A DNA stretch of 64,000 nt from Candidatus Eisenbergiella intestinipullorum (GTDB taxonomy: Bacteria; Bacillota; Clostridia; Lachnospirales; Lachnospiraceae), in assembly GCA_019119815.1 (NCBI GenBank), contig DWWH01000033.1, forward strand, positions 1 through 64,000. The letters run 5' to 3'. The position numbers and the translations under genes were made by a program. Shown piece after piece: positions 1 to 64,000 of this stretch. The notes beneath the pieces are model-generated. The model did not search any database. It was not told where the DNA came from and saw only the letters and a program-made list of their open reading frames with translations. Within the stretch, counting starts at the first letter, position 1. Each line of letters opens with the position of its first letter.

Positions 1-19
1 CGTTCTACGCTGAGGCCGC

Positions 20-122
20 GAGGAGAAATCACGCATGTGATTTCTCCTCTGCGATCACAGCAGTTTTGTGCTTCGGCGCAAAACTGCCGATTGAAAAATA
101 AGCCATCAGGCTTATTTTTCAA
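20..122. other. Three consecutive perfect hairpins
   Basis: Three inverted repeats follow one another. The first has a 13-bp stem (20-32 with 37-49, loop GCAT). The second has a 12-bp stem with one G-T pair (60-71 with 76-87) and a TTCG loop closed by C-G on the plus strand. The third has a 14-bp stem (91-104 with 109-122, loop ATCA). The third lies just beyond the PadR gene stop and could terminate that gene, although its T residues lie within the stem rather than after it. What the first two do is not clear; the upstream neighbour lies outside the window. Confidence 0.7.
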
Positions 123-142
123 TCTTCCTCCATCCCGAAACG

Positions 143-472
143 TCAGCCCTGCGCATACAGCACATTTGCAACGGCGGAAGCGTATTCCTTCCATTCCGCT
201 TTTCTGCTCTTCAGATATTTTTTCCCGTTTCTGGTGATGCTGTAATACCTGCGCACCTTTCCGTTCACTTCATTCCCATAAGAGCTCAGATAATCCTTCT
301 CCTCCAGAGAATGCAGGAGAGGATAAAGCGTTCCCGCCTTCAGACTGAATACATGGCAGGAGCGGCGTTCCAGCTCCTCGATCATCTCATAACCGTACAT
401 GTCCTTCTCCTCCAGCAGACGGAGCAGGAGCATGGAGGTACTCCCCGAGATCAGACTTCTGTCGACCGGCAT
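143..472 (-). CDS. PadR-family transcriptional regulator
   Basis: A 109-residue winged-helix protein. The start MPVDRSL is chosen because AAAGGAG lies 7 bases upstream; a longer frame from 508 has no ribosome site. The sequence carries the PadR pattern: LLLRLLEEKDMYGYEMIEEL (about residues 16-35), then FSLKAGTLYPLLHSLEEKDY and the wing with VRRYYSITRNGKKYL. The short length fits the small PadR subfamily that dimerises through one C-terminal helix. Such proteins usually repress a nearby transporter or stress operon and themselves. No target operon is next to it here, but its own promoter carries a strong palindrome, which suggests autoregulation. The family call is sure; the target and ligand are unknown. 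Confidence 0.93.
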   Translation of the reverse strand: MPVDRSLISGSTSMLLLRLLEEKDMYGYEMIEELERRSCHVFSLKAGTLYPLLHSLEEKDYLSSYGNEVNGKVRRYYSITRNGKKYLKSRKAEWKEYASAVANVLYAQG

Positions 473-521
473 ATTCTCACTCCTTTCAGCACAGGATCCC
501 CGTTCCACCGCGGAGATCTTT

Positions 522-570
522 TATATCGGTCATCTATATATAATATATATAGAAGTCCGATATATGTCAA
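522..570 (-). promoter_or_regulatory. padR promoter with nested palindromic operator
   Basis: On the minus strand a perfect -35 TTGACA (570-565) is followed after 17 bases by -10 TATATT (547-542). A nested dyad centred on base 543 covers the spacer, the -10 and the start point: an inner perfect 9+1+9 palindrome (534-552) and outer arms TATATCGG (522-529) and CCGATATA (557-564). The -35 overlaps the stop codon of the upstream unknown gene. This layout fits autorepression by the PadR protein encoded immediately downstream; binding itself is inferred. Confidence 0.8.
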
Positions 571-2297
571 GCTTCTTTTTCCGCAGCCAGGCGGTCCTCA
601 AAATATCGGAAAAGCGCATCATTTGCCACATAGGCGTATAGGATCCACCTCCCATTTTCATCCCCCTGCACCCGGACCATGGGATAGTAGCGCCGGAAAT
701 GCTCCGGATACTCTTCCATCTCTGCAAAAATTTTCCGCCATCTGTCTTCCATAAGGAAAATATCCGCATTCTGACAGACCAGAAAAGCATTCCTTTCTTC
801 TGCCGTGCCCTTCACAAGCCTTTCAAAGCACTCCTCCTCACAGAGGCTTTTATAAAATTTCAGGAATTTCACACAGCGTTCCTCCACTCCCGGCTCGATC
901 CGGTCTCCGGGTTCATAATAAAGCAGCTCCCGGTATTCACAGATCTTATACCCCTCCTGCTTCTTTTGCAGCTTTGCCACTTTTTGATCCATGAGATCAT
1001 TGAGCATGGCCGGCAGCCCCTTCTTTTCCGTCTCCGCCTTCAGATAATCCTTCATGATCCCGCTCACATCACAGTAGCCTCCGATAAATCGCTCCAGCGT
1101 TTCCCGGATCTCATCCGGCGGGATATAACGGTCCGCACTGTAATTTTTCGCTCCGGAGAGGACAAACTGCGCCAGAAGGGTATAAACGGAGTACGGCGCC
1201 TCCTCTTCCCGGTCGATCTCCAGGCAATCTCTCAAATCCTTCTTTTTCAGAAAAACCTTCGACTTCATGAGTTCTTCCACAAACGTCCTGTAATATTCCG
1301 TGCCGTCCCGGTCCACGAACGGCACATACCGGCAGAGATCCTCCAGGCTGTTTCCCAGATTCAGGAAATCCCGCAGAGCGGAGGCAAAGCCGGGAGACCC
1401 GATCCTCAGATTCCGGAATTCACGCTTCCAGAAAAAAGCCTGTTCCTCCCTGGAAAAATGCTCTCTTATGAACTTCCCGCATCCCGCGTCCGGTACACCC
1501 AGATACAGGTTGTAAAAAACATTCAGCACCTCCTGCCTTTTCAGAGGAAGCGCACGGATGCGCCTGTACAGCCGTTCCGGCACGCAGCGGGCCGGAAGCC
1601 TTACCGGCCGTTCCAGATACCGAGTTGCCATCCGGACCGCCCTCCGGCACTGTCCCAGCGTGATGTCCCCGTCCACACAGGCCCTCCCCTCCAGCCTGTC
1701 TTCGATCATGCAGCCAATGGCGAGCAGATAGATATGATAAGTCTCTCCCTGGGTTTTGTTTCCCCAGAAATGCAGACTCCCGCCGCATCTGGCATCCTTC
1801 CATTCCAGAATCGTCCGCCCCGCTGCGGCCGCCAGCAGCGGATCCGATACGCCCGCACCGCGCATGGGACGCCCAATGATGATGTGCTTCCCGCGGCCGC
1901 CTCCTTTTTTCGGAAGCGTAACCGTTCCCCACACATTCTGTCCTGCCGCCTCTTTCCTTCCCTCCTTCTCTCCTTCGGCAGCGTCCTCCTCTTTCTCAGT
2001 ACATTCCCCCGCTCTGACGTTCTCTTCCATCCCGGCATTCTTCCCGTGAAGTCTCCCGGGCAGAAACTGTTCCTCCGCCCGTCCCATGGTCACGCTGTCT
2101 CCGATGGCGCGCCATCCCTTTTTCCGTTCTTTTTCCCCCGACGGGATGCCGCAGACCAGTCTGTGCCCGTAAACCTCCAGAACCTCCGAGTCCATCAGAT
2201 GAAACGCCTCTACCAGCCTGAGGCTCTCCTCATAAACCGGAGCCCACTCCTCCTCCTTCACATCCTCCGATAGATACAGATCAATAAAAATACCCAT
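567..2297 (-). CDS. Large conserved-looking protein of unknown function
   Basis: A 576-residue soluble protein starting MGIFIDLYLSEDVKEEEW, with GGAGG 5 bases before the ATG; the open frame continues 30 codons further up without a ribosome site. I do not recognise a named domain. There is no signal peptide or membrane segment. Residues about 80-125 are a charged Lys/Glu/Gly-rich linker. A block with WGNKTQGETYHIYLLAIGCM and LGQCRRAVRMATRYLERPV looks structured and conserved, and the rest is rich in charged helices. A small HTH protein is encoded 77 bp upstream in the same direction and may control it or work with it. Composition matches the neighbours. The reading frame is convincing; the function is unknown. 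Confidence 0.8.
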   Translation of the reverse strand: MGIFIDLYLSEDVKEEEWAPVYEESLRLVEAFHLMDSEVLEVYGHRLVCGIPSGEKERKKGWRAIGDSVTMGRAEEQFLPGRLHGKNAGMEENVRAGECTEKEEDAAEGEKEGRKEAAGQNVWGTVTLPKKGGGRGKHIIIGRPMRGAGVSDPLLAAAAGRTILEWKDARCGGSLHFWGNKTQGETYHIYLLAIGCMIEDRLEGRACVDGDITLGQCRRAVRMATRYLERPVRLPARCVPERLYRRIRALPLKRQEVLNVFYNLYLGVPDAGCGKFIREHFSREEQAFFWKREFRNLRIGSPGFASALRDFLNLGNSLEDLCRYVPFVDRDGTEYYRTFVEELMKSKVFLKKKDLRDCLEIDREEEAPYSVYTLLAQFVLSGAKNYSADRYIPPDEIRETLERFIGGYCDVSGIMKDYLKAETEKKGLPAMLNDLMDQKVAKLQKKQEGYKICEYRELLYYEPGDRIEPGVEERCVKFLKFYKSLCEEECFERLVKGTAEERNAFLVCQNADIFLMEDRWRKIFAEMEEYPEHFRRYYPMVRVQGDENGRWILYAYVANDALFRYFEDRLAAEKEA

Positions 2298-2374
2298 GCC
2301 GGCCTCCTTTCTGAGCCACAGAACCATGCCGCTTTCTGTGGTATAGAAAAGTATAACCCGCACGAAAGGCGCTG

Positions 2375-2701
2375 TCATTGAATGCAAAATTCAATATAGG
2401 TCAGCACCCTTTTGTGATATTCGTCCGAAATGAAGCAGGCACGCCAGTCACGGACCGGACGGGCCGGACGGCCCCCGTCCGCTGTTCCGGCGACCAGCTC
2501 GTCCATATCCGCATGCAGAAGGCAGCCCAGGGCATACAGATTATCTACACTGGGGATATTCGTTCCGTCCAGCCAGCGATAGACTGTCTGCACACAGGCC
2601 AGACCGAGATAGTCCTGGACATCAGCGGGACTGATCCCCCTTTTTTCCATAAACCAGCGGATCCTTTCCCCGGTCTTTTTCTTGTCGATCGCAGGAAGCA
2701 T
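2375..2701 (-). CDS. Small XRE-type helix-turn-helix protein
   Basis: A 108-residue protein starting MLPAIDKKKTGERIRWFMEK, with GGAG 8 bases upstream. Residues 8-62 form a Cro/C1-type HTH: IRWFMEKRGISPADVQDYLG, then VQTVYRWLDGTNIPSVDNLY, where the recognition helix should lie, ending LLHADMDELV. The C-terminal part after residue 70 contains several Arg and aromatic residues and is unassigned. It sits directly upstream of the 576-residue unknown protein in the same orientation, so co-transcription is likely. An upstream in-frame start at MKRGKHAEEKG is possible but has a poorer ribosome site. Target unknown. Confidence 0.85.
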   Translation of the reverse strand: MLPAIDKKKTGERIRWFMEKRGISPADVQDYLGLACVQTVYRWLDGTNIPSVDNLYALGCLLHADMDELVAGTADGGRPARPVRDWRACFISDEYHKRVLTYIEFCIQ

Positions 2702-2920
2702 TCTGTCCTCTCCTTTTTCTTCCGCGTGTTTCCCTCTTTTCATGTTTCCAATATAAGGCTGTGAAAAATCTGATTTACCTGAAATGCGGGCGAAAATCTG
2801 CCCCCGGGCGACTGCCCGATCTGAATACCGGTCTCCGAAACCCGGAGCCGGCGCCAAAAGAAGCAGGAACAAATCCTACAGATGAAAGAAGTATAACGCA
2901 GTCTGATAAAAAAAGCAATC

Positions 2921-2947
2921 AAAAAAGCCCGACGCTTTCGTCAGGCT
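2921..2947 (-). terminator. Rho-independent terminator, minus strand
   Basis: Read on the minus strand, AGCCTGACG pairs with CGTCGGGCT (9 bp, one G-T pair) around an AAAG loop, followed by six Ts. It can end transcripts arriving from the small membrane-protein gene to the right. The mobile repeat beginning at 2949 is inserted at the base of this stem, and the 10-bp target duplication includes one arm. Confidence 0.8.
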
Positions 2948-2948
2948 G

Positions 2949-3081
2949 TTACAACTCAGCCTTCGGCAGAGCCGTAACGGCATCCGGCCATTCCAAGCGC
3001 TTCGCGCCAGGCCGGATGCTTCCGGCCGGTCTGTTTTTGTACGGTCTGCGCAGGGAATGCGCAGACCTGGCTGAGTAGTAA
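2949..3081 (+). mobile_element. Structured 133-bp repeat element, copy 1
   Basis: One of three near-identical copies (others at 13740 and 44834). The ends are TTAC...GTAA, extending into imperfect terminal inverted repeats that contain CTCAGCC/GGCTGAG. Inside are two strong hairpins: GCATCCGGCC/GGCCGGATGC and GTCTGCGCA/TGCGCAGAC. The copy is flanked by perfect 10-bp direct repeats CGTCAGGCTG at 2939-2948 and 3082-3091. It encodes no protein. Together this points to a MITE-like non-autonomous element moved by a transposase located elsewhere. Seen directly: repeats and duplications; inferred: mobility. Confidence 0.85.
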
Positions 3082-3123
3082 CGTCAGGCTGCCGTTCGAT
3101 TATTGTTCCTTTCGCATTGTCCG

Positions 3124-3192
3124 CTGCGGTTCGCCGATCTTCCGGCAAACCGCAGCCGGGCCCGTCCATCGCCTAAGGCGATGAACGGGCCC
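3124..3192. other. Two GC-rich hairpins in the 2702-3277 gap
   Basis: The first hairpin pairs CTGCGGTT (3124-3131) with AACCGCAG (3148-3155). The second pairs GGGCCCGT (3158-3165) with ACGGGCCC (3185-3192) and has an inner 6-bp stem ATCGCC/GGCGAT around TAA. Neither has a T run on either strand, so they are not classical terminators. The rest of this 576-bp gap holds the terminator at 2921 and repeat copy 1; I see no gene in it. Confidence 0.6.
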
Positions 3193-3277
3193 GATTCAGA
3201 CCGGAGCGCTGTCACCGGCTGCCGGTCACTCGCCAGACGGCCGGAATGATGTCACCCCCGGCCTGCCTGGCTTCTGT

Positions 3278-3610
3278 CTATCCCGGAATCCTCCGGTTAT
3301 AGCGTTCCCTGCCAAAGAAATCCTGACCGTCCTTTTGCATCCGGCTCCGGAATTTCTCCGGATGCGCCCGCTTTCCTTCCGGCTTCTGCACGTCCGGTAT
3401 GAAGCGGCAGCCCCGGAAGATACCCTCCAGCCTCAGCTTCGCGTATTCCATTCCGGCAGCAAGCGCAAGATCCGCCTTCGTGAAGAGGAACAAAAGCATG
3501 TGATATGACTTACTCCCCCAGCCCTTCTCCACATCCGGATCCTTCAGGATCCAGACAAAAACCAAGAGAAGATAGACCGCAGCCAGAAAAACAATGAATG
3601 TTCCCATCAT
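3278..3610 (-). CDS. Small membrane protein of unknown function
   Basis: A protein of about 110 residues with one N-terminal transmembrane helix (TFIVFLAAVYLLLVFVWI) followed by a cytosolic-type basic tail containing GRERYNRRIPG at the end. Start codons at 3631, 3616, 3610 and 3607 are all possible; GGGG lies 9 bases before the one at 3610, which is preferred. A second weakly hydrophobic stretch (YHMLLFLFTKADLALAAG) may associate with the membrane. It stands alone between a dehydrogenase gene and a noncoding gap, and I do not recognise a family. Codon use resembles its neighbours, so it is probably a real gene. Confidence 0.6.
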   Translation of the reverse strand: MMGTFIVFLAAVYLLLVFVWILKDPDVEKGWGSKSYHMLLFLFTKADLALAAGMEYAKLRLEGIFRGCRFIPDVQKPEGKRAHPEKFRSRMQKDGQDFFGRERYNRRIPG

Positions 3611-3699
3611 ATGCATCCACCCCTTTTCCATTTTCCAGGGAACCGGTCGTATCGCAGTCCGCCGGCCCGCCGGCGAACCGCGACAGGTTATCCTCCGCT

Positions 3700-4746
3700 C
3701 TACCCGATCTTTATCACCCCTTTCACAATATCCGCCTTGTTTTTCACACAGGAATCCAGCGCATGCTGGATCTCATCCAGGGTAAAGACGTCCGTCACGA
3801 TGTCCCGGATGCGGATCCTTCCGGACGAGACGGCCTCAATCGCCATCGGATAAATATTGCGGTAGCGGAACACCGTCTTGAAAGTCAGCTCTTTATCCAG
3901 CGCCAGGCTCATGGGAAGGGTCATCTCACCGGATGCGCTGTAGCCCACAAAGACGATCGTGGAGCCTTTTTTCGCGCTCCGGATGAGCTGTGCGGCCGTA
4001 ATCTGACTGCCGGCCGTCTCAATTCCCAGATCCGCCCCCCTGCCGCCTGTCAGCTCCAGGATGCGGGCGACCGTATCTTCCTCTTTTCCGTTGATCACAT
4101 GATCGGCTCCCAGCTCCAGCGCCTTTTCCAGCCGCTTCTGCATCACATCCACCACGATGATCCGCGAAACTCCCATGGCCCGCAGTGCAAGCAAGCTACA
4201 CAGGCCGATGCAGCCTGCGCCCGTCACCACCGCAGTCTGTCCCAGACGGGCCCCTCCCTGTCCGGCGGCATGAAGCCCAACGGCCAGCGGCTCGATCAGG
4301 GCTGCCTCCATGGTGCTCATCTGATCCGGGATCTTAAAGCACAGATCCGCTTCATGTGCCACATATTCCTGGAAGACACCGTCTACCGGAGGGGTAGCAA
4401 AAAAGATCACATCCTCGCACAGATTGTATCTGCCTTCCTTGCAGTGCTCACAATGTCCGCAGGTCTTTCCCGGTTCCAGAGCCACCCGGTCTCCGGGCTT
4501 CAGATCCGTCACGCCCTCTCCGACCTCGACCACCACGCCACCCGCTTCATGCCCCAGCACAAAGGGCGGCTTTACCACATAATCCCCGATCCTTCCGGAC
4601 TCAAAATAGTGCAGATCGGATCCGCAGATCCCCACATACTCCACCTTTACCAGCGCTTCCCCCGGCGCCGGAACAGGAATCGGCCGCTCCGTCAGCTCCA
4701 CTTTTCCGATGGCGGTCATCACCGCCGTTTTCATCATTCCATTCAT
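3700..4746 (-). CDS. Zinc-dependent polyol/alcohol dehydrogenase (sorbitol-dehydrogenase-like)
   Basis: A 348-residue medium-chain dehydrogenase that should oxidise a sugar alcohol or secondary alcohol with NAD(P)+. Catalytic zinc ligands are visible as C41 in GICGSDLHYF and H66-E67 in VLGHEAGG. The structural zinc site has four cysteines (C96, C99, C102, C110). A Rossmann glycine motif GAGCIG is followed by an acidic stretch (VVDV) favouring NAD+. The motif DLHYFESGRIGDYVV is typical of the xylitol/L-iditol dehydrogenase branch. The start at 4746 is chosen for its upstream GGAG; the longer frame is spurious. It lies 70 bp downstream of a CarD-like gene in the same direction. The exact substrate cannot be read from sequence. 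Confidence 0.9.
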   Translation of the reverse strand: MNGMMKTAVMTAIGKVELTERPIPVPAPGEALVKVEYVGICGSDLHYFESGRIGDYVVKPPFVLGHEAGGVVVEVGEGVTDLKPGDRVALEPGKTCGHCEHCKEGRYNLCEDVIFFATPPVDGVFQEYVAHEADLCFKIPDQMSTMEAALIEPLAVGLHAAGQGGARLGQTAVVTGAGCIGLCSLLALRAMGVSRIIVVDVMQKRLEKALELGADHVINGKEEDTVARILELTGGRGADLGIETAGSQITAAQLIRSAKKGSTIVFVGYSASGEMTLPMSLALDKELTFKTVFRYRNIYPMAIEAVSSGRIRIRDIVTDVFTLDEIQHALDSCVKNKADIVKGVIKIG

Positions 4747-4816
4747 TGCAATCCCTCTCCTTTTTTCTTCGGGCATATGCCCTGTTTTTCGTTCCGAACT
4801 CTCTCCGGATCTCATC

Positions 4817-5350
4817 TCATACCGGAACGGCTTCCGGTTCCTCTTTCTCCCTGCTTTCCACCCGTCCGGCAATATACTCCTTCACTTCCTCCGGCCCGAT
4901 CTTCAGGCTCACGGCCAGCTCGGTATACAGGTTGTCCTGCGCGATCCGGAAATACTTCCTGTCCATCGCCGTTTCCTTTTTCCCCCTCGCCGATCTCTCC
5001 CGGTTCCGCTTCCACAGCGTCTTCAGGATCCTGATCCATTCTCTGCAGTCACAGTCGTTGACCGCCTGCCGGTAGCAGGCTTCCCGCTGCTTCTCATCCG
5101 CGATCCACAAATACCCGATCTGAGGAATGCTGTCCACCAGCTCCTGCGCTTCCTCCCGCGTCAGGATCCTGCGCATCCGGATCTTATCGCTGTCCACCGG
5201 AATGAAGATTTTCCCATCCTGATCGTTGACCGGTCTGAGAAAATAGTACAGCTTTTCCCGGTTCATCCCGCTGATGTCGATCGTGGAAATATCCGTGATC
5301 TCACACACTCCTTTGCTTCCGTAAATAACAAATTCTCCTTTCTGAAACAT
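4817..5350 (-). CDS. CarD-family transcription regulator
   Basis: A 177-residue protein starting MFQKGEFVIYGSKGVCEI, with GGAG 7 bases before the ATG. Residues 1-70 form the Tudor-like CarD/CdnL/TRCF RNA-polymerase interaction domain, including YYFLRPVNDQDGKIFIPVD. The remainder is helical and basic (EEAQELVDSIP, WIRILKTLWKRNRERSARGKK), as expected for the DNA-contacting C-terminal part of this family. Clostridia often carry several small CarD paralogues that act on selected promoters. A likely promoter lies upstream within 5360-5415. It may control the downstream dehydrogenase, which is inference from position only. Confidence 0.9.
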   Translation of the reverse strand: MFQKGEFVIYGSKGVCEITDISTIDISGMNREKLYYFLRPVNDQDGKIFIPVDSDKIRMRRILTREEAQELVDSIPQIGYLWIADEKQREACYRQAVNDCDCREWIRILKTLWKRNRERSARGKKETAMDRKYFRIAQDNLYTELAVSLKIGPEEVKEYIAGRVESREKEEPEAVPV

Positions 5351-5472
5351 ATTTTTTCTCCTTTCCATATTATTTATTTTATCAGAAAATTGCAAAATAA
5401 ATCAAATAGTTTTTCCAATATTTCTATTTTGAAAATAAATTTTACAGATATATCCCCATCCCCTTTCCTTCC

Positions 5473-5501
5473 TTGCGCCGTCCGGTCTCCAATGCTATAC
5501 T
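5473..5501 (+). promoter_or_regulatory. Promoter of AraC-type gene
   Basis: TTGCGC (5473-5478) and TATACT (5496-5501) are separated by 17 bases. The ribosome site GGAGG lies 22 bases after the -10. Confidence 0.65.
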
Positions 5502-5536
5502 GAAATCCAGAAAAAACCGAACCGGAGGTGATCCGC

Positions 5537-6421
5537 TTGATCGAGATCCTGAACGGTACACATGAAACCGTGTCCTACCGGAGCATGACGGGCGTGCGCG
5601 CATTTATCAATACGGAAGCGGAGGATTTTCCTCTCCACTGGCACACCGCGCTGGAAGTCATTCATCCGGTCACAAATGAATATACGGTAAAAACAAACGG
5701 CCGGACGGTCGCCTTCCGGCCGGGAGATATTCTGCTCATCCCGCCGGGAGAGCTTCATGCGCTCCTGGCGCCCAGGGACGGGAAACGGCTGATCCTGCAG
5801 TTTGACTATTCCCTGTTTTCCGGCCTTTCCGGCATGGATTTTCTGCTCCATGCCCTGCGGCCCTGCTTTCTGCTTTCCGCCTCAGAGCTGCCGGATACCG
5901 CTGCTTCTCTTTCCCGCCTGCTTCATGAGATCGTAGAGGAATATCTGAGCGACGACCCTTTCCGGGAGCCTGCCGTCCGTTCCCTTCTCCTGCGTTTTCT
6001 GGTTTCTCTGGGGCGCACCGTGGTGACGGATTCCGGAAGATTTTCCCAGGTTTCCCCCAGCAAGCAGCAGGAATACATTGAAACCTTCCTGGCTGTCTGC
6101 GCTTATATCAACGAACACTGCACAGAACCGCTTTCCATCGAAAAGCTTGCCGGACTCGCCGGCTTCAGCCGGTATCATTTTTCCCGGCTGTTCAAACAGT
6201 TTACCGGCCAGTCGTGCTACGAATATCTGACCGGCCGCAGGCTCGCGCACGCGGAACGCCTGCTGCTGTCTCCGGATCTATCTGTCACCGAAGCGGCCCT
6301 GCAGTCCGGCTTTTCCAGCATTTCCACCTTCAACCGCCTTTTTCGGGAGAAAAACGGCTGTACGCCTTCCTCCTACCGTTCCCTGAACCGGGGCGTGCTG
6401 CTGGACCCGGTAAACCCGTAG
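5537..6421 (+). CDS. AraC-family regulator with N-terminal cupin
   Basis: A 294-residue regulator. The start is TTG at 5537: GGAGG at 5524-5528 stands 8 bases before it, while an in-frame GTG at 5528 overlaps the ribosome site and cannot be used. An N-terminal cupin sensor contains FPLHWHTALEVIHPV and FRPGDILLIPPGELHALLAP. The last 100 residues hold two HTH motifs: EPLSIEKLAGLAGFSRYHFS followed by SRLFKQFTGQS, then VTEAALQSGFSSISTFNRLF. Such proteins usually sense a sugar or metabolite and activate neighbouring catabolic genes. The next gene is a carbamate-kinase-like protein with its own promoter and a terminator in between, so the target is not obvious. Confidence 0.93.
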   Translation: MIEILNGTHETVSYRSMTGVRAFINTEAEDFPLHWHTALEVIHPVTNEYTVKTNGRTVAFRPGDILLIPPGELHALLAPRDGKRLILQFDYSLFSGLSGMDFLLHALRPCFLLSASELPDTAASLSRLLHEIVEEYLSDDPFREPAVRSLLLRFLVSLGRTVVTDSGRFSQVSPSKQQEYIETFLAVCAYINEHCTEPLSIEKLAGLAGFSRYHFSRLFKQFTGQSCYEYLTGRRLAHAERLLLSPDLSVTEAALQSGFSSISTFNRLFREKNGCTPSSYRSLNRGVLLDPVNP

Positions 6422-6432
6422 ATTTTCTCCCT

Positions 6433-6462
6433 CCGGCGGACAGGCCCGCCGGTTTTCTTTTG
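6433..6462 (+). terminator. Terminator after AraC gene
   Basis: CCGGCGG (6433-6439) pairs with CCGCCGG (6446-6452), followed by TTTTCTTTTT-like sequence to 6462. Confidence 0.8.
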
Positions 6463-6463
6463 G

Positions 6464-6492
6464 TATACAAACCCGGACGTTTTTGATATAAT
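6464..6492 (+). promoter_or_regulatory. Promoter of carbamate-kinase-like gene
   Basis: A consensus -10 TATAAT (6487-6492) lies 17 bases after a weak -35 TATACA (6464-6469). It leaves an untranslated leader of about 130 bases (6500-6630) in which I see no strong structure. Confidence 0.6.
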
Positions 6493-6630
6493 GAAAACAT
6501 CCTTTCGGAAGCAGTTTCCGCCTGCGGCAGAGTATTTTTCTTCCCGATGCGGAGAATGCGAAAGGAAGGCAATCCGCGCAGGATAGATCAGAACGATTAC
6601 CGAATATCAACATAAAGCGAGGGAAAGCAT

Positions 6631-7605
6631 ATGAACACAAATATGGAAAGCAAAGATCAGCAGAAAAAATCTGCGAAGAAACGGGCCGTCGTCTCTCTGG
6701 GACATCAGGCTCTGGGATATACCACCACAGAGCAGAAGGACGCTGTCCGGGTAACCGCGAAAGCTCTGGCAGATCTGGTGGAAGCGGGCTATCAGCTCAC
6801 CATCACCCACAGCAACGGACCGCAGGTCAGCATGATCCATAAAGCTATGACGGAGCTGCGCAGAGTCTATATCGACTATACTCCCGCGCCCATGTGCGTC
6901 TGCAGCGCCATGAGTCAGGGCTATGTGGGCTACGACATCCAGAATTCGCTGCGTGCGGAGCTGTTAAGCCGCGGCATCACCAAGCCGGTCAGCACGATCC
7001 TGACGCAGGTAACGGTGGATCCTTACGACGAAGCCTTCTATGAGCCCACCAAGATCATCGGCCGGTATATGTCCAGAGAAGATGCCGAGACGGAACAGAA
7101 AAAGGGCAATTATGTGGTCGAAGAGCCCGGAAAAGGATTCCGCCGGATCGTAGCCGCCCCCAAGCCTCTCGACATTCTGGAGATCGACGCCATCCGGACG
7201 CTGGCGGACGCAGATCAGGTCGTCATCGCCTGCGGAGGCGGCGGCATCCCGGTCATTCCTCAGGAGCATGCCTTAAAGGGCGCTTCCGCTGTCATTGAGA
7301 AGGATTCCATCGCCGGGAAGCTGGCCTGCGATCTGAAAGCGGATCAGCTCATCATTCTGACCAGCGTGAAGCAGGTTTACAAGGACTATCAGAAGGAAAC
7401 GGAATCTCCGATCCGTTCCATGACCGCAGCCGAAGCGAGGGCCTACATGCAGGACGGCCAGTTCGAGGCAGGAACCATGCTTCCCAAGATCGAAGCCGCC
7501 GTCAGCTATCTGGATGCCGTACCCGGGGGAAGTGTGCTGATCACCTCCCTGGATTTTGTGGCGGATGCGATCAAAGGAAAGGCCGGAACAGTGATCACCG
7601 CATAA
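6631..7605 (+). CDS. Carbamate-kinase-like amino acid kinase
   Basis: A 324-residue cytosolic protein of the amino acid kinase fold, matching carbamate kinase over its length. Carbamate kinase makes ATP and carbamate from carbamoyl phosphate. Recognisable blocks are THSNGPQVSMI, VVIACGGGGIPVIP, AVIEKDSIAGKLACDLKADQ, GTMLPKIEAAVSYLDA and the C-terminal GKAGTVI. The first phosphate-binding motif, normally ALGGNAL, reads SLGHQALGYT here, and the following text (TTEQKDAVR) also differs from classical ArcC. It may therefore be a paralogue with another substrate. No ornithine carbamoyltransferase or arginine deiminase gene is adjacent. GAGGG 7 bases before the ATG supports the start. Confidence 0.8.
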   Translation: MNTNMESKDQQKKSAKKRAVVSLGHQALGYTTTEQKDAVRVTAKALADLVEAGYQLTITHSNGPQVSMIHKAMTELRRVYIDYTPAPMCVCSAMSQGYVGYDIQNSLRAELLSRGITKPVSTILTQVTVDPYDEAFYEPTKIIGRYMSREDAETEQKKGNYVVEEPGKGFRRIVAAPKPLDILEIDAIRTLADADQVVIACGGGGIPVIPQEHALKGASAVIEKDSIAGKLACDLKADQLIILTSVKQVYKDYQKETESPIRSMTAAEARAYMQDGQFEAGTMLPKIEAAVSYLDAVPGGSVLITSLDFVADAIKGKAGTVITA

Positions 7606-7633
7606 TTCTGCCCATGTTCCGCAGATATGGTTT

Positions 7634-7667
7634 CAGGGGACTGTCCAGCACAGCCCCCTGTTTTTTT
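7634..7667 (+). terminator. Rho-independent terminator
   Basis: CAGGGG (7634-7639) pairs with CCCCTG (7655-7660) and an inner TGT/ACA pair, followed by seven Ts. It ends the carbamate-kinase-like gene and faces the convergent LspA-like gene. Confidence 0.85.
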
Positions 7668-7746
7668 CTCTGCCGGTCTTTCCCGCCCAGGCGCTTTCCC
7701 GGCCAAAAAGGTCCGTCCGTCTTTTCTGATCGGCTCCATGCGGCGC

Positions 7747-8205
7747 TCATTTTGCGGGGGCATCCCCCTTCAGCGCCACGATCAGAGCGCCGGCCAGGAT
7801 ACAGAAATCGGAAATATTGAAAATGATCTGCCGCAGCGGGGCCCACTTCACGTTAAAGCTGAAATAGTCCACCACATACTTTCTTTTCAGCCGGTCATAC
7901 GTATTGCTCCACGCTCCGCCGAGCAGCAGAGCCAGTCCTGTTTTCAGCGCGCCGAATCCCCGCTTCGTCAGTGTGAACAGAAATACCGCCGACAGCGCCG
8001 CCGTAAGAATGAGTGAAATGACGGCCACGGCCCGCGTCTGTTTTTCTCCCAGATTCAGACAGGCTCCCTCGTTGTGATATTTCCGAAGCAGAATACGACC
8101 CTTCAGGATCTTCTGCGTTTTTCCCTGCTCCAGCGTCTCTTCCATATGATTTTTCAGGAAAAAATCCCCCGTAAAAATGGCTGCGATCAGGCTCAGATAT
8201 TTCAT
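7747..8205 (-). CDS. Signal peptidase II (LspA)-like membrane protein
   Basis: A 152-residue protein with the layout of lipoprotein signal peptidase: an N-terminal helix (LSLIAAIFTGDFFLK), a central helix (AVISLILTAALSAVFLFTL), a third (GLALLLGGAWSNTYDRL) and a C-terminal one (ISDFCILAGALIVALKG). The LspA catalytic pattern is present: WSNTYDRLKRKYVVDYF supplies the first aspartate and FNISDF the second, with NEGACLN matching the conserved Asn-rich first block. The N-terminal region, with many Lys and Glu residues (FLKNHMEETLEQGKTQ), departs from canonical LspA, so this could be a divergent paralogue rather than the housekeeping enzyme. It is convergent with the carbamate-kinase-like gene. Confidence 0.75.
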   Translation of the reverse strand: MKYLSLIAAIFTGDFFLKNHMEETLEQGKTQKILKGRILLRKYHNEGACLNLGEKQTRAVAVISLILTAALSAVFLFTLTKRGFGALKTGLALLLGGAWSNTYDRLKRKYVVDYFSFNVKWAPLRQIIFNISDFCILAGALIVALKGDAPAK

Positions 8206-8280
8206 CCTCTCATCCTCCTTCCCGATACTTCATTCTATCACCCCGGGAGGCTCCTGTCATCCTGCCTTTTCTTTTATCGC

Positions 8281-8309
8281 TTGTCATTTTCTTCCGAAAA
8301 AATTATACT
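8281..8309 (+). promoter_or_regulatory. Promoter of esterase gene with repeated upstream motif
   Basis: TTGTCA (8281-8286), 17 bases, TATACT (8304-8309). The -35 lies inside a 23-base motif (8275-8297) that recurs with one mismatch 80 bases downstream (8355-8377) in the leader. The leader to the ATG at 8449 is about 130 bases. Confidence 0.65.
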
Positions 8310-8448
8310 GAACACGATACGGAACCTTGTTCAAGGAATGCCGGACCGCTCTGCTATCGCTTATCATTTTCTTCCGATGCGGCCTGCCAAAGCACCGCAG
8401 GAAACGCGGCCCCAGCATTCCCTTTATTCCCACATTGGAGGTGGCCTG

Positions 8449-9297
8449 ATGTCTGCAGCTTCTTTTTCTTCTCATACTGACGTTCCTGTGGATCTGTTCC
8501 TTTTCATGGGACAGTCCAATATGGCAGGGCGGGGCATATCCTGCTCCCGTTTTCCGCAGAAGGCTCCCGGCTGTCTGCCGGAAGCCGGCCGGGAATTCCG
8601 GGCAGTCAGTGATCCCGGCCGCCTCTATCCGGTATCTGAACCCTTCGGCCGGCAGGAAAACCGCCCGGGCGGCATCTTTGAACCCGGCATGAAGACCGGT
8701 TCTCTTGTCACCGCCTTCATCAACGCATATTTTCTGCAGACCCGGACGCCCATCGTCGGCGTTTCCGCTTCCAAGGGAGGCTCTTCCATTCTGGAATGGC
8801 AGCCCGGTTCTCCTTACCTGGAGGATGCGTTCATGCGCCTGCAGGCGGCGGAAACCTATCTGGCCTCCGCAGGGCTTCCCATCCGGCACCGCTTCGTCCT
8901 GTGGTGTCAGGGTGAGACGGACGGCGATCTGGGTACGCCTTCCGCCGTTTATGAAGAACGCTTCCGCTGTATGCTGGATATGCTGCTTTCCCATGGTATT
9001 GAGCGGCTCTTCCTGATCCGCATCGGCCGCTTCAACGCTTCTTCGGCCCCTGCAGGCGGACCGGAAGGCGCTTTTCCCGATTATGCCACCATCCGGCGCG
9101 CACAGGAGCAGCTCGCCCTCACCTGCCCGAAGGTCGTCATGGTCTCCCGCTGCTTCGCCGGCATGCGCCGGCAGGGACTGATGAAGGATGCGTTTCACTA
9201 TTACCAGCATGCTTATAATCTGGCGGGGGAAGAGGCCGGCCGAAACGCCGGACAGTATGTGAACAGGCATCTTTCCGAGCCGGATGCTCTACAGTGA
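8449..9297 (+). CDS. SASA-type carbohydrate acetylesterase (SGNH fold)
   Basis: A 282-residue protein starting MSAASFSSHTDVPVDLF, with GGAGG 8 bases before the ATG. It has the sialate O-acetylesterase / family CE6 pattern: FLFMGQSNMAGRG with nucleophile Ser23, SKGGSSILEW, the oxyanion block VLWCQGETDGDLG, and near the C-terminus DAFHYYQHAYNLAG, which supplies the Asp/His. It should remove acetyl groups from sugars, for instance acetylated xylan or sialic acid. No signal peptide is seen, so it probably acts in the cytosol on imported oligosaccharides. It is monocistronic, with its own promoter and a strong terminator. Confidence 0.85.
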   Translation: MSAASFSSHTDVPVDLFLFMGQSNMAGRGISCSRFPQKAPGCLPEAGREFRAVSDPGRLYPVSEPFGRQENRPGGIFEPGMKTGSLVTAFINAYFLQTRTPIVGVSASKGGSSILEWQPGSPYLEDAFMRLQAAETYLASAGLPIRHRFVLWCQGETDGDLGTPSAVYEERFRCMLDMLLSHGIERLFLIRIGRFNASSAPAGGPEGAFPDYATIRRAQEQLALTCPKVVMVSRCFAGMRRQGLMKDAFHYYQHAYNLAGEEAGRNAGQYVNRHLSEPDALQ

Positions 9298-9301
9298 TTT
9301 C

Positions 9302-9362
9302 AAAAAAGGCTGTCTGCCCGGCCCAGGGAGCAGTTCCCCCTGCCGGACAGACAGCCTTTTTT
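9302..9362. terminator. Bidirectional terminator
   Basis: A long stem AAAAAAGGCTGTCTG / CAGACAGCCTTTTTT brackets an inner CCGGC/GCCGG stem. With A runs on one side and T runs on the other, it can serve both the esterase gene and the convergent NlpC/P60 gene. Confidence 0.9.
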
Positions 9363-10692
9363 ATCCCACGATCCGTCTCACCGAAAGGATCGTCTTGTAA
9401 GCGGCGTTGCCGTATTTGATCCCCGTCTTGACGCTGCTGGCGTGGACGATCCGGCCATTCCCAAGATAGATGGCCACGTGGCCGGCATAGCAGATCAGAT
9501 CGCCCGGCTGGGCTTCCGCATAGGAAACCTCCCGTCCCGCACTCCTCTGCTCAGAGGAGGTTCGGGGAATGCTGTAGCCAAAGGCCTTGTATACTGACTG
9601 AGTAAAACCGGAGCAGTCCGCACCTTCCGTCAGGCTGGTACCGCCGGGCACGTAGGGATTTCCCACGAACTGGCAGGCGAAGTTTGCGATCTCGCTTCCC
9701 TTGGCAGAGCTGCCGCCCGAAGAGGACGCGGTGCTGGCAGCAGCGCTTTCCGAAGCCTTCTGTGATTCCTTTTCAGATTCTTTTTCGGATTCCTTCTTTG
9801 ATTCCTGCTCCGAGGCCGAGGAGGCTTCCTTCTTCTTCTTTTCCTCTTCCGCCTTTCTGCTTTCCTCCGCTTTCCGGCTCTCTTCTGCCCTGCGGCTTTC
9901 CTCCTCTGCCCTTCGCTGAGCCTCTTCTTCTTCCGCCCGCTTGCTCTCTTCCGCAGCGGCAAGCTGTCTGATCTCCTCGTTCTGCTTCTGGATCTTCTCC
10001 TTATAGACTGCGGCCTGCTCCTGCGCCTTCGCAAGATCCTTTTCGTAATCGGCGGAAATGGCCTTCTGTTCGTCCAGGGACTCCTGCAGGGAAGCTTCCT
10101 CCTGCTCCAGCTCGTACTGGGATGCTTCCAGATCTGACTTCTTGACCTCCAGGTCTTCCTTCAGCTGAGCCACTTCCTCCACGGTAGCCGCATAATCGTC
10201 CAGCATCTTCCGGTCATAGGTATAGATCTCCTGCACGTATTCCGCCTTATTCAGAAGATCTCCCCAGCTTTTCGCCTCCAGAAGGATCTGGAGATAGCTG
10301 TTTTCCCCCTTTTCATAGAGGTACTGGATCCTCTTTTTCATGGCGGTATACTGCCGCTCTTCTTTTTCCTTTGCCGCATCATAATCTTTCTGTGCCTGGC
10401 CGATCTGTTCCTCCGTATCTGCGATCTCTTCTTCCATCAGGTCTACGCTCACCATGATCTCAGCGATCTGGCCGGTCAGCTCGTCGATCTGGGCGTCCAC
10501 ATCCTCTTTTTCCCCGGTCAGGTCGCTGATCTGGTCATTGATGGCATCCAGCTCATCCTGGGTGCTGTTCTTCTGGCTTTCCTTTTCCTGTCTCTGTTTT
10601 TTCAGCTCGCTGCTGCTGGTTGCAGATACCGGCTGTACCGCTGAAAATGCAACCATGATGATCAAAAACAGACTGAAAAGTTTCTTTCGCAT
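9361..10692 (-). CDS. Secreted NlpC/P60 peptidoglycan endopeptidase with coiled coil
   Basis: A 443-residue exported cell-wall hydrolase. A signal peptide (MRKKLFSLFLIIMVAFSAVQ, likely cleaved after VSA) is followed by a long coiled coil (about residues 25-235) like that of CwlO and PcsB. Next comes a Ser/Glu/Lys/Ala low-complexity linker (about 235-325), then the NlpC/P60 domain from about 330. The catalytic residues are Cys360 in GADCSGF, His405 in YAGHVAIY and His417 in IVHASS. Enzymes of this type cut the stem peptide and are often controlled by FtsEX acting on the coiled coil; no ftsEX gene is nearby. AAGGG 7 bases before the ATG supports the start. The repetitive linker is the variable part. 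Confidence 0.93.
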   Translation of the reverse strand: MRKKLFSLFLIIMVAFSAVQPVSATSSSELKKQRQEKESQKNSTQDELDAINDQISDLTGEKEDVDAQIDELTGQIAEIMVSVDLMEEEIADTEEQIGQAQKDYDAAKEKEERQYTAMKKRIQYLYEKGENSYLQILLEAKSWGDLLNKAEYVQEIYTYDRKMLDDYAATVEEVAQLKEDLEVKKSDLEASQYELEQEEASLQESLDEQKAISADYEKDLAKAQEQAAVYKEKIQKQNEEIRQLAAAEESKRAEEEEAQRRAEEESRRAEESRKAEESRKAEEEKKKKEASSASEQESKKESEKESEKESQKASESAAASTASSSGGSSAKGSEIANFACQFVGNPYVPGGTSLTEGADCSGFTQSVYKAFGYSIPRTSSEQRSAGREVSYAEAQPGDLICYAGHVAIYLGNGRIVHASSVKTGIKYGNAAYKTILSVRRIVG

Positions 10693-10807
10693 ATCCTGTC
10701 CCTTCTTTATCGCAGTGTAAGTCAGTACCGGGGGCCGAAAGCCGCCTCCGAAGGCTCTGTATCAGATGCCGTCCGCAACTTCGCGGCTTTGCAGAAAATG
10801 GATCACA

Positions 10808-12199
10808 TCACAGGTCGCAGTTTTTCACGGTTCTGGGGAAGGGGATAACGTCTCTGATATTGCCCATTCCGGTCAGATACATGACACAGCGCTCAAAGCC
10901 CAGCCCGAAGCCGGCGTGGCGCGCGGATCCGTAACGGCGCAGATCCAGATAAAATTCATAATCCTCCCGCTTCAGTCCCAGCTCGTCCATTCTCTTTTCC
11001 AGAAGCTCCAGCTTGTCCTCTCTCTGGCTTCCGCCGATGATCTCTCCGATGCCGGGCACCAGGCAGTCCATGGCGGCGACGGTCTTTCCGTCCTCATTCA
11101 GCTTCATATAAAAAGCTTTGATCTCCTTCGGATAATCGGTCACAAATACGGGACGTTTGAATTCCTTTTCCGTCAGATAGCGCTCATGCTCTGTCTGCAG
11201 GTCGCTGCCCCAATGTACCTTGTATTCAAATTCATCGTTATGCTTTTCCAGGATCTCAATAGCCTCCGTGTAGGTCACATGGCCGAATTCCGAATCCAGC
11301 ACGTGTTGCAGCCGCTCGATCAGACCCTTGTCCACGAACTGATTGAAGAACGCCATCTCCTCCGGCGCGTTCTCCAGCACATAGCGGATGATATATTTCA
11401 GCATGCTCTCCGCCAGGATCATATCATCCTTCAGGTCAGCGAAGCACATTTCCGGCTCGATCATCCAGAACTCCGCGGCATGGCGGGTGGTGTTGGAATT
11501 TTCCGCACGGAAGGTGGGGCCGAAGGTGTAGACATTGCGGAAGGCAAAGGCATAGGTCTCCGCGTCAAGCTGACCGCTGACCGTCAGGTTGGTGGGCTTT
11601 CCGAAGAAGTCCTGGCTGTAATCCACCTTTCCGTCCGCCGTCTTCGGCACGTTTTCCAGATTCAGGGTAGTCACCTGGAACATCTCTCCCGCGCCCTCGC
11701 AGTCGCTTCCGGTGATCAGGGGAGTATGCACATAGACGAAGCCCTTTTCCTGGAAGAAGCGGTGGATGGCGTATGCTGCCAGAGAGCGGACACGGAACAC
11801 CGCCTGGAAGGTATTGGTCCTGGCGCGCAGGTGGGAAATGGTGCGAAGGTATTCAAAGCTGTGACGCTTCTTCTGAAGCGGATAGTCGGACGGGGACGCA
11901 CCTTCAACGGCGACCTCCTCCGCCTGCATCTCCAGAGGCTGCTTCGCGCCGGGCGTCTCCACGATGGTTCCGGTCACGATCACTGCCGCCCCCACGCCGA
12001 TCTTTGCGATGGAGGCAAAATCGGCGAGCTTATCGGAATAGACCACCTGCAGCGGCTCAAAAAAGCTTCCGTCATTGACCACCAGGAAGCCGAAGGTCTT
12101 GGAATCCCGGTTGCTTCTTACCCAGCCGCCTACTGTCACCTTCTTTCCTGCATAGCTTTCTTTTTCTCTGAACAGATCTCTGATGTTTGTCAGTTCCAT
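10808..12199 (-). CDS. asnS: Asparaginyl-tRNA synthetase
   Basis: A 463-residue class II synthetase that charges tRNA-Asn. It starts [15 protein letters not shown], since GGAGG lies 5 bases before this ATG; the frame opens four codons earlier. It has the N-terminal OB-fold anticodon-binding domain ([20 protein letters not shown]), motif 2 ([20 protein letters not shown]) and motif 3 ([20 protein letters not shown]). [20 protein letters not shown] and the C-terminus [15 protein letters not shown] are typical of bacterial AsnRS rather than AspRS. The length fits the family. It follows the trigger-factor-like gene after 59 bp, probably in one transcript; no T-box leader fits in that gap. Confidence 0.97.
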
Positions 12200-12258
12200 T
12201 TTTTCCTCCATTTCAAGGCGTTTTCACGCCGTGATCGCTGATTTGTGATGCCTGCGCC

Positions 12259-13581
12259 TCAGTCCTGTGCGCTTTCTATCTCTGCGGCCTGTGTTCCTTC
12301 CGTCTCTGCGCCCTGCGTTTCTGCGGTCTGCGTTTCTTCTGCTTCTGCGGTCTGCGTCTCCTCCGTCTGCGCCGTCTCCTCCGTCTGCGCCGTCTCCGCC
12401 GGCTCAGCGGACTGTTCCGACTCAGGCTGTACCTCCGTAACCACCGCATTTTCCATCAGGAAATCCAGCACTTTCTCTGACATCATGTATTCCCGATAGC
12501 CCTCCACATCCAGAGCCGCACGGTATTCCTCCGCATCGTCATAGCCCATGGACTGAGCGTTTTCTTCAATCTCCGCATCCAGCTCCTCGTCCGTCACCTC
12601 AAGGCCCTCCGCTTCGGCAATGGCCTGCATGGTGAGGATCTCCTTTCCCGCTTCCACCGCCGATTCCCGGACGGCGTCCTCCGAGCTTCCCTGCAGAGTC
12701 AGGAAGGTTTCCAGATCGTAGCCGTACATGGAAGCATAATAGGTCATATTGTCGATGAGGCGGCTGTAATAGCGGTCCGTCATATCCTCCGGCGGATCCT
12801 GCAGCGTGGAATCGGCCATGACTGCTTCCAGCACCGCCACCTCAGCATTGGCGTCCCGGTTCTCCTGCTCCTGTTCCATCAGGAGGTCATAGACGTACTG
12901 CCGGTATTCCTCCACCGTAGACGCGCCCACGTCCAGTCCCTGGACGAATTCATCCGTCAGCTCGGGAAGGGTCTCCACGCTGATGCTGTTGACCGTCACG
13001 GTAAAGACCGCATCCTTTCCGGCCACCTCCGTACCGTGGTAATCTTCGGGGAAGGTCACCTGAATGTCCCTGGTCTCTCCCTTTTCGGCGCCGATCAGAC
13101 CGTCCTCGAAGCCATCGATAAAGGAACCGGAACCGATGGTCAGATCGTATCCCTGTGCGGTTCCGCCGTCAAAGGCCACGCCGTCGATCTTGCCTTCATA
13201 ATCAATGTTGACAATGTCTCCTTCCTGAACAGGTCTGTCCGTGATCTCCGTTTTGATCATATTGCTCTGCAGCACGTAGTCGATATAGCTGTCCATATAT
13301 TCATCCGTCACCACGGCAGCATCCACAGACACCTCGACTCCCTTATAGTTTCCCAGCGTCACATAATCCGCCACATTGATCCCGTTCAGATAAGCCTGCG
13401 GACCAAAATCCTCCGTTTCCGTACCGGTTCCGCTTTCCGCTGTGCTCTCCGTTTCCGTGCTATTCTGCAAAGCGCTCTCCTGCTCTGCTCCGGCGTCCGT
13501 GCCCGAGCAGCCTGTGAGCAGCATGCCGAGCAGGGCCGCGCCGGCTGCCGGAAGCGCCGCCATTCTGATCCATTTTTTCAT
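12259..13581 (-). CDS. Lipoprotein trigger-factor-like peptidyl-prolyl isomerase
   Basis: A 439-residue exported foldase. MKKWIRMAALPAAGAALLGM plus the lipobox LLTGC gives a lipid-anchored Cys. After a Thr/Ser/Glu-rich spacer, the FKBP-type domain of trigger factor follows (VQEGDIVNIDYEGKIDGVAF, GSFIDGFEDGLIGAEKGE). Then comes the SurA-like helical C-domain (about residues 200-380). The last 55 residues are low-complexity repeats of T-E-E-T-A-Q and T-E-T-Q-x-A type. Unlike ribosome-bound Tig, it lacks the N-terminal ribosome-binding domain and should act outside the membrane. GAGGAG sits 3 bases from the ATG. A TACAAT -10 is visible on the minus strand near 13690. It is followed by asnS. Confidence 0.9.
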   Translation of the reverse strand: MKKWIRMAALPAAGAALLGMLLTGCSGTDAGAEQESALQNSTETESTAESGTGTETEDFGPQAYLNGINVADYVTLGNYKGVEVSVDAAVVTDEYMDSYIDYVLQSNMIKTEITDRPVQEGDIVNIDYEGKIDGVAFDGGTAQGYDLTIGSGSFIDGFEDGLIGAEKGETRDIQVTFPEDYHGTEVAGKDAVFTVTVNSISVETLPELTDEFVQGLDVGASTVEEYRQYVYDLLMEQEQENRDANAEVAVLEAVMADSTLQDPPEDMTDRYYSRLIDNMTYYASMYGYDLETFLTLQGSSEDAVRESAVEAGKEILTMQAIAEAEGLEVTDEELDAEIEENAQSMGYDDAEEYRAALDVEGYREYMMSEKVLDFLMENAVVTEVQPESEQSAEPAETAQTEETAQTEETQTAEAEETQTAETQGAETEGTQAAEIESAQD

Positions 13582-13739
13582 CTTCTCCTCTTTCCGCCGC
13601 CGGAAGGCGGCTTTGTTTTCGGAAGGGAAAACCAAAGCGTTTTCTCCGCTCCTTTCACCTGCATCTCTGCATTGTTTTTCATTGTATCATATTTTTTTCT
13701 TCCTTAAAACCCTTTGTCCGCTAAATTCCCAAATTCACG

Positions 13740-13873
13740 TTACAGCTCAGCCTTCGGCAGAGCTGATAACGGCATCCGGCCATTCCAGGCGCTTCGCGCC
13801 AGGCCGGATGCTTCCAGCCGGTCTGTTTTCGTACGGTCTGCGCAGGGAATGCGCAGACCTGGCTGAGTCGTAA
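13740..13873 (+). mobile_element. Structured repeat element, copy 2 (134 bp)
   Basis: Same element as at 2949 and 44834, differing by a few substitutions and one extra base. The ends TTAC and GTAA and both internal hairpins are kept. The flanks (CAAATTCACG before, CAAATTTATT after) agree at only 7 of 10 positions, so the target duplication here is decayed or altered. It lies between the divergent trigger-factor-like gene and the membrane-protein gene, 68 bp before the latter's -35. The surrounding 459-bp gap (13582-14040) holds nothing else apart from promoters. Confidence 0.85.
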
Positions 13874-13941
13874 CAAATTTATTCACATCCTGCCATGAAG
13901 CGGCCGGAACGGCTGAATGCCGGCAAAACGTGCATCCTCCC

Positions 13942-13970
13942 TTGCCTTGTCCCCGAAATTCTGCTACAAT
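13942..13970 (+). promoter_or_regulatory. Promoter of 159-residue membrane-protein gene
   Basis: TTGCCT (13942-13947), 17-base spacer, TACAAT (13965-13970). Confidence 0.75.
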
Positions 13971-14040
13971 AGCCTTGCGTTTTACCAAATTTCATCAGAA
14001 AAATGCCGCCGGAGGGCGGCGGAAAAGAGGAGGTTGCCTC

Positions 14041-14520
14041 GTGAGTCCCGTAACAATCGTATTACTGGTAATCCTGGCCGTACTGATCATCGCTGTGGTG
14101 GCACTGTACTTTTTCGGCAAAAAGGCCCAGAAAAAGCAGGCGGAGCAGCAGGAACAGATCGAAGCGTACAAGCAGACCGTTTCCATGCTGATCATAGACA
14201 AGAAACGGATGAAGCTGAAGGATGCCGGACTTCCCTCCATGGTGCTGGAACAGACGCCCAAGCTTCTGCGCCGCGCCAAGCTTCCCATCGTAAAGGCCAA
14301 GATCGGTCCTCAGATCATGACGCTGGTGTGCGAGGAAAGCATTTTCGATCTCGTCCCGGTAAAAAAGGAAGTGAAGGCCACAGTGAGCGGTATCTATATC
14401 ACCGCGGTAAAAGGGCTTCATGGAAATTCCCTGGCAAAGCCCGCTCAGAAGAAAAAGAGCTGGTTCAAGCGTCAGGTGGAGAAGCTTCAGGAGAAGGCCG
14501 GAGCAAAGCCGCTCAAGTAA
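14041..14520 (+). CDS. Single-span membrane-anchored protein of unknown function
   Basis: A 159-residue protein starting at GTG 14041, with GAGGAGG 7 bases upstream; the longer frame to 13930 overlaps the promoter and is not used. The first 28 residues are a transmembrane helix (VTIVLLVILAVLIIAVVALY), followed by a basic coiled segment (GKKAQKKQAEQQEQIEAYKQ). After that comes a compact part with MLIIDKKRMKLKDAGLPSMV and LVPVKKEVKATVSGIYI, ending in a Lys-rich tail. The topology should place the body in the cytosol. I do not recognise a family. A hairpin follows, then a nitroreductase gene that may be co-transcribed. Confidence 0.8.
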   Translation: MSPVTIVLLVILAVLIIAVVALYFFGKKAQKKQAEQQEQIEAYKQTVSMLIIDKKRMKLKDAGLPSMVLEQTPKLLRRAKLPIVKAKIGPQIMTLVCEESIFDLVPVKKEVKATVSGIYITAVKGLHGNSLAKPAQKKKSWFKRQVEKLQEKAGAKPLK

Positions 14521-14558
14521 GCGGAGGAACCGTCAGGACCGCATATGCGCACCCAAAA

Positions 14559-14592
14559 GCGGGCGGCAGAGGCTGTTGTCTCTGCCGCCCGC
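14559..14592. terminator. Strong hairpin without T run
   Basis: A 13-bp perfect stem (14559-14571 with 14580-14592) with an 8-base loop sits between the membrane-protein and nitroreductase genes. No T run follows on the plus strand, so it may only attenuate or protect the message. Confidence 0.5.
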
Positions 14593-14615
14593 ACTTCATA
14601 CAGGAGGGATCATTC

Positions 14616-15194
14616 ATGTTAAAAGATCTGGTTTTAAAAAACAGAAGCTGCCGCTGCTATGACCGCACGCGGGCAGTCACAAGGGAGGAGCTGCTGGAAT
14701 TCGTGGACCTCGCCAGATGCACGGCTTCCAGCGCGAACACCCAGCCGCTGAAGTATCACATCGCCTGCGAACCGTCCGAAACCGCCCGGATCCAGGAGCT
14801 GACCGGATGGGCTGCCGCCCTGCCGCAGCTGAAGCTTCCCCGTCCGGGCACGGAGCCTGTCGCATTTATCGTCATCTGCCTGGACACGGACATCGCTTCC
14901 AATGAAACCGCCTTCTTAAGGGATGTGGGCATCGCCGCCCAGACCATGCTCCTTGCCGCGACGGAAAAAGGTCTCGGCGGATGTATGATCGGAAATTTCA
15001 AAAAGGAAGCGCTCCACGAGCTGCTCCGACTCCCCGGATCCATCGTTCCGAATCTGGTCGTCGCCTTCGGCAAGCCCGCGGAGCAGATCGTGCTCACCCA
15101 GACAGGGCCGGACGGAAGCACCCGCTATTACCGGGACGAAACGGGAACGGTCCACTATGTTCCCAAGCGCTCCCTGAAGGACGTTCTGATCTGA
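14616..15194 (+). CDS. Nitroreductase-family flavoprotein
   Basis: A 192-residue FMN-dependent oxidoreductase starting MLKDLVLKNRSCRCYD, with GGAGG 9 bases before the ATG. Family features are the N-terminal RSCRCYD (usually RSxRxF), the FMN-contacting DLARCTASSANTQPLKYHI, DVGIAAQTMLLAATEKGLGG, and the C-terminal VVAFGKPAEQIVL. The natural substrate of such enzymes is seldom clear; quinones, flavins or nitro compounds are typical. It is downstream of the single-span membrane protein and convergent with the rhamnosidase gene. The length is normal for the compact subfamily. Confidence 0.9.
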   Translation: MLKDLVLKNRSCRCYDRTRAVTREELLEFVDLARCTASSANTQPLKYHIACEPSETARIQELTGWAAALPQLKLPRPGTEPVAFIVICLDTDIASNETAFLRDVGIAAQTMLLAATEKGLGGCMIGNFKKEALHELLRLPGSIVPNLVVAFGKPAEQIVLTQTGPDGSTRYYRDETGTVHYVPKRSLKDVLI

Positions 15195-15230
15195 AAGAAG
15201 TCCTGAGCCGGAAGGAAGTTTTGGGCCGCG

Positions 15231-17399
15231 TCAGTTTTCCTCCACGCAGAAGACATATTCTCCCGCTTCCACTTCTTTCCGGACTCCGCCGATCACGATA
15301 ACCGCAGGAGAAGGGGTGATGATCTCATAACGCACCTTCTTCTGTCCGTTCTCCTCGATGTGGCTCCAGGCGGAACGAACCAGACCATGCCTGGTCTCCA
15401 GGGAAACCTCCAGCCATTCCAGCTGTTTGTCCGGCTTCGGCGCGATGCGCACCTTCGCAAAGCCCGGCTCCGCCGGCTGAATGCCCGCCGCCTCCTCATA
15501 CACCCAGTCCGCAACCGCGCCATAGGCGTAATGGTTGAAGGAGTTCATGTCCACGCTCCAGAAATCCCCGTTTTCCATGATTCCGTCCCAGTGCTCCCAT
15601 ACGGTGGTGGCGCCCTTCGTCACCGGATAGAGCCAGGAGGGATATTCGGTGCGCAGGAGCAGGGTGTAGGCCAGGTCGGTGTGTCCCCAGCCGCTCAGCA
15701 CATGGAGCAGATACGGGGTTCCCACGAAGCCAGTCTGCAGCTTCTTCCCGTCCGCGATCACCTTTTCCGCCAGCTGATCCGCCGTTTTCTGCTTATCCTC
15801 TGCCAGGTCAAAATGGACGGCCAGCACCATCTCGGTCTGGGTCCGGTAGTCCGGGAAGGTTTTGCGGAAGGTTTTCACGATGTTGTCATACAGAGCCTCA
15901 TATTCGCTCACATCCTCGCCCAGCACCTTTCCGGCCTTCACCACCAGGCCGGTGGAATGGGCATAGAAAGCGGAAGCGATGAAATCCGCCCGGGAAGAGC
16001 CCTTATAGCTTCCCACCGGAGCATCCAGCCCCAGCCAGTCCTCATAATGGGTTCCACCGGTCCACAGGTATTCGTCCTTCGTGGAAGCGGTGATGAAGCC
16101 GATGTATTTTTTCATGCATTCAAACTGCTGACGCAGGATGGCAGGATTTCCATAGGTCATATAGATCTGCCAGGGACAGATAGTCGCCGCGTCGTCCCAG
16201 GCCGCGCTGCCGCTTCCCGTGCCGCAGGAGGGAATCACATGAGGGATGGAGCCGTCCGCGCACTGATCTGTTGCCATGTCCGCCAGCCATTTGGTGAAAA
16301 ATTTTTCCACGTCATAATTGTAGCTGGCCGTTTTCACAAAGGCCTGCGCGTCTCCCGTCCAGCCCAGCCGCTCGTCCCGCTGCGGGCAGTCCGTGGGCAC
16401 ATCCAGGAAATTGCCGCGCTGTCCCCAGACGATATTGGAAAACAGGCGGTTCAGAAGCGGGTTGGAGCTGGAAAGCCTTCCGGTGCGCTTCATATGGGAA
16501 TGCACCGCCACCGCCGTAAACTGCTCCGGCGCGGGCGTTCCAGGGAAGCGGTCCAGGCGGATATAACGGAAGCCGAAGAAGGTCATATGGGGATGATACG
16601 TCTGCACGCCGTCCTTACAGGTATAGAGAATCTTCGCCTTCGCGCTGCGGTAATTGGCATTATAGAAGTTTCCTTCCTTATCCAGCACCTCGCCGTGGGA
16701 AATCTCCGCCACGTCACCGGCCTTCGCGTCCACGGTGAAGCGCACATAGCCCGTCACCTCCTGGCCGAAGTCCACTACCGTCTCGCCCTTCGGGGTGGTG
16801 AAGATCCGCTCTGCCGCCACATACTCCTCTTCTCTCGTCTCTTCTCCCTGCTGAGGGATCAGATTCTGCCTCCCCTGATCCAGGCATACCACAGCTTCTT
16901 TTTCCTTTGCTGCGAAAGAAGCGTCAAAGGTTTCGCCGTCGTAGATCTCACTGAAGCGGATGGGGCTCTCCTGCACCGTCCAGCTTTCATCCGTAGCGAT
17001 CACGCTCCGGGAGCCGTCCGTCCCCGTCAGGACCAGCTGCGCGATCAGTCCGGCAGGGATCTGCTCTCTTTCGCTGCGTTCTCCCTCATTCACCCAGCCG
17101 GGCATGGGACTGCGGTACCATCCCTTTCCCACCGTCACCTCCAGACGGTTCTTCTCCTGCAGAAGCTCCGTCACGTCGTAGCACTGATACTGATGCCTCT
17201 TTTCATAGGAGGTCCAGCCGGGCGCCAGCACATACTCACCCACCCGCTTTCCGTTCAGAACAGCTTCATAGACGCCCATGGCGGTGATAAAAAGCTCTGC
17301 CCGCACAGTGCCTTCTTTCTCCGGAAATTCCTTTTCAAACACCGGACATACGTCTCCCATTTCCCGTGCCGGTGCGATCCATTTTGCACTCCAATCCAT
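15231..17399 (-). CDS. Alpha-L-rhamnosidase (GH78)
   Basis: A 722-residue inverting glycosidase releasing terminal L-rhamnose from plant glycosides or polysaccharides. The start is ATG 17399, with GGTGG 6 bases upstream; the TTG two codons earlier is ignored. The N-terminal beta domains contain RAELFITAMGVYEAVLNGKR and HPHMTFFGFRYIRLD. The (alpha/alpha)6 barrel has the hallmark DCPQRDERLGWTGDAQAF with general acid Glu343, and later the second glutamate in TTVWEHWDGI. The C-terminal beta domain ends EAGEYVFCVEEN. No signal peptide, so it acts in the cytosol on imported oligosaccharides. It is 33 bp downstream of an AraC-type regulator in the same direction, which probably controls it. Confidence 0.96.
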   Translation of the reverse strand: MDWSAKWIAPAREMGDVCPVFEKEFPEKEGTVRAELFITAMGVYEAVLNGKRVGEYVLAPGWTSYEKRHQYQCYDVTELLQEKNRLEVTVGKGWYRSPMPGWVNEGERSEREQIPAGLIAQLVLTGTDGSRSVIATDESWTVQESPIRFSEIYDGETFDASFAAKEKEAVVCLDQGRQNLIPQQGEETREEEYVAAERIFTTPKGETVVDFGQEVTGYVRFTVDAKAGDVAEISHGEVLDKEGNFYNANYRSAKAKILYTCKDGVQTYHPHMTFFGFRYIRLDRFPGTPAPEQFTAVAVHSHMKRTGRLSSSNPLLNRLFSNIVWGQRGNFLDVPTDCPQRDERLGWTGDAQAFVKTASYNYDVEKFFTKWLADMATDQCADGSIPHVIPSCGTGSGSAAWDDAATICPWQIYMTYGNPAILRQQFECMKKYIGFITASTKDEYLWTGGTHYEDWLGLDAPVGSYKGSSRADFIASAFYAHSTGLVVKAGKVLGEDVSEYEALYDNIVKTFRKTFPDYRTQTEMVLAVHFDLAEDKQKTADQLAEKVIADGKKLQTGFVGTPYLLHVLSGWGHTDLAYTLLLRTEYPSWLYPVTKGATTVWEHWDGIMENGDFWSVDMNSFNHYAYGAVADWVYEEAAGIQPAEPGFAKVRIAPKPDKQLEWLEVSLETRHGLVRSAWSHIEENGQKKVRYEIITPSPAVIVIGGVRKEVEAGEYVFCVEEN

Positions 17400-17432
17400 G
17401 TTCAACCACCTTTCTGCCGTCCGGGACGGCCT

Positions 17433-18521
17433 TCAAATACTGATCCTGCTGCGGATGTTCCGGTACTGCATCGGGGTCATGCTGAATCTCTCCCTGAAAT
17501 TCCGGTAAAAACAGCTGATGTCCGCATAGCCGACGGCAGCAGCCACCTCCTCGATGCTGCAGGAGGAATTTTCGATCATCTGAACTGCCTGCTTCATGCG
17601 GAATTCCTTCAGCAGAAAGCGGAAGGTCTTCCCCGTCTCCCTCCGGATATAGCGGCTTAAATATCCCTCGCTTTTCCCGAAGTGCCCCGCCAGTTCGGGC
17701 AGGGTCACCGTGGTATAGTTTTCCCGGATATAACGGACCAGCTCCGGAAGGACCGCGTCCGCCTCGCTCAGATGCCCCACGCTCTCCATCTCTCCGGAAT
17801 GCTCCTTGATGGCTCTGCCGAACAGGAGCATCACGTAGCCCTTCATCATCAGGTTTTTTCCCGCTGTGTTCCCCGACTCATCCAGGATGCCTTCCCCGCA
17901 CATTTCCAGGACGATCCGCTCCAGCCTCTCGTCCCGTCCGCAGCGCACCAGAAGCGCCCGTTCCTTCCCCTTGCTGTAGAGCATCTGCCAGAAAAAGTCG
18001 GAAATATCATCATTTTCCATCAGCAGGCTGTAAAACGCTTCTCCGAAGGTACTCCGTTTGAGGACGATGTTGACCGTGACCGCGTCCTCGTCTCCGGTAA
18101 ATACCGCCTGGCTGACCTCCGGCGGAATGATGACGAAATCCCCTTCCTCCATCCGCATCCTGCGGTCCTGTCCGTTCTCTCTCAGGTAAAAGAAAAACCC
18201 TCCCCGCAGGGCATAGACGATCTTGATGAATTTCAGGCTGTGATAAAAGGGCGGCACGTACCGGTCATGCAGGATGACGGACACCTCCATGCTTTCCTCC
18301 GGGAAGCAGTCCTGCTCGGTGAGAAGGTTGCCCATGAAAAAGGGCGCTTTTTCTTCCAGAGGCACGCTTTCCCGTCCCGTTTTCCGGAACCGTTCCACGA
18401 ATTCCTCCCAGCTCCACACCACATCCGCAAAGGCCTCCGGATTGGCTTCATACAGATGCTTTGCCACCTTTTCAAAATCCCGCAGCTTTGTCAGAGACCG
18501 CTCCCTCTCCCCTCCGTCCAT
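17433..18521 (-). CDS. AraC-family regulator of the rhamnosidase operon
   Basis: A 362-residue regulator starting MDGGERERSLTKLRDFEKVA; GGAAGG precedes this ATG while the longer frame has no site. The N-terminal half holds a cupin sensor (MRMEEGDFVIIPPEVSQAVF). The C-terminal 100 residues carry two HTH units (TLPELAGHFGKSEGYLSRYI, then IEEVAAAVGYADISCFYRNF) and end with the AraC signature FRERFSMTPMQYRNIR. The gene directly downstream is the GH78 rhamnosidase, so activation by rhamnose or a rhamnoside is a fair guess. Its own promoter is visible at 18639-18667. Confidence 0.93.
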   Translation of the reverse strand: MDGGERERSLTKLRDFEKVAKHLYEANPEAFADVVWSWEEFVERFRKTGRESVPLEEKAPFFMGNLLTEQDCFPEESMEVSVILHDRYVPPFYHSLKFIKIVYALRGGFFFYLRENGQDRRMRMEEGDFVIIPPEVSQAVFTGDEDAVTVNIVLKRSTFGEAFYSLLMENDDISDFFWQMLYSKGKERALLVRCGRDERLERIVLEMCGEGILDESGNTAGKNLMMKGYVMLLFGRAIKEHSGEMESVGHLSEADAVLPELVRYIRENYTTVTLPELAGHFGKSEGYLSRYIRRETGKTFRFLLKEFRMKQAVQMIENSSCSIEEVAAAVGYADISCFYRNFRERFSMTPMQYRNIRSRISI

Positions 18522-18638
18522 TCTGCCGCCTTCCTTTCCGCCGTCCTTCCGCCATGCTGTCTTTTTCAGACAGTTTCTAAAGCAGGCGGGACCAGCCCGA
18601 TGCCCTCCCGTATTTTTTCGCATTTTTCGGTCTTTTTT

Positions 18639-18667
18639 ATCTTACTCTGGCAGGCAGGAAATGTCAC
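18639..18667 (-). promoter_or_regulatory. Promoter of AraC-rhamnosidase operon
   Basis: On the minus strand GTGACA (18667-18662), 17 bases, TAAGAT (18644-18639). The leader to the start at 18521 is about 110 bases. Confidence 0.7.
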
Positions 18668-18798
18668 TATCCTTTTTGACTGTTATTTTATGATCTTTCG
18701 GATTCCTCTTTGGCAAAAACCGTAACGGCGTCCGGCCCGGATTCAAAACGCCTGCGGCCGGACACCGGATCCGGGCCGCACTGTTCATCCTCCGCGCC

Positions 18799-18854
18799 GG
18801 TCAGCAAACGCCATGAGCCCGCGCCGGTCGTTTGCTGACCGATGCGGGCTCATG
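18799..18854. repeat. Two interleaved inverted repeats next to cas6
   Basis: Arm A GGTCAGCAAACG (18799-18810) pairs with CGTTTGCTGACC (18829-18840). Arm B CATGAGCCCGC (18812-18822) pairs with GCGGGCTCATG (18844-18854). The order A-B-A'-B' means the 12-bp and 11-bp stems cannot both form fully, because only one base separates A from B. It is 11 bp beyond the cas6 stop codon and has no T run. The rest of the 343-bp gap (18522-18864) holds the AraC promoter and a further GC-rich imperfect hairpin around 18726-18776. Confidence 0.75.
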
Positions 18855-18864
18855 ACTTCAGCAG

Positions 18865-19566
18865 CTACCGGAACCGGTATCCCAGGAAGCCGCAGCCTCT
18901 CGCGTTGTTTTCCCCGACTCCCGTTCCCAGAGCCATGTACAGAAGCTCCTGTGCAGCGTCATTTCCGGCCGCCGTCAGGCTCACCTTATCTCCCAGCAGG
19001 GAAATGTCATCCTGTGCCACGCGGACTGGCTTGCGGTTTATGAATTCGATTCCTTTGAACAGCGGGAAATCTCCGGACAGCTTCCTTTGCTGAAAATAAT
19101 TGTATTTCCGGATCAGATTTGATTTCAGATGTTCTTCATATTCGTCCACGCACATCTGGTCTCTCCAGTACCCCTGTTTTGTCTTCACCACCACCGGGGT
19201 CAGCGTGTGTACTCTCTCCAACACATATCTCGGGATCAGCCTCAGCTCCGCTCCAAGCACCTGCAGCCAGTCGCTTCCACAGCCCGGAAGCCCCCTCGCA
19301 AAGAATTCGGCCAGCTCCTGGCTGATGGTCCGGATGCGCACCGTGTAAACCTTTCCTGTCCGGTAGACACGTTCTCCCTCCAGCGGGTACGGATGGTCAA
19401 ACGTATAAGGCCGGAACAGACCGTCTTGCGGGCGCAGCGACCCTCCTTCCGCATTCTTCCCTTTATACAGGGCCGCATCCAGAAGATGCGCGATCCGCCC
19501 CGAAACATAACAGGAATGCACCGGAACCAGAAAGCAGATCTGCAGCGGCAGTTCAAAAACCAGCAT
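18865..19566 (-). CDS. cas6: Cas6-type CRISPR RNA endoribonuclease, orphan
   Basis: A 233-residue RAMP protein resembling Cas6, which cuts repeat hairpins in pre-crRNA. Visible features are the N-terminal ferredoxin-like strand (FELPLQICFLVPVH), a helix with HLLDAALYKGKN, the mid-region TPVVVKTKQGYWRDQ followed by EHLKSNLIRKYNYFQ, and the C-terminal glycine-rich RNA-binding loop GTGVGENNARGCGFLGYRF. The length is normal. GGAGG lies 9 bases before the ATG. No cas1, cas2, effector gene or CRISPR array is found in the window; the flanks are a rhamnosidase operon and phosphoketolase. It may process arrays elsewhere or be a remnant. Identification rests on motif layout, and I could not verify the catalytic His. 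Confidence 0.8.
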   Translation of the reverse strand: MLVFELPLQICFLVPVHSCYVSGRIAHLLDAALYKGKNAEGGSLRPQDGLFRPYTFDHPYPLEGERVYRTGKVYTVRIRTISQELAEFFARGLPGCGSDWLQVLGAELRLIPRYVLERVHTLTPVVVKTKQGYWRDQMCVDEYEEHLKSNLIRKYNYFQQRKLSGDFPLFKGIEFINRKPVRVAQDDISLLGDKVSLTAAGNDAAQELLYMALGTGVGENNARGCGFLGYRFR

Positions 19567-19756
19567 AACATAACTCCTCCCTCATCATCCTGCGAAAGCA
19601 GAGGGCGTCCCGTCTTCCGCCGCAGGCTTCATTTATTGTCAGCGGACACTCTGTGTTGCGGTTCATTCACGTTCACTTTTTTAAATAAGAAAAAAGAGGA
19701 TCTTATCCCAAAAGCAAAACAGACACTCTGTAACCAGAGAGAAAAGAAATGGAATA

Positions 19757-19849
19757 TTGAAATGGACACAAAAATATTGTAATACGCAGATATACTGCTG
19801 TCCACACAAAAATATATTTTTGTCCACATGCCTCAGAAAGAATGAGGGG
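19757..19849 (+). promoter_or_regulatory. Palindrome-rich control region upstream of phosphoketolase
   Basis: A distal promoter TTGAAA (19757-19762), 17 bases, TAATAC (19780-19785) contains ACAAAAATATTGT in its spacer. A perfect 18-base palindrome ACAAAAATATATTTTTGT follows at 19806-19823, and a second palindrome GGGGATTATCCCC at 19837-19849. The two A/T-rich sites look like operators for one regulator. The decamer GACACTCTGT is also repeated at 19645 and 19722. The whole gap 19567-20020 appears to be regulatory, without a gene. Confidence 0.65.
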
Positions 19850-19917
19850 GATTATCCCCACATTTTTGCAGATTTCGTGAATTTCACTAAAAAAAACATT
19901 TTTCTGACATTTTAGCA

Positions 19918-19946
19918 TTGCCCGATAACCAAAATCAGTTTAAAAT
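19918..19946 (+). promoter_or_regulatory. Proximal promoter of phosphoketolase
   Basis: TTGCCC (19918-19923), 17 bases, TAAAAT (19941-19946), followed by an 8-base-scale CCGGCG hairpin near 19970 and the ribosome site AAAGGAGG. Confidence 0.65.
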
Positions 19947-20020
19947 AAATCTGTCAGTCAACAATAATACCGGCGTTCCCGCCGGTTGAACAAAAAACAG
20001 CAAAAGGAGGTAACGCCCTT

Positions 20021-22408
20021 ATGGCAAACACGGAAATCGAGGAAAGGCTTCCGCTTACGGATGAGTATCTGAAAAAGATGGACGCCTACTGGCGCGCTGC
20101 CAATTATCTCGGCGCGGCTCAGCTCTACCTGCTGGACAACCCTCTTCTGCGCGAACCCCTGAAAATGGAACACGTGAAGAAGAAGATCGTCGGTCACTGG
20201 GGAACCGTTCCCGGACAGAACTTCATCTATGTACATCTGAACCGGGTCATCAAAAAATATGACCAGGATATGATCCTGATCTCCGGTCCCGGTCACGGCG
20301 GCAATTTCTTTGTGGCAAATACTTATCTGGAGGGTACCTACAGCGAGGTTTATCCCAACATCGGAGAGGACATGGACGGCCTGAAAAAGCTGTGCAAGCA
20401 GTTCTCCTTCCCCGGCGGCATTTCCAGTCACGTGGCTCCGGAAACGCCCGGTTCCATCAATGAAGGCGGCGAGCTGGGATATTCCCTTGCCCATTCCTTT
20501 GGTGCGGTGTTCGACAATCCAGATCTGGTGGCCGCCTGCATCGTAGGCGACGGCGAAGCGGAAACCGGCCCCCTTGCCACCTCCTGGCAGTGCAACAAGT
20601 TCCTGAATCCGGAAACGGACGGCGCTGTCCTTCCCATCCTGCACTTAAACGGCTATAAGATCAGCAATCCCACCGTTCTGGCCCGTATCTCCCATGAGGA
20701 GCTGGAGCACTTCTTCGACGGCTGCGGCTGGAAGCCCTACTTCGTAGAAGGTGAGGTTCCCATGGAAATGCACCGCAAGATGGCCGAAGCGCTGGATGCC
20801 GCAATGGATGACATCAAGGCCATCCAGAAAAACGCCAGGGAAAATCACGACGCCACCAGACCCAAGTGGCCCATGATCGTGCTGCGCACGCCCAAGGGCT
20901 GGACGGGACCGAAGGTGGTGGACGGCAAGCAGATCGAAGGCTCCTTCCGCGCCCACCAGGTTCCGATCATGATGGACCAGCCGGAGCATCTGGATATGCT
21001 GAGAGACTGGCTGATGAGCTATCATCCGGAAGAGCTTTTTGATGAAAACGGAAAGCTGATCCCCGAGCTGAAGGCTCTGGCTCCCACCGGAGACAGAAGG
21101 ATCGGCTCCAATCCTCACGCCAACGGCGGCAAGCTGCTGCGCGATCTGCGCATGCCCGATTTCCGCGACTACGGCATCGAGGTTCCCGCTCCCGGAGCGG
21201 TGGAAGCGCAGGATATGGTGGAGCTGGGCGGCTTTGTGCGGGATATTTTCAAGCTGAATGAAGACGCTCACAATTTCCGTATCTTCGGGCCGGACGAGAC
21301 CATGTCCAACCGTCTGGGAAAAGTATTTGAAGAAACCAACCGCGACTGGAACAACGAGCTGCTGGATACGGATGAATTCCTGGCCCATGACGGCCGCGTG
21401 ATGGACTCCTTCCTCAGCGAGCACATGTGTGAGGGCTGGCTGGAAGGGTATCTTCTTACCGGACGCCACGGCTTCTTCGCAAGCTATGAGGCCTTCATCC
21501 GCGTGGTGGATTCCATGTGTGCTCAGCACGCGAAATGGCTGAAGGTCTGCAACCAGCTTCCCTGGAGACAGTCCATCGCCTCACTGAACCTGATCCTCTC
21601 CTCCAATGTATGGCAGCAGGATCATAACGGCTTCACCCACCAGGATCCCGGCTTCCTGGATCATATTTCCAATAAGAAGGCCGACGTGGTGCGTCTGTAC
21701 CTTCCGCCGGACACCAACTGCCTGCTGTCCTGTTTCGATCACTGCATCCGCAGCCGGAACTATGTGAATGTGCTGGTGACCAGCAAGCATCCCAGACCTC
21801 AGTGGCTGACCATGGAGCAGGCCGTCAAGCACTGCACCCAGGGCATCGGCATCTGGGAATGGGCGAGCAATGATGCCGGGGAGGAACCGGACATCGTCAT
21901 GGCCTGCTGCGGCGATACGCCCACTCTGGAAACCCTGGCAGCCGTCACCATCCTGCGCGAGGCTCTGCCGGAGCTGAAGATCCGCGTCATCAACGTGGTG
22001 GATCTGATGAAGCTGCAGCCTTCCACCATGCATCCGCATGGTCTGACCGACGCAGAATACAATGCGCTGTTCACAAAGGACAAGCCCATCATCTTCGCTT
22101 TCCACGGCTATCACACGCTCATCCACGAGCTGACCTATCGCCGGGAGAACCGCAACATTCATGTGTTCGGATATAAGGAAGAGGGCACCATCACCACGCC
22201 CTTCGACATGCGCGTGCAGAATGAGATCGACCGCTTCAGCCTGGTGAAGAACGCAGTCCAGAACCTGCCTCAGCTCGGAAACCGGGGCTCCTATCTGATC
22301 CAGAAGATGAACGACAAGCTCATCGAGCACAAGCAGTACATCCATGAATACGGCATCGATCTGCCCGAGGTACGCGACTGGAAATGGCACGTGCCGGAAA
22401 CGAAATAA
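20021..22408 (+). CDS. xfp: Xylulose-5-phosphate/fructose-6-phosphate phosphoketolase
   Basis: A 795-residue thiamine-diphosphate enzyme that splits xylulose 5-phosphate (often also fructose 6-phosphate) with phosphate to acetyl phosphate plus a shorter sugar phosphate. Characteristic blocks: [60 protein letters not shown], the TPP-binding [14 protein letters not shown], and [20 protein letters not shown]. Full family length. AAAGGAGG lies 9 bases before the ATG. Two promoters and several palindromes upstream suggest regulated expression, plausibly by pentose supply. It is monocistronic, and no acetate kinase gene is in the window. Confidence 0.98.
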
Positions 22409-22441
22409 TATCCTGAACGGCAGACAGGCCGACGGGAAGAA

Positions 22442-22544
22442 GGGAAAGCGCAGCCGGGACCACGGCGGCGCTTTTCCCATGCCTTCCTGCCGGACGGAAA
22501 ACGCTTTCCTGCCGACAGGAAGCACTTTCCTCCCGGCAGGAAAG
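22442..22544 (+). other. Hairpins downstream of phosphoketolase
   Basis: GGGAAAGCGC (22442-22451) pairs with GCGCTTTTCCC (22468-22478, one bulge). A second stem pairs CTTTCCTGCCG (22504-22514) with CGGCAGGAAAG (22534-22544) and has an inner AGGAA/TTCCT pair. The motif TTCCTGCCGG-like recurs three times. These probably end or protect the xfp message; no T run follows. Confidence 0.5.
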
Positions 22545-22575
22545 AAATCTGATCTTGAAAAGGAACTGCAAACCG

Positions 22576-23316
22576 ATGGAACGAATTTTGGTAGTAGAGG
22601 ACGACCTTGCCCTGAGCGCAGGGCTATGCTTTGAACTGGACAGTGCGGGCTATGTTTCCGTACCCGCCTACAGCTGTGCCAAGGCGGCATATCTGCTCAC
22701 GGAGAGCGCTTTTTCTCTGGTCCTGCTGGATGTGAACCTTCCGGACGGGAACGGCTTCGACCTGTGCCGGAGGATCCGGGAAATGCGGCCCGGACAGCCC
22801 GTGATCTTTCTGACGGCAAATGACCTGGAGGCGGATGTGCTGAACGGCTTTGACCTGGGCGCGGAAGACTATGTGACCAAGCCCTTCCGCATGCCGATCC
22901 TCTTGAAGCGTATCGGAGTCGTCCTGCGCAGAAACAGTTCCGAAAGGGACGGCCGGGTTGGAGGCGCGGCAGAAGCCGCAAAAGAAAACGGTCCGGATCT
23001 CTGGAGCGACGGCTTCCTCTCTCTGGATTTTTCCGCGCTAAAGGCAATGCGCGGTTCCGATCCCCGCTCGACGCAGACCCTTTCCATCACGCCCAACGAA
23101 TACAAGCTGCTTCGCATCCTGACGGAAAACGCGGGAAACATCCTGACCAGGCAACGGCTGCTGGAGCGGCTTTGGGACAGCGGCGGAAATTTTGTGGACG
23201 ACCATACGCTCACCGTGACCATGAACCGTCTGCGGGCCAAGATCGAGGATGATTCCCATTCCTATATCCGCACCGTGCGGGGGATGGGCTACATCTGGAC
23301 GGGAGGCAGAGCATGA
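22576..23316 (+). CDS. OmpR-family response regulator (BceR/VanR-like)
   Basis: A 246-residue two-component regulator. The receiver domain starts MERILVVEDDLALSAGL, with acidic residues at 9-10, phospho-acceptor Asp52 in LLDVNLPDGNGF, the Thr of FLTAND and the Lys of EDYVTKPF. A linker of about 35 residues leads to a winged-helix output domain (ITPNEYKLLRILTENAGNIL, VDDHTLTVTMNRLRAKIEDD, RTVRGMGYIWTGG). ATG 22576 is preferred although AGGA is 11 bases upstream; TTG 22555 is an alternative. It overlaps the kinase gene by 4 bases and so is coupled to it. The context of two FtsX-type permeases suggests control of an antimicrobial peptide resistance or sensing transporter. Confidence 0.95.
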   Translation: MERILVVEDDLALSAGLCFELDSAGYVSVPAYSCAKAAYLLTESAFSLVLLDVNLPDGNGFDLCRRIREMRPGQPVIFLTANDLEADVLNGFDLGAEDYVTKPFRMPILLKRIGVVLRRNSSERDGRVGGAAEAAKENGPDLWSDGFLSLDFSALKAMRGSDPRSTQTLSITPNEYKLLRILTENAGNILTRQRLLERLWDSGGNFVDDHTLTVTMNRLRAKIEDDSHSYIRTVRGMGYIWTGGRA

Positions 23317-24290
23317 ACCGCCGTTCCTTCCTTCGTTCTGTCCTGATCCCTTTTTTGTTCCTGACCGCCGCTTTCTGTCTGACCATATCCCTGCTATGGC
23401 TTTTGTGGGCCTTCGTTCCCAAAGCGGCGGTGCGTTACGGCATCCTCGCCCTCTGCGCCGGATTCTTTCTACTGGCCGGACTATGGGTCCTTCTGCAGCG
23501 CCGCCAGACCGTCCGTTTCGCCGACGAGCTGTGCCAGACGCTGGACGCCATTTTATCCGGACATCAGCCGCAGACCGATCACATCTACGATGACTCTCTG
23601 GTTTCCCGCGTACAGGGAAAGCTGCTGCAGTGCTGCGACGTTCTGGAGGAAGGGAGGGCTCGGAGCCAGGCAGACAAGGAGACGATCCAGGGGCTGGTCA
23701 GCGATATTTCCCACCAGGTCAAGACCCCCATCGCAAACATCCGCATGTTTACGGACATCCTGCGCAGGCACAGTCTTTCCGACAGCCAGCGGGAGCGTTT
23801 TCTCGCCACCCTGTCGGAGCAGACCGACAAGCTGGATTTCCTCCTCCAGTCCCTCATCAAAATGTCCCGGCTGGAAACAGGCACCTTCGTCCTGCATCCG
23901 GCTAAGGCCCTTCTGGAGGACACCATCGCCCGCGCCATGAGCACAGTGTGGGCAGAAGCGGATGCAAAGGGAATCCGTCTGTCCGCCGACTGCCCTTCCG
24001 GCCTGCGCATCCGGCATGATCCCAAATGGACGGCCATCGCCAGAGCGCTGATCATGCGTCCCGCCATCCTGCTGGCGGATGAGCCCACCGGAAACCTGGA
24101 TTCCCGAAACGGCCAGAATGTGCTCGGCCTGCTGAAGCTTTCGGTGGAAAGCTGGAAGCAGACACTCCTTCTGATCACCCATAACCTGGAGCTGGCCCAG
24201 ATGGCCGACCGGGTGGTGCGCATGGAGGACGGTCGCATCCGCTCTTCGTTACCAAAGGAGGATCTTTCATGCTTGCAAACAACAATCTGA
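23313..24290 (+). CDS. Chimeric protein: histidine kinase N-terminus fused to ABC ATPase C-terminus
   Basis: A 325-residue frame with two unrelated halves. Residues 1-240 are an intramembrane-sensing kinase (BceS type): two helices with almost no external loop (residues 11-62) and the dimerisation/phospho-acceptor segment VSDISHQVKTPIANIR with His134. It stops at LRIRHDPKWT, just where the ATP-binding domain (N, G1, F and G2 boxes) should start. From residue 241 it reads AIARALIMRPAILLADEPTG, then NLDSRN and LLLITHN: the end of an ABC ATPase, with Walker B, D-loop and H-loop but no Walker A, Q-loop or LSGGQ. An in-frame deletion between two genes explains this. The product should lack kinase and ABC activity. 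ATGA overlap with the regulator gene. Confidence 0.9.
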   Translation: MNRRSFLRSVLIPFLFLTAAFCLTISLLWLLWAFVPKAAVRYGILALCAGFFLLAGLWVLLQRRQTVRFADELCQTLDAILSGHQPQTDHIYDDSLVSRVQGKLLQCCDVLEEGRARSQADKETIQGLVSDISHQVKTPIANIRMFTDILRRHSLSDSQRERFLATLSEQTDKLDFLLQSLIKMSRLETGTFVLHPAKALLEDTIARAMSTVWAEADAKGIRLSADCPSGLRIRHDPKWTAIARALIMRPAILLADEPTGNLDSRNGQNVLGLLKLSVESWKQTLLLITHNLELAQMADRVVRMEDGRIRSSLPKEDLSCLQTTI

Positions 24291-26854
24291 ACGTCTGCCG
24301 GAAACTGATCCGGCGGGATCTTTCCTTTCATAAGGCCGGAAATTTCGTCCTGATCCTGGCGGCCGCCCTGGTGACAGGGCTTTATTCCTTCGTATTTCTT
24401 CTGGGAAGCGCGGTGGAAGGCGCTTTTCTTCTCAGTTATCAGTATTCCTACGGTTCCACCAGCCATATCCTCTATACGGGGCTGACGGAGCATCAGGCCG
24501 ATCTGATCTCCGGAAATGCCGATGTGAAAAGCGCTGTCCGCCTCAGCAGCATCGGACAGCTTTCCTCCCCGCAGATCGGACAGCGTTCCGTGAAGCTGGC
24601 GGTCACCGACCGGGCCTATGCGGAAACCATTCTCTGCCTTCCCGGCACCGGACATCTGCCGCAGAAGGCGGACGAGATCGCGATGGATGAATATACCATG
24701 GATTCCCTCGGCATCCGTCACGAGCTGGGCGCTCCCGTCCGCATCCGCTGGACCGACACCGACGGGAAGGCACATGACTCCTCCTTCGTTCTCTGCGGCT
24801 GGTGGGAAAGCTCCGCCAATTTTACCGAGTCCTGCGCCTGGATCACGAAGGAAGCCGCCGCCCAGCTCTCCCCCGGCTATGAGGATGAGGACGCGGAGAA
24901 TATCACGCTGGGCGTGACGCTGTATCTTCCCCGCGATCTGGAAGCGCAGGCCGCACAGATCCTGGCGGATCAGGGGATTTCCGGCGTTTCCTTTTCCACC
25001 AGCCTGGCCTGGAACGAGGCGAGACGGGAGCAGGCGGTGGGACAGGCCCTGCCCTATTATGCGCCTGCCATTCTGGTGCTTCTGTGCGGCTTTCTCATGA
25101 TCTCCGGCATCGTTCACGTGGAAACGGACCGGAACATGCTGTTTTTTGCCGGCCTGAAGGCCCAGGGCATGACTCCCCGCCAGATCCGGCATTTCCTTCT
25201 GGAAAAGGGCTGCGCCGTCACTCTCTTTTCCCTGATTCCGGGCTGGCTGGCCGGTTTTGCGCTGGATTTTTTCATCACGGGAAAGCTCATTTCCGGCATG
25301 CGGGTCCATCCGGCCCTCTTTTTTCTGGACTGGCCTCCCTTCCTTCTCGCGGGCCTCTGTTCCCTGGGTACCGTACTGCTTTCCTTCCTGCTTCCCATGA
25401 ACCGGCTGGCGGGCTGCCTTCCCGCCCGCCTGTTCCGGGAAGCAAAGAGGAGCTACGGACGCGGCACGCCGGACGGGTACCTGTCCCTTTTTCGCCTTGC
25501 CCGCCGCATCCTGCGGCAACATTTCCGGCGTATCCTGCTGTCCGCAGGGATCGTGCTGTCCGCCGCTCTGTTTCTGTCCGCCCAGTGGCTGCGCTACATC
25601 GGCATGAAGGAACAGATCTATCTGTCCTCCCTGTCTCCCTGGGACTATTCCATCACCGACGGCTCGGCAGCTCTGTCCATACAGATCTATAACCAGGACA
25701 GCCTCGCCCTCACGGAGGCAGACGCACAGGAGCTTCGGGACCGTCCCGAGGTTACGTCCGTCAGCGTGCTGAAGACCCGAGAGCTTCCTCTGACTGCCTC
25801 CGAAACGCTCCGGAAGCGTCTGAGCGATTTTTACAGCCAGCCCTATGATGAAACCCGCCTGCTGAGAGACACACAGGCGGCCTTTCCGGAATGGGGTGAA
25901 GGGCTCCGGCGGCTGGAGCGGACCGGAGAATATACCGCTCTCGTCATCGGCCTGGAAGGCGACTATCTGGATTTTCTGCTGGAATATTCTCCCTTTACCA
26001 GCGGAAGCTTCGATGCGGAAGCCTTTTCCTCCGGCCGCTTCGTGATCGCCGGCGGAGCCTATCACGAAGGGATCTCCTCGCCCATGGCCTCAGAAACCGT
26101 CACGCTGGCGGGAAGCTCCTTTCCGGTGATGGGCTCCGTAATGAACGACGATTCCTACATAAACGGCTCCAACAGTCCCGACGCCGCCTTTTCCATTGCC
26201 TATATCCTTCCCCTGTCCGCCTTCGACGCATTGTTTCCCGGCCAGGGGATCCGGCAGCTCGCGGTGGACATCGATCCTTCCGATCAGGCCTCGTTTGAAG
26301 CCTGGCTGAATGAATGGGAACAAGGCCTGGACTATGGGGCGGGCATCATCCGCCGCAGCGATTATCAGGAGCATTTTGAGGCCGCCCGGCTGAACATGGT
26401 GCTTCCGCAGCTGATCGTGGGCGTCGTCCTTCTGGGCACCGCTCTGCTGAATTTCGGCAATCTGCTGACCGCGTGGTGCGTCAGCCGCAGACGGGAATTT
26501 GCTGTATACGAAAGCCTCGGCATGACCGGAGGACAGCTCCGCCGCCTGCTGCTTCTGGAAGGAGTCCTCTGCTTTCTTCTGACCGCTCTCATCGTCGCGC
26601 CCTGCGTCGTCCTGTTTTCCCGCTTTGTCATGCCGGCGGTGGTCGCGGCCGATACCTGGGCATCCTCCTACACCTTTTCGCTCGCCCCGCTGTATCTGCT
26701 GCTTCTCATCCTGCTCCTCTTTTCAACGGGCGTGCCGCTTCTGTGCCTGCATCTTCTGCGGCGCGGCAGCATCCGGGAGCGGCTCTGCGCGTTCCCGGGA
26801 CCGGCCTCCCTGTCAGACGGCACATCCGGCAACGGTCACGGACGGTATCTCTGA
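24269..26854 (+). CDS. FtsX-type ABC transporter permease 1
   Basis: An 861-residue membrane protein starting MLANNNLNVCRKLIRRDLSF, with AAAGGAGG 7 bases before the ATG and overlapping the chimera's end by 22 bases. It has an N-terminal helix (FVLILAAALVTGLYSFVFLL), a large external domain, three central helices (APAILVLLCGFLMISGIV and following), a second external domain, and three C-terminal helices (from LPQLIVGVVLLGTALLNFG). SRRREFAVYESLGMTGGQLR is the conserved FtsX cytosolic motif. This two-repeat layout fits macrolide or peptide exporters. Its own ATPase gene appears to be the one truncated in the chimera; the complete ATPase downstream may serve it instead. Confidence 0.93.
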   Translation: MLANNNLNVCRKLIRRDLSFHKAGNFVLILAAALVTGLYSFVFLLGSAVEGAFLLSYQYSYGSTSHILYTGLTEHQADLISGNADVKSAVRLSSIGQLSSPQIGQRSVKLAVTDRAYAETILCLPGTGHLPQKADEIAMDEYTMDSLGIRHELGAPVRIRWTDTDGKAHDSSFVLCGWWESSANFTESCAWITKEAAAQLSPGYEDEDAENITLGVTLYLPRDLEAQAAQILADQGISGVSFSTSLAWNEARREQAVGQALPYYAPAILVLLCGFLMISGIVHVETDRNMLFFAGLKAQGMTPRQIRHFLLEKGCAVTLFSLIPGWLAGFALDFFITGKLISGMRVHPALFFLDWPPFLLAGLCSLGTVLLSFLLPMNRLAGCLPARLFREAKRSYGRGTPDGYLSLFRLARRILRQHFRRILLSAGIVLSAALFLSAQWLRYIGMKEQIYLSSLSPWDYSITDGSAALSIQIYNQDSLALTEADAQELRDRPEVTSVSVLKTRELPLTASETLRKRLSDFYSQPYDETRLLRDTQAAFPEWGEGLRRLERTGEYTALVIGLEGDYLDFLLEYSPFTSGSFDAEAFSSGRFVIAGGAYHEGISSPMASETVTLAGSSFPVMGSVMNDDSYINGSNSPDAAFSIAYILPLSAFDALFPGQGIRQLAVDIDPSDQASFEAWLNEWEQGLDYGAGIIRRSDYQEHFEAARLNMVLPQLIVGVVLLGTALLNFGNLLTAWCVSRRREFAVYESLGMTGGQLRRLLLLEGVLCFLLTALIVAPCVVLFSRFVMPAVVAADTWASSYTFSLAPLYLLLLILLLFSTGVPLLCLHLLRRGSIRERLCAFPGPASLSDGTSGNGHGRYL

Positions 26855-26871
26855 TCCGTCGTTTTGCTCCC

Positions 26872-26976
26872 TGTTACAAAACTGTACCGGAAAAGTACCT
26901 TTTTCGTAACACTGGCATGGTACTCTCTTTTTCAGAACAGAAAAACTCCTGTCCGCCGCCTTTTGCGGGGACAGGA
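26872..26976 (+). promoter_or_regulatory. Candidate operator and leader hairpin of second transporter unit
   Basis: A quasi-symmetrical site is built from TGTTAC (26872-26877), GTAC (26884-26887), GTAC (26895-26898) and GTAACA (26906-26911), all centred near 26891. A 12-bp stem with one bulged G (26947-26959 with 26965-26976) ends 7 bases before the AAAAGGGAGG ribosome region. The first is a plausible binding site for the response regulator at 22576; the second could limit translation or mark an RNA end. Both roles are inferred. Confidence 0.55.
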
Positions 26977-26995
26977 ATGAAAAGGGAGGCAGCAT

Positions 26996-27673
26996 ATGAG
27001 CGACAGCATCATCCTGCAGGCCAGAGGCCTGAAAAAATATTACGGAGAAGGGGAAACCCAGGTCCGCGCTCTGGACGGCGTGGATCTGGATATTGAGCGG
27101 GGAAAATTCACCGCCATCGTCGGCACCTCCGGCTCCGGAAAATCCACTCTTCTGAATATGCTGGGCGGGCTGGATACCCCCAGCGCCGGCAGCATCCGTG
27201 TGGAGCACACGGAGCTTTCCGGCCTGAGCGCAGAGGAAGCCACCGTCTTCCGTCGCAAACAGATCGGCTTCATCTTTCAGAATTACAATCTGGTGCCGGT
27301 CTTAAGCGTATGGGAAAACATTATCCTTCCCATTTCCCTGGACGGCCGCAGACCGGACCGGAAATTCATCCTGAAGCTCGTCCAGCTTCTGGGACTGGAG
27401 AAAAAGCTGGACAGCCTGCCGGGCCAGCTCTCCGGTGGCCAGCAGCAGCGCGCGGCGATCGCAAGGGCCCTTGCCAGCAAGCCCTCCATCGTTCTGGCGG
27501 ACGAACCCACGGGGAACCTGGATACCAGGACCAGCGGCGATGTGATCAGTCTTCTGAAAATGACCGGAAGGGAATTTCATCAGACCATCGTCATGATCAC
27601 CCACAATCCGGAGATCGCCGCAATGGCCGACCGCGTGATCCGCATAGAAGACGGCCGGATCGCGACAGCGTAA
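26996..27673 (+). CDS. ABC transporter ATPase (MacB/LolD/BceA type)
   Basis: A complete 225-residue ATPase. Walker A is [16 protein letters not shown], the Q-loop [18 protein letters not shown], the signature [17 protein letters not shown], Walker [13 protein letters not shown] and the H-loop [16 protein letters not shown] lies 6 bases before the ATG. It precedes the second permease by 14 bp. Its segment AIARAL...ADEPTGNLD...ITHN aligns closely with the ABC part of the chimera at 23313, showing that the cluster once had, or has elsewhere, two ATPases. It likely energises permease 2 and possibly permease 1. Confidence 0.97.
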
Positions 27674-27687
27674 GGAGGGAAGACGGC

Positions 27688-30267
27688 ATGAACAAGAAAA
27701 CACTTTTCAAACCCGTTCCCGTCCTCTCCAAGCGCATGTTCCGAAGCAGCAGAGGGCGCAATCTGGCGGCAATCCTCGCCATCCTTCTGACCACCATGAT
27801 GTTCGCCGCACTGTTCACCCTGACACAGAGTATGAGCCGCAATCTCGTGGAAATGACCTTCCGCCAGACCGGCTATGATGCCCAGGCGTCCATCCGCGCC
27901 CTCACTGAACAGCAAGCGGACGCCATCGCCGCTCATCCGGAAACGGCGGGCCTTGGCCGCAGCATCGTCCTGGGAACCGCAGATCTTGACGCTCTCGCAG
28001 GCCGTCAGATCGAAGTGCGCTGGGCCGATGAGGAGTATGCCGGACATTCCTTCGCGCTTCCTTCCACCGGCCGGATGCCGCAGGAATTCCCGGAGATCGC
28101 TCTTGACACCCTCACCCTGGACCGGCTGGGCATCCCGCATGAGGTGGGGCAGCCGGTCATCCTGACATGGCGGAAGGGATCCGGTACAGAGACGGTCACC
28201 CAGCCCTTCACTCTCTGCGGCTTCTGGGAGGGCAATGAATCCTCCTATGCCGGTATGGCCTGGGTCAGCCGTTCCTATGCCGATGCCATGACGGAAGGCG
28301 TGCTCTCCGCCGATGCTTCTCAGACCTTTGGCCTGTACATGGTTCAGATCAGCCTGTACAGCGACCGGGACATCGAGGGGACCATGGACCGGATCCTTGC
28401 CGATACCGGGCTTTCCGGCCTGGAATACAGCGTCAATCTGGCCTATTCCCCTGAAATGGGCGCTGTCGCCGCGCAGGAAAGCCTTCCCATGTACTTCGGC
28501 ATGGCACTGGTCTTCGCGGCCGGCTACCTCATCATCTATAATATTTTTCAGATCAGCGTAACCGCTGACGTACAGTTTTACGGCCGTCTGAAAACGCTCG
28601 GCGCCTCCTCCGGGCAGCTGCACAGACTGGTCTACGGGCAGGCGTCCCGCCTGTGCCTCATCGGCATTCCCGCAGGCCTCCTGATGGGCTGGCTTCTGGG
28701 ATCCGTACTGGTTCCGGTATGGATGGGAACCGAACCGGGCGAAGCCTCCGTGTCCGTAAGCCCCGTCATTTTCCTCGGCTCCGCCCTGTTTTCCTGTCTG
28801 ACCGTACTGATCTCCTGCCTGCATCCCGCCCGGCTGGCCGGAAAGGTCTCCCCTATCGAAGCCATGCGCATGAGTGATGCCGATACGGATCCCCGAAAAG
28901 TACGGCGTTCCGGCATGCTCACAAGGGCAGGCAGACACCCTCAAATCCCTTCCCTTGCTTCCATGGCCTGGGCCAATCTGTGGCGCAGCAGGAAGCGCAC
29001 CCTGACCGTAATCTGCTCCCTGAGCCTGGGCCTGGTGCTCCTCTCCTGCTTCTATGCCAAAAATGCGGCCTTCGATATGGAAAAATACCTGGAGGACCTC
29101 ACGCTGGCGGATTTCGAACTGTCCGACATCACCAGCGAGGACTACTACGACGGCTACGACCCGCACGGCACCACGCTGAACGATGCCCTGGTGCAGACTC
29201 TGGAGAGCATGGAAGGGCTGGAACAGACCGGACATCTGTATTCTCATCAGACCCGGTGGCAGATGGATCCGGGCACCCGTGAGAACCTGCAGGCCTTTTA
29301 TACCCAGGATATGCTGGACGACTGGGCCACCTATGACGCCGCCGGCGTGGAAGCCTTCCACCGTGCGGTGGACAGCGGGGAGCTTTCGGTCGTGATCCTC
29401 GGTCTGGACGGCATCCCTCTGCATGCCATCACACAGGAACGGTATCTGATGGACGGCTCCTTTGACAGCGAAGCCTTTGCCGGCGGAGATTATGTCCTGG
29501 CCGTCGGACCGGCTGTCGATCCGGATGCGGATGATCCGGTACTTCCCGCTCCTTCCGTGGGAAGCACCATCCGTCTGGAAGGAAGGGACTATACGGTCAT
29601 GGCTGTGGTCTATCCCCTGACCCCGGTGGACAGCGGCGCAGCGGAGGCCGGCTCTTCCGGAGACATGCAGCTGCATTTCATCCTTCCTGCGGATGTCTTC
29701 CGTTCCTGCTGGCCGGACAATACGCTGAGGAAGCTGTTTCTCAATGTGGATGACGCTCACCTGGACGCCGCTCAGGATTTTCTGGAGGAATACCGCGCAT
29801 CGTCTGATCCCGGTCTGCCCGTCACCTCCCGCCTGTCCATGGCTCAGCAGTATAAGACCGAAACCCGTTCTGCCGCCGTGATGGGAAATGCCGTCAGCAT
29901 CGTCATCGCGCTGGTCGGCGTTCTGAACTTTGTCAACTCCATGGCGACAGCCATCGTGTCCCGCAGGCGGGAATTTGCCGTCATCCAGTCCATCGGCATG
30001 ACCAGAAAGCAGCTTCGCCGGATGCTGATATGCGAAGGGCTCTTCTACGCCTTCCTGACTCTGGCCGCTTCCTTCCTCATCAGCTCCTTCGCTGTGGGCG
30101 TTGTCATCCGCGCCATGGTGGCGGGCGGCTTTACCACCTTCCGCTTCACGCTCCTGCCCCTGGCGGTCTGTGCGCCTCTCCTCCTGGTATTTGCCGTCCT
30201 GATCCCCTGCATCTGCTTCCGGAATCTGGACCGGCACAGCATTGTGGAGCGGCTGCGCATGGAATAG
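27688..30267 (+). CDS. FtsX-type ABC transporter permease 2
   Basis: An 859-residue membrane protein starting MNKKTLFKPVPVLSKRMFRS, with AAGGAGGG 8 bases before the ATG; the frame is open far upstream but that part overlaps the ATPase gene. It has an N-terminal helix (NLAAILAILLTTMMFAALFT), an external domain, a central helix block (YFGMALVFAAGYLIIYNIFQ and following), a second external domain, and C-terminal helices from AVMGNAVSIVIALVGVLNFV. SRRREFAVIQSIGMTRKQLR is the FtsX motif. It is similar in layout to permease 1 but clearly divergent in sequence, so the pair may form a heteromeric or two separate transporters. Confidence 0.95.
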   Translation: MNKKTLFKPVPVLSKRMFRSSRGRNLAAILAILLTTMMFAALFTLTQSMSRNLVEMTFRQTGYDAQASIRALTEQQADAIAAHPETAGLGRSIVLGTADLDALAGRQIEVRWADEEYAGHSFALPSTGRMPQEFPEIALDTLTLDRLGIPHEVGQPVILTWRKGSGTETVTQPFTLCGFWEGNESSYAGMAWVSRSYADAMTEGVLSADASQTFGLYMVQISLYSDRDIEGTMDRILADTGLSGLEYSVNLAYSPEMGAVAAQESLPMYFGMALVFAAGYLIIYNIFQISVTADVQFYGRLKTLGASSGQLHRLVYGQASRLCLIGIPAGLLMGWLLGSVLVPVWMGTEPGEASVSVSPVIFLGSALFSCLTVLISCLHPARLAGKVSPIEAMRMSDADTDPRKVRRSGMLTRAGRHPQIPSLASMAWANLWRSRKRTLTVICSLSLGLVLLSCFYAKNAAFDMEKYLEDLTLADFELSDITSEDYYDGYDPHGTTLNDALVQTLESMEGLEQTGHLYSHQTRWQMDPGTRENLQAFYTQDMLDDWATYDAAGVEAFHRAVDSGELSVVILGLDGIPLHAITQERYLMDGSFDSEAFAGGDYVLAVGPAVDPDADDPVLPAPSVGSTIRLEGRDYTVMAVVYPLTPVDSGAAEAGSSGDMQLHFILPADVFRSCWPDNTLRKLFLNVDDAHLDAAQDFLEEYRASSDPGLPVTSRLSMAQQYKTETRSAAVMGNAVSIVIALVGVLNFVNSMATAIVSRRREFAVIQSIGMTRKQLRRMLICEGLFYAFLTLAASFLISSFAVGVVIRAMVAGGFTTFRFTLLPLAVCAPLLLVFAVLIPCICFRNLDRHSIVERLRME

Positions 30268-30308
30268 CGCGCTGCAAACTTTTCCTTTATATCATAGCAT
30301 CTATCATA

Positions 30309-30337
30309 TTGACTTTTTCCCGCCGCTCTGCCATAAT
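30309..30337 (+). promoter_or_regulatory. Promoter of VTC/DUF4956/CotH operon
   Basis: TTGACT (30309-30314), 17 bases, CATAAT (30332-30337). The start point should be near 30344, leaving a leader of about 290 bases. Confidence 0.8.
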
Positions 30338-30347
30338 ACATTCAATA

Positions 30348-30412
30348 TGCGGCGAAGCCCGCTGTCCGGCAGAACGGCGGGCCAAAGCAGGAGCTTTTTT
30401 CAAGAAGCCGCA
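30348..30412 (+). ncRNA. Structured 5' leader RNA of unknown class
   Basis: A three-way layout sits at the very 5' end of the predicted transcript. Closing stem TGCGGC (30348-30353) pairs with GCCGCA (30407-30412). An inner hairpin GCCCG/CGGGC (30357-30361 with 30378-30382) has a CTGT bulge and an upper CCG/CGG stem around GCAGAA. A second small hairpin GCTT/AAGC occupies 30393-30408 and partly competes with the closing stem. A purine stretch (GGGGATGGGAG) follows. I compared it mentally with c-di-GMP, ykkC, fluoride and preQ1 consensus patterns without a match. It could be a riboswitch, a processing signal or chance folding. Confidence 0.4.
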
Positions 30413-30433
30413 GTCTTTTGGGGATGGGAGAAA

Positions 30434-30547
30434 ATGTTTTTTCAGAGCATACGGCGGACAGTCCGCAGGAGGATCCGCTTCCGCATCGGAAAAAACCGCC
30501 TGTACGGCGTTCCATATGGGTGTTGTTTGAGATACGGCCGGATATAA
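30434..30547 (+). CDS. Possible 37-residue arginine-rich leader peptide
   Basis: An ATG at 30434 follows GGGAG at short spacing and opens 37 codons, MFFQSIRRTVRRRIRF then a Tyr/Gly/Cys-containing tail, ending at 30547 before the T-rich stretch at 30564-30570. The Arg content suggests a leader peptide or a chance frame in GC-rich DNA. It sits inside the long leader of the VTC operon; I see no homology. The rest of the 367-bp gap 30268-30634 is the promoter and structured leader. Confidence 0.25.
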   Translation: MFFQSIRRTVRRRIRFRIGKNRLYGVPYGCCLRYGRI

Positions 30548-30634
30548 CTGTATCTTGAACAGCTTTTTTTCTGCCCTTTTTTCTGTATCAGATCATCCGG
30601 CAGCGCCGGGAGGCGCCCGAAGAAAGGAGCGGCT

Positions 30635-31360
30635 ATGGACCGTTTCAGTGGAAAATACCGTCATGAACAGAAATACCTGGTGGACGAGCGGGATATTGCC
30701 CTCATCACAGCCAGGATCCGCCCGCTGATGAAGCCGGATGCCTTCCATCCGGATGGAGCATACCGCATCCGGAGCGTGTATTTTGACGACCGGCAGGATT
30801 CGGCTCTGCGCCAGAATCTGAACGGCGTCTCTCCGCGCAGCAAATTCCGGATACGGATCTACGATGAAAGCATGGATGTGATCCATCTGGAGCAGAAGCG
30901 GAAGGACCACGACCTCACGCTGAAAAAAAGCTGTGTCCTCACCGCGGAGGAGTGCCGGCTGCTTCTGAGCGGAAGGCCCGTGCCGGGTGCGGGAAAGGAC
31001 AGGCCGCTTTTTTTGCTCCTTCAGGCGCAGATGCGGATGCGCCTCCTTCTGCCGCGGATCCTTGTGGAATATGAGCGGACCGCCTACACCTGCCGGGAGG
31101 GAAACGTGCGCGTCACCTTCGACCGGAACCTGGCCTCCTCCGACTATGTCCTCCGCCTTTCCGATCCGGCGCTTCCCAGGCGCCCTGTCATGGCTCCGGG
31201 ACAGCATATCATGGAGGTCAAATACGATGAGTTCCTCCCTTCCCCGATCCGCAGCGCGCTGAACATGGGAAAGCTGGAACGGACCACCTTTTCCAAATAT
31301 ACGCTCTGCCGTCTGTATGCGCTGGGCCCCTCCGTTTCCGGACCGTTTTTGCGGCTGTGA
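30635..31360 (+). CDS. VTC-domain protein (polyphosphate polymerase-like)
   Basis: A 241-residue soluble protein of the triphosphate-tunnel fold related to yeast Vtc4. Tunnel residues occur in order: KYRHEQKYLVDERD (start), YRIRSVYFDD, SKFRIRIYDE, IHLEQKRKDHDL, RILVEYERTAYT, VRVTFDRNLA, HIMEVKYDEFLP and FSKYTLCRLYAL. AAAGGAG lies 6 bases before the ATG. Bacterial members are often encoded with DUF4956 and CotH proteins, as here, but their polymerase role is not established. It is the first gene of the operon behind the structured leader. Substrate could be ATP or another triphosphate; this is inference. Confidence 0.9.
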   Translation: MDRFSGKYRHEQKYLVDERDIALITARIRPLMKPDAFHPDGAYRIRSVYFDDRQDSALRQNLNGVSPRSKFRIRIYDESMDVIHLEQKRKDHDLTLKKSCVLTAEECRLLLSGRPVPGAGKDRPLFLLLQAQMRMRLLLPRILVEYERTAYTCREGNVRVTFDRNLASSDYVLRLSDPALPRRPVMAPGQHIMEVKYDEFLPSPIRSALNMGKLERTTFSKYTLCRLYALGPSVSGPFLRL

Positions 31361-31411
31361 TTTTCAGAATATCAAAGAATATCAATATCAAAAAGAAAGG
31401 GCGTCTTTCAA

Positions 31412-32086
31412 ATGAGCTTCCAAGACATCATCAAAAATTCCATCCTGGAAACGATGGAGAACAACACCCTGTCCACGGCTTCCCTCTGCATCACGCTGGG
31501 TATTGCCATCCTGTTCTGCCTTTATATCTACGCGGTATATTATCTGTCGCAGAGGAAGGGCTTTTACAGCAAGCAGTTCAACATCGTGCTCGGGGTCCTG
31601 CCCGTCATCACCGCAGGCATCATCCTCGCCATGCAGTCCAATCTGGTCATCTCTCTCGGCATGGTGGGCGCGCTGTCCATCGTCCGGTTCCGCACCGCAG
31701 TCAAAGAGCCGAAGGATCTTCTGTTCCTTTTCTGGTCCATCGGGATCGGCATCATTCTCGGCGCGCGCAACTATGAGCTGGCGCTTCTCATCTCCCTCGT
31801 CGTCACCATTCTGCTGTTCGGGCTGGAGCTGATCCCGGACAGCAGGGCGGCCCTGCTTCTCGTGGTCAACCTGGACCGGGAAGGACGGGAGGACGAGCTG
31901 ATGTCCGCCGTGGAAAAGCTTTCCAGGAACGCCAGGATCAAGTCCCGCAGCCGGACCATGGACGGCACCGATCTCATCATCGAATGCCGTACCAGACAGG
32001 AGAAAGCGCTGCTCGACGCCGCCTCCTCGATCCCCCACGTTCAGAGCGCCTCCCTGATCGCCCATGACGGAGAGGCCGTCTATTAA
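31412..32086 (+). CDS. DUF4956 membrane protein
   Basis: A 224-residue protein with three to four N-terminal helices (LCITLGIAILFCLYIYAVYY, FNIVLGVLPVITAGIILAM, NYELALLISLVVTILLFGLE). The signature GMVGALSIVRFRTAVKEPKD precedes a cytosolic C-domain of about 90 residues (LLLVVNLDREGREDELMSAV ... RTMDGTDLIIECRT) with a ferredoxin-like look. It lies 51 bp after the VTC gene and 24 bp before CotH. This trio recurs in Firmicutes, and the DUF4956 protein is thought to be the membrane partner of the VTC protein. The biochemical function is unknown. Confidence 0.92.
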   Translation: MSFQDIIKNSILETMENNTLSTASLCITLGIAILFCLYIYAVYYLSQRKGFYSKQFNIVLGVLPVITAGIILAMQSNLVISLGMVGALSIVRFRTAVKEPKDLLFLFWSIGIGIILGARNYELALLISLVVTILLFGLELIPDSRAALLLVVNLDREGREDELMSAVEKLSRNARIKSRSRTMDGTDLIIECRTRQEKALLDAASSIPHVQSASLIAHDGEAVY

Positions 32087-32110
32087 GGCCGCTCCGGCAC
32101 AGAGGTAAAC

Positions 32111-33823
32111 ATGAGTAAAAAGTGGAAACTGTCCGGCCTGCTCCTGCTTCTGGGCGTATTTGTCCTGTTTTTTCTCTCCGGCCTGAAGCAGGCGCAGACC
32201 GCATTCATCAGCATACGGGAAAAGGACGGCAGTCAGGCCGTCTCTGCTCATCTCACCAGCGGGGAAACCTCCGTCTCCATAGACGCCTGGCAGTCCGCCG
32301 GGGGAGATTACTGGCTTTTTCTGCCCTCCTGGGCCGAAGACCGCCTTCTGCAGACGGAGGGGCCGGCTTCGGCATCCGCTTCCGGCCGGAAAAAAAGCTT
32401 CTTTTCCCTGCCCCTGCTGTCCTCCGGCCAGGCCTTTTCCCTTGCGGACGGAAGCAGTCTCACTATCCTCACCGGATCCCGCATCCCCTCGGTTTTTCTC
32501 ACACTCAAACACGACCTTTCCCATATCAGCTCCGATAAGGAGCAGTCCGATTCCGGGCAGGCCCTCATCCTGGACGGGGACGGCAGGACCCTCTATTCCG
32601 GCGGGCTGGACCGTATTAAGGGACGGGGAAATACCAGCTGGGAGCAGGACAAAAAGCCCTACAACATCACCCTGCAGGATGCGGTTTCTCTGCCCGGCAT
32701 GGAAGGGCGGACCGCGGAATATTCCCTCGTAACCTCCAGCGATCTCACCTTTCTTCGGAACCGTATTTCCAACGAAATGGGGCAACTGGCAGGCACCAGC
32801 AGCATGTCCTGCATCCGGGTCAATCTGTATATCAACAACAGCTTTGAGGGTGTCTATGAGCTGTATCAGAAGATCACGCCGGAAAACCTGGGACTGACCG
32901 ATCTGGAAGAGCTGACCGAACAGGCCAACCCTCTGCAGAGCGAAGAAAGCCTGACCCAGCTCACCACCGGCCTGACCATCGATGACTGGAATCAGTCCGT
33001 CACCGGAAAATGGTGGGATTATGAGCACAATCCGGAAAACATCACGGGCGCCTACATCCTGGAGGGAGACAATGCCCTCCGCTACACAGACGAGGCCAGC
33101 GGCTTCATCCTGGCAAGCGGGGCTTATATGGTATCCAAATCCCCAGCTCTTCTGAGCGAAGCGGAATATCAGTACATTCTTTCCTATGTGCAGGAATGCG
33201 AAAACGTCATGCAGCAGAGCGTAGGGCTGAACGATTACCAGGCCCTTTCCGCTTATATCGACATCCCCAGCTTTGTGGGCAAATATCTGGTGGAGGAGGT
33301 CAGCAAGAACATCGACAGCTCCGCCACCAGCCAGTATTTCTTCAAAGACCGGGACGGCCTTCTGTATGCCGGTCCCGTCTGGGACTATGACTGGGCCTAC
33401 GGCGTGGAACGCATACAGGAGGACATCGACTACACGGACCCGGAGGGCTTCTCCGCCCGGGACATTCCCGGAAGCCTGACCTGGTGGCAGCTTCTGTATT
33501 ACAACAACGCCTTCTATCAGGATGTGACATCCGTCTATAAGGACATCCTCTATCCCTGGCTGACCGGCCTGACGGAAAGCGGTCTTTCCGACTGGGCGGA
33601 GGAGCTGTCAGACAGCGCGGTCATGGACTACCTGCGCTGGGGGCGGACGGATGCCGGAACGGGCGGGGCGGACTCTGATCCCGCCGCGGCAGGCACAGAA
33701 TCAGACGCGCAGTCCCTTTCCCCGGTCAGTCAGGCGCGCCGGGCCTACCTGGATCAGGTGGAGCAGGTCCGCTCCTTCCTCGCCGCCAGAAAGGAATTCC
33801 TCTATCGCGAATGGGTGGGGTAG
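32111..33823 (+). CDS. CotH-family protein kinase-like surface protein
   Basis: A 570-residue protein with an N-terminal membrane anchor (LSGLLLLLGVFVLFFLSGLK) and an external body. It matches CotH spore-coat kinase folds: IKGRGNTSWEQDKKPYNITL carries the conserved Gly/Arg and Lys, followed by FLRNRISNEMGQ, CIRVNLYINNSFEGVYELYQ, FVGKYLVEEVSKNIDSSATS and the metal-binding LYAGPVWDYDWAYGVER. The C-terminal part has an Ala/Asp/Gly-rich stretch. CotH proteins phosphorylate coat or surface proteins. The gene starts with AGAGG 6 bases before the ATG. Linkage to VTC and DUF4956 suggests work on a cell-surface polymer or phosphate group rather than only spores. Confidence 0.9.
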   Translation: MSKKWKLSGLLLLLGVFVLFFLSGLKQAQTAFISIREKDGSQAVSAHLTSGETSVSIDAWQSAGGDYWLFLPSWAEDRLLQTEGPASASASGRKKSFFSLPLLSSGQAFSLADGSSLTILTGSRIPSVFLTLKHDLSHISSDKEQSDSGQALILDGDGRTLYSGGLDRIKGRGNTSWEQDKKPYNITLQDAVSLPGMEGRTAEYSLVTSSDLTFLRNRISNEMGQLAGTSSMSCIRVNLYINNSFEGVYELYQKITPENLGLTDLEELTEQANPLQSEESLTQLTTGLTIDDWNQSVTGKWWDYEHNPENITGAYILEGDNALRYTDEASGFILASGAYMVSKSPALLSEAEYQYILSYVQECENVMQQSVGLNDYQALSAYIDIPSFVGKYLVEEVSKNIDSSATSQYFFKDRDGLLYAGPVWDYDWAYGVERIQEDIDYTDPEGFSARDIPGSLTWWQLLYYNNAFYQDVTSVYKDILYPWLTGLTESGLSDWAEELSDSAVMDYLRWGRTDAGTGGADSDPAAAGTESDAQSLSPVSQARRAYLDQVEQVRSFLAARKEFLYREWVG

Positions 33824-33830
33824 CGCGGGC

Positions 33831-33860
33831 TTGTATCTTTTTCCCGTCCTGTAGTATAAT
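33831..33860 (+). promoter_or_regulatory. Promoter of MBOAT-SGNH pair
   Basis: TTGTAT (33831-33836), 18 bases, TATAAT (33855-33860). It starts just after the CotH stop, so the acyltransferase genes can be expressed apart from the upstream trio. Confidence 0.7.
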
Positions 33861-33949
33861 AAATGTTGCTGTTCGGATACCTCCGGACAGCGGTTGATAA
33901 ACTGCGTCAATGACCGGCCGGACCGCTGCCGGGTCAGAAAGGGATCTTC

Positions 33950-35440
33950 ATGCTTTTTAATTCGTTCGGCTACGCCGTTTTTCTCCCCATCGTCTTCCTT
34001 CTGCACTGGCTCGTTCCCCGGAAATGGCGCTGGGCGCTTCTGCTTGCTTCCAGTCTGTTCTTTTACGCTTCCTGGGGCCCGGAATACATCGTTGTTCTCC
34101 TCCTTTCCATTCTGGTTTCCTACTTTGCCGCGCTGTATCTGGAGGGGGCCGGCGCACCGGACAGAAAGGCGGGCCGGAATCCGGGCAGGAAGGCTTCCGG
34201 AGCCGTTCTCCTTCTTTCCATCCTGTTCTGTGCCGGGATGCTTTTTTTCTTTAAATACCTGAACTTCTTTTCTGAAAATATGACCGCTCTGCTGCGGCAG
34301 TTTTCCATTCCCATGCAGCCCTTTACCCTGCGGCTTGCCCTCCCCATCGGGATTTCCTTTTATCTGTTCCAGACGATCAGCTATCTCGTCGATGTATACA
34401 GGGGCAAGATCCCCGCAGAACGGCATCTCGGCATTTATGCGGTCTACATTTCCTTCTTTCCGAAGGTCATGCAGGGCCCCATCGAAAGGGGAGGAGCTCT
34501 TCTTCCCCAGCTGCACAGGCCGGGCCGTTTCCACTACGGTCAGGCTTCCTATGCCGTCAAGCAGATGGCCTGGGGCTTTTTCAAAAAGCTGGTGCTGGCG
34601 GACGGACTTTCCGTTTATGTCAGTCAGGTCTATGATAATCTGCCCTCCTATACCGGCTTTTCTCTCCTTCTTGCTACCTTTTTCTATGCCGTTCAGCTGT
34701 ACTGTGATTTTTCCGGATATACGGACATCGCGCTGGGCTCCGCCGGACTTCTCGGCATCCGCCTTTCGCCCAACTTCCGTTCCCCCTATTTTGCCTCCTC
34801 CATCAAGGATTTCTGGGGCAGATGGCACCTTTCGCTTTCCGGCTGGCTGCGGGACTATATCTACATTCCCCTGGGCGGGAACCGGGTCGGAAGGATCCGC
34901 CATGCCCTCAACATCATGATCACCTTCCTGGTCAGCGGTCTCTGGCACGGGGCGAGCTGGAATTATGTGCTCTGGGGCGGCATCCACGGTGCGCTCCAGG
35001 TGATCGAAGGCTTTTTCCCCTGGAACAAAAAGAGTTCTCCCTTCCAGACCGACAGGCGGCTTCATTCGCTTCTGTGCATCGTCACCGTCCCGGCAACCTT
35101 CCTGCTGGTCTGCTTTGCCTGGATTTTCTTCCGGGCCGCTACCTTCCGGGACGCTCTTTATGTGCTGCGCAACATGTTTACGGGCATCGGCTCCCCCTAC
35201 ACATATTTCCATGACTGCGCGCTGCAGATGGGGCTTACCTTCCGCAACCTGGTGTTTCACTGCCTGCCCATGATCCCGCTGTTTCTGTTCGATCTCGTTT
35301 CCCTGAAGACCGACGTGATCGCCCTGATCTCCAGGCAGCGTTTCTTCATCCGCTGGCCGGTCTATATCCTGCTGCTCTTAGTCATCCTGCTTTTTTCCGA
35401 GAAAGGAGTGACCACAGAATTCATTTATATGCAATTCTGA
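33950..35440 (+). CDS. MBOAT O-acyltransferase (AlgI/DltB-like)
   Basis: A 496-residue polytopic protein that should carry acyl groups across the membrane to an extracellular polymer. It starts MLFNSFGYAVFLPIVFLLHW; AAAGGG lies 6 bases before the ATG. Typical AlgI signatures: LFFYASWGPEYIVVLLLSIL, LPIGISFYLFQTISYLVDVY, SFFPKVMQGPIERGGALLPQ, VQLYCDFSGYTDIALGSAGL, and the catalytic-region FWGRWHLSLSGWLRDYIYIP with ALNIMITFLVSGLWHGASWN containing the conserved His. The partner SGNH gene follows after 9 bp. The acceptor is probably a surface polysaccharide. Confidence 0.96.
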   Translation: MLFNSFGYAVFLPIVFLLHWLVPRKWRWALLLASSLFFYASWGPEYIVVLLLSILVSYFAALYLEGAGAPDRKAGRNPGRKASGAVLLLSILFCAGMLFFFKYLNFFSENMTALLRQFSIPMQPFTLRLALPIGISFYLFQTISYLVDVYRGKIPAERHLGIYAVYISFFPKVMQGPIERGGALLPQLHRPGRFHYGQASYAVKQMAWGFFKKLVLADGLSVYVSQVYDNLPSYTGFSLLLATFFYAVQLYCDFSGYTDIALGSAGLLGIRLSPNFRSPYFASSIKDFWGRWHLSLSGWLRDYIYIPLGGNRVGRIRHALNIMITFLVSGLWHGASWNYVLWGGIHGALQVIEGFFPWNKKSSPFQTDRRLHSLLCIVTVPATFLLVCFAWIFFRAATFRDALYVLRNMFTGIGSPYTYFHDCALQMGLTFRNLVFHCLPMIPLFLFDLVSLKTDVIALISRQRFFIRWPVYILLLLVILLFSEKGVTTEFIYMQF

Positions 35441-35449
35441 GAGATGCCC

Positions 35450-36634
35450 ATGAAAAAATTTATTGTCAAATGTGTTCTCGCCGTCTGCATCACCCTCTGC
35501 TGTCTGTTTTATCTGGACATGATGTATGAACAGAAGGTCAGCACCGGCATGTCGGAGATCAACGCCTTTCATTTCATACCGGAAAACATTCAGATCGCCA
35601 ACGTGGGGAGCTCCCACGGCCAGTGCGCCTTCAACTGGGACACGCTCGCGCAGGAGCGGGGCTATGAAACCTTTAACTTCGCCCTCACCAGCCAGTCCTT
35701 CCTGTACGATTACTCTCTGATCAACATGCATAAGGACGATTTTTCGCCGGGCAGCATCCTGTTCATTCCCGTCTCCTACTTCTCCTTCAATGAGGAGGCC
35801 ACCAGCCCGGAGGATCAGGAGGCCATCAGCGTCCGCTATTACCGCATTCTGTCCCCTCAGTACAATCCGGACTACAGCCTGTACAAGGATCTGGTCACCG
35901 TCCGCTTCCCCATCCTTTCCGCCGGAGACGAGATCTTCGAGCTGTTCAAACCGCCCATCATCTTCCCGTCTCTGTCCGAAAACAAGAAAAATGTCGTATA
36001 TGCGGCGGAAGCACAGGCCGGCGAAAGCACGGCGTCAGATGCCGAAAGCATGACGGATGACGGCCGGACCGCGGCAGACGCCGAAAGCACGACGGACGAC
36101 GGCCAGACCGCGGCAGACGCCGAAAGCACGACGGATGACGGCCGGACCGCGGCAGACGCCGAAAGCGCAGCAGACACCGGAAACACGGCGGATGCGGCTC
36201 AGGAGGGCACGCCGGAGGAAATCTACGGCGCCGAAACCGTTCAGGAATTTCAGGAGAAAGGGCTGGCAAGATACCGGAGACATTTTGAGAACAGAGAAGA
36301 ATATTTTGAAGCGGACAAACGGCAGAAGCTGGTCGATCTGATCACCCTGTGCAAGGAAAACGACATCGTTCCGGTCCTGATCACAACGCCCTTTACGATC
36401 TACTATAATCAGTATGTATCGGCAGATTTTCTGTATGATTTCTACACGGTCATCAACGACATCGCTCTGGAATACGGGGTCAGCTACTATGACTACTCCC
36501 ATGATGAACGGTTCCAGACGAATCTGAAATATTTCGGAGACGCAGATCATCTGAACGAGGAAGGCGCAGTCTATTTTACCGGCCTTCTGACGGAAGAAGT
36601 GGCCGAGCTTTCCGCCTACCTGGAAACGCACTGA
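35450..36634 (+). CDS. Membrane-anchored SGNH-like acyltransfer partner (AlgJ/DltD role)
   Basis: About 394 residues, starting MKKFIVKCVLAVCITLCCLF; GAGAG stands 6 bases before this ATG, while another ATG two codons earlier (35444) overlaps it. An N-terminal anchor is followed by an external SGNH-type domain: IQIANVGSSHGQCAFNW gives the Ser block, and FGDADHLNEEGAVYFTGLL gives the Asp/His block. A 13-residue repeat (A-E-S-T-T-D-D-G-R-T-A-A-D) occurs about 3.3 times between the two halves. With the MBOAT protein it likely completes O-acetylation outside the cell. The family is assigned from context and these two blocks. Confidence 0.82.
   Translation: MKKFIVKCVLAVCITLCCLFYLDMMYEQKVSTGMSEINAFHFIPENIQIANVGSSHGQCAFNWDTLAQERGYETFNFALTSQSFLYDYSLINMHKDDFSPGSILFIPVSYFSFNEEATSPEDQEAISVRYYRILSPQYNPDYSLYKDLVTVRFPILSAGDEIFELFKPPIIFPSLSENKKNVVYAAEAQAGESTASDAESMTDDGRTAADAESTTDDGQTAADAESTTDDGRTAADAESAADTGNTADAAQEGTPEEIYGAETVQEFQEKGLARYRRHFENREEYFEADKRQKLVDLITLCKENDIVPVLITTPFTIYYNQYVSADFLYDFYTVINDIALEYGVSYYDYSHDERFQTNLKYFGDADHLNEEGAVYFTGLLTEEVAELSAYLETH
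36041..36196 (+). repeat. 39-bp in-frame tandem repeat
   Basis: Three full units (36041-36079, 36080-36118, 36119-36157) and a degenerate fourth encode A-E-S-x-T-D-D-G-x-T-A-A-D. The units differ by a few bases. Such a tract can change length by slippage and makes a flexible acidic linker inside the SGNH-like protein. Confidence 0.85.
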
Positions 36635-36698
36635 GAAAAAGACGCTCCCGCCATCCACGCCGGATGCGGGCGCCATCGGAAAAATGCTTCCGGCCGCC

Positions 36699-36744
36699 AA
36701 AGACGCCGCTCTGCGGGGAGATTCCCGCCAGGCGGCGTCTTTTT
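36699..36744. terminator. Bidirectional terminator
   Basis: AAGACGCCGC (36700-36709) pairs with GCGGCGTCTT (36732-36741), with an inner GCGGG/CCCGC stem. A run of As precedes it and Ts follow, so it serves both the SGNH gene and the convergent GH3 gene. Confidence 0.88.
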
Positions 36745-36838
36745 ACAAATCCTGATCGGGAGAGGCCAAAGAGGAACGCATTTCGTCCTGCCTTTCCCTG
36801 CTGCCTCTTTCCGGGGCGGCTGTTCTCCGGAAGCTGTT

Positions 36839-38986
36839 CTATTCCAGCGTCAGCTCTATCTTCACCGGACGCATTCCCGTAAGAGCTGCGCTCCTGTCAT
36901 CCGGCTGGCTGGTTCCCACATACAGGCTGAAGCGCTTTCCGTCCACATATCTTCTTCCCTCCTCATCCACGATGGTAAGGGCGGATGCCGGAACGGTCAG
37001 GCTCACTTCTCTGGTCTCTCCCGCCTTCAGGCTCACTCTGGCAAAAGCGCAGAGGGAAGGATGCAGAGGAGCAAAAGCGGAATCCTCCGCATGAATGTAT
37101 GCCTGCAGCACCTCGTCCGTATCGTATTCCCCGGCATTTTCCAGGACTGCCTTTACCGCAATATCCCTGTCCGCCTCCGCTCTGCCGGAGACAGACGCAT
37201 CCGCGAGGGAGGCGCTTTTTACCGCCACGCGGCCGTAGGTCAGGCCGTAGCCGAAGGGATAAAGGGGAGCTTTTTCCAGATAGCGGTAGGTCCTTCCCTT
37301 CATGGAGTAGTCTTCAAAGGCCGGGAAGCCGTCCAGGTCACGGTAGAAGGTCACCGGAAGCTTTCCGGAAGGGGAACAGGTGCCGAACAGGATGTCCGCA
37401 GCAGCCTTTCCTCCTCTCGCTCCGGGATACCACACCTGCAGGATGGCATTCACATGCTCATCGGCAAAGCTCAGATCCACCGCGCTTCCCGCAAGAACGC
37501 ACAGGACCACGGGCCTGCCGCAGCCCGCCACCGCTTCCAGAAGCTCTCTCTGGGATTCGGGAAGCTGCAGATCCACCTTATCGCCGGAAGCATAATTGTT
37601 CCCGGTATCTCCTTCCTCTCCCTCCAAAGTCTCGTCCAGTCCCAGACAGAGCACCACCACATCGCTGTGCTCCGCCACTGTAAGCGCTTCCGAAATGCGG
37701 TCCTGCCGCCAGGCAAGTCCCTCCACCCGGTCTTTATACAGGTGACAGCCCTCGGAGTAAAGGACGCGCACCTCTTCGCCCGCCGCATCCTGGATTCCCT
37801 CCAGCATGGTGATATAGCGGGAAGAAGTTCCGTGATAATTTCCCACCAGAGCTCTCCTGCTGTCCGCGTTCGGCCCGATCACGCCGATGGTCTTCAGCCT
37901 GTCCTTCTTCAGGGGCAGGGTACCGTCGTTTTTCAAAAGCACCATGCCCTCTCTTGCGATCTTCTGTGCCAGCTCCAGATGTTCCCTGCATTCCACCACT
38001 TCATAAGGGATGTCGTCATATTCGTTCCGGTCAAAGCATCCGAGCAGATAACGGGTGGTAAACAGCCGCTCTGCAGCCTGTGTAATCTCCTCTTCCGTCA
38101 CCAGCCCTTGAGCATGGGCCTTGAGAAGATGCAGATAGGTAACGCCGCAGTTCACGTCACAGCCCGCCTTCAGCGCCATCGCTGCGGATTCCTCCGGCGT
38201 TTTCGTCACGCAGTGATGCTCATGAAAGTCCTTGATGGCCCAGCAGTCCGATACAAAATGGCCCCGGAATCCCCATTCTCCTCTTAAGATCTCCCGGATC
38301 AGCGTGTTGCTTCCGCAGCAGGGCTCCCCGTTGGTGCGGTTATAGGCTCCCATGACAGCCTCTACGTTTCCTTCCTTCACGCACGCTTCAAAGGCGGGAA
38401 GATACGTTTCATACATATCCTTCTTCCCCGCGACGGCGTTGAATTCATGGCGCACTCCCTCCGGCCCGGAGTGCACGGCGAAATGCTTGGCGCAGGCGGC
38501 GGTCTTCAGATATTCCTTTTTTTCGCCCTCTGTCTCCTCCGTTCCCTGCAGGCCTTCCACGTAGGCCACGCCCAGGCGTGAGGTCAGATACGGGTCTTCT
38601 CCGTAGGTCTCATGTCCTCTTCCCCATCTGGGATCTCTGAAAATGTTCACGTTGGGAGACCAGAAGGTCAGCCCCTTGTAGATGTCTCTGTCATTGTGCT
38701 TTGCATACTCATTGTACTTGGCGCGTCCCTCGGTGGCTACCGCATCCCCGATGGTGCGAAGCAGCTTTTCGTCAAAGGCCGCAGCCATTCCGATGGCCTG
38801 CGGGAAGCTGGTTGCCACTCCCGCTCTCGCCACTCCGTGCAGCGCCTCGTTCCACCAGTTATAGGCTGGGATCCCCAGCCTGGGGATCGCCGGAGAGTCA
38901 TAGCGAAGCTGAGAAGCCTTCTCTTCCAGCGACATCTGAGCTACCAGTTTCTTTGCGGCCTCCTCGGCCCTCTTTCTGTCCTTCAT
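36839..38986 (-). CDS. GH3 beta-glycosidase (beta-xylosidase/glucosidase type)
   Basis: A 715-residue cytosolic retaining glycosidase starting MKDRKRAEEAAKKLVAQMSL; GAAGG lies 9 bases upstream. The N-terminal TIM barrel contains IPAYNWWNEALHGVARAG, FWSPNVNIFRDPRWGRGHET and the nucleophile Asp247 in FRGHFVSDCWAIKDF. The alpha/beta sandwich follows (IGVIGPNADSRRALVGNYHG), with a C-terminal fibronectin-III-like domain (VLQAYIHAEDSAFAPLHPSL). NWWNEALHG is typical of GH3 xylosidases. There is no signal peptide, so it acts on imported oligosaccharides. It has its own position between convergent and co-directional genes, without an obvious regulator. Confidence 0.96.
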   Translation of the reverse strand: MKDRKRAEEAAKKLVAQMSLEEKASQLRYDSPAIPRLGIPAYNWWNEALHGVARAGVATSFPQAIGMAAAFDEKLLRTIGDAVATEGRAKYNEYAKHNDRDIYKGLTFWSPNVNIFRDPRWGRGHETYGEDPYLTSRLGVAYVEGLQGTEETEGEKKEYLKTAACAKHFAVHSGPEGVRHEFNAVAGKKDMYETYLPAFEACVKEGNVEAVMGAYNRTNGEPCCGSNTLIREILRGEWGFRGHFVSDCWAIKDFHEHHCVTKTPEESAAMALKAGCDVNCGVTYLHLLKAHAQGLVTEEEITQAAERLFTTRYLLGCFDRNEYDDIPYEVVECREHLELAQKIAREGMVLLKNDGTLPLKKDRLKTIGVIGPNADSRRALVGNYHGTSSRYITMLEGIQDAAGEEVRVLYSEGCHLYKDRVEGLAWRQDRISEALTVAEHSDVVVLCLGLDETLEGEEGDTGNNYASGDKVDLQLPESQRELLEAVAGCGRPVVLCVLAGSAVDLSFADEHVNAILQVWYPGARGGKAAADILFGTCSPSGKLPVTFYRDLDGFPAFEDYSMKGRTYRYLEKAPLYPFGYGLTYGRVAVKSASLADASVSGRAEADRDIAVKAVLENAGEYDTDEVLQAYIHAEDSAFAPLHPSLCAFARVSLKAGETREVSLTVPASALTIVDEEGRRYVDGKRFSLYVGTSQPDDRSAALTGMRPVKIELTLE

Positions 38987-39141
38987 TTTTCTGATCCTTC
39001 CTCCATCCTTTCGGCGCTTCCGCCCATGCAGACGCCCTGTGCGGCACTTCCTCTGCGTACGGTGCGCCAACCGTTCTTTTTTGTCTTTTCAGTATACCTC
39101 CTTCTCCGTCCGGCCGCTTCCGAAATATGGCTTTCCGATGA

Positions 39142-39765
39142 TCAAATCCTGCGGTTTTTTCCCCGGCAGCTTCTCCACAGCCGCATCAGCGCCACTGCCA
39201 GCGCTGTGGCTGCCCCGATCTTGATCAGGGCGGAATAGGCATCCGTATATTCCAGGATGATCTCCCAGGATCCTCCTGCCGCCGTTCCCAGAAGGACCAG
39301 CGCGGCATCCCAGATCAGACTGCCGGACAGCGTATAGATCGTGAAGCGGGCAGGCCTCATACCGGCCATTCCGGCGGGTATGGAAATCAGACTTCGCAGA
39401 ATGGGCACACACCTGCCGAAAAAGACCGCCTTCTCTCCTTTTCGCTGAAACCACGCCATCGTGTCCGTTATCTCCTTTTCCTGAAACCCCAGCTTCTTTG
39501 CCGGCCTTCCGGAAAAAAGCCCGCGAAGCCGTTCCGGGCTCATCAGACGTCCCATTCCGTAGAACAGCCATGCTCCCGCCAGAGAGGCCAGCGTGGAAGA
39601 CAGGATCACGCCGGTCACAGTGAGATCCGTACAGGTAGTCAGAAACCCGCCGAAGGTGAGGATCACCTCCGACGGGATCGGCGGGAAAACGGTCTCCAGA
39701 AGGATCAGCATGCCAATCCCCGGATACCCAAACTGATTCATGATCTGCTGCACCATTTCCTGCAT
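39142..39765 (-). CDS. DedA-family membrane protein
   Basis: A 207-residue protein with the DedA/SNARE-associated (VTT) domain: the N-terminal FGYPGIGMLILLETVFPPIPSE (first conserved block), followed by EVILTFGGFLTT, the glycine helix LASLAGAWLFYGMGRLM and the signature FFGRCVPILRSLISIPAGMA, then helices LSGSLIWDAALVLLGTAAGG and ALIKIGAATALAVALMRL. DedA proteins act as lipid scramblases or undecaprenyl-phosphate/phospholipid transporters. A Lys-rich C-terminal tail is cytosolic. The ribosome site (AGGAAGGAAA) is rather far from the chosen ATG. Confidence 0.94.
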   Translation of the reverse strand: MQEMVQQIMNQFGYPGIGMLILLETVFPPIPSEVILTFGGFLTTCTDLTVTGVILSSTLASLAGAWLFYGMGRLMSPERLRGLFSGRPAKKLGFQEKEITDTMAWFQRKGEKAVFFGRCVPILRSLISIPAGMAGMRPARFTIYTLSGSLIWDAALVLLGTAAGGSWEIILEYTDAYSALIKIGAATALAVALMRLWRSCRGKNRRI

Positions 39766-39841
39766 GGACCGGACCCGTTTCCTTCCTGCTCTTTTCTGAT
39801 TTCAGTCTATGCAGCCTGCAGGCCGTCCCATGCAGGATACC

Positions 39842-40333
39842 TCAGTCCTCCTTCCGTCCGTTCTCCAGAAGCTCGATGGCCACCTTCAGATCCTTTTCGG
39901 CGGACAGATAGGCATATCTCCCGCTCCCGTCCGCGTACTCGCCCTTCTGTTCCAGCGTCATGCCGAAATCCCTGCAGTTTTCAATGGCCTGCTCCATGCG
40001 CATGCCGCCCACATTGAAAGCGAGATGATGGATCCCCTCTCCGTGCGTATCCAGGAATTCCCTCCAGGTGGACGGCGCCTCATTGGGCTGAATCAGCTCG
40101 ATCTGAAAGCCCGGGAAATTGAAAAAAGAAAGAAGGCTCTTCGCCTCCGGCGCATCCTCCCCTTTGTACTGAGTATGGGTGACGGCATATTCCCCGGAAT
40201 CTCCCACGGGCGGCTCCTCCACGCCGAGAAACTGCGCCCACTTCCGTTTGGTTTCATAAATGTCCTTCACCACAAAGCCGATCTGAACGACCGTGCTGCT
40301 CCCTGCGATACCGTTTTCTCCTTCTCTGCTCAT
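39842..40333 (-). CDS. VOC (glyoxalase/methylmalonyl-CoA epimerase-like) protein
   Basis: A 163-residue protein of the vicinal oxygen chelate superfamily. The paired beta-alpha-beta modules are visible: VVQIGFVVKDIYETKRKWAQ then FQIELIQPNEAPSTWREFLD, and GIHHLAFNVGGMRMEQAIEN then VAIELLENG. Candidate metal ligands are His in GIHHLAF and Glu in IELIQP and IELLEN. IHHLAFNV resembles methylmalonyl-CoA epimerases, but the function remains open. Its ATG overlaps the stop of the upstream cytidylate-kinase-like gene (ATGA), so the two are translated together. Confidence 0.88.
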   Translation of the reverse strand: MSREGENGIAGSSTVVQIGFVVKDIYETKRKWAQFLGVEEPPVGDSGEYAVTHTQYKGEDAPEAKSLLSFFNFPGFQIELIQPNEAPSTWREFLDTHGEGIHHLAFNVGGMRMEQAIENCRDFGMTLEQKGEYADGSGRYAYLSAEKDLKVAIELLENGRKED

Positions 40334-40971
40334 GCTTCCTCCTCCGGCTTTCCCGCCGCTTCCTCATTTTCTTCCAGATACCCCTTCAGCTTCAGATAAG
40401 CGATGATCAGCTCCACCGCCCCGTCCACGCCTGTCTGAGAGGTATTGATCATCAGGGCCTTGTTCCGTTTGTCGCCCCATTCCTCGTCCGTATAATACTG
40501 ATAATAATTTCGGCGGATCTTCTCCGTCTTCCGGATCAGCTTCGCCGCCTTCTGTCTGTCCCCCAGATGGTACATCCGCTTGATCCTGCGGATCTTGTCC
40601 TCCATATTCGCATAAATGAACACATTTACCACATCATCCTGATAGGCCAGGATCACATCCGCGCAGCGTCCCACCACCACGCAGGACTCCTCCCTGGACT
40701 TGTGAAGGATAAAATCCGCCTGCATGTCAAACAGCTTTTCATTCAGATTCTCCGACTCGAAATCATAGGGAATGAGCGTTTCCCTGAAGGGCGAGGACTT
40801 CACCTCGTCCCGGTTCATCAGCTCCTCCACGCTGATCCCGCTCTTTCTGGAGATCTCATTCAGTATGATCCTGTCCAGGAAGGTGAATCCCAGACGCTCC
40901 GCCAGCTTCTCTCCCACCTCATGTCCGCCGCTTCCATACTCTCTTCCGATCGTGATCGTTACTTTCTTCAT
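40330..40971 (-). CDS. Cytidylate kinase-like P-loop protein
   Basis: A 213-residue protein of the cytidylate-kinase-like (AAA_26) family found in Clostridia. It starts MKKVTITIGREYGSGGHEVG, where GREYGSGG is the modified P-loop characteristic of this group; ERLGFTFLDRIILNEISRKS and ESCVVVGRCADVILAYQD follow, then RIKRMYHLGDRQKAAKLIRK (lid arginines) and ALMINTSQTGVDGAVELI. The true substrate is unknown; housekeeping Cmk is a different, closer-to-classical protein. It is translationally coupled to the VOC protein. Confidence 0.9.
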   Translation of the reverse strand: MKKVTITIGREYGSGGHEVGEKLAERLGFTFLDRIILNEISRKSGISVEELMNRDEVKSSPFRETLIPYDFESENLNEKLFDMQADFILHKSREESCVVVGRCADVILAYQDDVVNVFIYANMEDKIRRIKRMYHLGDRQKAAKLIRKTEKIRRNYYQYYTDEEWGDKRNKALMINTSQTGVDGAVELIIAYLKLKGYLEENEEAAGKPEEEA

Positions 40972-41186
40972 ACCCTCCTCCTGTCTGCCGCCGTCCGGCG
41001 GCCGTCCTATCCTGCTTTCTTTTGTCCCATACTCCCTGCCGTCCTTCTGCTTCTATTGTACCATGGATGACACGCTGCTCCAAGCGGGAAGTTTTCTGTC
41101 AAAGAACACATTTTTTGTGGTATACTTGGGGCAACGGGCGCTGCCGCTGCAAAAGGGGTGTCCGCGGAAAGGGGCTTTTATCGATC

Positions 41187-42182
41187 ATGAAGAAAAAAAT
41201 ATTATCCTTCCTCCTCCCGCTTCTCTTCCTTCTGCTTCTCTCCACAGCCGGGATCTTTCTGTTTCTTTTCAGAGATCCCCCTTTCCTGCGTGCCTCCGGG
41301 CCTGTTCCCGTCTCCGCTGCCCGTCCCGCAGAAGCCGTCAATCCCTATGCTTCTCTCAGCGTCCCCTCCTGCATCACGCGGATCGGAACGGATTATTTCA
41401 TCGTGGATACCTATCACGATCAGATCCTCTTCAGCGACAGCCTGAGCCGTCCGCTGAACGAATGGCAGGTGGCGACGGATCAGATCACGCGCGGGCATAC
41501 CATTGCCGGAGACGGAACGGTATATCTGGCTGACGATACGGAAAACGACCGGATCCTGATCCTGGAAAAGAAGGACGGCTCCTTCCTTCTTACGCAGGAG
41601 TTTACCGGCATCGGGACCCGCCCCCACTATGTGGTCTATGATGAGAGGACCAAGCGCTTCTATGCCTACAGCTCCATGACCGGGGAGCTGTATGTGTTCC
41701 GCAGGCAGCGCAATTCCTCCCGGGTGGTTCTGGAGGACGTCCGCAGCATCGAAAAGCTGAACGGCGTCTATGTGCGCTCCTTCACCATCATGGGCGATGA
41801 GATCTGTTTCGTCTCCGGCAATTCCAGCATCATCCGGGCAAGGCTGAAGGATCTTTCCATCCTGGAGGAATACCCTGTCACCCCCGAGATCGCGGGAATG
41901 GTCCAGCTGGAAAAGATCCAGGACTACTACTACATCACGGTTTCCACCGACGCTGCGGGCAGTCAGGATTATGCCACCATTCTGCGCACAAAGGACCTGC
42001 ATTCTCTTGCCGCCGGAGAATATGAAGATATTTATTCCTGTTTTGTGGGCGGCGGAACGCCCTATTATATGGGAAATTTTGACGGACACTATTACCTGAC
42101 GGAGCACCGGATCCCCGGCTGCTCCATCTGGCAGTTCGATGTGATCGAAAACGAGATCAGGAATGTGACTCTGCTGTATTGA
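41187..42182 (+). CDS. Exported propeller-like protein of unknown function
   Basis: A 331-residue protein starting MKKKILSFLLPLLFLLLLST, a signal anchor or signal peptide, followed by an external domain. Repeating short blocks such as ITRIGTDYFIVDTYHDQILF, GDGTVYLADDTENDRILIL and RPHYVVYDERTKRFYAYSSM suggest a beta-propeller of NHL/six-bladed type. I do not recognise a specific family. A TATACT -10 lies at about 41133 between this gene and the divergent kinase-like gene. Its 3' end overlaps the convergent DMT gene by 26 bp. The ribosome site (AAAGGGG) is 13 bases away, a weak point for the start. Confidence 0.75.
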   Translation: MKKKILSFLLPLLFLLLLSTAGIFLFLFRDPPFLRASGPVPVSAARPAEAVNPYASLSVPSCITRIGTDYFIVDTYHDQILFSDSLSRPLNEWQVATDQITRGHTIAGDGTVYLADDTENDRILILEKKDGSFLLTQEFTGIGTRPHYVVYDERTKRFYAYSSMTGELYVFRRQRNSSRVVLEDVRSIEKLNGVYVRSFTIMGDEICFVSGNSSIIRARLKDLSILEEYPVTPEIAGMVQLEKIQDYYYITVSTDAAGSQDYATILRTKDLHSLAAGEYEDIYSCFVGGGTPYYMGNFDGHYYLTEHRIPGCSIWQFDVIENEIRNVTLLY

Positions 42183-43113
42183 CGACCAGGATCCCGGCGC
42201 AGACCAAGAGCAGCGCCAGAAGGGCAGGCCAGCCGAAGGCCTGGCTGCCTTCTCCCAGAAGCAGGGCAGACAGGAAGAAGCTGAACACGGGATTCATGAA
42301 GCCGAATACGGCGACGCGGCCGACCGGATTGTATTTGAGCAGGATGCCCCAGAGCGTATAGGCAGCTGCCGAAATAAGTCCCATATAAAGAAGCAGCACC
42401 CAGCCGCCGGCGGGAATACCCGTCAGGCTCACCCGGCCGCCGCAGGCAAGCCCTGCCGCGGTAAGGATGATCCCGCCGCAGAGGAACTGATAGCCGCTCA
42501 GGACCACCGGATCCTCCTTTCCGGAATATTTCTTGATGAGGCCGGAGGAAAGGGCATAACTCAAGGATGAAAGCAGGATGAAGCCCTCTCCCAGAAAGGA
42601 TATGCTCATATCTACGCTGTTTCCGGCCACATTGACGACAGCTACTCCCGCGAATCCCACCGCGCAGCCCAGAAGCTTTCTCAGGGTGAGCCTTTCCATA
42701 TGAAAGACGACAACTGCGATAAAGATGGCGAAAAATACGTTGGAGCCTCCGATGACGGCCGCCTTCACTCCGGTGGTATGCGCCAGTCCGACATAGTAAA
42801 ACACATACTGGGCCACCGTCTGCACCATGGCAAGCTTCAGGATCATGGGAAAAGCCGCCTTCCCGGGCCTGAGCAGCCCTCCGCCTTTTTCCCTGCGGTT
42901 CAGAAAGCTTCCCGCCAGAATGACCATCACTCCCGCCAGCATAAAGCGCATCCCGGCGAATACGATCTGCGCCATGCTGTCGGCGGCGCCGATCTCAAAC
43001 AGCCGGTAGCCGATCTTGATGCTCGGAGCAGCGCTTCCCCACAAAAAACAGCAGATCAGGGCGCAGCCAAAGACCACGCCCATCCTGCTCATACGTTGTT
43101 CAGCGTTATTCAT
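42157..43113 (-). CDS. EamA/DMT-family transporter
   Basis: A 318-residue membrane protein with ten predicted helices in two EamA repeats. The start MNNAEQRMSRMGVVFGCALI is chosen for GGAGG 5 bases upstream. Repeat 1 begins ALICCFLWGSAAPSIKIGYR and includes HTTGVKAAVIGGSNVFFAIF; repeat 2 includes GEGFILLSSLSYALSSGLIK and ends LLLGEGSQAFGWPALLALLL. DMT proteins export or import amino acids and other metabolites; the substrate cannot be told. The gene is convergent with, and overlaps, the exported propeller-like gene. Confidence 0.94.
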   Translation of the reverse strand: MNNAEQRMSRMGVVFGCALICCFLWGSAAPSIKIGYRLFEIGAADSMAQIVFAGMRFMLAGVMVILAGSFLNRREKGGGLLRPGKAAFPMILKLAMVQTVAQYVFYYVGLAHTTGVKAAVIGGSNVFFAIFIAVVVFHMERLTLRKLLGCAVGFAGVAVVNVAGNSVDMSISFLGEGFILLSSLSYALSSGLIKKYSGKEDPVVLSGYQFLCGGIILTAAGLACGGRVSLTGIPAGGWVLLLYMGLISAAAYTLWGILLKYNPVGRVAVFGFMNPVFSFFLSALLLGEGSQAFGWPALLALLLVCAGILVVNTAESHS

Positions 43114-43159
43114 GTTTACCTCCATGCCGAAGCGGCACAAATCCGAATTGAAAAATGCG

Positions 43160-43999
43160 TCATTGAGCGCACTTTCCCGTCTTTTCCTCCGCCTCCAGAT
43201 ACTTTTCTCTCAGGCGTGTCCGCGCTTCCCTGTCCAGCCCCATCTCCCGCTCCAGAAATGCGTCCATGCTCCCATAGTCCGCCAGGATCTCATTCTGAAC
43301 GCTGCGCAGATAGGAATCCTGCACCTGCATCAGGCTGCGCAGACATTCCAGGAGCCTTTCATCCGGGATCCGCGCTCTGATCCTGGCCAGCTCCTTGTCC
43401 ACCACTGCTCCGGTCAGCTCGTTCACCAGCCTGTAATCCTCATAAATGGTTTCCTCCGGCACATCCAGAGCCCACAGAAGGAACGCCGTTCCGACTCCGA
43501 CCCGGTCCTTGCCTGCGCTGCAGTGCCACAGTACGGCTCCTCGCTCCTGCTCCAAAAGCACGTCAAAAAAGCGGCGGTACTGCCTGCGGCAATATTCCTG
43601 CTTCACCATGCTCCGGTACAGACCCTGCATGTATTCTGCCGCTGCGTCCACTCCGCTGTCCAGCTTCTCTGCCAAAAGCTTCAGCATTCTTTTTTCTGAT
43701 TCCCTGTCTCTGGTAATTCCTACGGAAAGCTCGTCCAGTATGGGAATTTCCACATAGGCTACCCCTTCCGGAACAGGATCCGGATTTTCTTCCTTCTCCT
43801 TCTCTGTCCTGAAATCCACGATCGTACACAGGTCATACTCCTTTCTGAGCACACCGGCATCCTTTTGCGTCATTCCCGCGAGCTGGCCGCTCCTGATCAG
43901 CCTGTGCGGGCGGATCCTTCGTCCGTCCGACGTTCTGATCCCTCCCAGATCCCTTGTGTTATAAAGCCCTTCCAGAGCTATCCGTCCTGCTTCCTTCAT
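43160..43999 (-). CDS. Tyrosine-protein phosphatase (PtpB/SiwB type)
   Basis: A 279-residue phosphatase of the tyrosine/dual-specificity class common in Firmicutes. It starts MKEAGRIALEGLYNTRDLGG, with the family's NxRDLGG block, then RLIRSGQL, CTIVDFRTEKEKEENPDP, and the P-loop VLWHCSAGKDRVGVGTAFLL with nucleophile Cys160 and Arg166. The Lys in HCSAGKDR matches lipid or phosphotyrosine phosphatases of the PtpB branch. The C-terminal half is helical (ERLLECLRSLMQVQDSYLRS). It is upstream of the DMT transporter gene by 46 bp on the same strand. No kinase partner is nearby. Confidence 0.92.
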   Translation of the reverse strand: MKEAGRIALEGLYNTRDLGGIRTSDGRRIRPHRLIRSGQLAGMTQKDAGVLRKEYDLCTIVDFRTEKEKEENPDPVPEGVAYVEIPILDELSVGITRDRESEKRMLKLLAEKLDSGVDAAAEYMQGLYRSMVKQEYCRRQYRRFFDVLLEQERGAVLWHCSAGKDRVGVGTAFLLWALDVPEETIYEDYRLVNELTGAVVDKELARIRARIPDERLLECLRSLMQVQDSYLRSVQNEILADYGSMDAFLEREMGLDREARTRLREKYLEAEEKTGKCAQ

Positions 44000-44102
44000 A
44001 TCCTGATCCTTCCTTCATCCGCTGCCAGAAGGAGGATTCCAGGATCTCCTTCCGCCGTTGTCAGGCACTGCCCGCTTCTCTATTTTATCTCAGTCAGGCC
44101 AT

Positions 44103-44597
44103 TCAGGAAAGATATTTTTCACCTCTGTCTGTAAAATAAGCCGTAAGTCTGGCAATAAACTCCGAATTGGTCGGCCTTCTGCTCTCCGTCCGGCTGCAGC
44201 CGAACAGCATTTTCTGCGCCTTCTCATCTCCTCTTTCCCATGCCGTCTTAATGGCATGCCGGATCGCATGCTCTACAGTCTGCGCGGATGAGCGATAGAC
44301 TCGTGCAATATCCGGATACAGCCGCTTCGTCACTCCGTCCAGTTCCTCCGTGCTCTGAACGCACAGGTCGATGGCTGTTTTCAGATACTGGTATCCCTTC
44401 AGGTGAGAGGGAACACCAAGCAAAGACAGCATCCGCTCCATGTCCTTCGTAAGAAGTCCGCCGTCTCCTCTTTCATCCATATATGGCGTTCCGGAGGACA
44501 GGATGATCCTCAGATCTTCGTCTTCTTTTATCATCTGGGTAAGATGATAAATATGCGACTGACTACAATCGGTTACCGATACCCACATCAAACTCAT
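44103..44597 (-). CDS. Spo0A C-terminal-domain protein lacking a receiver
   Basis: A 164-residue protein starting MSLMWVSVTDCSQSHIYHLT; GAGAGGAGA lies just upstream. Residues about 55-158 match the Spo0A DNA-binding effector domain: MLSLLGVPSHLKGYQYLKTA, TKRLYPDIARVYRSSAQTVE, HAIRHAIKTAWERGDE, FGCSRTESRRPTNSEFIARL. The normal N-terminal receiver with its phospho-aspartate is absent, replaced by about 50 unrelated residues. It is therefore not the master sporulation regulator but a paralogue that may bind 0A-like boxes without phosphorylation, or be controlled by its short N-terminus. Its leader has a dyad suggesting autoregulation. Confidence 0.88.
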   Translation of the reverse strand: MSLMWVSVTDCSQSHIYHLTQMIKEDEDLRIILSSGTPYMDERGDGGLLTKDMERMLSLLGVPSHLKGYQYLKTAIDLCVQSTEELDGVTKRLYPDIARVYRSSAQTVEHAIRHAIKTAWERGDEKAQKMLFGCSRTESRRPTNSEFIARLTAYFTDRGEKYLS

Positions 44598-44619
44598 ATG
44601 ATCTCTCCTCTCAAAAGAA

Positions 44620-44689
44620 GTATACAACACTTTTGTGTATACAACTTATTATTCATCCGATATTCTAGCAGAAAATTTATATTTGTAAA
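44620..44689 (-). promoter_or_regulatory. Promoter and dyad of the Spo0A-like gene
   Basis: On the minus strand TTTACA (44689-44684), 16 bases, TAGAAT (44667-44662). Between start point and ribosome site lies a dyad with GTATAC at 44620-44625 and again at 44637-44642, flanking TGTG/ACAC bases. It is a plausible operator. The remaining AT-rich stretch to 44823 shows no gene. Confidence 0.6.
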
Positions 44690-44833
44690 GATATTACATG
44701 GCACAATTTTATAAAGTTTATAATTTATTCAGAATTTCTCAAAATTATATTTTTTTTAAACTATTTAACAAATAAGGCGGTCAGCCGTCCCCCTTCCGCC
44801 TGTTTCCAATCCCATCCGCGCCGCCGGGCAGCG

Positions 44834-44966
44834 TTACAGCTCAGCCTTCGGAAGAGCTGTAACGGCATCCGGCCTTTCCAAGCGCTTCGCGCCAGGCCGG
44901 ATGCTTCCGGCCGGTCTGTTTTCGTACGGTCTGCGCAGGGAATGCGCAGACCTGACTGAGCAGTAA
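44834..44966 (+). mobile_element. Structured 133-bp repeat element, copy 3
   Basis: Third copy, same orientation as the others, with ends TTAC...GTAA and both internal hairpins. It is flanked by perfect 10-bp direct repeats CCGGGCAGCG (44824-44833 and 44967-44976). The target before insertion was itself a GCCGC/GCGGC hairpin. It ends 30 bp before the -35 of the FAD oxidoreductase promoter. Confidence 0.87.
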
Positions 44967-44996
44967 CCGGGCAGCGGCCTTCTTCGCTCTTTCTAT

Positions 44997-45025
44997 TTGA
45001 ATTCACAGGACAGATATGATAAGAT
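44997..45025 (+). promoter_or_regulatory. Promoter of FAD oxidoreductase gene
   Basis: TTGAAT (44997-45002), 17 bases, TAAGAT (45020-45025). Confidence 0.7.
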
Positions 45026-45100
45026 GAAAACAATGATCATTCAACAGCGGCGCCTGTGCGGCAGGTCCGGATGCGCGCCCGGAAAGGAATCCGAATTCTT

Positions 45101-46672
45101 ATGAGAAAAGCTCTGATCATCGGAGGCGGTCCGGCTGGCCTGACAGCTGCCTATGAATTGTTGAAGGCTTCTGAAACAGATTCGTCCGCTGAAAAATTTG
45201 AAGTCATCGTTTTTGAAGAAAGCGGCCAGCTCGGAGGGATCTCCAAGACGGTGGAATATAACGGCAACCGCATGGACATGGGCGGCCACCGCTTTTTTTC
45301 CAAGGATCCGAAGGTGAACGAATGGTGGAATCAGATGCTTCCGCTTCAGGGCGCGCCCGCCTATGACGACATCGTCCTGAAACGCGCCCCTCATCTGGAA
45401 GCCGGCGGTCCCGATCCGGAAAAGACGGACCGGGTCATGCTCACCAGAAACCGGGTATCCCGCATTTATTTCGACCGGAAATTTTTTGACTACCCGATCA
45501 CCCTGAAATGGGAAACCTTTAAAAACATGGGGCTGATCACCACCATCCAGGCAGGAGCCAGCTACATGGCCAGTGTCCTGCACAAGCGGAAGGAAAACTC
45601 CCTGGAGGACTTCTACATCAACCGTTTCGGGAAAAAGCTCTACTCCATGTTTTTTGAAAAATATACGGAAAATCTCTGGGGAAGAAGTCCTTCGGAAATC
45701 GATCCCAACTGGGGCGCCCAGCGCGTGAAGGGCCTGTCCGTTATGGCGATCCTTTCGGACATGTTCCGCAAGCTCCTTCCCGGCAAAAAAACCGGACATG
45801 TGGAAACCTCCCTCATCGAGGAGTTCAGTTATCCCAAGCTCGGCCCCGGACAGCTCTGGGACGTGACCGGAGCCGAAGTCGAGAAAATGGGCGGCCGGAT
45901 CCTGAGAAACTGCCGGGTAGTGCGCCTGCACCGGGATGAGAAAAATCACCTCACCAGCCTCACCTATGTAAAGGACGGCCGGGAATATGAGGAAACCGGA
46001 GATATTTTCATCTCCTCCATGCCCATCAAGGATCTGGTGGGCGGCATGAACGACGTACCTGAACGGAAAGCCGCCATCGCCGCTGGCCTTCCCTACCGCG
46101 ATTATATGACCCTGGGCGTCCTGGTCCCGAAGCTGAATCTGGTTAATAAGACCAAAATGAAAACCATCAGCGACATCGTTCCGGACGACTGGATCTACGT
46201 TCATGACCGCACCGTACAGATGGGCCGCTTCCAGATCTACAACAACTGGTCCCCCTACATGGTAAAGGATCTGCACAACACCGTCTGGGTCGGCCTGGAA
46301 TATTTCTGCACGGAGGGCGATTCTCTCTGGAACATGTCCGAGAAGGAATTCTCTGACTTTGCTGTTTCCGAAATGGTAAAAATGGGCCTGATCGACAGCC
46401 CGGACGTGGTTCTCGATACCCACATGGAAAAGGTAAAAAAGGCTTACCCCGCTTACTTTGACACCTACAGGGATATGGACGTGCTGCGCGCATGGCTGGA
46501 TTCCATCGACAACCTCTACTGCGTGGGAAGGAACGGCCAGCACCGTTACAATAATATTGACCATTCCATGGTAACCTCCTTCGAGACGGTGAAAAACATC
46601 CTGAACGGCGTCCGCTCCCGGGACAACATCTGGAACGTGAATACGGAGAAGGAGTATCTGGAAGGGAAATAA
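45101..46672 (+). CDS. NAD(P)/FAD-dependent oxidoreductase (UDP-galactopyranose-mutase/amine-oxidase fold)
   Basis: A 523-residue flavoprotein starting [20 protein letters not shown], where GGGPAG is the dinucleotide-binding loop; the frame upstream to 45056 has no good ribosome site. [20 protein letters not shown] and [20 protein letters not shown] are typical of a branch often linked with cell-surface sugar biosynthesis. The C-terminal FAD segment is [20 protein letters not shown]. The family is secure; the reaction is not, since mutases, desaturases and amine oxidases share the fold. It is followed after 2 bp by a DinB-type protein, probably one operon. Confidence 0.88.
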
Positions 46673-46674
46673 GC

Positions 46675-47196
46675 ATGGATCAGAATACGCTCACCGCCAT
46701 TATTGAAGAACAGACCAGGCGCGCTTTATGGGAAGTGAAAAATATCATTTCCTGCATCCCTGATGAGCTATGGAACAAAAGCTACTGCGAAATGCCCTGC
46801 TGGAAACACGTTTATCATATGCTCCATTCCCTGGACCTGTGGTATATCAATCCGAGAGACAGACATTTTAAAGAACCGGCCATCCACGAAAAGGATCTGA
46901 ACAATCTCGATGTGGTTTCTTCCAAAAGCCTCACCCGGGAAGAGATCGATTCCTATTTTTCCGGAATCGAGGGCAAAATCCTGGCATACCTGTCAGAACT
47001 GACAGATGAACAGCTGCTGGAATATCCTGCGGACTGTGAATACAGCAGATTCACCCTCATTCTGGCGCAGTTCCGCCACCTCCATTCCCACATGGGTATG
47101 TTGATGGGGTTTATCATTGATGATACGGGGTTATGGCCCAGAGTGCTCGGCCTGGAAAATCCTTTTCCTGAAGGGAAATATAATAAGTATCTGTAA
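46675..47196 (+). CDS. DinB-superfamily protein
   Basis: A 173-residue four-helix protein. The putative metal-binding histidines lie in CWKHVYHMLHSLDLWYI (about residue 40-56) and in ILAQFRHLHSHMGMLMGFI (about 120-140), the normal DinB spacing. DinB-like enzymes act as thiol-dependent transferases or hydrolases or have no known role. The gene follows the oxidoreductase by 2 bp and has GGAAGGG close to its ATG, so both are co-expressed. A strong terminator follows. Confidence 0.85.
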   Translation: MDQNTLTAIIEEQTRRALWEVKNIISCIPDELWNKSYCEMPCWKHVYHMLHSLDLWYINPRDRHFKEPAIHEKDLNNLDVVSSKSLTREEIDSYFSGIEGKILAYLSELTDEQLLEYPADCEYSRFTLILAQFRHLHSHMGMLMGFIIDDTGLWPRVLGLENPFPEGKYNKYL

Positions 47197-47233
47197 ATAC
47201 AAATGCCGTCTTTTACAAGCAAAATACAAAATT

Positions 47234-47277
47234 CCCTCCCGCTTTTCTGAACATGGAACTGCGGGAGGGATGTTTTT
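47234..47277 (+). terminator. Rho-independent terminator after dinB-like gene
   Basis: CCCTCCCGC (47234-47242) pairs with GCGGGAGGG (47261-47269), followed by ATGTTTTT. Confidence 0.88.
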
Positions 47278-47305
47278 ATCATCTGAATACTATCTGTCAC
47301 CGTTT

Positions 47306-47413
47306 CTATTTCAGCCATTTTTTCAGCCTGCTTTTTACTTTCTCCTCAATTTCTGCCCTGATGGCTTCTGACCGGGAAGGGTCAAGCTTCACTGCGGCAG
47401 CCACAGCCAGGAT
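47306..47413 (-). pseudogene. Possible coding remnant behind the HTH gene
   Basis: Directly after the TAA of the HTH gene, in the same frame, 35 further codons are open: a segment reading AAAVKLDPSRSEAIRAEIEE followed by a Lys-rich end and TAG. Its composition is protein-like (helical, charged). It could be an extension lost by a nonsense mutation, the remnant of a partner gene, or a tiny separate ORF starting at a GTG. There is no clear ribosome site. Confidence 0.3.
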
Positions 47414-47752
47414 TTATTTTCCCTCATTGATAACCTCCTCTATGGACGCATATCCCTTTCTGGCAAACAGACTCTCGAAATCGTCTTCGCACCCAAGAGC
47501 AAACGCGATTTTCACCAGCGAAGTCAGGGATACTTCGCCGGTACGCTCGAAGCGTTTGATCGAGCCGAGACTCACGTCTGAGTATTTTGCCAGCTGTACC
47601 TGCGTGATCTTCTTTTCCTTCCTTCTCTGCCGCATCCGCTTTGTGATGCCCTTATTCACTTCATCCGGGGATTTCAGAAAATCAAAGGAAGAGGCCCAAA
47701 CCGGCATGCACCGACAGGCCCCTTCCTTTTCTTCAGGTTCTCTGTTTTTCAT
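47414..47752 (-). CDS. XRE/HipB-like helix-turn-helix protein
   Basis: A 112-residue protein with a C-terminal HTH: RRKEKKITQVQLAKYSDVSL then GSIKRFERTGEVSLTSLVKI, followed by the tail FALGCEDDFESLFARKGYAS ending EEVINEGK. This tail is common in HTH proteins encoded next to HipA-type toxins, but no hipA gene is found here. It begins 24 bp after the V-ATPase K gene on the same strand and may be read through from that operon. GGAG stands close to the ATG. Confidence 0.85.
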   Translation of the reverse strand: MKNREPEEKEGACRCMPVWASSFDFLKSPDEVNKGITKRMRQRRKEKKITQVQLAKYSDVSLGSIKRFERTGEVSLTSLVKIAFALGCEDDFESLFARKGYASIEEVINEGK

Positions 47753-47776
47753 ACTCTCCGGCCGGACCAGCGGATG

Positions 47777-48202
47777 CTATCCAAGGGCAACCATACTGAA
47801 TACCAACACGAACAGAGCAATGGTTTCGCAAAGACCGACAACGGTAATGTACTGCGCAAAGCCCTTTCCCGTTTCAGCCATGGCGTCTGCGCCTGCCGCG
47901 CCGGCTTTTCCCTGAATAATAGCGGAAAAAGCGATCGCCACGCCGGCCCCGATACCCATGCAAAGCTTCAGCAGGGGATCCGCGCCGGAGCCCTGCATGG
48001 TCTGCATCAGGAGGAAACCGTAAATCGTCTGTGTCAGGGGCGCGCCCGCAAAGGAAGTGAGAATAAAGGGCGCTGCCTTATTGCTCATGTAGCATTTCTT
48101 CCATGCCCCGATACAGGTGGTTCCCGCGATCACAACGCCAATACATGAACCGATCGCTGCGATGCTCATACATAATCCTGTTCCAATTAATCCGATGTCC
48201 AT
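47777..48202 (-). CDS. ntpK: V-type ATPase subunit K (rotor ring proteolipid)
   Basis: A 141-residue protein of four helices, the duplicated proteolipid forming the membrane ring. It starts MDIGLIGTGLCMSIAAIGSC with AGGAG 8 bases upstream; the longer frame is spurious. The ion-binding residues equivalent to those of the Enterococcus sodium ATPase are present: Thr57-Gln58 in APLTQTIYGF, Gln97 in AIIQGKAGAAG and Glu126-Thr127 in GLCETIAL. This set suggests sodium rather than proton transport, an inference from family knowledge. It is the last V-ATPase gene of the operon, 87 bp after subunit I. Confidence 0.96.
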   Translation of the reverse strand: MDIGLIGTGLCMSIAAIGSCIGVVIAGTTCIGAWKKCYMSNKAAPFILTSFAGAPLTQTIYGFLLMQTMQGSGADPLLKLCMGIGAGVAIAFSAIIQGKAGAAGADAMAETGKGFAQYITVVGLCETIALFVLVFSMVALG

Positions 48203-48288
48203 AATTAAATCTCCTTTTTTTAATTTATAACGGTTCCGGACGGCGTATCTTTTTCCCCTGTTTTCCCGCCGTCCTGAACGGTTACGTT

Positions 48289-50205
48289 TCATTCTTCAAA
48301 TGGCTCATATTTATGGCCGCTCCACGACAGACCGACATGTGTGGAAAATTCCAGGGTATTCAGCCTGATGCCGTGGACGATCACAGACAGTACGTTTAAG
48401 ATCATATTAAGCCCATGGCCGAATACCAGAATAATGACGGCAAAAATAATAAAGATAAAATGTCCGAGCAGCGGGCTGACCATATCGTTGATCGTTGCGG
48501 AGATTGCCGCTCCGGCCAATCCTACCGCCCACAGGCGGATATAAGAAACGATGTCGGAAAATACATTGACAACTCCCAACAGCATGGAAACAATATCCTT
48601 TACGCTGTCCAGGACGGACTGCAGAATACTTTCCTCATAATTCCCGAAAATAAAATTCACCGCAAATCCGATGATGACAAGGGCAACGGCAATCGTCCCC
48701 ACCGGAATCCCTGCCACGACAAGATCCAGGCCAAATACAGCCCCGTTTACCACCAGGGAAAGAACCACATAATACATTCCCACAAGCTCCAGGATCGAGC
48801 CAATATCCCCCAGCATTTTTAAGGAGCCGCGGTTCCTTGCCGCCCCGCTCGCATGCGCGATCAGAAGATGCAGCAGCGCGATCGTAAACATCAGGATCTG
48901 AACATTCTGGCTGGTGGTGAGCCCTGCTTTTCCGCCTGTCCAGAACGGGTACCAGATCTTATCCGAATACACATTGGAGATCACCGGCACAGACAGCTTT
49001 TTGAGCCATTCCGGCAGTTCCTCCGCGGCCAGGCCAAACCAAGAGCAGGTAACGGTTCCCCATACCACGGTCATTCCGCCAAACAAAAGGAGCAGCCACG
49101 CTATCGGGGCGATCGCCTTTTTCTCTTTACGGCTCTTGATCATCATTGCCGCCGCTATCCCGCAGATCAGAAGGCCGTAACCGCCGTCTCCAAAAATAAT
49201 ACCGACAAATATGGTGATAAATACCAGGAACCAGCCGGAAATATCCGGTTCAAAGTACCCCGGCATACTTCCCAGGAAATCCGTCACAGGATAAACAAGG
49301 CTGACAAATTTATTATTGCGCAGTTTCGTCGGCGCGTCGTCCTCTTCTGTAGGATCTTCCGCCAGAAGCCCCCATGCGTTTTCCCTCGCCATCGTTTGAA
49401 GTCTGCTTAAATCTTCTGCCGGAAGGAATCCGACGAGATAAGCCACCGAAACCTTTCCGGAAGAGTCCTCCGAAAGATCCTCCTCCCCCATTCCGCTGGC
49501 ATAGGTTTCAAACTCGACTTCCTTTTTCAGGGCCGCGACGGCCCGTTCCAGACTCGGCCTGTAGGCCGCCAGGGCCTCCAGTTCTTCCTTTATGCTCTGC
49601 AGCTGCCTGCGGGCATCCTCCAGTTTCTTTCTGAGTTCTCCTGTTGACACGTCCGGAAGTTTAAACCGGCTGCGCTCCAGCTGAATCTTATCTTCCTCCG
49701 TGAGCGTTCCATCGTTTATCAGAAGGAAGCGCACGACATCTTTGGTACGTTCCAGCGCAATCGTCCTGGCAGTATCGCCCAGTCTGTCGTATACGGAAGG
49801 ACTCATTTCATGGAAAGAAAGGACAATTCCCTTTTTGGCCAGAAACGCGATCTGTTCGGGATCAATATCGCCCCATGCCCTGGTCCGTTCCAGCTCCGCC
49901 TGATATGCGGAAATATCCGCATAGCAGTTCTTCTGCTCTTCCTGCAGGGAATCGATCCTTCCTGCTATGGAAAGGGCTTCCTGTGTGTCCGCTTCTTTCT
50001 GAGCCATCCCCCGGACGGGTTTATCCGCCGCTGCGGCCATTCCTTTTTCCAGGGAAGCGATCTGTTCCTTCAGCTCCACAAGGCGCGGCCCTTTTCCCTC
50101 TTTGATCTCAATATGCAGAAGTCCAAGCTTCCGCAGCTTCTTCAACGCGTTTTTTCTCTCGCCGTCCAGTACGATCAGGGAAACTTTTTTCATAGGCACG
50201 ATCAT
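48289..50205 (-). CDS. ntpI: V-type ATPase subunit I (a-subunit, stator and ion channel)
   Basis: A 638-residue protein. The N-terminal 300 residues are cytosolic and coiled (GLLHIEIKEGKGPRLVELKE, RRQLQSIKEELEALAAYRPS). The C-terminal half has seven or eight helices, beginning FVSLVYPVTDFLGSMPGYFE and DISGWFLVFITIFVGIIFGD, with ALLHLLIAHASGAARNRGSL and DIVSYIRLWAVGLAGAAISA carrying the conserved Arg that faces the rotor ring. Its ATG overlaps the stop of subunit D by 4 bases. GGAGG is 10 bases upstream. Confidence 0.97.
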   Translation of the reverse strand: MIVPMKKVSLIVLDGERKNALKKLRKLGLLHIEIKEGKGPRLVELKEQIASLEKGMAAAADKPVRGMAQKEADTQEALSIAGRIDSLQEEQKNCYADISAYQAELERTRAWGDIDPEQIAFLAKKGIVLSFHEMSPSVYDRLGDTARTIALERTKDVVRFLLINDGTLTEEDKIQLERSRFKLPDVSTGELRKKLEDARRQLQSIKEELEALAAYRPSLERAVAALKKEVEFETYASGMGEEDLSEDSSGKVSVAYLVGFLPAEDLSRLQTMARENAWGLLAEDPTEEDDAPTKLRNNKFVSLVYPVTDFLGSMPGYFEPDISGWFLVFITIFVGIIFGDGGYGLLICGIAAAMMIKSRKEKKAIAPIAWLLLLFGGMTVVWGTVTCSWFGLAAEELPEWLKKLSVPVISNVYSDKIWYPFWTGGKAGLTTSQNVQILMFTIALLHLLIAHASGAARNRGSLKMLGDIGSILELVGMYYVVLSLVVNGAVFGLDLVVAGIPVGTIAVALVIIGFAVNFIFGNYEESILQSVLDSVKDIVSMLLGVVNVFSDIVSYIRLWAVGLAGAAISATINDMVSPLLGHFIFIIFAVIILVFGHGLNMILNVLSVIVHGIRLNTLEFSTHVGLSWSGHKYEPFEE

Positions 50206-50834
50206 GGAACCGCCACCTCCCTTCCGGCGGCAGCCGCATTCGCCTGCGCGATTTTCTTTTTGGAAATTTTAGAGCGGACGACTGCGCTGACCTGCTGATC
50301 TGCCATATAAATCGAAATCTTTTTAATATTCTCCCGGGTCTCAGGAATTTTCACCTTTTCAAACAGGTTTACTCTCTGTGATGTGGTGAGTAATTCCTTC
50401 TGCAACAGCCGCACCTGTTCCTCCAGCACTTCTGCTTCCAGGTCAAGTTCCATCGCCTTTTCCATGTGATTCGCGGCCAGGTCGACCCACAGAGGCGTTT
50501 CATACAGATCGTAATCCCCTCTGGAAAAATCCGCCCCTTCATAGATCGGGATCGTAACGCCCGCAATATTGCCGGTTCCTCTCCGGATATTGGCAACGGT
50601 AATGATCCCTTTCGGGAACGCATCCGCCTCACTGAAAACAGCGATCCACTGCTCAAACTCCTTTTCCAGCTCCTCCTTCTGCCGCCTTACGGCTTTCGCC
50701 TTTGCTTCGATGCCGCGGATCTCGGACTGCAGCTGCTGTTTCTTGAGAGTCAGGGTAGGCAAATATCTCTGGTACATTTTTAACGCGTCTTTCTGTACCT
50801 TCAATTCATTTTTTGTCAGTTTAATTTTTGCCAC
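50202..50834 (-). CDS. ntpD: V-type ATPase subunit D (central shaft)
   Basis: A 210-residue, almost wholly helical protein starting MAKIKLTKNELKVQKDALKM, followed by YQRYLPTLTLKKQQLQSEIR, the pattern of the long coiled coil that turns inside A3B3. The C-terminal coil includes TSQRVNLFEKVKIPETRENI and IKKISIYMADQQVSAVVRSK. The middle part is shorter than in archaeal subunit D. It lies 13 bp after subunit B and overlaps subunit I. No subunit F gene is found in the operon, as is common in this layout. Confidence 0.96.
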   Translation of the reverse strand: MAKIKLTKNELKVQKDALKMYQRYLPTLTLKKQQLQSEIRGIEAKAKAVRRQKEELEKEFEQWIAVFSEADAFPKGIITVANIRRGTGNIAGVTIPIYEGADFSRGDYDLYETPLWVDLAANHMEKAMELDLEAEVLEEQVRLLQKELLTTSQRVNLFEKVKIPETRENIKKISIYMADQQVSAVVRSKISKKKIAQANAAAAGREVAVP

Positions 50835-50847
50835 GTTACCGACCCCC

Positions 50848-52149
50848 TTATTTCTCAGGCCAGAATTCTTCCAGCAGCTCCGACTTCATTCCGGTTTCTT
50901 CCTTCTCGAAACAGTCGGCAAGGATCTGCCACCCCAGATCCAGCGCATTTTCCAGGGAAAGGTTTACGGAGAGGCTCATGAGCTTCTCTTCAAATAAATT
51001 TCCGTATTTGAGAAGCTTTTCATCCCAACGGCTCATGACAAAACCCATGTTTTTCTTCTCAACCGTATCTTTATAGGAAGAATATAAACGGATCATGGCA
51101 TCCATAAGCGCACGGTGGTCTTTTCTTGTCTTTCCGTTTACATTCTGTTTCAGACGGGACAGAGAACCGAAGGGTTCGATCCGCCCTCCCTTTAAATAAT
51201 ACTGGCCTTCCGTGATATAGCCTGTGTTGTCCGGAACCGGATGGGTAACGTCGTCCCCCGGCATGGTGGTCACTGCCAGGATCGTTACGGAACCGGCATT
51301 GTCAAAGTCAACGGCCTTCTCATAGCGGGATGCCAGCTGGGAATATAAATCTCCCGGATAGCCCCGGTTGGAGGGCACCTGTTCCTGGGTAATGGCAATT
51401 TCCTTCATCGCATCGGCAAAATTGGTCATATCCGTCAGGAGCACCAGAACGTCCTTATCCTGCAGGGCGAACTGCTCCGCGACTGCCAGCGCCATGTCCG
51501 GAATCTTCATACATTCTACGGTGGGGTCAGCAGCCGTATGGATAAACATGACCGTCCTGCTTAAAGCGCCGCCCTGGGAAAGCGTTTCCCTGAAATAAAG
51601 ATAATCATCATATTTTAATCCCATTCCGCCAAGAACGATGACATCCGCCTCCGCCTGCATGGCAATGCGGGCCAGAAGCTCATTGTAAGGTTCTCCCGAA
51701 ATAGAGAAAATAGGAAGCTTCTGGGAAACAACCAGAGTATTGAACATATCGATCATTGGAATGTTCGTACGCATCATACGGTTGGCGAGAATACGCTTCG
51801 TGGGATTGACGGAAGGACCGCCGATGGGCTTCATATTTTCCGTCAGCGCCGTTCCCTTATCCATGGGTTCGCCGGAACCATTGAATACCCTTCCAAGCAG
51901 GTCCTCGCTGAACGATACCTGCATTTCATGTCCCAGAAAACGCACCTCGTCACCGGTAGACACACCCTTTCCGCCCGCAAATACCTGCAGGGAAACAAGA
52001 TCGCCTTCAATTTTATTCACTTCCGCAAGGGATTTGCCGAAGCGTGTGCTGACCGTCGCCAGCTCGTTGTTCCGAATGCCTTTGGCGCGGACCGTAATCA
52101 CATTTCCGGTTATGGATTCGATCCGGTTATATACTTTATTCATCCTCAC
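50848..52149 (-). CDS. ntpB: V-type ATPase subunit B
   Basis: A 433-residue non-catalytic nucleotide-site subunit. It shows [20 protein letters not shown] at the start, [60 protein letters not shown] in place of a P-loop, and [20 protein letters not shown] with [24 protein letters not shown] at 52149 overlaps the TGA of subunit A (GTGA); ATG at 52143 is an alternative start two codons later. The length is normal for bacterial V-ATPases. Confidence 0.97.
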
Positions 52150-53924
52150 TCACCGCCTTTGCACAGTGCTTCCGCCTCGTCGCTGCAGGTTCCGCCGCCG
52201 TCTTCATACTGCCGGTCGATTTCAGCTTCCCTGGCCCTGAAAGCCTCGCTCATAAATTCCGTATCATTCCAGTCGATAAATTTCTGCCGCATGCTGTTAA
52301 AGAAGCCGCGCGCCCCGTCTTTATCGCTCAGCGCATATTCCGAACCAAGAATCCGTACCAGTTTATCGAGCACATAGCGCTGACGCTCTGCCCCGCAGTT
52401 CGCGTCGGTCGGATTAAAGGAATCCTGCTGGAGATAAACCGCGTCCAGCATTTCTCCCTTGAGGTAAACGATATAATCCGGCAGGCTCGTCCCTTCCTCT
52501 CCGACCACCTTCATCATGGAGCCGATGTCGTTGCCATGAAGCAGAATGCTCTTCAAAAATGCCGTTTTCTCCGGCGCGATGACTCCCCGGTATTTCGACC
52601 ATGAAATGAGCGGGTCGATCGCCGGATACTTACGCGCATCCGAACGCTCTCTGGACAGGCCGTGGAAAGCGCCTACCACCTTCAGGGTCGCCTGCGTCAC
52701 AGGCTCGTCGAAATTACCTCCCGCCGGAGAAACCGTACCGCCGATGGTTACGGAGCCTTTGGAGCCATCCGGAAGGCGTACATAACCGGCCCTCTCGTAA
52801 AATGCCGAAATATAGGACTCCAGATATGCCGGAAACGCCTCTTCTCCCGGAATTTCTTCCAGACGCCCCGACATTTCCCGAAGCGCCTGGGCCCAGCGGG
52901 AAGTAGAATCTGCCAGAAGCAGTACATGCAGTCCCATCTGGCGGTAATATTCCGCCATCGTCACAGAAGTATAAACCGATGCTTCACGGCTGGCAACCGG
53001 CATGGAGGACGTATTACAGATGATAATGGTCCGTTCCATCAGGGAACGTCCTGTCCTGGGATCGACCAGTTCCGGGAACTCCGTCAGCGTTTCCACCACT
53101 TCTCCGGCACGCTCTCCGCAGGCGGCTATAATGACGATATCCACATCCGCGTTTTTGGAAGTCGTGTGCTGCAGCACCGTCTTACCCGCGCCAAAAGGCC
53201 CGGGAATACAGTAAGTCCCGCCCTTTGCCACAGGAAAAAAGGAATCGATCAGACGGACCTTCGTTTCCATGGTTTCCACGGGCGCCAGACGTTCGCTGTA
53301 ACACGTGACCGCACGTTTTACCGGCCATTTGAAAGACATCGTAAGCGGTATCTCATTGCCCCTGTTATCCGCTATGACCGCAATGGTTTCCCTAATCGTA
53401 TATTCTCCCTTCGGCGCCACGGATTTTACCGTGTAATTCCCCCGCAGATAAAACGGTACAAGGATTTTATGGACAAAGGTACTCTCGGGGACCGTTCCCA
53501 CATATTCCCCGGCTTTTACAACATCGCCCGGTTTCGAAACCGGAGTAAATTCCCATTTCCTTTCGGCATCCAGCGCGTCGGTATAGATGCCCCTCTCCAG
53601 AAACCATCCCGCCTGCTCTGCCAGAAGAGGCAGCGGATTCTGAAGGCCATCGTAAATCTGGCCCAGCAGACCCGGCCCCAGCTCCGCGGTGAGCATGTCT
53701 CCGGTAAACGTTACCTCATCGCCGCATTCAATGCCATTTGTCATCTCATAAACCTGTATCTGGGCAATCGTTCCCCGGATACGGATCACTTCGCTTTTGA
53801 GAGAGGTATTTCCAACTTTTACGTAGCAGATCTCGTTCATTGAGACGTTGCCTTCAAACTGGACGGATACCATATTTCCATTCACGCCTACGACCCGCCC
53901 TGTGCTTTGATTGTTTCCGGTCAT
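52146..53924 (-). CDS. ntpA: V-type ATPase catalytic subunit A
   Basis: A 592-residue catalytic subunit. An N-terminal barrel ([20 protein letters not shown]) is followed by the A-specific non-homologous region (about residues 110-200). The P-loop is GPFGAGKTV at residues 242-250; the catalytic Glu lies in [20 protein letters not shown], and the signature [20 protein letters not shown] follows. The C-terminal helical part ends with [10 protein letters not shown]. Its ATG overlaps the DUF2764 gene's stop by 4 bases. Length and motif order are complete. Confidence 0.98.
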
Positions 53925-54478
53925 TCCTTAACCTCCTGATCGCCCCCATGCATAATTGAGCTGTAAATTTCCCGATATGCGCTTTGTCCCCTGTTTTTAT
54001 CAAACCGTTTCAGCCTTAAAATCAGCTTCAGCTTCAGCGCATAATAAAACAACATTGTTTCGCTGAAGGAATCCGCGGGACGCAGCGTTTCCAGAAAATC
54101 CAGGCGGACGCGGGTTAAATACCGCTCTGCCTCCAGAGGATCCTCCATCTCCACCGCCTGACGTACCGTCTGAAGCAGCGCGGCGGAAGCTTCCCCTCTT
54201 TTTCCTTCAAACGGCTTTTTCATCTTCTCTGCGCGCGCTTCGGCAAGCGCCAGGCGAAAATTGATTTCCCACTCGTTCCACCTGTCAATAAACGGATATC
54301 CTGATTTTTTATTCTCTCTTTTCGGGACAAGGGTCAGCCCGCTCAAAGCATTCCAGGCCTTTTTCCCCAGATTGCTTCTGCAGAGTTCATAAAACCGTTC
54401 CTCTGTAATGGGCAGAGCTGTTGTTTCACCGGCAATCTCCAAAGAGGGCAGCTGTGCAATCAGATAATATTGATTCAT
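53921..54478 (-). CDS. V-ATPase-associated DUF2764 protein
   Basis: A 185-residue helical protein starting MNQYYLIAQLPSLEIAGETT. It sits exactly between subunits E and A with 4-base overlaps on both sides, the position of the DUF2764 protein in bacterial V-ATPase operons of spirochaetes, Bacteroidetes and some Clostridia. GYPFIDRWNEWEINFRLALA and YALKLKLILRLKRFDKNRGQ are its clearest blocks. It is thought to replace subunit C, linking the rotor or stator to the headpiece; this is inference from gene order. No other C-subunit gene is present. Confidence 0.88.
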   Translation of the reverse strand: MNQYYLIAQLPSLEIAGETTALPITEERFYELCRSNLGKKAWNALSGLTLVPKRENKKSGYPFIDRWNEWEINFRLALAEARAEKMKKPFEGKRGEASAALLQTVRQAVEMEDPLEAERYLTRVRLDFLETLRPADSFSETMLFYYALKLKLILRLKRFDKNRGQSAYREIYSSIMHGGDQEVKE

Positions 54479-55089
54479 ATATTCTCAGCTTCTTTCATCA
54501 ATGATGTCAGTTTTGGAGTTAAATATACAGACAGCAGCTCGGTAACCGCTTCCGCCGAATAGTCATAATAAATCCGTCCATCCTGGACCGAAATGCGGAA
54601 TCCCCCTTCAAAGCTGTCGTCCGGTTTCAACGTGACTCCCCCGCACATCCGTTCTTTCAGTCCCGCAAGCAGTTCCTCCTCAATGGAAGCCAGGTCTCTG
54701 CTTCCGACCAAAACGGAGAGATCCTCCGCTTCCGTATCCTTCGTCCAGTTTTCCACAGCCGTAAGAATTAACTGCGTAAGGGCATCGGAAGATAATGCCT
54801 CTTTCACATGATCCCCTGCAACGGCGTTCAGTTCTTTCGCAACGCTTTCTCTGAATGAGATCAAAAGGTTCCTTCCGGCCTGGCGGATCGAATCCTCCCC
54901 TGCGCGTACAAAGCGTTCATTCTGCGCCCTGGCCTCCAGCATGATCTTCTCAGCTTCTGCCTTCGCATCGGAAATGATCTTTTCAGCCTCAGCCTTTGCT
55001 GATTCCAATATGGAAGCGGCTTCCGTTTCAGCGGCTTTTACGCCATCATTTTTAATCTGGTCAATGAGCTCCTGCAATTGGATTTCCAT
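54475..55089 (-). CDS. ntpE: V-type ATPase subunit E (peripheral stalk)
   Basis: A 204-residue peripheral stalk subunit. The N-terminal half is a long Ala/Glu/Lys coiled coil (AASILESAKAEAEKIISDAK and a related repeat after it), and the C-terminal half is a globular alpha/beta domain (LVGSRDLASIEEELLAGLKE, GGFRISVQDGRIYYDYSAEA) that contacts subunit B. AAAGGAG lies just upstream, overlapping the stop of a 45-codon ORF. It overlaps the DUF2764 gene by 4 bases. No separate G/H subunit is seen. Confidence 0.94.
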   Translation of the reverse strand: MEIQLQELIDQIKNDGVKAAETEAASILESAKAEAEKIISDAKAEAEKIMLEARAQNERFVRAGEDSIRQAGRNLLISFRESVAKELNAVAGDHVKEALSSDALTQLILTAVENWTKDTEAEDLSVLVGSRDLASIEEELLAGLKERMCGGVTLKPDDSFEGGFRISVQDGRIYYDYSAEAVTELLSVYLTPKLTSLMKEAENI

Positions 55090-55094
55090 TTACG

Positions 55095-55232
55095 TCATCT
55101 CCTTTCCCATCCATCCCCTGCGGTTTCAATGCGCTCCAAACGAAAGGGTTTCAAATCCACAGGTTGTTGGATATTCCGGAACCTTACAGGTCCCGAACAG
55201 GCGGAATAGATGAAATTGCAATAATTCTTCAT
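55095..55232 (-). CDS. Small ORF (45 residues) leading the V-ATPase operon
   Basis: Between the operon promoter and subunit E an ATG at 55232 is preceded by GGAG at 5-base spacing, an excellent site. It opens 45 codons: MKNYCNFIYSACSGPVRFRN, then IQQPVDLKPFRLERIETAGD and a short end. Its TGA lies inside the ribosome binding region of subunit E, so translation of the two is likely coupled. Two cysteines and several Arg residues are present, with no membrane helix. I do not recognise it; it could be a leader peptide or a small accessory protein. The rest of the 338-bp gap is promoter and terminator. Confidence 0.5.
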   Translation of the reverse strand: MKNYCNFIYSACSGPVRFRNIQQPVDLKPFRLERIETAGDGWERR

Positions 55233-55273
55233 TTATACTCCGTCTTTTTGTATATTTTACACAATATAGGTTC

Positions 55274-55302
55274 ATTATACTTCTTCTGCAAAATCTAGGC
55301 AA
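55274..55302 (-). promoter_or_regulatory. V-ATPase operon promoter
   Basis: On the minus strand TTGCCT (55302-55297), 17 bases, consensus TATAAT (55279-55274). The start of the 45-codon ORF is 42 bases beyond the -10. Confidence 0.85.
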
Positions 55303-55376
55303 CAAAAATTTTCACCCCAAAAATGAAGTAAAACCCATATCAAAATAGAACCTTTTTATTCCTTCCATTGTTTCAT

Positions 55377-55412
55377 GCCAAAACTGCCGCACAGGTTTCC
55401 CCGTGCGGCAGT
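55377..55412 (-). terminator. Terminator after radical SAM gene
   Basis: ACTGCCGCAC (55383-55392) pairs with GTGCGGCAGT (55403-55412). A short T run follows on the minus strand and a seven-T run on the plus strand, so it may work both ways. Confidence 0.75.
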
Positions 55413-55427
55413 CCAATTTTTTTCTGT

Positions 55428-56378
55428 TTATTTATTCCTGTTCTTCTTCAGAATATCATTCACAATATCCATCCGCAGACCCGCGTCGATGAAATCGCAG
55501 TGCTTACAGAAGGGATAATTCTGTCTGCCGTCCTTCACCGCCTGACGCAGCTTCTGATATTCCGGGCTGTTCCAGGCATCCTTCAGAGGCGTTTTGGTCA
55601 GGTCTCCCATGTCCGTCACCTCGAAGTTGTCGCAGCAGCAGATTCCCAGCTTGCCGTTGGGCGTGATCCACATATCCGTGTAGGGCATCAGACAGGTTTC
55701 CTTAATGACCTTCTCCGTCGCCGCCTTGTTGGGCGCGCTTCCGGCACGGTTGGTCAGGACCTCCTTCAGATAACGCATCTGGATCAGGATGTCCACATCC
55801 TTGAACTCGTCCGGATGGCTCTTCACATATTCATAGATCTCCTGGATGTTGTCATGGAATTTCATATCCAGGCAGTAATTGTTGATGATGAGCTGATTCA
55901 CGTAAGGGACAATGGCCTTCACCTTGTCCACGGTCAGAAGCAGGCCGTTGGTGGACATGAAAATGAACACATCCGGAAGCTGCTTCCTGGCGTACTTATG
56001 AAACTCCACGATTCTGGTATCCAGCCAGGGTTCGTTGTTTCCGTACAGAGTCAGATGACCCTTGTAGCCCCAGTCGCGGAGCTGGTCGATGATGCTGTAA
56101 TACAGCTCGTCCGACATTCTGGCGTAGGGACGTTTTTCCGCGTTTTTATTCGCCGTGCAGAATTCACAGGTGCTGTTGCAGCGGTTGATCGTCTCCAGAT
56201 TGACCACATTGGGATGGGGGATCGGATCGCTCTCCATAAAATATTTGATGTATTCTCTCTGGGATTTTCCCCGCGTCAGAAACTGCAGGGTCAGATACCC
56301 TTCGCTCGCCAGCTTTGGGAAATACTTTCTCATGTTCCAGCCGAATTTTCCGGCGTAGTTGTGAACTCTGATCGGCAT
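55428..56378 (-). CDS. Radical SAM protein with C-terminal SPASM-like cysteines
   Basis: A 316-residue iron-sulfur enzyme. The core motif is RCNSTCEFC with Cys67, Cys71 and Cys74 (CxxxCxxC). GHLTLYGNNEPWLDTRIVEF and FIFMSTNGLLLTVDK are strands of the SAM barrel. The C-terminal extension has TCLMPYTDMWITPNGKLGIC then CCDN and NYPFCKHCDF, a SPASM or twitch-type auxiliary cluster site. The substrate is unknown; the adjacent DUF6044 gene on the same strand (82 bp upstream) suggests a cell-envelope role. GGAG is 7 bases before the ATG. Confidence 0.93.
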   Translation of the reverse strand: MPIRVHNYAGKFGWNMRKYFPKLASEGYLTLQFLTRGKSQREYIKYFMESDPIPHPNVVNLETINRCNSTCEFCTANKNAEKRPYARMSDELYYSIIDQLRDWGYKGHLTLYGNNEPWLDTRIVEFHKYARKQLPDVFIFMSTNGLLLTVDKVKAIVPYVNQLIINNYCLDMKFHDNIQEIYEYVKSHPDEFKDVDILIQMRYLKEVLTNRAGSAPNKAATEKVIKETCLMPYTDMWITPNGKLGICCCDNFEVTDMGDLTKTPLKDAWNSPEYQKLRQAVKDGRQNYPFCKHCDFIDAGLRMDIVNDILKKNRNK

Positions 56379-56460
56379 CTTACTATCTCCTTTTATCCTT
56401 TGCTCTCTGCCAGAATGGCCGCGTGATGCGTTATCATCATATCACCGGGGGGACTTTCTG

Positions 56461-58464
56461 TCAAACCTGCTCATACACATAGATCGTATAGGGCGATCCT
56501 TCTCCGCTGTACGTCCCTGCCAGCGCGAATCCCAGCTCCGGCGCGTTGCTGATTTCGATCCGGGAAAACAGGTATTTTCCGCCAAGCTGTCGGAACACGT
56601 CGGCGTCAATATAGAGCCTGTCGTCCGCCACCTGCATGGTGCGCACCGGATTCCAGGTATTCTCTCCGGAGCCGGAGAAAATATAGGCTCTCGCGCCCCA
56701 GTCCCAGAAATAGGTATCCCATTCCTCCACCCGTTCGGTGGCGGGGGCGATCATCGCACCGAACGCTTCCTTGTATTCCTGGGGATAAAAGCCCAGGTAG
56801 CCGTCCAGCGTGGAGATGCCGTTGTAGGACAGGACCGCCGGATGCATGCCATAGGCGACGCTGTACTCCCCGTCGTAGCCGATGTCCTCTTTGATCTCAT
56901 CAAAAAGCGCCTCCGAGAAAAATTCCCGGTAATTCAGGTTTTCCACCTCCACGCCCTTCACCAGACGGTAGGCGTGATAATAAAGCGTATAGTAAAAATC
57001 ATTGTACACGGCAGGCGTGAGCACCACCACGGCCAGGCTGATCACAAGGATCGCGTTTCCCAGCCACTTTTTTCTCCGGTCATACAGATACTTCACCAGC
57101 AAAAACAGGAGCGCATACCACAGAAACGGATTGAAAAATACGGTCCGGTTGAACTGGAAGCCCTCCAGCGGCGGAATCAGCGCCTCAAACAGCTCCCGCA
57201 GGCCGCCCCAGTAGTAGAAGCCGTAAACCAGACAGTTTCCCACGATGAAATAGAGCACCAGACAGAAGCTGTCCGTCAGGATCCTTTTCGGCTGGCCCCT
57301 GCGGATCAGGCAGATCACCCGGTACATAAAAAACAGCAGGCAAAGCGGAAGCAGGAACCGGGTATGGGAGGGCTGGGCGTGAAAGATGGCCTGGGAGAAC
57401 ACCTCCCAGATGGTCTTTGCGATCTGTGCCGCCGTAAAGTTATCCTCCGCCATACTGCCGCGCATGGTCTCCACGCTGGAAAACAGCATTTCTCCAAACA
57501 GACGGTATTCAAAGACCATGTACCCGGCGGAAAGCACAATAAGCGCCGCCAGAAGGCGCCGGCTGAAAAAGCGGGAGGGGCCGCCCTTCTTTTTTTCCTT
57601 CAAACCTGCATCCTGGGTGGCCGTTTCCGCTTTTCTTCCCCTGACCGAATCCCTCACCCACAGGATCAGGATCGCCAGCACCAGATAGCCCAGAATAAAG
57701 ATTCCGAAGTAGGAAAAATAGGAAAGAAGGGGATAAAAAAACAGAAGCAGGCAGCTGAGCAGCCATCCCCGCCGCCCTTTTCCTGAAGCCGCAGACGGCG
57801 CGCCCTTCTTCCCGACGCCGCCTTCCGCCGCCTTTCCTTCTCTCCCCCAGGGCGCCTCTCCCCGGTAGATTCTGCGCAACAGGTAAATGACCAGCGGAAT
57901 GGAGGCAAAGGCGATGCCGTAGGCAGGAAAAAGCGGAAGCAGGCCGTAGATCAGGCCGCAGACCACCGCGATGGGGCGGTACTGCTTCCAGCTGTCCGGC
58001 GCATCCTTTTTCCTCCCGGAAGCTTTCCGGGCTTCCGGTTCCGCGTTCGCCTCCCCGCCTGCCGCCTCTCCGGTACCAGAAAGGCGGCGTCCGCTTCCGG
58101 TATCATAAATGTCCTTCGCCAGCACATATACGGAAAACTCCGCGATCAGAATTTTCAGGAAATATCCGCACAGATATGCGGCGAACGGAGGAAGCAGATA
58201 ATAAAGGATATTGTACAGGGAAAATTCCGAGCTCAGATAGTCCCTCGTAATGCCGCCCAGGATGGGAACGGTCGCATTATGAGCGAAAAAGGTTCCGGAA
58301 TGCTTCATCGCCATAAAATGCCCCATGAACAGGTCCAGGTTATCATGGACGGCGATATAGCTGTTTTCCCCGAAAAAAAGAAAAACCGCCGCCTCTCCCA
58401 GAACGGCGGCTCCGAACAGGAACCAGTACCATTTTCTGATCACAGATTGCAGCAGTTTTTTCAT
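56461..58464 (-). CDS. DUF6044 polytopic membrane protein (YkoS-like, glycosyltransferase-like)
   Basis: A 667-residue membrane protein with 10-12 helices. It starts MKKLLQSVIRKWYWFLFGAA; ENSYIAVHDNLDLFMGHFMA near residue 33-52 contains the acidic motif expected in the first external loop of GT-C-type enzymes, followed by FSLYNILYYLLPPFAAYLCG. A central cytosolic loop rich in Lys, Gly and Ala separates the helix blocks twice. The C-terminal external domain (EYSVAYGMHPAVLSYNGIST) is typical of DUF6044. It likely transfers sugars to a lipid-linked or surface acceptor. Its ATG overlaps the stop of the Rrf2 gene (ATGA). Confidence 0.85.
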   Translation of the reverse strand: MKKLLQSVIRKWYWFLFGAAVLGEAAVFLFFGENSYIAVHDNLDLFMGHFMAMKHSGTFFAHNATVPILGGITRDYLSSEFSLYNILYYLLPPFAAYLCGYFLKILIAEFSVYVLAKDIYDTGSGRRLSGTGEAAGGEANAEPEARKASGRKKDAPDSWKQYRPIAVVCGLIYGLLPLFPAYGIAFASIPLVIYLLRRIYRGEAPWGREGKAAEGGVGKKGAPSAASGKGRRGWLLSCLLLFFYPLLSYFSYFGIFILGYLVLAILILWVRDSVRGRKAETATQDAGLKEKKKGGPSRFFSRRLLAALIVLSAGYMVFEYRLFGEMLFSSVETMRGSMAEDNFTAAQIAKTIWEVFSQAIFHAQPSHTRFLLPLCLLFFMYRVICLIRRGQPKRILTDSFCLVLYFIVGNCLVYGFYYWGGLRELFEALIPPLEGFQFNRTVFFNPFLWYALLFLLVKYLYDRRKKWLGNAILVISLAVVVLTPAVYNDFYYTLYYHAYRLVKGVEVENLNYREFFSEALFDEIKEDIGYDGEYSVAYGMHPAVLSYNGISTLDGYLGFYPQEYKEAFGAMIAPATERVEEWDTYFWDWGARAYIFSGSGENTWNPVRTMQVADDRLYIDADVFRQLGGKYLFSRIEISNAPELGFALAGTYSGEGSPYTIYVYEQV

Positions 58465-58922
58465 TCGTTCTCTCCCTCATCCATGTCCGGCATATTCTCC
58501 CGGTGCTTTCTGACCAGGTCCGCGATGGTCACATGATCCACGACTCCGCTGACCGCCTCCGCAAGCTGTTTCCATACGTCGGCCGCCTCGCAGAAAGACT
58601 GTCTGGCGCAGCCGCCCTCCGCCCCGCATTCCTCCAGGCAGGGAGCAGGGCTCAGCGATCCCTCCGTCAGCCGCAGGATCTGGCCCACCGTATAGTCCTC
58701 GGGAGAACCGGCAAGACAATACCCTCCCTGCGCTCCCCGGACGCTCTGAACGAAGCCCGCCCTGTTCAGGACCGCTATGATCTGTTCCAGATATTTTTCC
58801 GATATACCCTGGCGCTTTGCGATCTGCTTCGCCTTCACATACTCCCCGCGTCCGTACAGGGCCAGATCCAGCATGACACGGACCGCGTATCTGCCTTTGG
58901 TCGAAATTCTCATGGCACTCAT
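58461..58922 (-). CDS. Rrf2-family regulator with cysteine cluster
   Basis: A 153-residue regulator. The winged helix is RISTKGRYAVRVMLDLALYG, AKQIAKRQGISEKYLEQIIA and LNRAGFVQSVRGAQGGYCLA. Four cysteines (95, 99, 105, 111) follow in PCLEECGAEGGCARQSFC, arranged like, but not identical to, the iron-sulfur ligands of IscR; a redox or Fe-S sensing role is likely. It is encoded between metQ and DUF6044 on the same strand, and the nearby cysK and metNIQ genes make a sulfur-status (CymR-like) role attractive. AGGAA lies 7 bases before the ATG. Confidence 0.92.
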   Translation of the reverse strand: MSAMRISTKGRYAVRVMLDLALYGRGEYVKAKQIAKRQGISEKYLEQIIAVLNRAGFVQSVRGAQGGYCLAGSPEDYTVGQILRLTEGSLSPAPCLEECGAEGGCARQSFCEAADVWKQLAEAVSGVVDHVTIADLVRKHRENMPDMDEGENE

Positions 58923-58987
58923 TTGCGCTTCCTGTTCCTTTCACACCCGCGCGCGGGACGCCGCGCGCAGGTGCCATCCTGTCCCGA

Positions 58988-59959
58988 TCAGTCTTCGTAA
59001 GGAACCACGGAGCCCTGATAGGTATCTTCAATGAACTGCTTGATCTCGTCGGACTTCAGCACCGATACCAGCGCCTGAATTCCCTCGTCGTTTTCATGAC
59101 CCTCTTTTACGGCCACCACATTCACATACTTCTGCACCGCTTCGGAATCGGAGGTTTCCACCGCCAGCGCGTCCGTGGAAGCGTTCAGTCCCGCCTGCAG
59201 CGCATAGTTTCCGTTGATGACTGCGAAGTCAAAATCCGGAAGACTTCTCGGGATCTGCTCCGCCGCCAGCTCAATGAAGGAAATGTTGTGCGGATTGTCC
59301 GTGATGTCGTTCACGGTAGCGTTGATGCCCGCATCCGGATTCAGCGTGATCAGTCCCTGCTCCTGCAGAAGAAGCAGCGCTCTTGCCTCGTTGGTCGTAT
59401 CGTTGGGAACGGCGATCTCCGCTCCATCCGTGATGGCGGAAAGGTCGCTCTGCTTGCCGGGATAGATGCCAAGAGGCTCATAGTGGATGCTTCCGGCGCT
59501 CACCAGATGGGTTCCTCTTTCCTCATTAAAGCTCTCCAGATAAGTGATGTGCTGGAAATAGTTGGCATCCATTTCCCCGCTTTCCACCACCTCGTTGGGC
59601 ATGATGTAGTCGGTGAACTCGGTCACCTCCAGCGTCCAGCCCTGCTCCGCCAGAAGAGGAGCCGCCGCCGCCAGGATCTCCGCATGAGGCACGCTGGTTG
59701 CCGCCACCGTGATGGTTCCCTTCGCTTCTGTCGTGGCCTCCGCCGCATCAGCGCTCTCCGCATTGGAAGCTTCCGTACTCTGCGCTTCCGCGCTTTCCTC
59801 CGCCGTGCTTTCCGCAGGGGCCGACGTCTCTTCAGCGGCAGTATCCGCCGCGCTCTGTCCGTTTTCCGCTCCGGTCTGTGCCGCATCCGAACCGCAGGCT
59901 GCCAGCAGTCCGGCAGTCAGCACTGCCGTCAGGATCAGTGATACCGTTTTCTTTTTCAT
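58988..59959 (-). CDS. metQ: Methionine-binding lipoprotein MetQ
   Basis: A 323-residue substrate-binding lipoprotein (NlpA family) of the methionine ABC importer. The start MKKKTVSLILTAVLTAGLLA has GGAGG 6 bases upstream and the lipobox LLAAC. An Ala/Glu/Ser/Thr-rich linker of about 55 residues follows. The binding domain starts ITVAATSVPHAEILAAAAPL and includes NEVVESGEMDANYFQHITYL, EIAVPNDTTNEARALLLLQE and DFAVINGNYALQAGL, the standard MetQ blocks. It lies 102 bp after metI. The long linker is unusual compared with classic MetQ proteins. Confidence 0.96.
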   Translation of the reverse strand: MKKKTVSLILTAVLTAGLLAACGSDAAQTGAENGQSAADTAAEETSAPAESTAEESAEAQSTEASNAESADAAEATTEAKGTITVAATSVPHAEILAAAAPLLAEQGWTLEVTEFTDYIMPNEVVESGEMDANYFQHITYLESFNEERGTHLVSAGSIHYEPLGIYPGKQSDLSAITDGAEIAVPNDTTNEARALLLLQEQGLITLNPDAGINATVNDITDNPHNISFIELAAEQIPRSLPDFDFAVINGNYALQAGLNASTDALAVETSDSEAVQKYVNVVAVKEGHENDEGIQALVSVLKSDEIKQFIEDTYQGSVVPYED

Positions 59960-60060
59960 AATCTCCTCCATTTCGAAGCCTTCGCTCCTGAAAATCATCC
60001 GCGGCCATACCGCCGCATTCTCTCTTCAAAGCGGAAAAAACCGCTCTCTATCATCAGATG

Positions 60061-60726
60061 TCAGCCCGTGATCCTGTGATCCAGCTTCCTCGCCAGCTTC
60101 ATGCAGACCGCCTGCATGATCTGGACCAGAAGCACCAGCAGGATGTCGGTGACGATCATGATGTCAAATTCATACCGGTTGTAGCCGTAGCGGATCGCGA
60201 TGTCGCCGAGTCCGCCGCCTCCCACCGCTCCGGCCATGGCCGAATAACCCAGAATCGTTCCCAGCGCGATCGCCAGATTGGAAAGCAGGGAAGAGCGCGC
60301 TTCCAGGAGCATCACCTTCATCACGATGGTGGGAATGCCCGCCCCCATACTCTTGGCCGCTTCGATCACGCCGCGGTCCACCTCCAGCAGAGAGGATTCC
60401 ACCAGTCTTGCCACAAAGGGAGCCGCCGCAAGGGTCAGGGGAACCACCGTGGCGCTGGGACCGTAGCTCTTTCCCACTATGGCCCTGGTAAGAGGGATCA
60501 CCAGGATCAGCAGGATCAGAAAAGGGATGCTCCGGGTGATGTTCACGATCACGTCCAGCACCCGGTTCACCGCCGCATTGGGCTTCAGGCCCTCCCGCCC
60601 TGTCACCACAAGGGCAATGCCAACGGGAAGCCCGATCACATATGCCATCAGCGTGGAGAGGAGCGTCATATAAATGGTAGCGAACGTGCCCTCCACAATC
60701 ATCATTACCGTCGAACTATTCCACAT
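60061..60726 (-). CDS. metI: Methionine ABC transporter permease MetI
   Basis: A 221-residue permease with five helices. It starts MWNSSTVMMIVEGTFATIYM and contains VRSIPFL-type sequence (NITRSIPFLILLILVIPLT), VPLTLAAAPFVARLVESSLL, the coupling loop EAAKSMGAGIPTIVMKVMLL and SAMAGAVGGGGLGDIAIRYG, all standard for MetI. It overlaps metN by 11 bases, and its product pairs with MetN in the membrane. Confidence 0.97.
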   Translation of the reverse strand: MWNSSTVMMIVEGTFATIYMTLLSTLMAYVIGLPVGIALVVTGREGLKPNAAVNRVLDVIVNITRSIPFLILLILVIPLTRAIVGKSYGPSATVVPLTLAAAPFVARLVESSLLEVDRGVIEAAKSMGAGIPTIVMKVMLLEARSSLLSNLAIALGTILGYSAMAGAVGGGGLGDIAIRYGYNRYEFDIMIVTDILLVLLVQIMQAVCMKLARKLDHRITG

Positions 60727-61729
60727 AATCGTCCAGCTCCTCCACCGTCAATTTTCTGTCCTTCAGATATTGGATCATCTTCTCCGCCGTCTGAGCGTCC
60801 TCCGGAAGCTGGAGGATCATCTGACCTCTGGCGATGCCTCCCACGTCCTGGGTGTCCGCCAGCAGGATGTTTACGGAAGCCCTGCACTCCAGGACCATGT
60901 TGGCGATCACCGGTTCAAAGGAAGAATTTTCCGTAAAGACAATACGGATGCAGCGCTTGCTGGTCATGATGGGCGTCTTTTTTTCTCCCTGGAAGACCAG
61001 CCGTCTGGCCGCCTTCGACTTCGGGGAGGCAAAAACCTCTTCCACCGTTCCCGTCTCCACCAGGCTTCCGCTGTCGATAATGGCCACGTGGCTGCATATC
61101 TCCTGCACCACGCTCATCTCATGGGTGATGATCACAATGGTGATTCCGTATTCCTTATTGATCCTGGAAAGCAGCTCCAGAATGGAGCGGGTAGTCCTGG
61201 GATCCAGAGCGCTGGTCGCCTCGTCGCACAGAAGGATCCTGGGATTCATGGCCAGCGCCCGGGCAATGGCCACCCGCTGCTTCTGCCCCCCGGAGAGCTG
61301 CGCCGGATAGGCATCCGCCTTTTCCTCCAGCTCTACGATCTTCAGAAGCTCTCTTGCCTTCTGTCTGGCAGCCTTTTTCTTCTCGCCGAGGATCTCCAGC
61401 GAGAAGCATACATTGTCCAGCACCGTCCGCTGCATCAGCAGATTAAAATGCTGGAAGATCATCGCCACGCTGTTTCTGACCTTCCTAAGTTCCCTGTCGC
61501 TGCATCCCGCCAAATCCACGCCGTCGATCAGCACGGTCCCTTCCGTAGGCTTTTCCAGGAAGTTCAGGCACCGCACCAGCGTGCTCTTTCCTGCTCCTGA
61601 CATGCCGATGATGCCGTAAATATCTCCTTTTCCAATGTCCAGGCTGATCTTTTTCAGAGCTTCTACTTCTCCGTCCTTCGTCCGGAAGGTCTTGGATACC
61701 TCCCGGATCTGAATGATAGGCGTTTCCAT
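60716..61729 (-). CDS. metN: Methionine ABC transporter ATPase MetN
   Basis: A 337-residue ATPase starting METPIIQIREVSKTFRTKDG; GGAG is 9 bases upstream, while the longer frame covers the promoter. Walker A is GMSGAGKSTLVRC, the Q-loop MIFQHFNLLMQRTVLDNV, the signature AQLSGGQKQRVAIARALAM, Walker B ILLCDEATSALDP and the H-loop IVIITHEMSV. The C-terminal 90 residues form the NIL domain (RCIRIVFTENSSFEPVIANM) that binds methionine and inhibits transport when it is abundant inside. First gene of metNIQ. Confidence 0.97.
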   Translation of the reverse strand: METPIIQIREVSKTFRTKDGEVEALKKISLDIGKGDIYGIIGMSGAGKSTLVRCLNFLEKPTEGTVLIDGVDLAGCSDRELRKVRNSVAMIFQHFNLLMQRTVLDNVCFSLEILGEKKKAARQKARELLKIVELEEKADAYPAQLSGGQKQRVAIARALAMNPRILLCDEATSALDPRTTRSILELLSRINKEYGITIVIITHEMSVVQEICSHVAIIDSGSLVETGTVEEVFASPKSKAARRLVFQGEKKTPIMTSKRCIRIVFTENSSFEPVIANMVLECRASVNILLADTQDVGGIARGQMILQLPEDAQTAEKMIQYLKDRKLTVEELDDYVE

Positions 61730-61840
61730 TTCGATCCGCTCCCCTCGCTTTTGTTTCCTGCGCTCCGTCATGTGCGTTCCATACGGACATTTCCCGCTGC
61801 ATACGTTCGCCGCGCGCGTTCGTTTACTCAGATTGAACCA

Positions 61841-61870
61841 ATCATAACACACCACGGGCGCCTCTGTAAA
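61841..61870 (-). promoter_or_regulatory. metNIQ promoter
   Basis: On the minus strand TTTACA (61870-61865), 18 bases, TATGAT (61846-61841). The leader of about 100 bases has no visible SAM-box or T-box. Upstream, GTTCCTGTTC (61910 region) and GAACAGGAAC form a 10-bp hairpin that may end the cysK message. Confidence 0.7.
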
Positions 61871-61990
61871 TAGGGTTTTCCTCCCGTATCCCGGACATCC
61901 CGGGGCCAATGTTCCTGTTCACCGGCAGGCCAGCGAACAGGAACCCGGTCCGTCATTCCGGATCTCCTGCACGCTTTTCGAAAGGGGGGC

Positions 61991-62941
61991 TCACATATCG
62001 GAAGGCTCACCGGCATACAGCGGTGTGGACAGATAACGGTCCCCGGAATCCGGAAGCAGGACTACGATCTGCTTTCCTCTGTTCTCCGGCCGCCCGGAAA
62101 GAAGCCCGGCCGCAAAAAGGGCGGCTCCCGAGGAAATGCCCGTCAGGATCCCTTCCTGCGCCGCAAGCCTGCGGCTTGCCGCGTAAGCCTCTTCCTCCTT
62201 CACCGCGATCACCTCATCGTAGATCCCGGCATCCAGCACGGAAGGGATGAAGCCCGCACCGATCCCCTGCAGTCCGTGCGGCCCCGCCTTTCCTCCGGAA
62301 AGGACCGCGGAGGCGGCAGGTTCCACTGCGACCACCCGGACGGAGGGCTTGCGTTCCTTCAGATATTTTCCCACGCCGGTAATGGTTCCTCCGGAGCCCA
62401 CCCCCGCCACAAAAATATCCACCGCTCCGTCCGTGTCCTCCCAGATCTCCGGTCCGGTGGTCAGATAATGAGCCTTCGCATTGGACAGATTGTCGAACTG
62501 TCCCGGCAGGAAGGCTCCGGGAAGCTGCTCCTGAAGCTCCTTCGCCTTTGCGATCGCTCCCGCCATACCTTCCTTTCCCGGCGTCAGGACGATCCTGGCC
62601 CCATAGGCCGCAAGCAGCTTCCTGCGCTCTGCGCTCATGGTATCCGGCATGGTCAGGATCACCCGGTAGCCTCTTGCGGCAGCGATCGCAGCCAGACCGA
62701 TCCCCGTATTGCCGCTGGTGGGTTCGATGACCACAGCGCCGGGCGCCAGTCTTCCGTCCTTTTCCGCATCCAGGATCATCTGCAGCGCCGCCCGGTCCTT
62801 CACGCTTCCGGTGGGATTCAGGTACTCCAGCTTCGCCAGAAGCGTCACCTTCTCCGCTCCCGCCATTTTTCCATAGTTATTCAGCGCCATCAGAGGCGTC
62901 CTTCCGACCAGTTCCGTTATATCATTCCGAATATCAGCCAT
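61991..62941 (-). CDS. cysK: Cysteine synthase (O-acetylserine sulfhydrylase)
   Basis: A 316-residue PLP enzyme making cysteine from O-acetylserine and sulfide. It starts [20 protein letters not shown], with GGAGG 5 bases before the ATG. The PLP lysine is in [20 protein letters not shown]; the substrate loop is [40 protein letters not shown] holds the phosphate-binding glycines; [12 protein letters not shown] lies near the C-terminus. Full length. It lies just upstream of metNIQ on the same strand but with a separate promoter between, a local sulfur amino acid module. Confidence 0.97.
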
Positions 62942-62991
62942 CGCATCCTCCATTTCCCGTCGGCCGGGCCGAAAGGCTCCGGCAAGTCATA

Positions 62992-63028
62992 ATCCCGCAG
63001 CGCTGTCCGAAGACAGGGCTGCGGGATC
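62992..63028 (-). terminator. Strong hairpin between GH20-like gene and cysK
   Basis: ATCCCGCAGC pairs with GCTGCGGGAT, with an inner CTGTC/GACAG stem and, on the minus strand, a TTCG loop closed by C-G. No T run follows on the minus strand. It probably ends the upstream glycosidase message. Confidence 0.6.
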
Positions 63029-63073
63029 CTTTCTGTTCCTAACATACTTTCAAAAAACGTTCTGCTGTTTTCT

Positions 63074-64000
63074 TTAAACCGGAGAAGCAGATATGATCGT
63101 TTTCCAGGTGTTGCAGGCGCACAGGGTATGCTCCTCTCCTTCTTTTACCGGCCGGAAGGGCAGTCTCTCTTCCTCCAGCTCCGGGAGGCGGTCCGTCTCT
63201 TTGTTCAGGAAAGCCTCCACCCTCTTTCCGGCGCTTTCCAGACGGGCCAGGAGTCCGCCGATGCGGATATCCAGCACCTCAAAGCCGAAGATGCGGCTTT
63301 CTTCCTGCCAGAGAGCTTCTCTTTCGCTGCGGTAGGCGCGGATCTTTTCCATGGCAAGAGGAATCTCCTCCCTCACAAGCCTCCGCAGGGCGGCCCGGTC
63401 CTTTCTAGCGTAGGCGTCATGCAGCTTTTTCCCCAGCGGCCCCTTTACGGAAAGGGCGTCTGCCAGGCGGACATAGAGGGAAAGCACTCTGCAGGCATAA
63501 TCTCTGCTTTCACCGCACAGCGGGCGTACGCGGCCCTCCGTTTCGTTTCCGCTTCCTGTTTCCGAAGCCTTTTCGGAGATTTTTCTCAGCTCCTGCAGGA
63601 GCTCCTCCCGAAGGCCTTCATAATAGGCCTTTACGTTCCAGTCCCCGATCTGTCCGTCGAACAGTCCCAGCAGGGCATCCTGATAGAGCAGATACTTGGA
63701 AGGATTGTCATAAAAGGCGCTGCCCTGCGGCCGGTCGAATTCTCCCAGCAGTTCAAAAGCCCGCCAGGATGCACCGGTCAGAAATTCAAACTGCTCCCGC
63801 AGCGTTTCCTCAGATACCTCCTGTGCAAAACCGTGCTCCGCAAAGCGGACAATGGAGGTAAGGCCGGCGCCCATGGGCGTCTCCGCACCATCGTCCTGCC
63901 ACATGGTGCAGACCGCTTCCCGGATCCCCGTCTTTTTCACCGCGCGCATGGCCGGCTCCGTGGTGTCCCGCGCTCCCTTCAGATTGGGAGATACGCCGTT
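63074..64000 (-). CDS. Probable GH20-type beta-N-acetylhexosaminidase, 3' part only
   Basis: The C-terminal 308 residues of a larger protein; the frame stays open through the window end at 64000, so the start lies outside. The first visible part, NGVSPNLKGARDTTEPAMRA then REAVCTMWQDDGAETPMGAG, resembles the end of the TIM barrel of GH20-like hexosaminidases, with a Trp followed by an acidic patch. The remaining 220 residues are a helical C-domain (LREQFEFLTGASWRAFELLG, YDNPSKYLLYQDALLGLFDG). There is no catalytic Asp-Glu pair in the visible part, so the family call is tentative. Confidence 0.6.
   Translation of the reverse strand, partial: NGVSPNLKGARDTTEPAMRAVKKTGIREAVCTMWQDDGAETPMGAGLTSIVRFAEHGFAQEVSEETLREQFEFLTGASWRAFELLGEFDRPQGSAFYDNPSKYLLYQDALLGLFDGQIGDWNVKAYYEGLREELLQELRKISEKASETGSGNETEGRVRPLCGESRDYACRVLSLYVRLADALSVKGPLGKKLHDAYARKDRAALRRLVREEIPLAMEKIRAYRSEREALWQEESRIFGFEVLDIRIGGLLARLESAGKRVEAFLNKETDRLPELEEERLPFRPVKEGEEHTLCACNTWKTIISASPV

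Follow-up and report, generated by a model that had tools for sequence, protein, structure and literature searches.

The window analyzed here is a 64,000-nucleotide stretch of Candidatus Eisenbergiella intestinipullorum DNA (contig DWWH01000033.1). On its forward strand (+), it carries a string of genes encoding a VTC-domain protein (30635..31360; Pfam PF09359, E 8.9e-39), a DUF4956 protein (31412..32086; PF16316, E 2e-13), a CotH-family protein (32111..33823; PF08757, E 2.9e-23), an MBOAT acyltransferase (33950..35440; PF03062), and a DltD-like protein (35444..36634; PF04914, E 2.1e-5). An earlier note on this DNA had placed its subject in a VTC/DUF4956/CotH context, which the Pfam matches confirm. 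The MBOAT gene belongs to the same string and may have its own promoter. A promoter-like TTGTAT-N18-TATAAT can be read in the CotH-MBOAT gap (33824-33949 in the window) in 5/5 orthologous loci, unlisted by the scan; in the window it is directly followed by a 10-pair hairpin, GCTGTTCGGA-TACC-TCCGGACAGC, again a 5'-end hairpin. Inside the DltD-like gene, at 36038-36181 of the window, an acidic peptide unit (DAESTTDDGRTAA) is repeated.

VTC-type, DUF4956, and CotH genes are known to accompany Gram-positive exopolysaccharide (Pel) clusters (PMC7112168), and VTC and CotH genes also occur in a Clostridium perfringens locus (PMC2879425). The locus in the window resembles the Gram-positive Pel clusters in grouping CotH, a polyphosphate-polymerase gene, and DUF4956, a comparison covering the accessory genes; it differs in that these are followed by MBOAT and a DltD-like gene. 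Neither "riboswitch" nor "leader" occurs in the main text of PMC7112168. A limited literature search found no report of a VTC-DUF4956-CotH leader or of an RNA element controlling these genes, and no paper joining CotH, riboswitch, and Lachnospiraceae.

Upstream of the VTC gene, a promoter matching the consensus at 10/12 positions (TTGACT-N17-CATAAT, with TG before the -10; 30309..30337, +) predicts a transcript start at about 30344-30345, roughly 4 bases ahead of a structured region, in line with the start proposed in the earlier note. The purine tract said to follow the structure is present in the sequence. The leader of about 290 bases likewise ends as described, at a strong ribosome site: AAAGGAG precedes the VTC start codon (ATG 30635), the site and codon together forming GAAAGGAG at 30622..30637 (+), with small changes among the related leaders.

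VTC orthologs with 75-83% identity were found in 6/12 other genomes of the genus. DUF4956 lies 3' of VTC in all six of these loci and CotH in five, the contig of L086 ending before CotH and that of L083 inside it; the VTC-DUF4956-CotH order holds as far as the contigs reach. MBOAT and DltD follow in the four loci whose contigs extend that far (L084, L085, L087, and L089). The gene upstream of the leader is, by reading, an FtsX-type permease in the window and L008 and a different gene in L003 and L004. The leader thus stays with the operon across changes of upstream neighbor. A wider genome scan recovered the same six VTC loci plus L088, whose leader reads the same as that of L008 and was dropped, leaving seven of eight leaders (L002-L008) as distinct. 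All seven have the same architecture: a strong promoter, a hairpin at the RNA 5' end (H1), a UCUUUUGGGGA-like block, a second hairpin (T1) with a U-tract, and the VTC ribosome site. In the promoter, 18/29 columns are invariant across the seven leaders, more than the four-fold-site rate predicts (P 0.0013). MAFFT alignments made for the tail and for whole leaders (A4 and A5) misplace variable parts and were kept out of all counts.

T1 is the best-supported element of the leader. It is an uninterrupted, perfect 16-bp stem (30522-30537/30548-30563) closed by a 10-base loop (feature 30522..30563, +) and followed by a U-tract at 30564..30582 (+) made up of T7 (30564-30570), CTGCCC, and T6 (30577-30582). 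The earlier note saw here weak alternative stems between 30530 and 30562; there is a single 16-bp hairpin, neither weak nor alternative, with a z of -4.87 in the window that 0/200 shuffles equaled. Its suggestion that the T7 run could mark an attenuator fared better, being supported by the hairpin with its U-tract and by conservation in seven leaders: a stable hairpin followed by a U-tract lies between promoter and first gene in 7/7 leaders, with conserved pairing and compensatory changes. The z of T1 ranges from -2.29 to -7.25, and in six leaders 0/200 shuffles were as good; the weakest T1, that of L005, was equaled by 6/200. Pairing is kept in 97.3% of 112 cells, a level reached by 0/500 shuffles, and falls to 38-50% when the partner arm is slid. 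Four of the 16 pairs have changed on both sides (9/500 shuffles as high) and seven never vary, and further pair types are no more numerous than in shuffles (404/500 as high). When arms were swapped across species, the native assignment ranked 6 of 5040.

Pairwise identity in T1 (0.72-0.93) exceeds that of four-fold degenerate sites in VTC and DUF4956 (0.53-0.73; 0.90 for the closest pair) in 21/21 species pairs. Because 39 of the 118 four-fold columns (33%) are themselves invariant in all seven, the 23/44 invariant columns of T1 represent a moderate excess (P 0.0065), the subregions for such counts having been picked after looking. The T1 loop, with 3/10 invariant columns against 33%, shows no conservation above the neutral level and so gives no support to a loop-binding factor. 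The U-tail score of T1 is -5.64 in the window, where 0.12% of positions reach -5; the window's terminator after DltD, taken as an operon-end control, scores -3.92. The U-tails of L007 and L008 start with an A before T7 and score about -3.85, like this control and unlike the window. T1 is absent from the listing of our terminator scan, probably because its 10-base loop lies outside the 3-8 bases allowed. In a rough by-eye control at five loci, the sequence after DltD was not kept between diverged species: the terminators there are unlike between the window and the close pair L085/L087, and L084 has none.

A covariance model of T1 gave seven strong matches (69.7-80.5 bits) in the 13 genus genomes, all of them VTC leaders, the next match scoring 31.6 bits. 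Among 397 genomes of the family, drawn from a larger group, the window alone scored high and the best other match reached 35.7 bits; it precedes a gene that we take, by reading, for a BglG/LicT-like antiterminator. We read 18 weaker matches (3/16 weaker ones in the genus and 15/18 in the family outside the window). Many look like ordinary terminators, and L068, L070, L073, and L075 are not terminator-like. L065, L066, and L078 precede genes taken by reading for BglG/LicT-like antiterminators, and their leaders have in common the stretch GTTTGTTATTACGT before the terminator, which we presume to be the usual ribonucleic antiterminator. Among 36 further loci with VTC genes (search R1), T1 was found in L088 alone. 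Two further VTC paralogs in the window's own genome start 25 and 29 bases after another open frame and are devoid of such a leader. By reading, the VTC genes of L095, L096, L097, L025, and L029 follow an open frame of repeated DTDYGPNNDGVTDY-like units.

The 5'-terminal hairpin H1 (30348..30412, +) consists in the window of an outer stem (30348-30353/30407-30412) and two inner stems, with a minimum free energy of -31 kcal/mol for the region. Folded over 30340-30420 its z is -2.25 (5/200 shuffles equally good), and over 30346-30416 it is -2.88 (0/200). The three-stem 5' structure described in the earlier note is therefore real in the window; it is peculiar to it, since the other six leaders have a single hairpin in the same place, some with internal loops. 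H1 sits at the extreme 5' end in 7/7 leaders, its 3' edge 0-2 bases from UCUU, with z values of -1.74 to -3.00 (3 to 18 of 300 shuffles equally good). On the assumption that transcription starts 7 bases downstream of the -10, the RNA preceding the conserved block measures 23-25 bases in L006-L008, 43-44 in L003-L005, and 70 in the window. Across the seven leaders we found no common sequence, loop, or size in H1, pairing alone being kept. Swapping H1 halves among species weakens pairing, the native combination coming first among 5040 permutations; the halves are of unequal length in different species, however, and this alone puts swapped pairs at a disadvantage. H1 thus appears, from these comparisons, to be kept as a hairpin and not as a sequence, which would be expected of a 5' stabilizer or a pause stem more than of an aptamer.

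The earlier note had taken this region for a riboswitch of unfamiliar class. As a ligand-binding aptamer controlling T1, H1 would have in its favor its position at the extreme 5' end, its stable three-stem fold in the window, the adjoining conserved block, and the terminator downstream. Typical aptamers, however, are conserved above the level of their flanks, and a riboswitch requires a conserved sensor plus a competing fold. H1 has no common nucleotides and differs greatly in size among the seven leaders, across which no aptamer conserved in both sequence and structure emerged. No Rfam 15 family reached its gathering score in the window, nor in a set of 20 related loci that contained the other six leaders, in agreement with the note, which saw no match to common classes; an open Rfam search of the leader returned four weak matches, the best with an E of 0.77 (a CRISPR repeat model). 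Nor did any pairing that competes with T1 stand clearly above swaps: upstream RNA against the two T1 arms ranked 2812 and 1017 of 5040, with seven species and hence little power. The comparison of orthologous leaders for covariation that the note had proposed, naming an absence of covarying pairs as refutation, found covariation in both H1 and T1; covariation of this kind points to a terminator and a hairpin with a structural role rather than to a ligand pocket. We find the riboswitch idea unsupported and regard it as very unlikely.

Just 3' of H1 lies the conserved block TCTTTTGGGGA (30414..30424, +), a possible short U-tract or pause site, kept in the seven leaders except for the variant TCTTAGGGGA in L008. 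In the block region, 8/12 columns (76-87 of alignment A2) are invariant (P 0.018), the region having been picked after looking. The block's U-tail score is moderate, -3.64 to -3.67 in six leaders and -3.02 in L008, while in the window as a whole 3.1% of positions score -3.5 or better and 7.0% score -3 or better; pausing or weak termination at the block is possible on this score, and no more. Folded by itself, the block forms a hairpin that in none of the leaders stands clearly above shuffles, 30 to 197 of 300 of which did equally well. The spacer between T1 and a point 12 bases beyond the block varies from 1 to 111 bases across leaders, which fits separate modules. Several pairings of the block and its surroundings were tried and rejected. 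The block resembles the T1 5' arm and can form a nine-base pairing with the 3' arm in L007; as an antiterminator its native rank is only 1612 of 5040. Block pairing with the T1 5' arm ranks 1704, the T1 loop with the block and with the tail 3858 and 4856, and the tail with the two T1 arms 2416 and 3386, each of 5040. No tested upstream segment co-varies with either T1 arm, in a set of seven species that has little power.

An alternative reading is processive antitermination, in which H1 and the UCUUUUGGGGA block would recruit a protein factor, in the manner of a nut site or a LoaP hairpin, and let the polymerase pass T1. The conserved block lies within 0-2 bases of H1, its distance to T1 varies widely, and the pairing tests in seven species detected no antiterminator. 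LoaP provides a precedent: in the Bacillus velezensis dfn leader, as in the leader described here, a small hairpin precedes an intrinsic terminator, with a long operon downstream (PMC12691694). The dfn hairpin is, however, a UNCG-type element bound by LoaP (PMC12691694), whereas the H1 loop is not conserved and no LoaP was found in genome G000. In this 92.6% complete genome, the only match to PF02357 is core NusG, 174 bits over the cut-off of the NCBIfam nusG model, and the LoaP model stays under its cut-off (101.9 against 125). One PF02357 match was also found in each of G004, G006, G008, G009, and G010 and none in G005 (81% complete); these matches in the other six leader genomes (81-97% complete) were counted untyped, and a paralog may have been missed. 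In addition, of 15 exact copies of the block 12-mer in the 13 genus genomes, five are at these leaders and ten in unlike settings with, by reading, neither an H1-like hairpin nor T1; two of the ten (L108 and L111) sit in loops of different terminator-like hairpins. We therefore consider LoaP unlikely to act on this leader, and processive antitermination of this kind an improbable explanation overall. CsrA was another candidate, given the GGA motifs in the block region, and was rejected: csrA was found in 0/7 leader genomes, which makes its action here unlikely. The gene is present in 5/6 other members of the genus and missing from G003 as well, a distribution over G000-G012 that suggests two lineages in the genus.

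Control by translation can be envisaged at two points of the leader. Upstream of T1, translation of a short leader ORF could set termination. In 5/7 leaders a frame of 10-46 codons starts at a TTG inside the block, with similar 17-codon peptides in L003 and L004, and a 37-codon frame starting with ATG is also present in the window. Yet no frame is common to all seven leaders, L008 has none (with at least 5 codons and at least 4/6 ribosome-site matches required), ribosome sites are poor, and the L005 frame breaks off; leader-peptide attenuation seems to us extremely doubtful. Downstream, the U-rich stretch 3' of T1 could pair with the ribosome site in read-through RNA. The CCUUUU run after T1 can indeed do so with a GAAAGG-like site in 6/7 leaders, but a U-run facing an A/G-run can hardly fail to pair, and native pairs are not clearly above swapped ones (rank 922 of 5040). 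We give such translational control scarcely any credence.

The promoter, H1 pairing, block, and T1 co-occur in 7/7 distinct orthologous leaders found, a small sample of mutually related sequences from a single genus. On this comparison, the VTC operon leader is probably a transcription-attenuation leader, with the T1 attenuator placed behind the 5'-terminal hairpin H1. A similar arrangement is documented for the orphan rimP-leader (PMC2965389): a terminator in the 5' UTR, a conserved stem, and no visible antiterminator; a protein acting in termination or antitermination is what the authors of that paper argue for. The rimP-leader precedes another gene and is described in PMC2965389 as the most ubiquitous leader of this type, whereas the VTC leader was found in one genus only; the two are likened by description, not by sequence. 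With riboswitches, LoaP, and CsrA checked, an intrinsic attenuator of the kind argued for the rimP-leader would be, by analogy, the remaining option.

We propose that transcription starts about 4 bases 5' of H1, which would then cap the 5' end of the RNA. Its most likely jobs would be to shield the RNA from 5' attack and perhaps, jointly with the U-rich block, to make the polymerase pause. The polymerase would next meet the intrinsic terminator formed by T1 and its U-tract ahead of VTC, where part of the transcripts would stop, the remainder continuing into VTC-DUF4956-CotH. From sequence data we infer all three components of this scheme, namely termination at T1, the stabilizing role of H1, and a regulated read-through fraction. 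Most likely, this fraction would respond to a trans-acting termination or antitermination factor or to elongation conditions rather than to a metabolite sensed by the RNA; we further infer that a trans-acting factor sets read-through at T1. One specific form of this attenuation scheme, which we hold to be quite unlikely, would make H1 and the UCUUUUGGGGA block a new recruitment site for an antitermination factor other than a NusG paralog, letting the polymerase past T1. If true, it would represent a dedicated Eisenbergiella switch for the VTC-DUF4956-CotH surface genes.

Altogether, this looks like a leader that throttles its genes in the ordinary way rather than like a new sensor of a metabolite. 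LoaP, CsrA, and known riboswitches were all not found, which leaves fewer candidates for acting on it. The T1 hairpin probably throttles a set of cell-surface genes, and the conserved attenuator heading VTC, DUF4956, and CotH offers a concrete control point for these genes.
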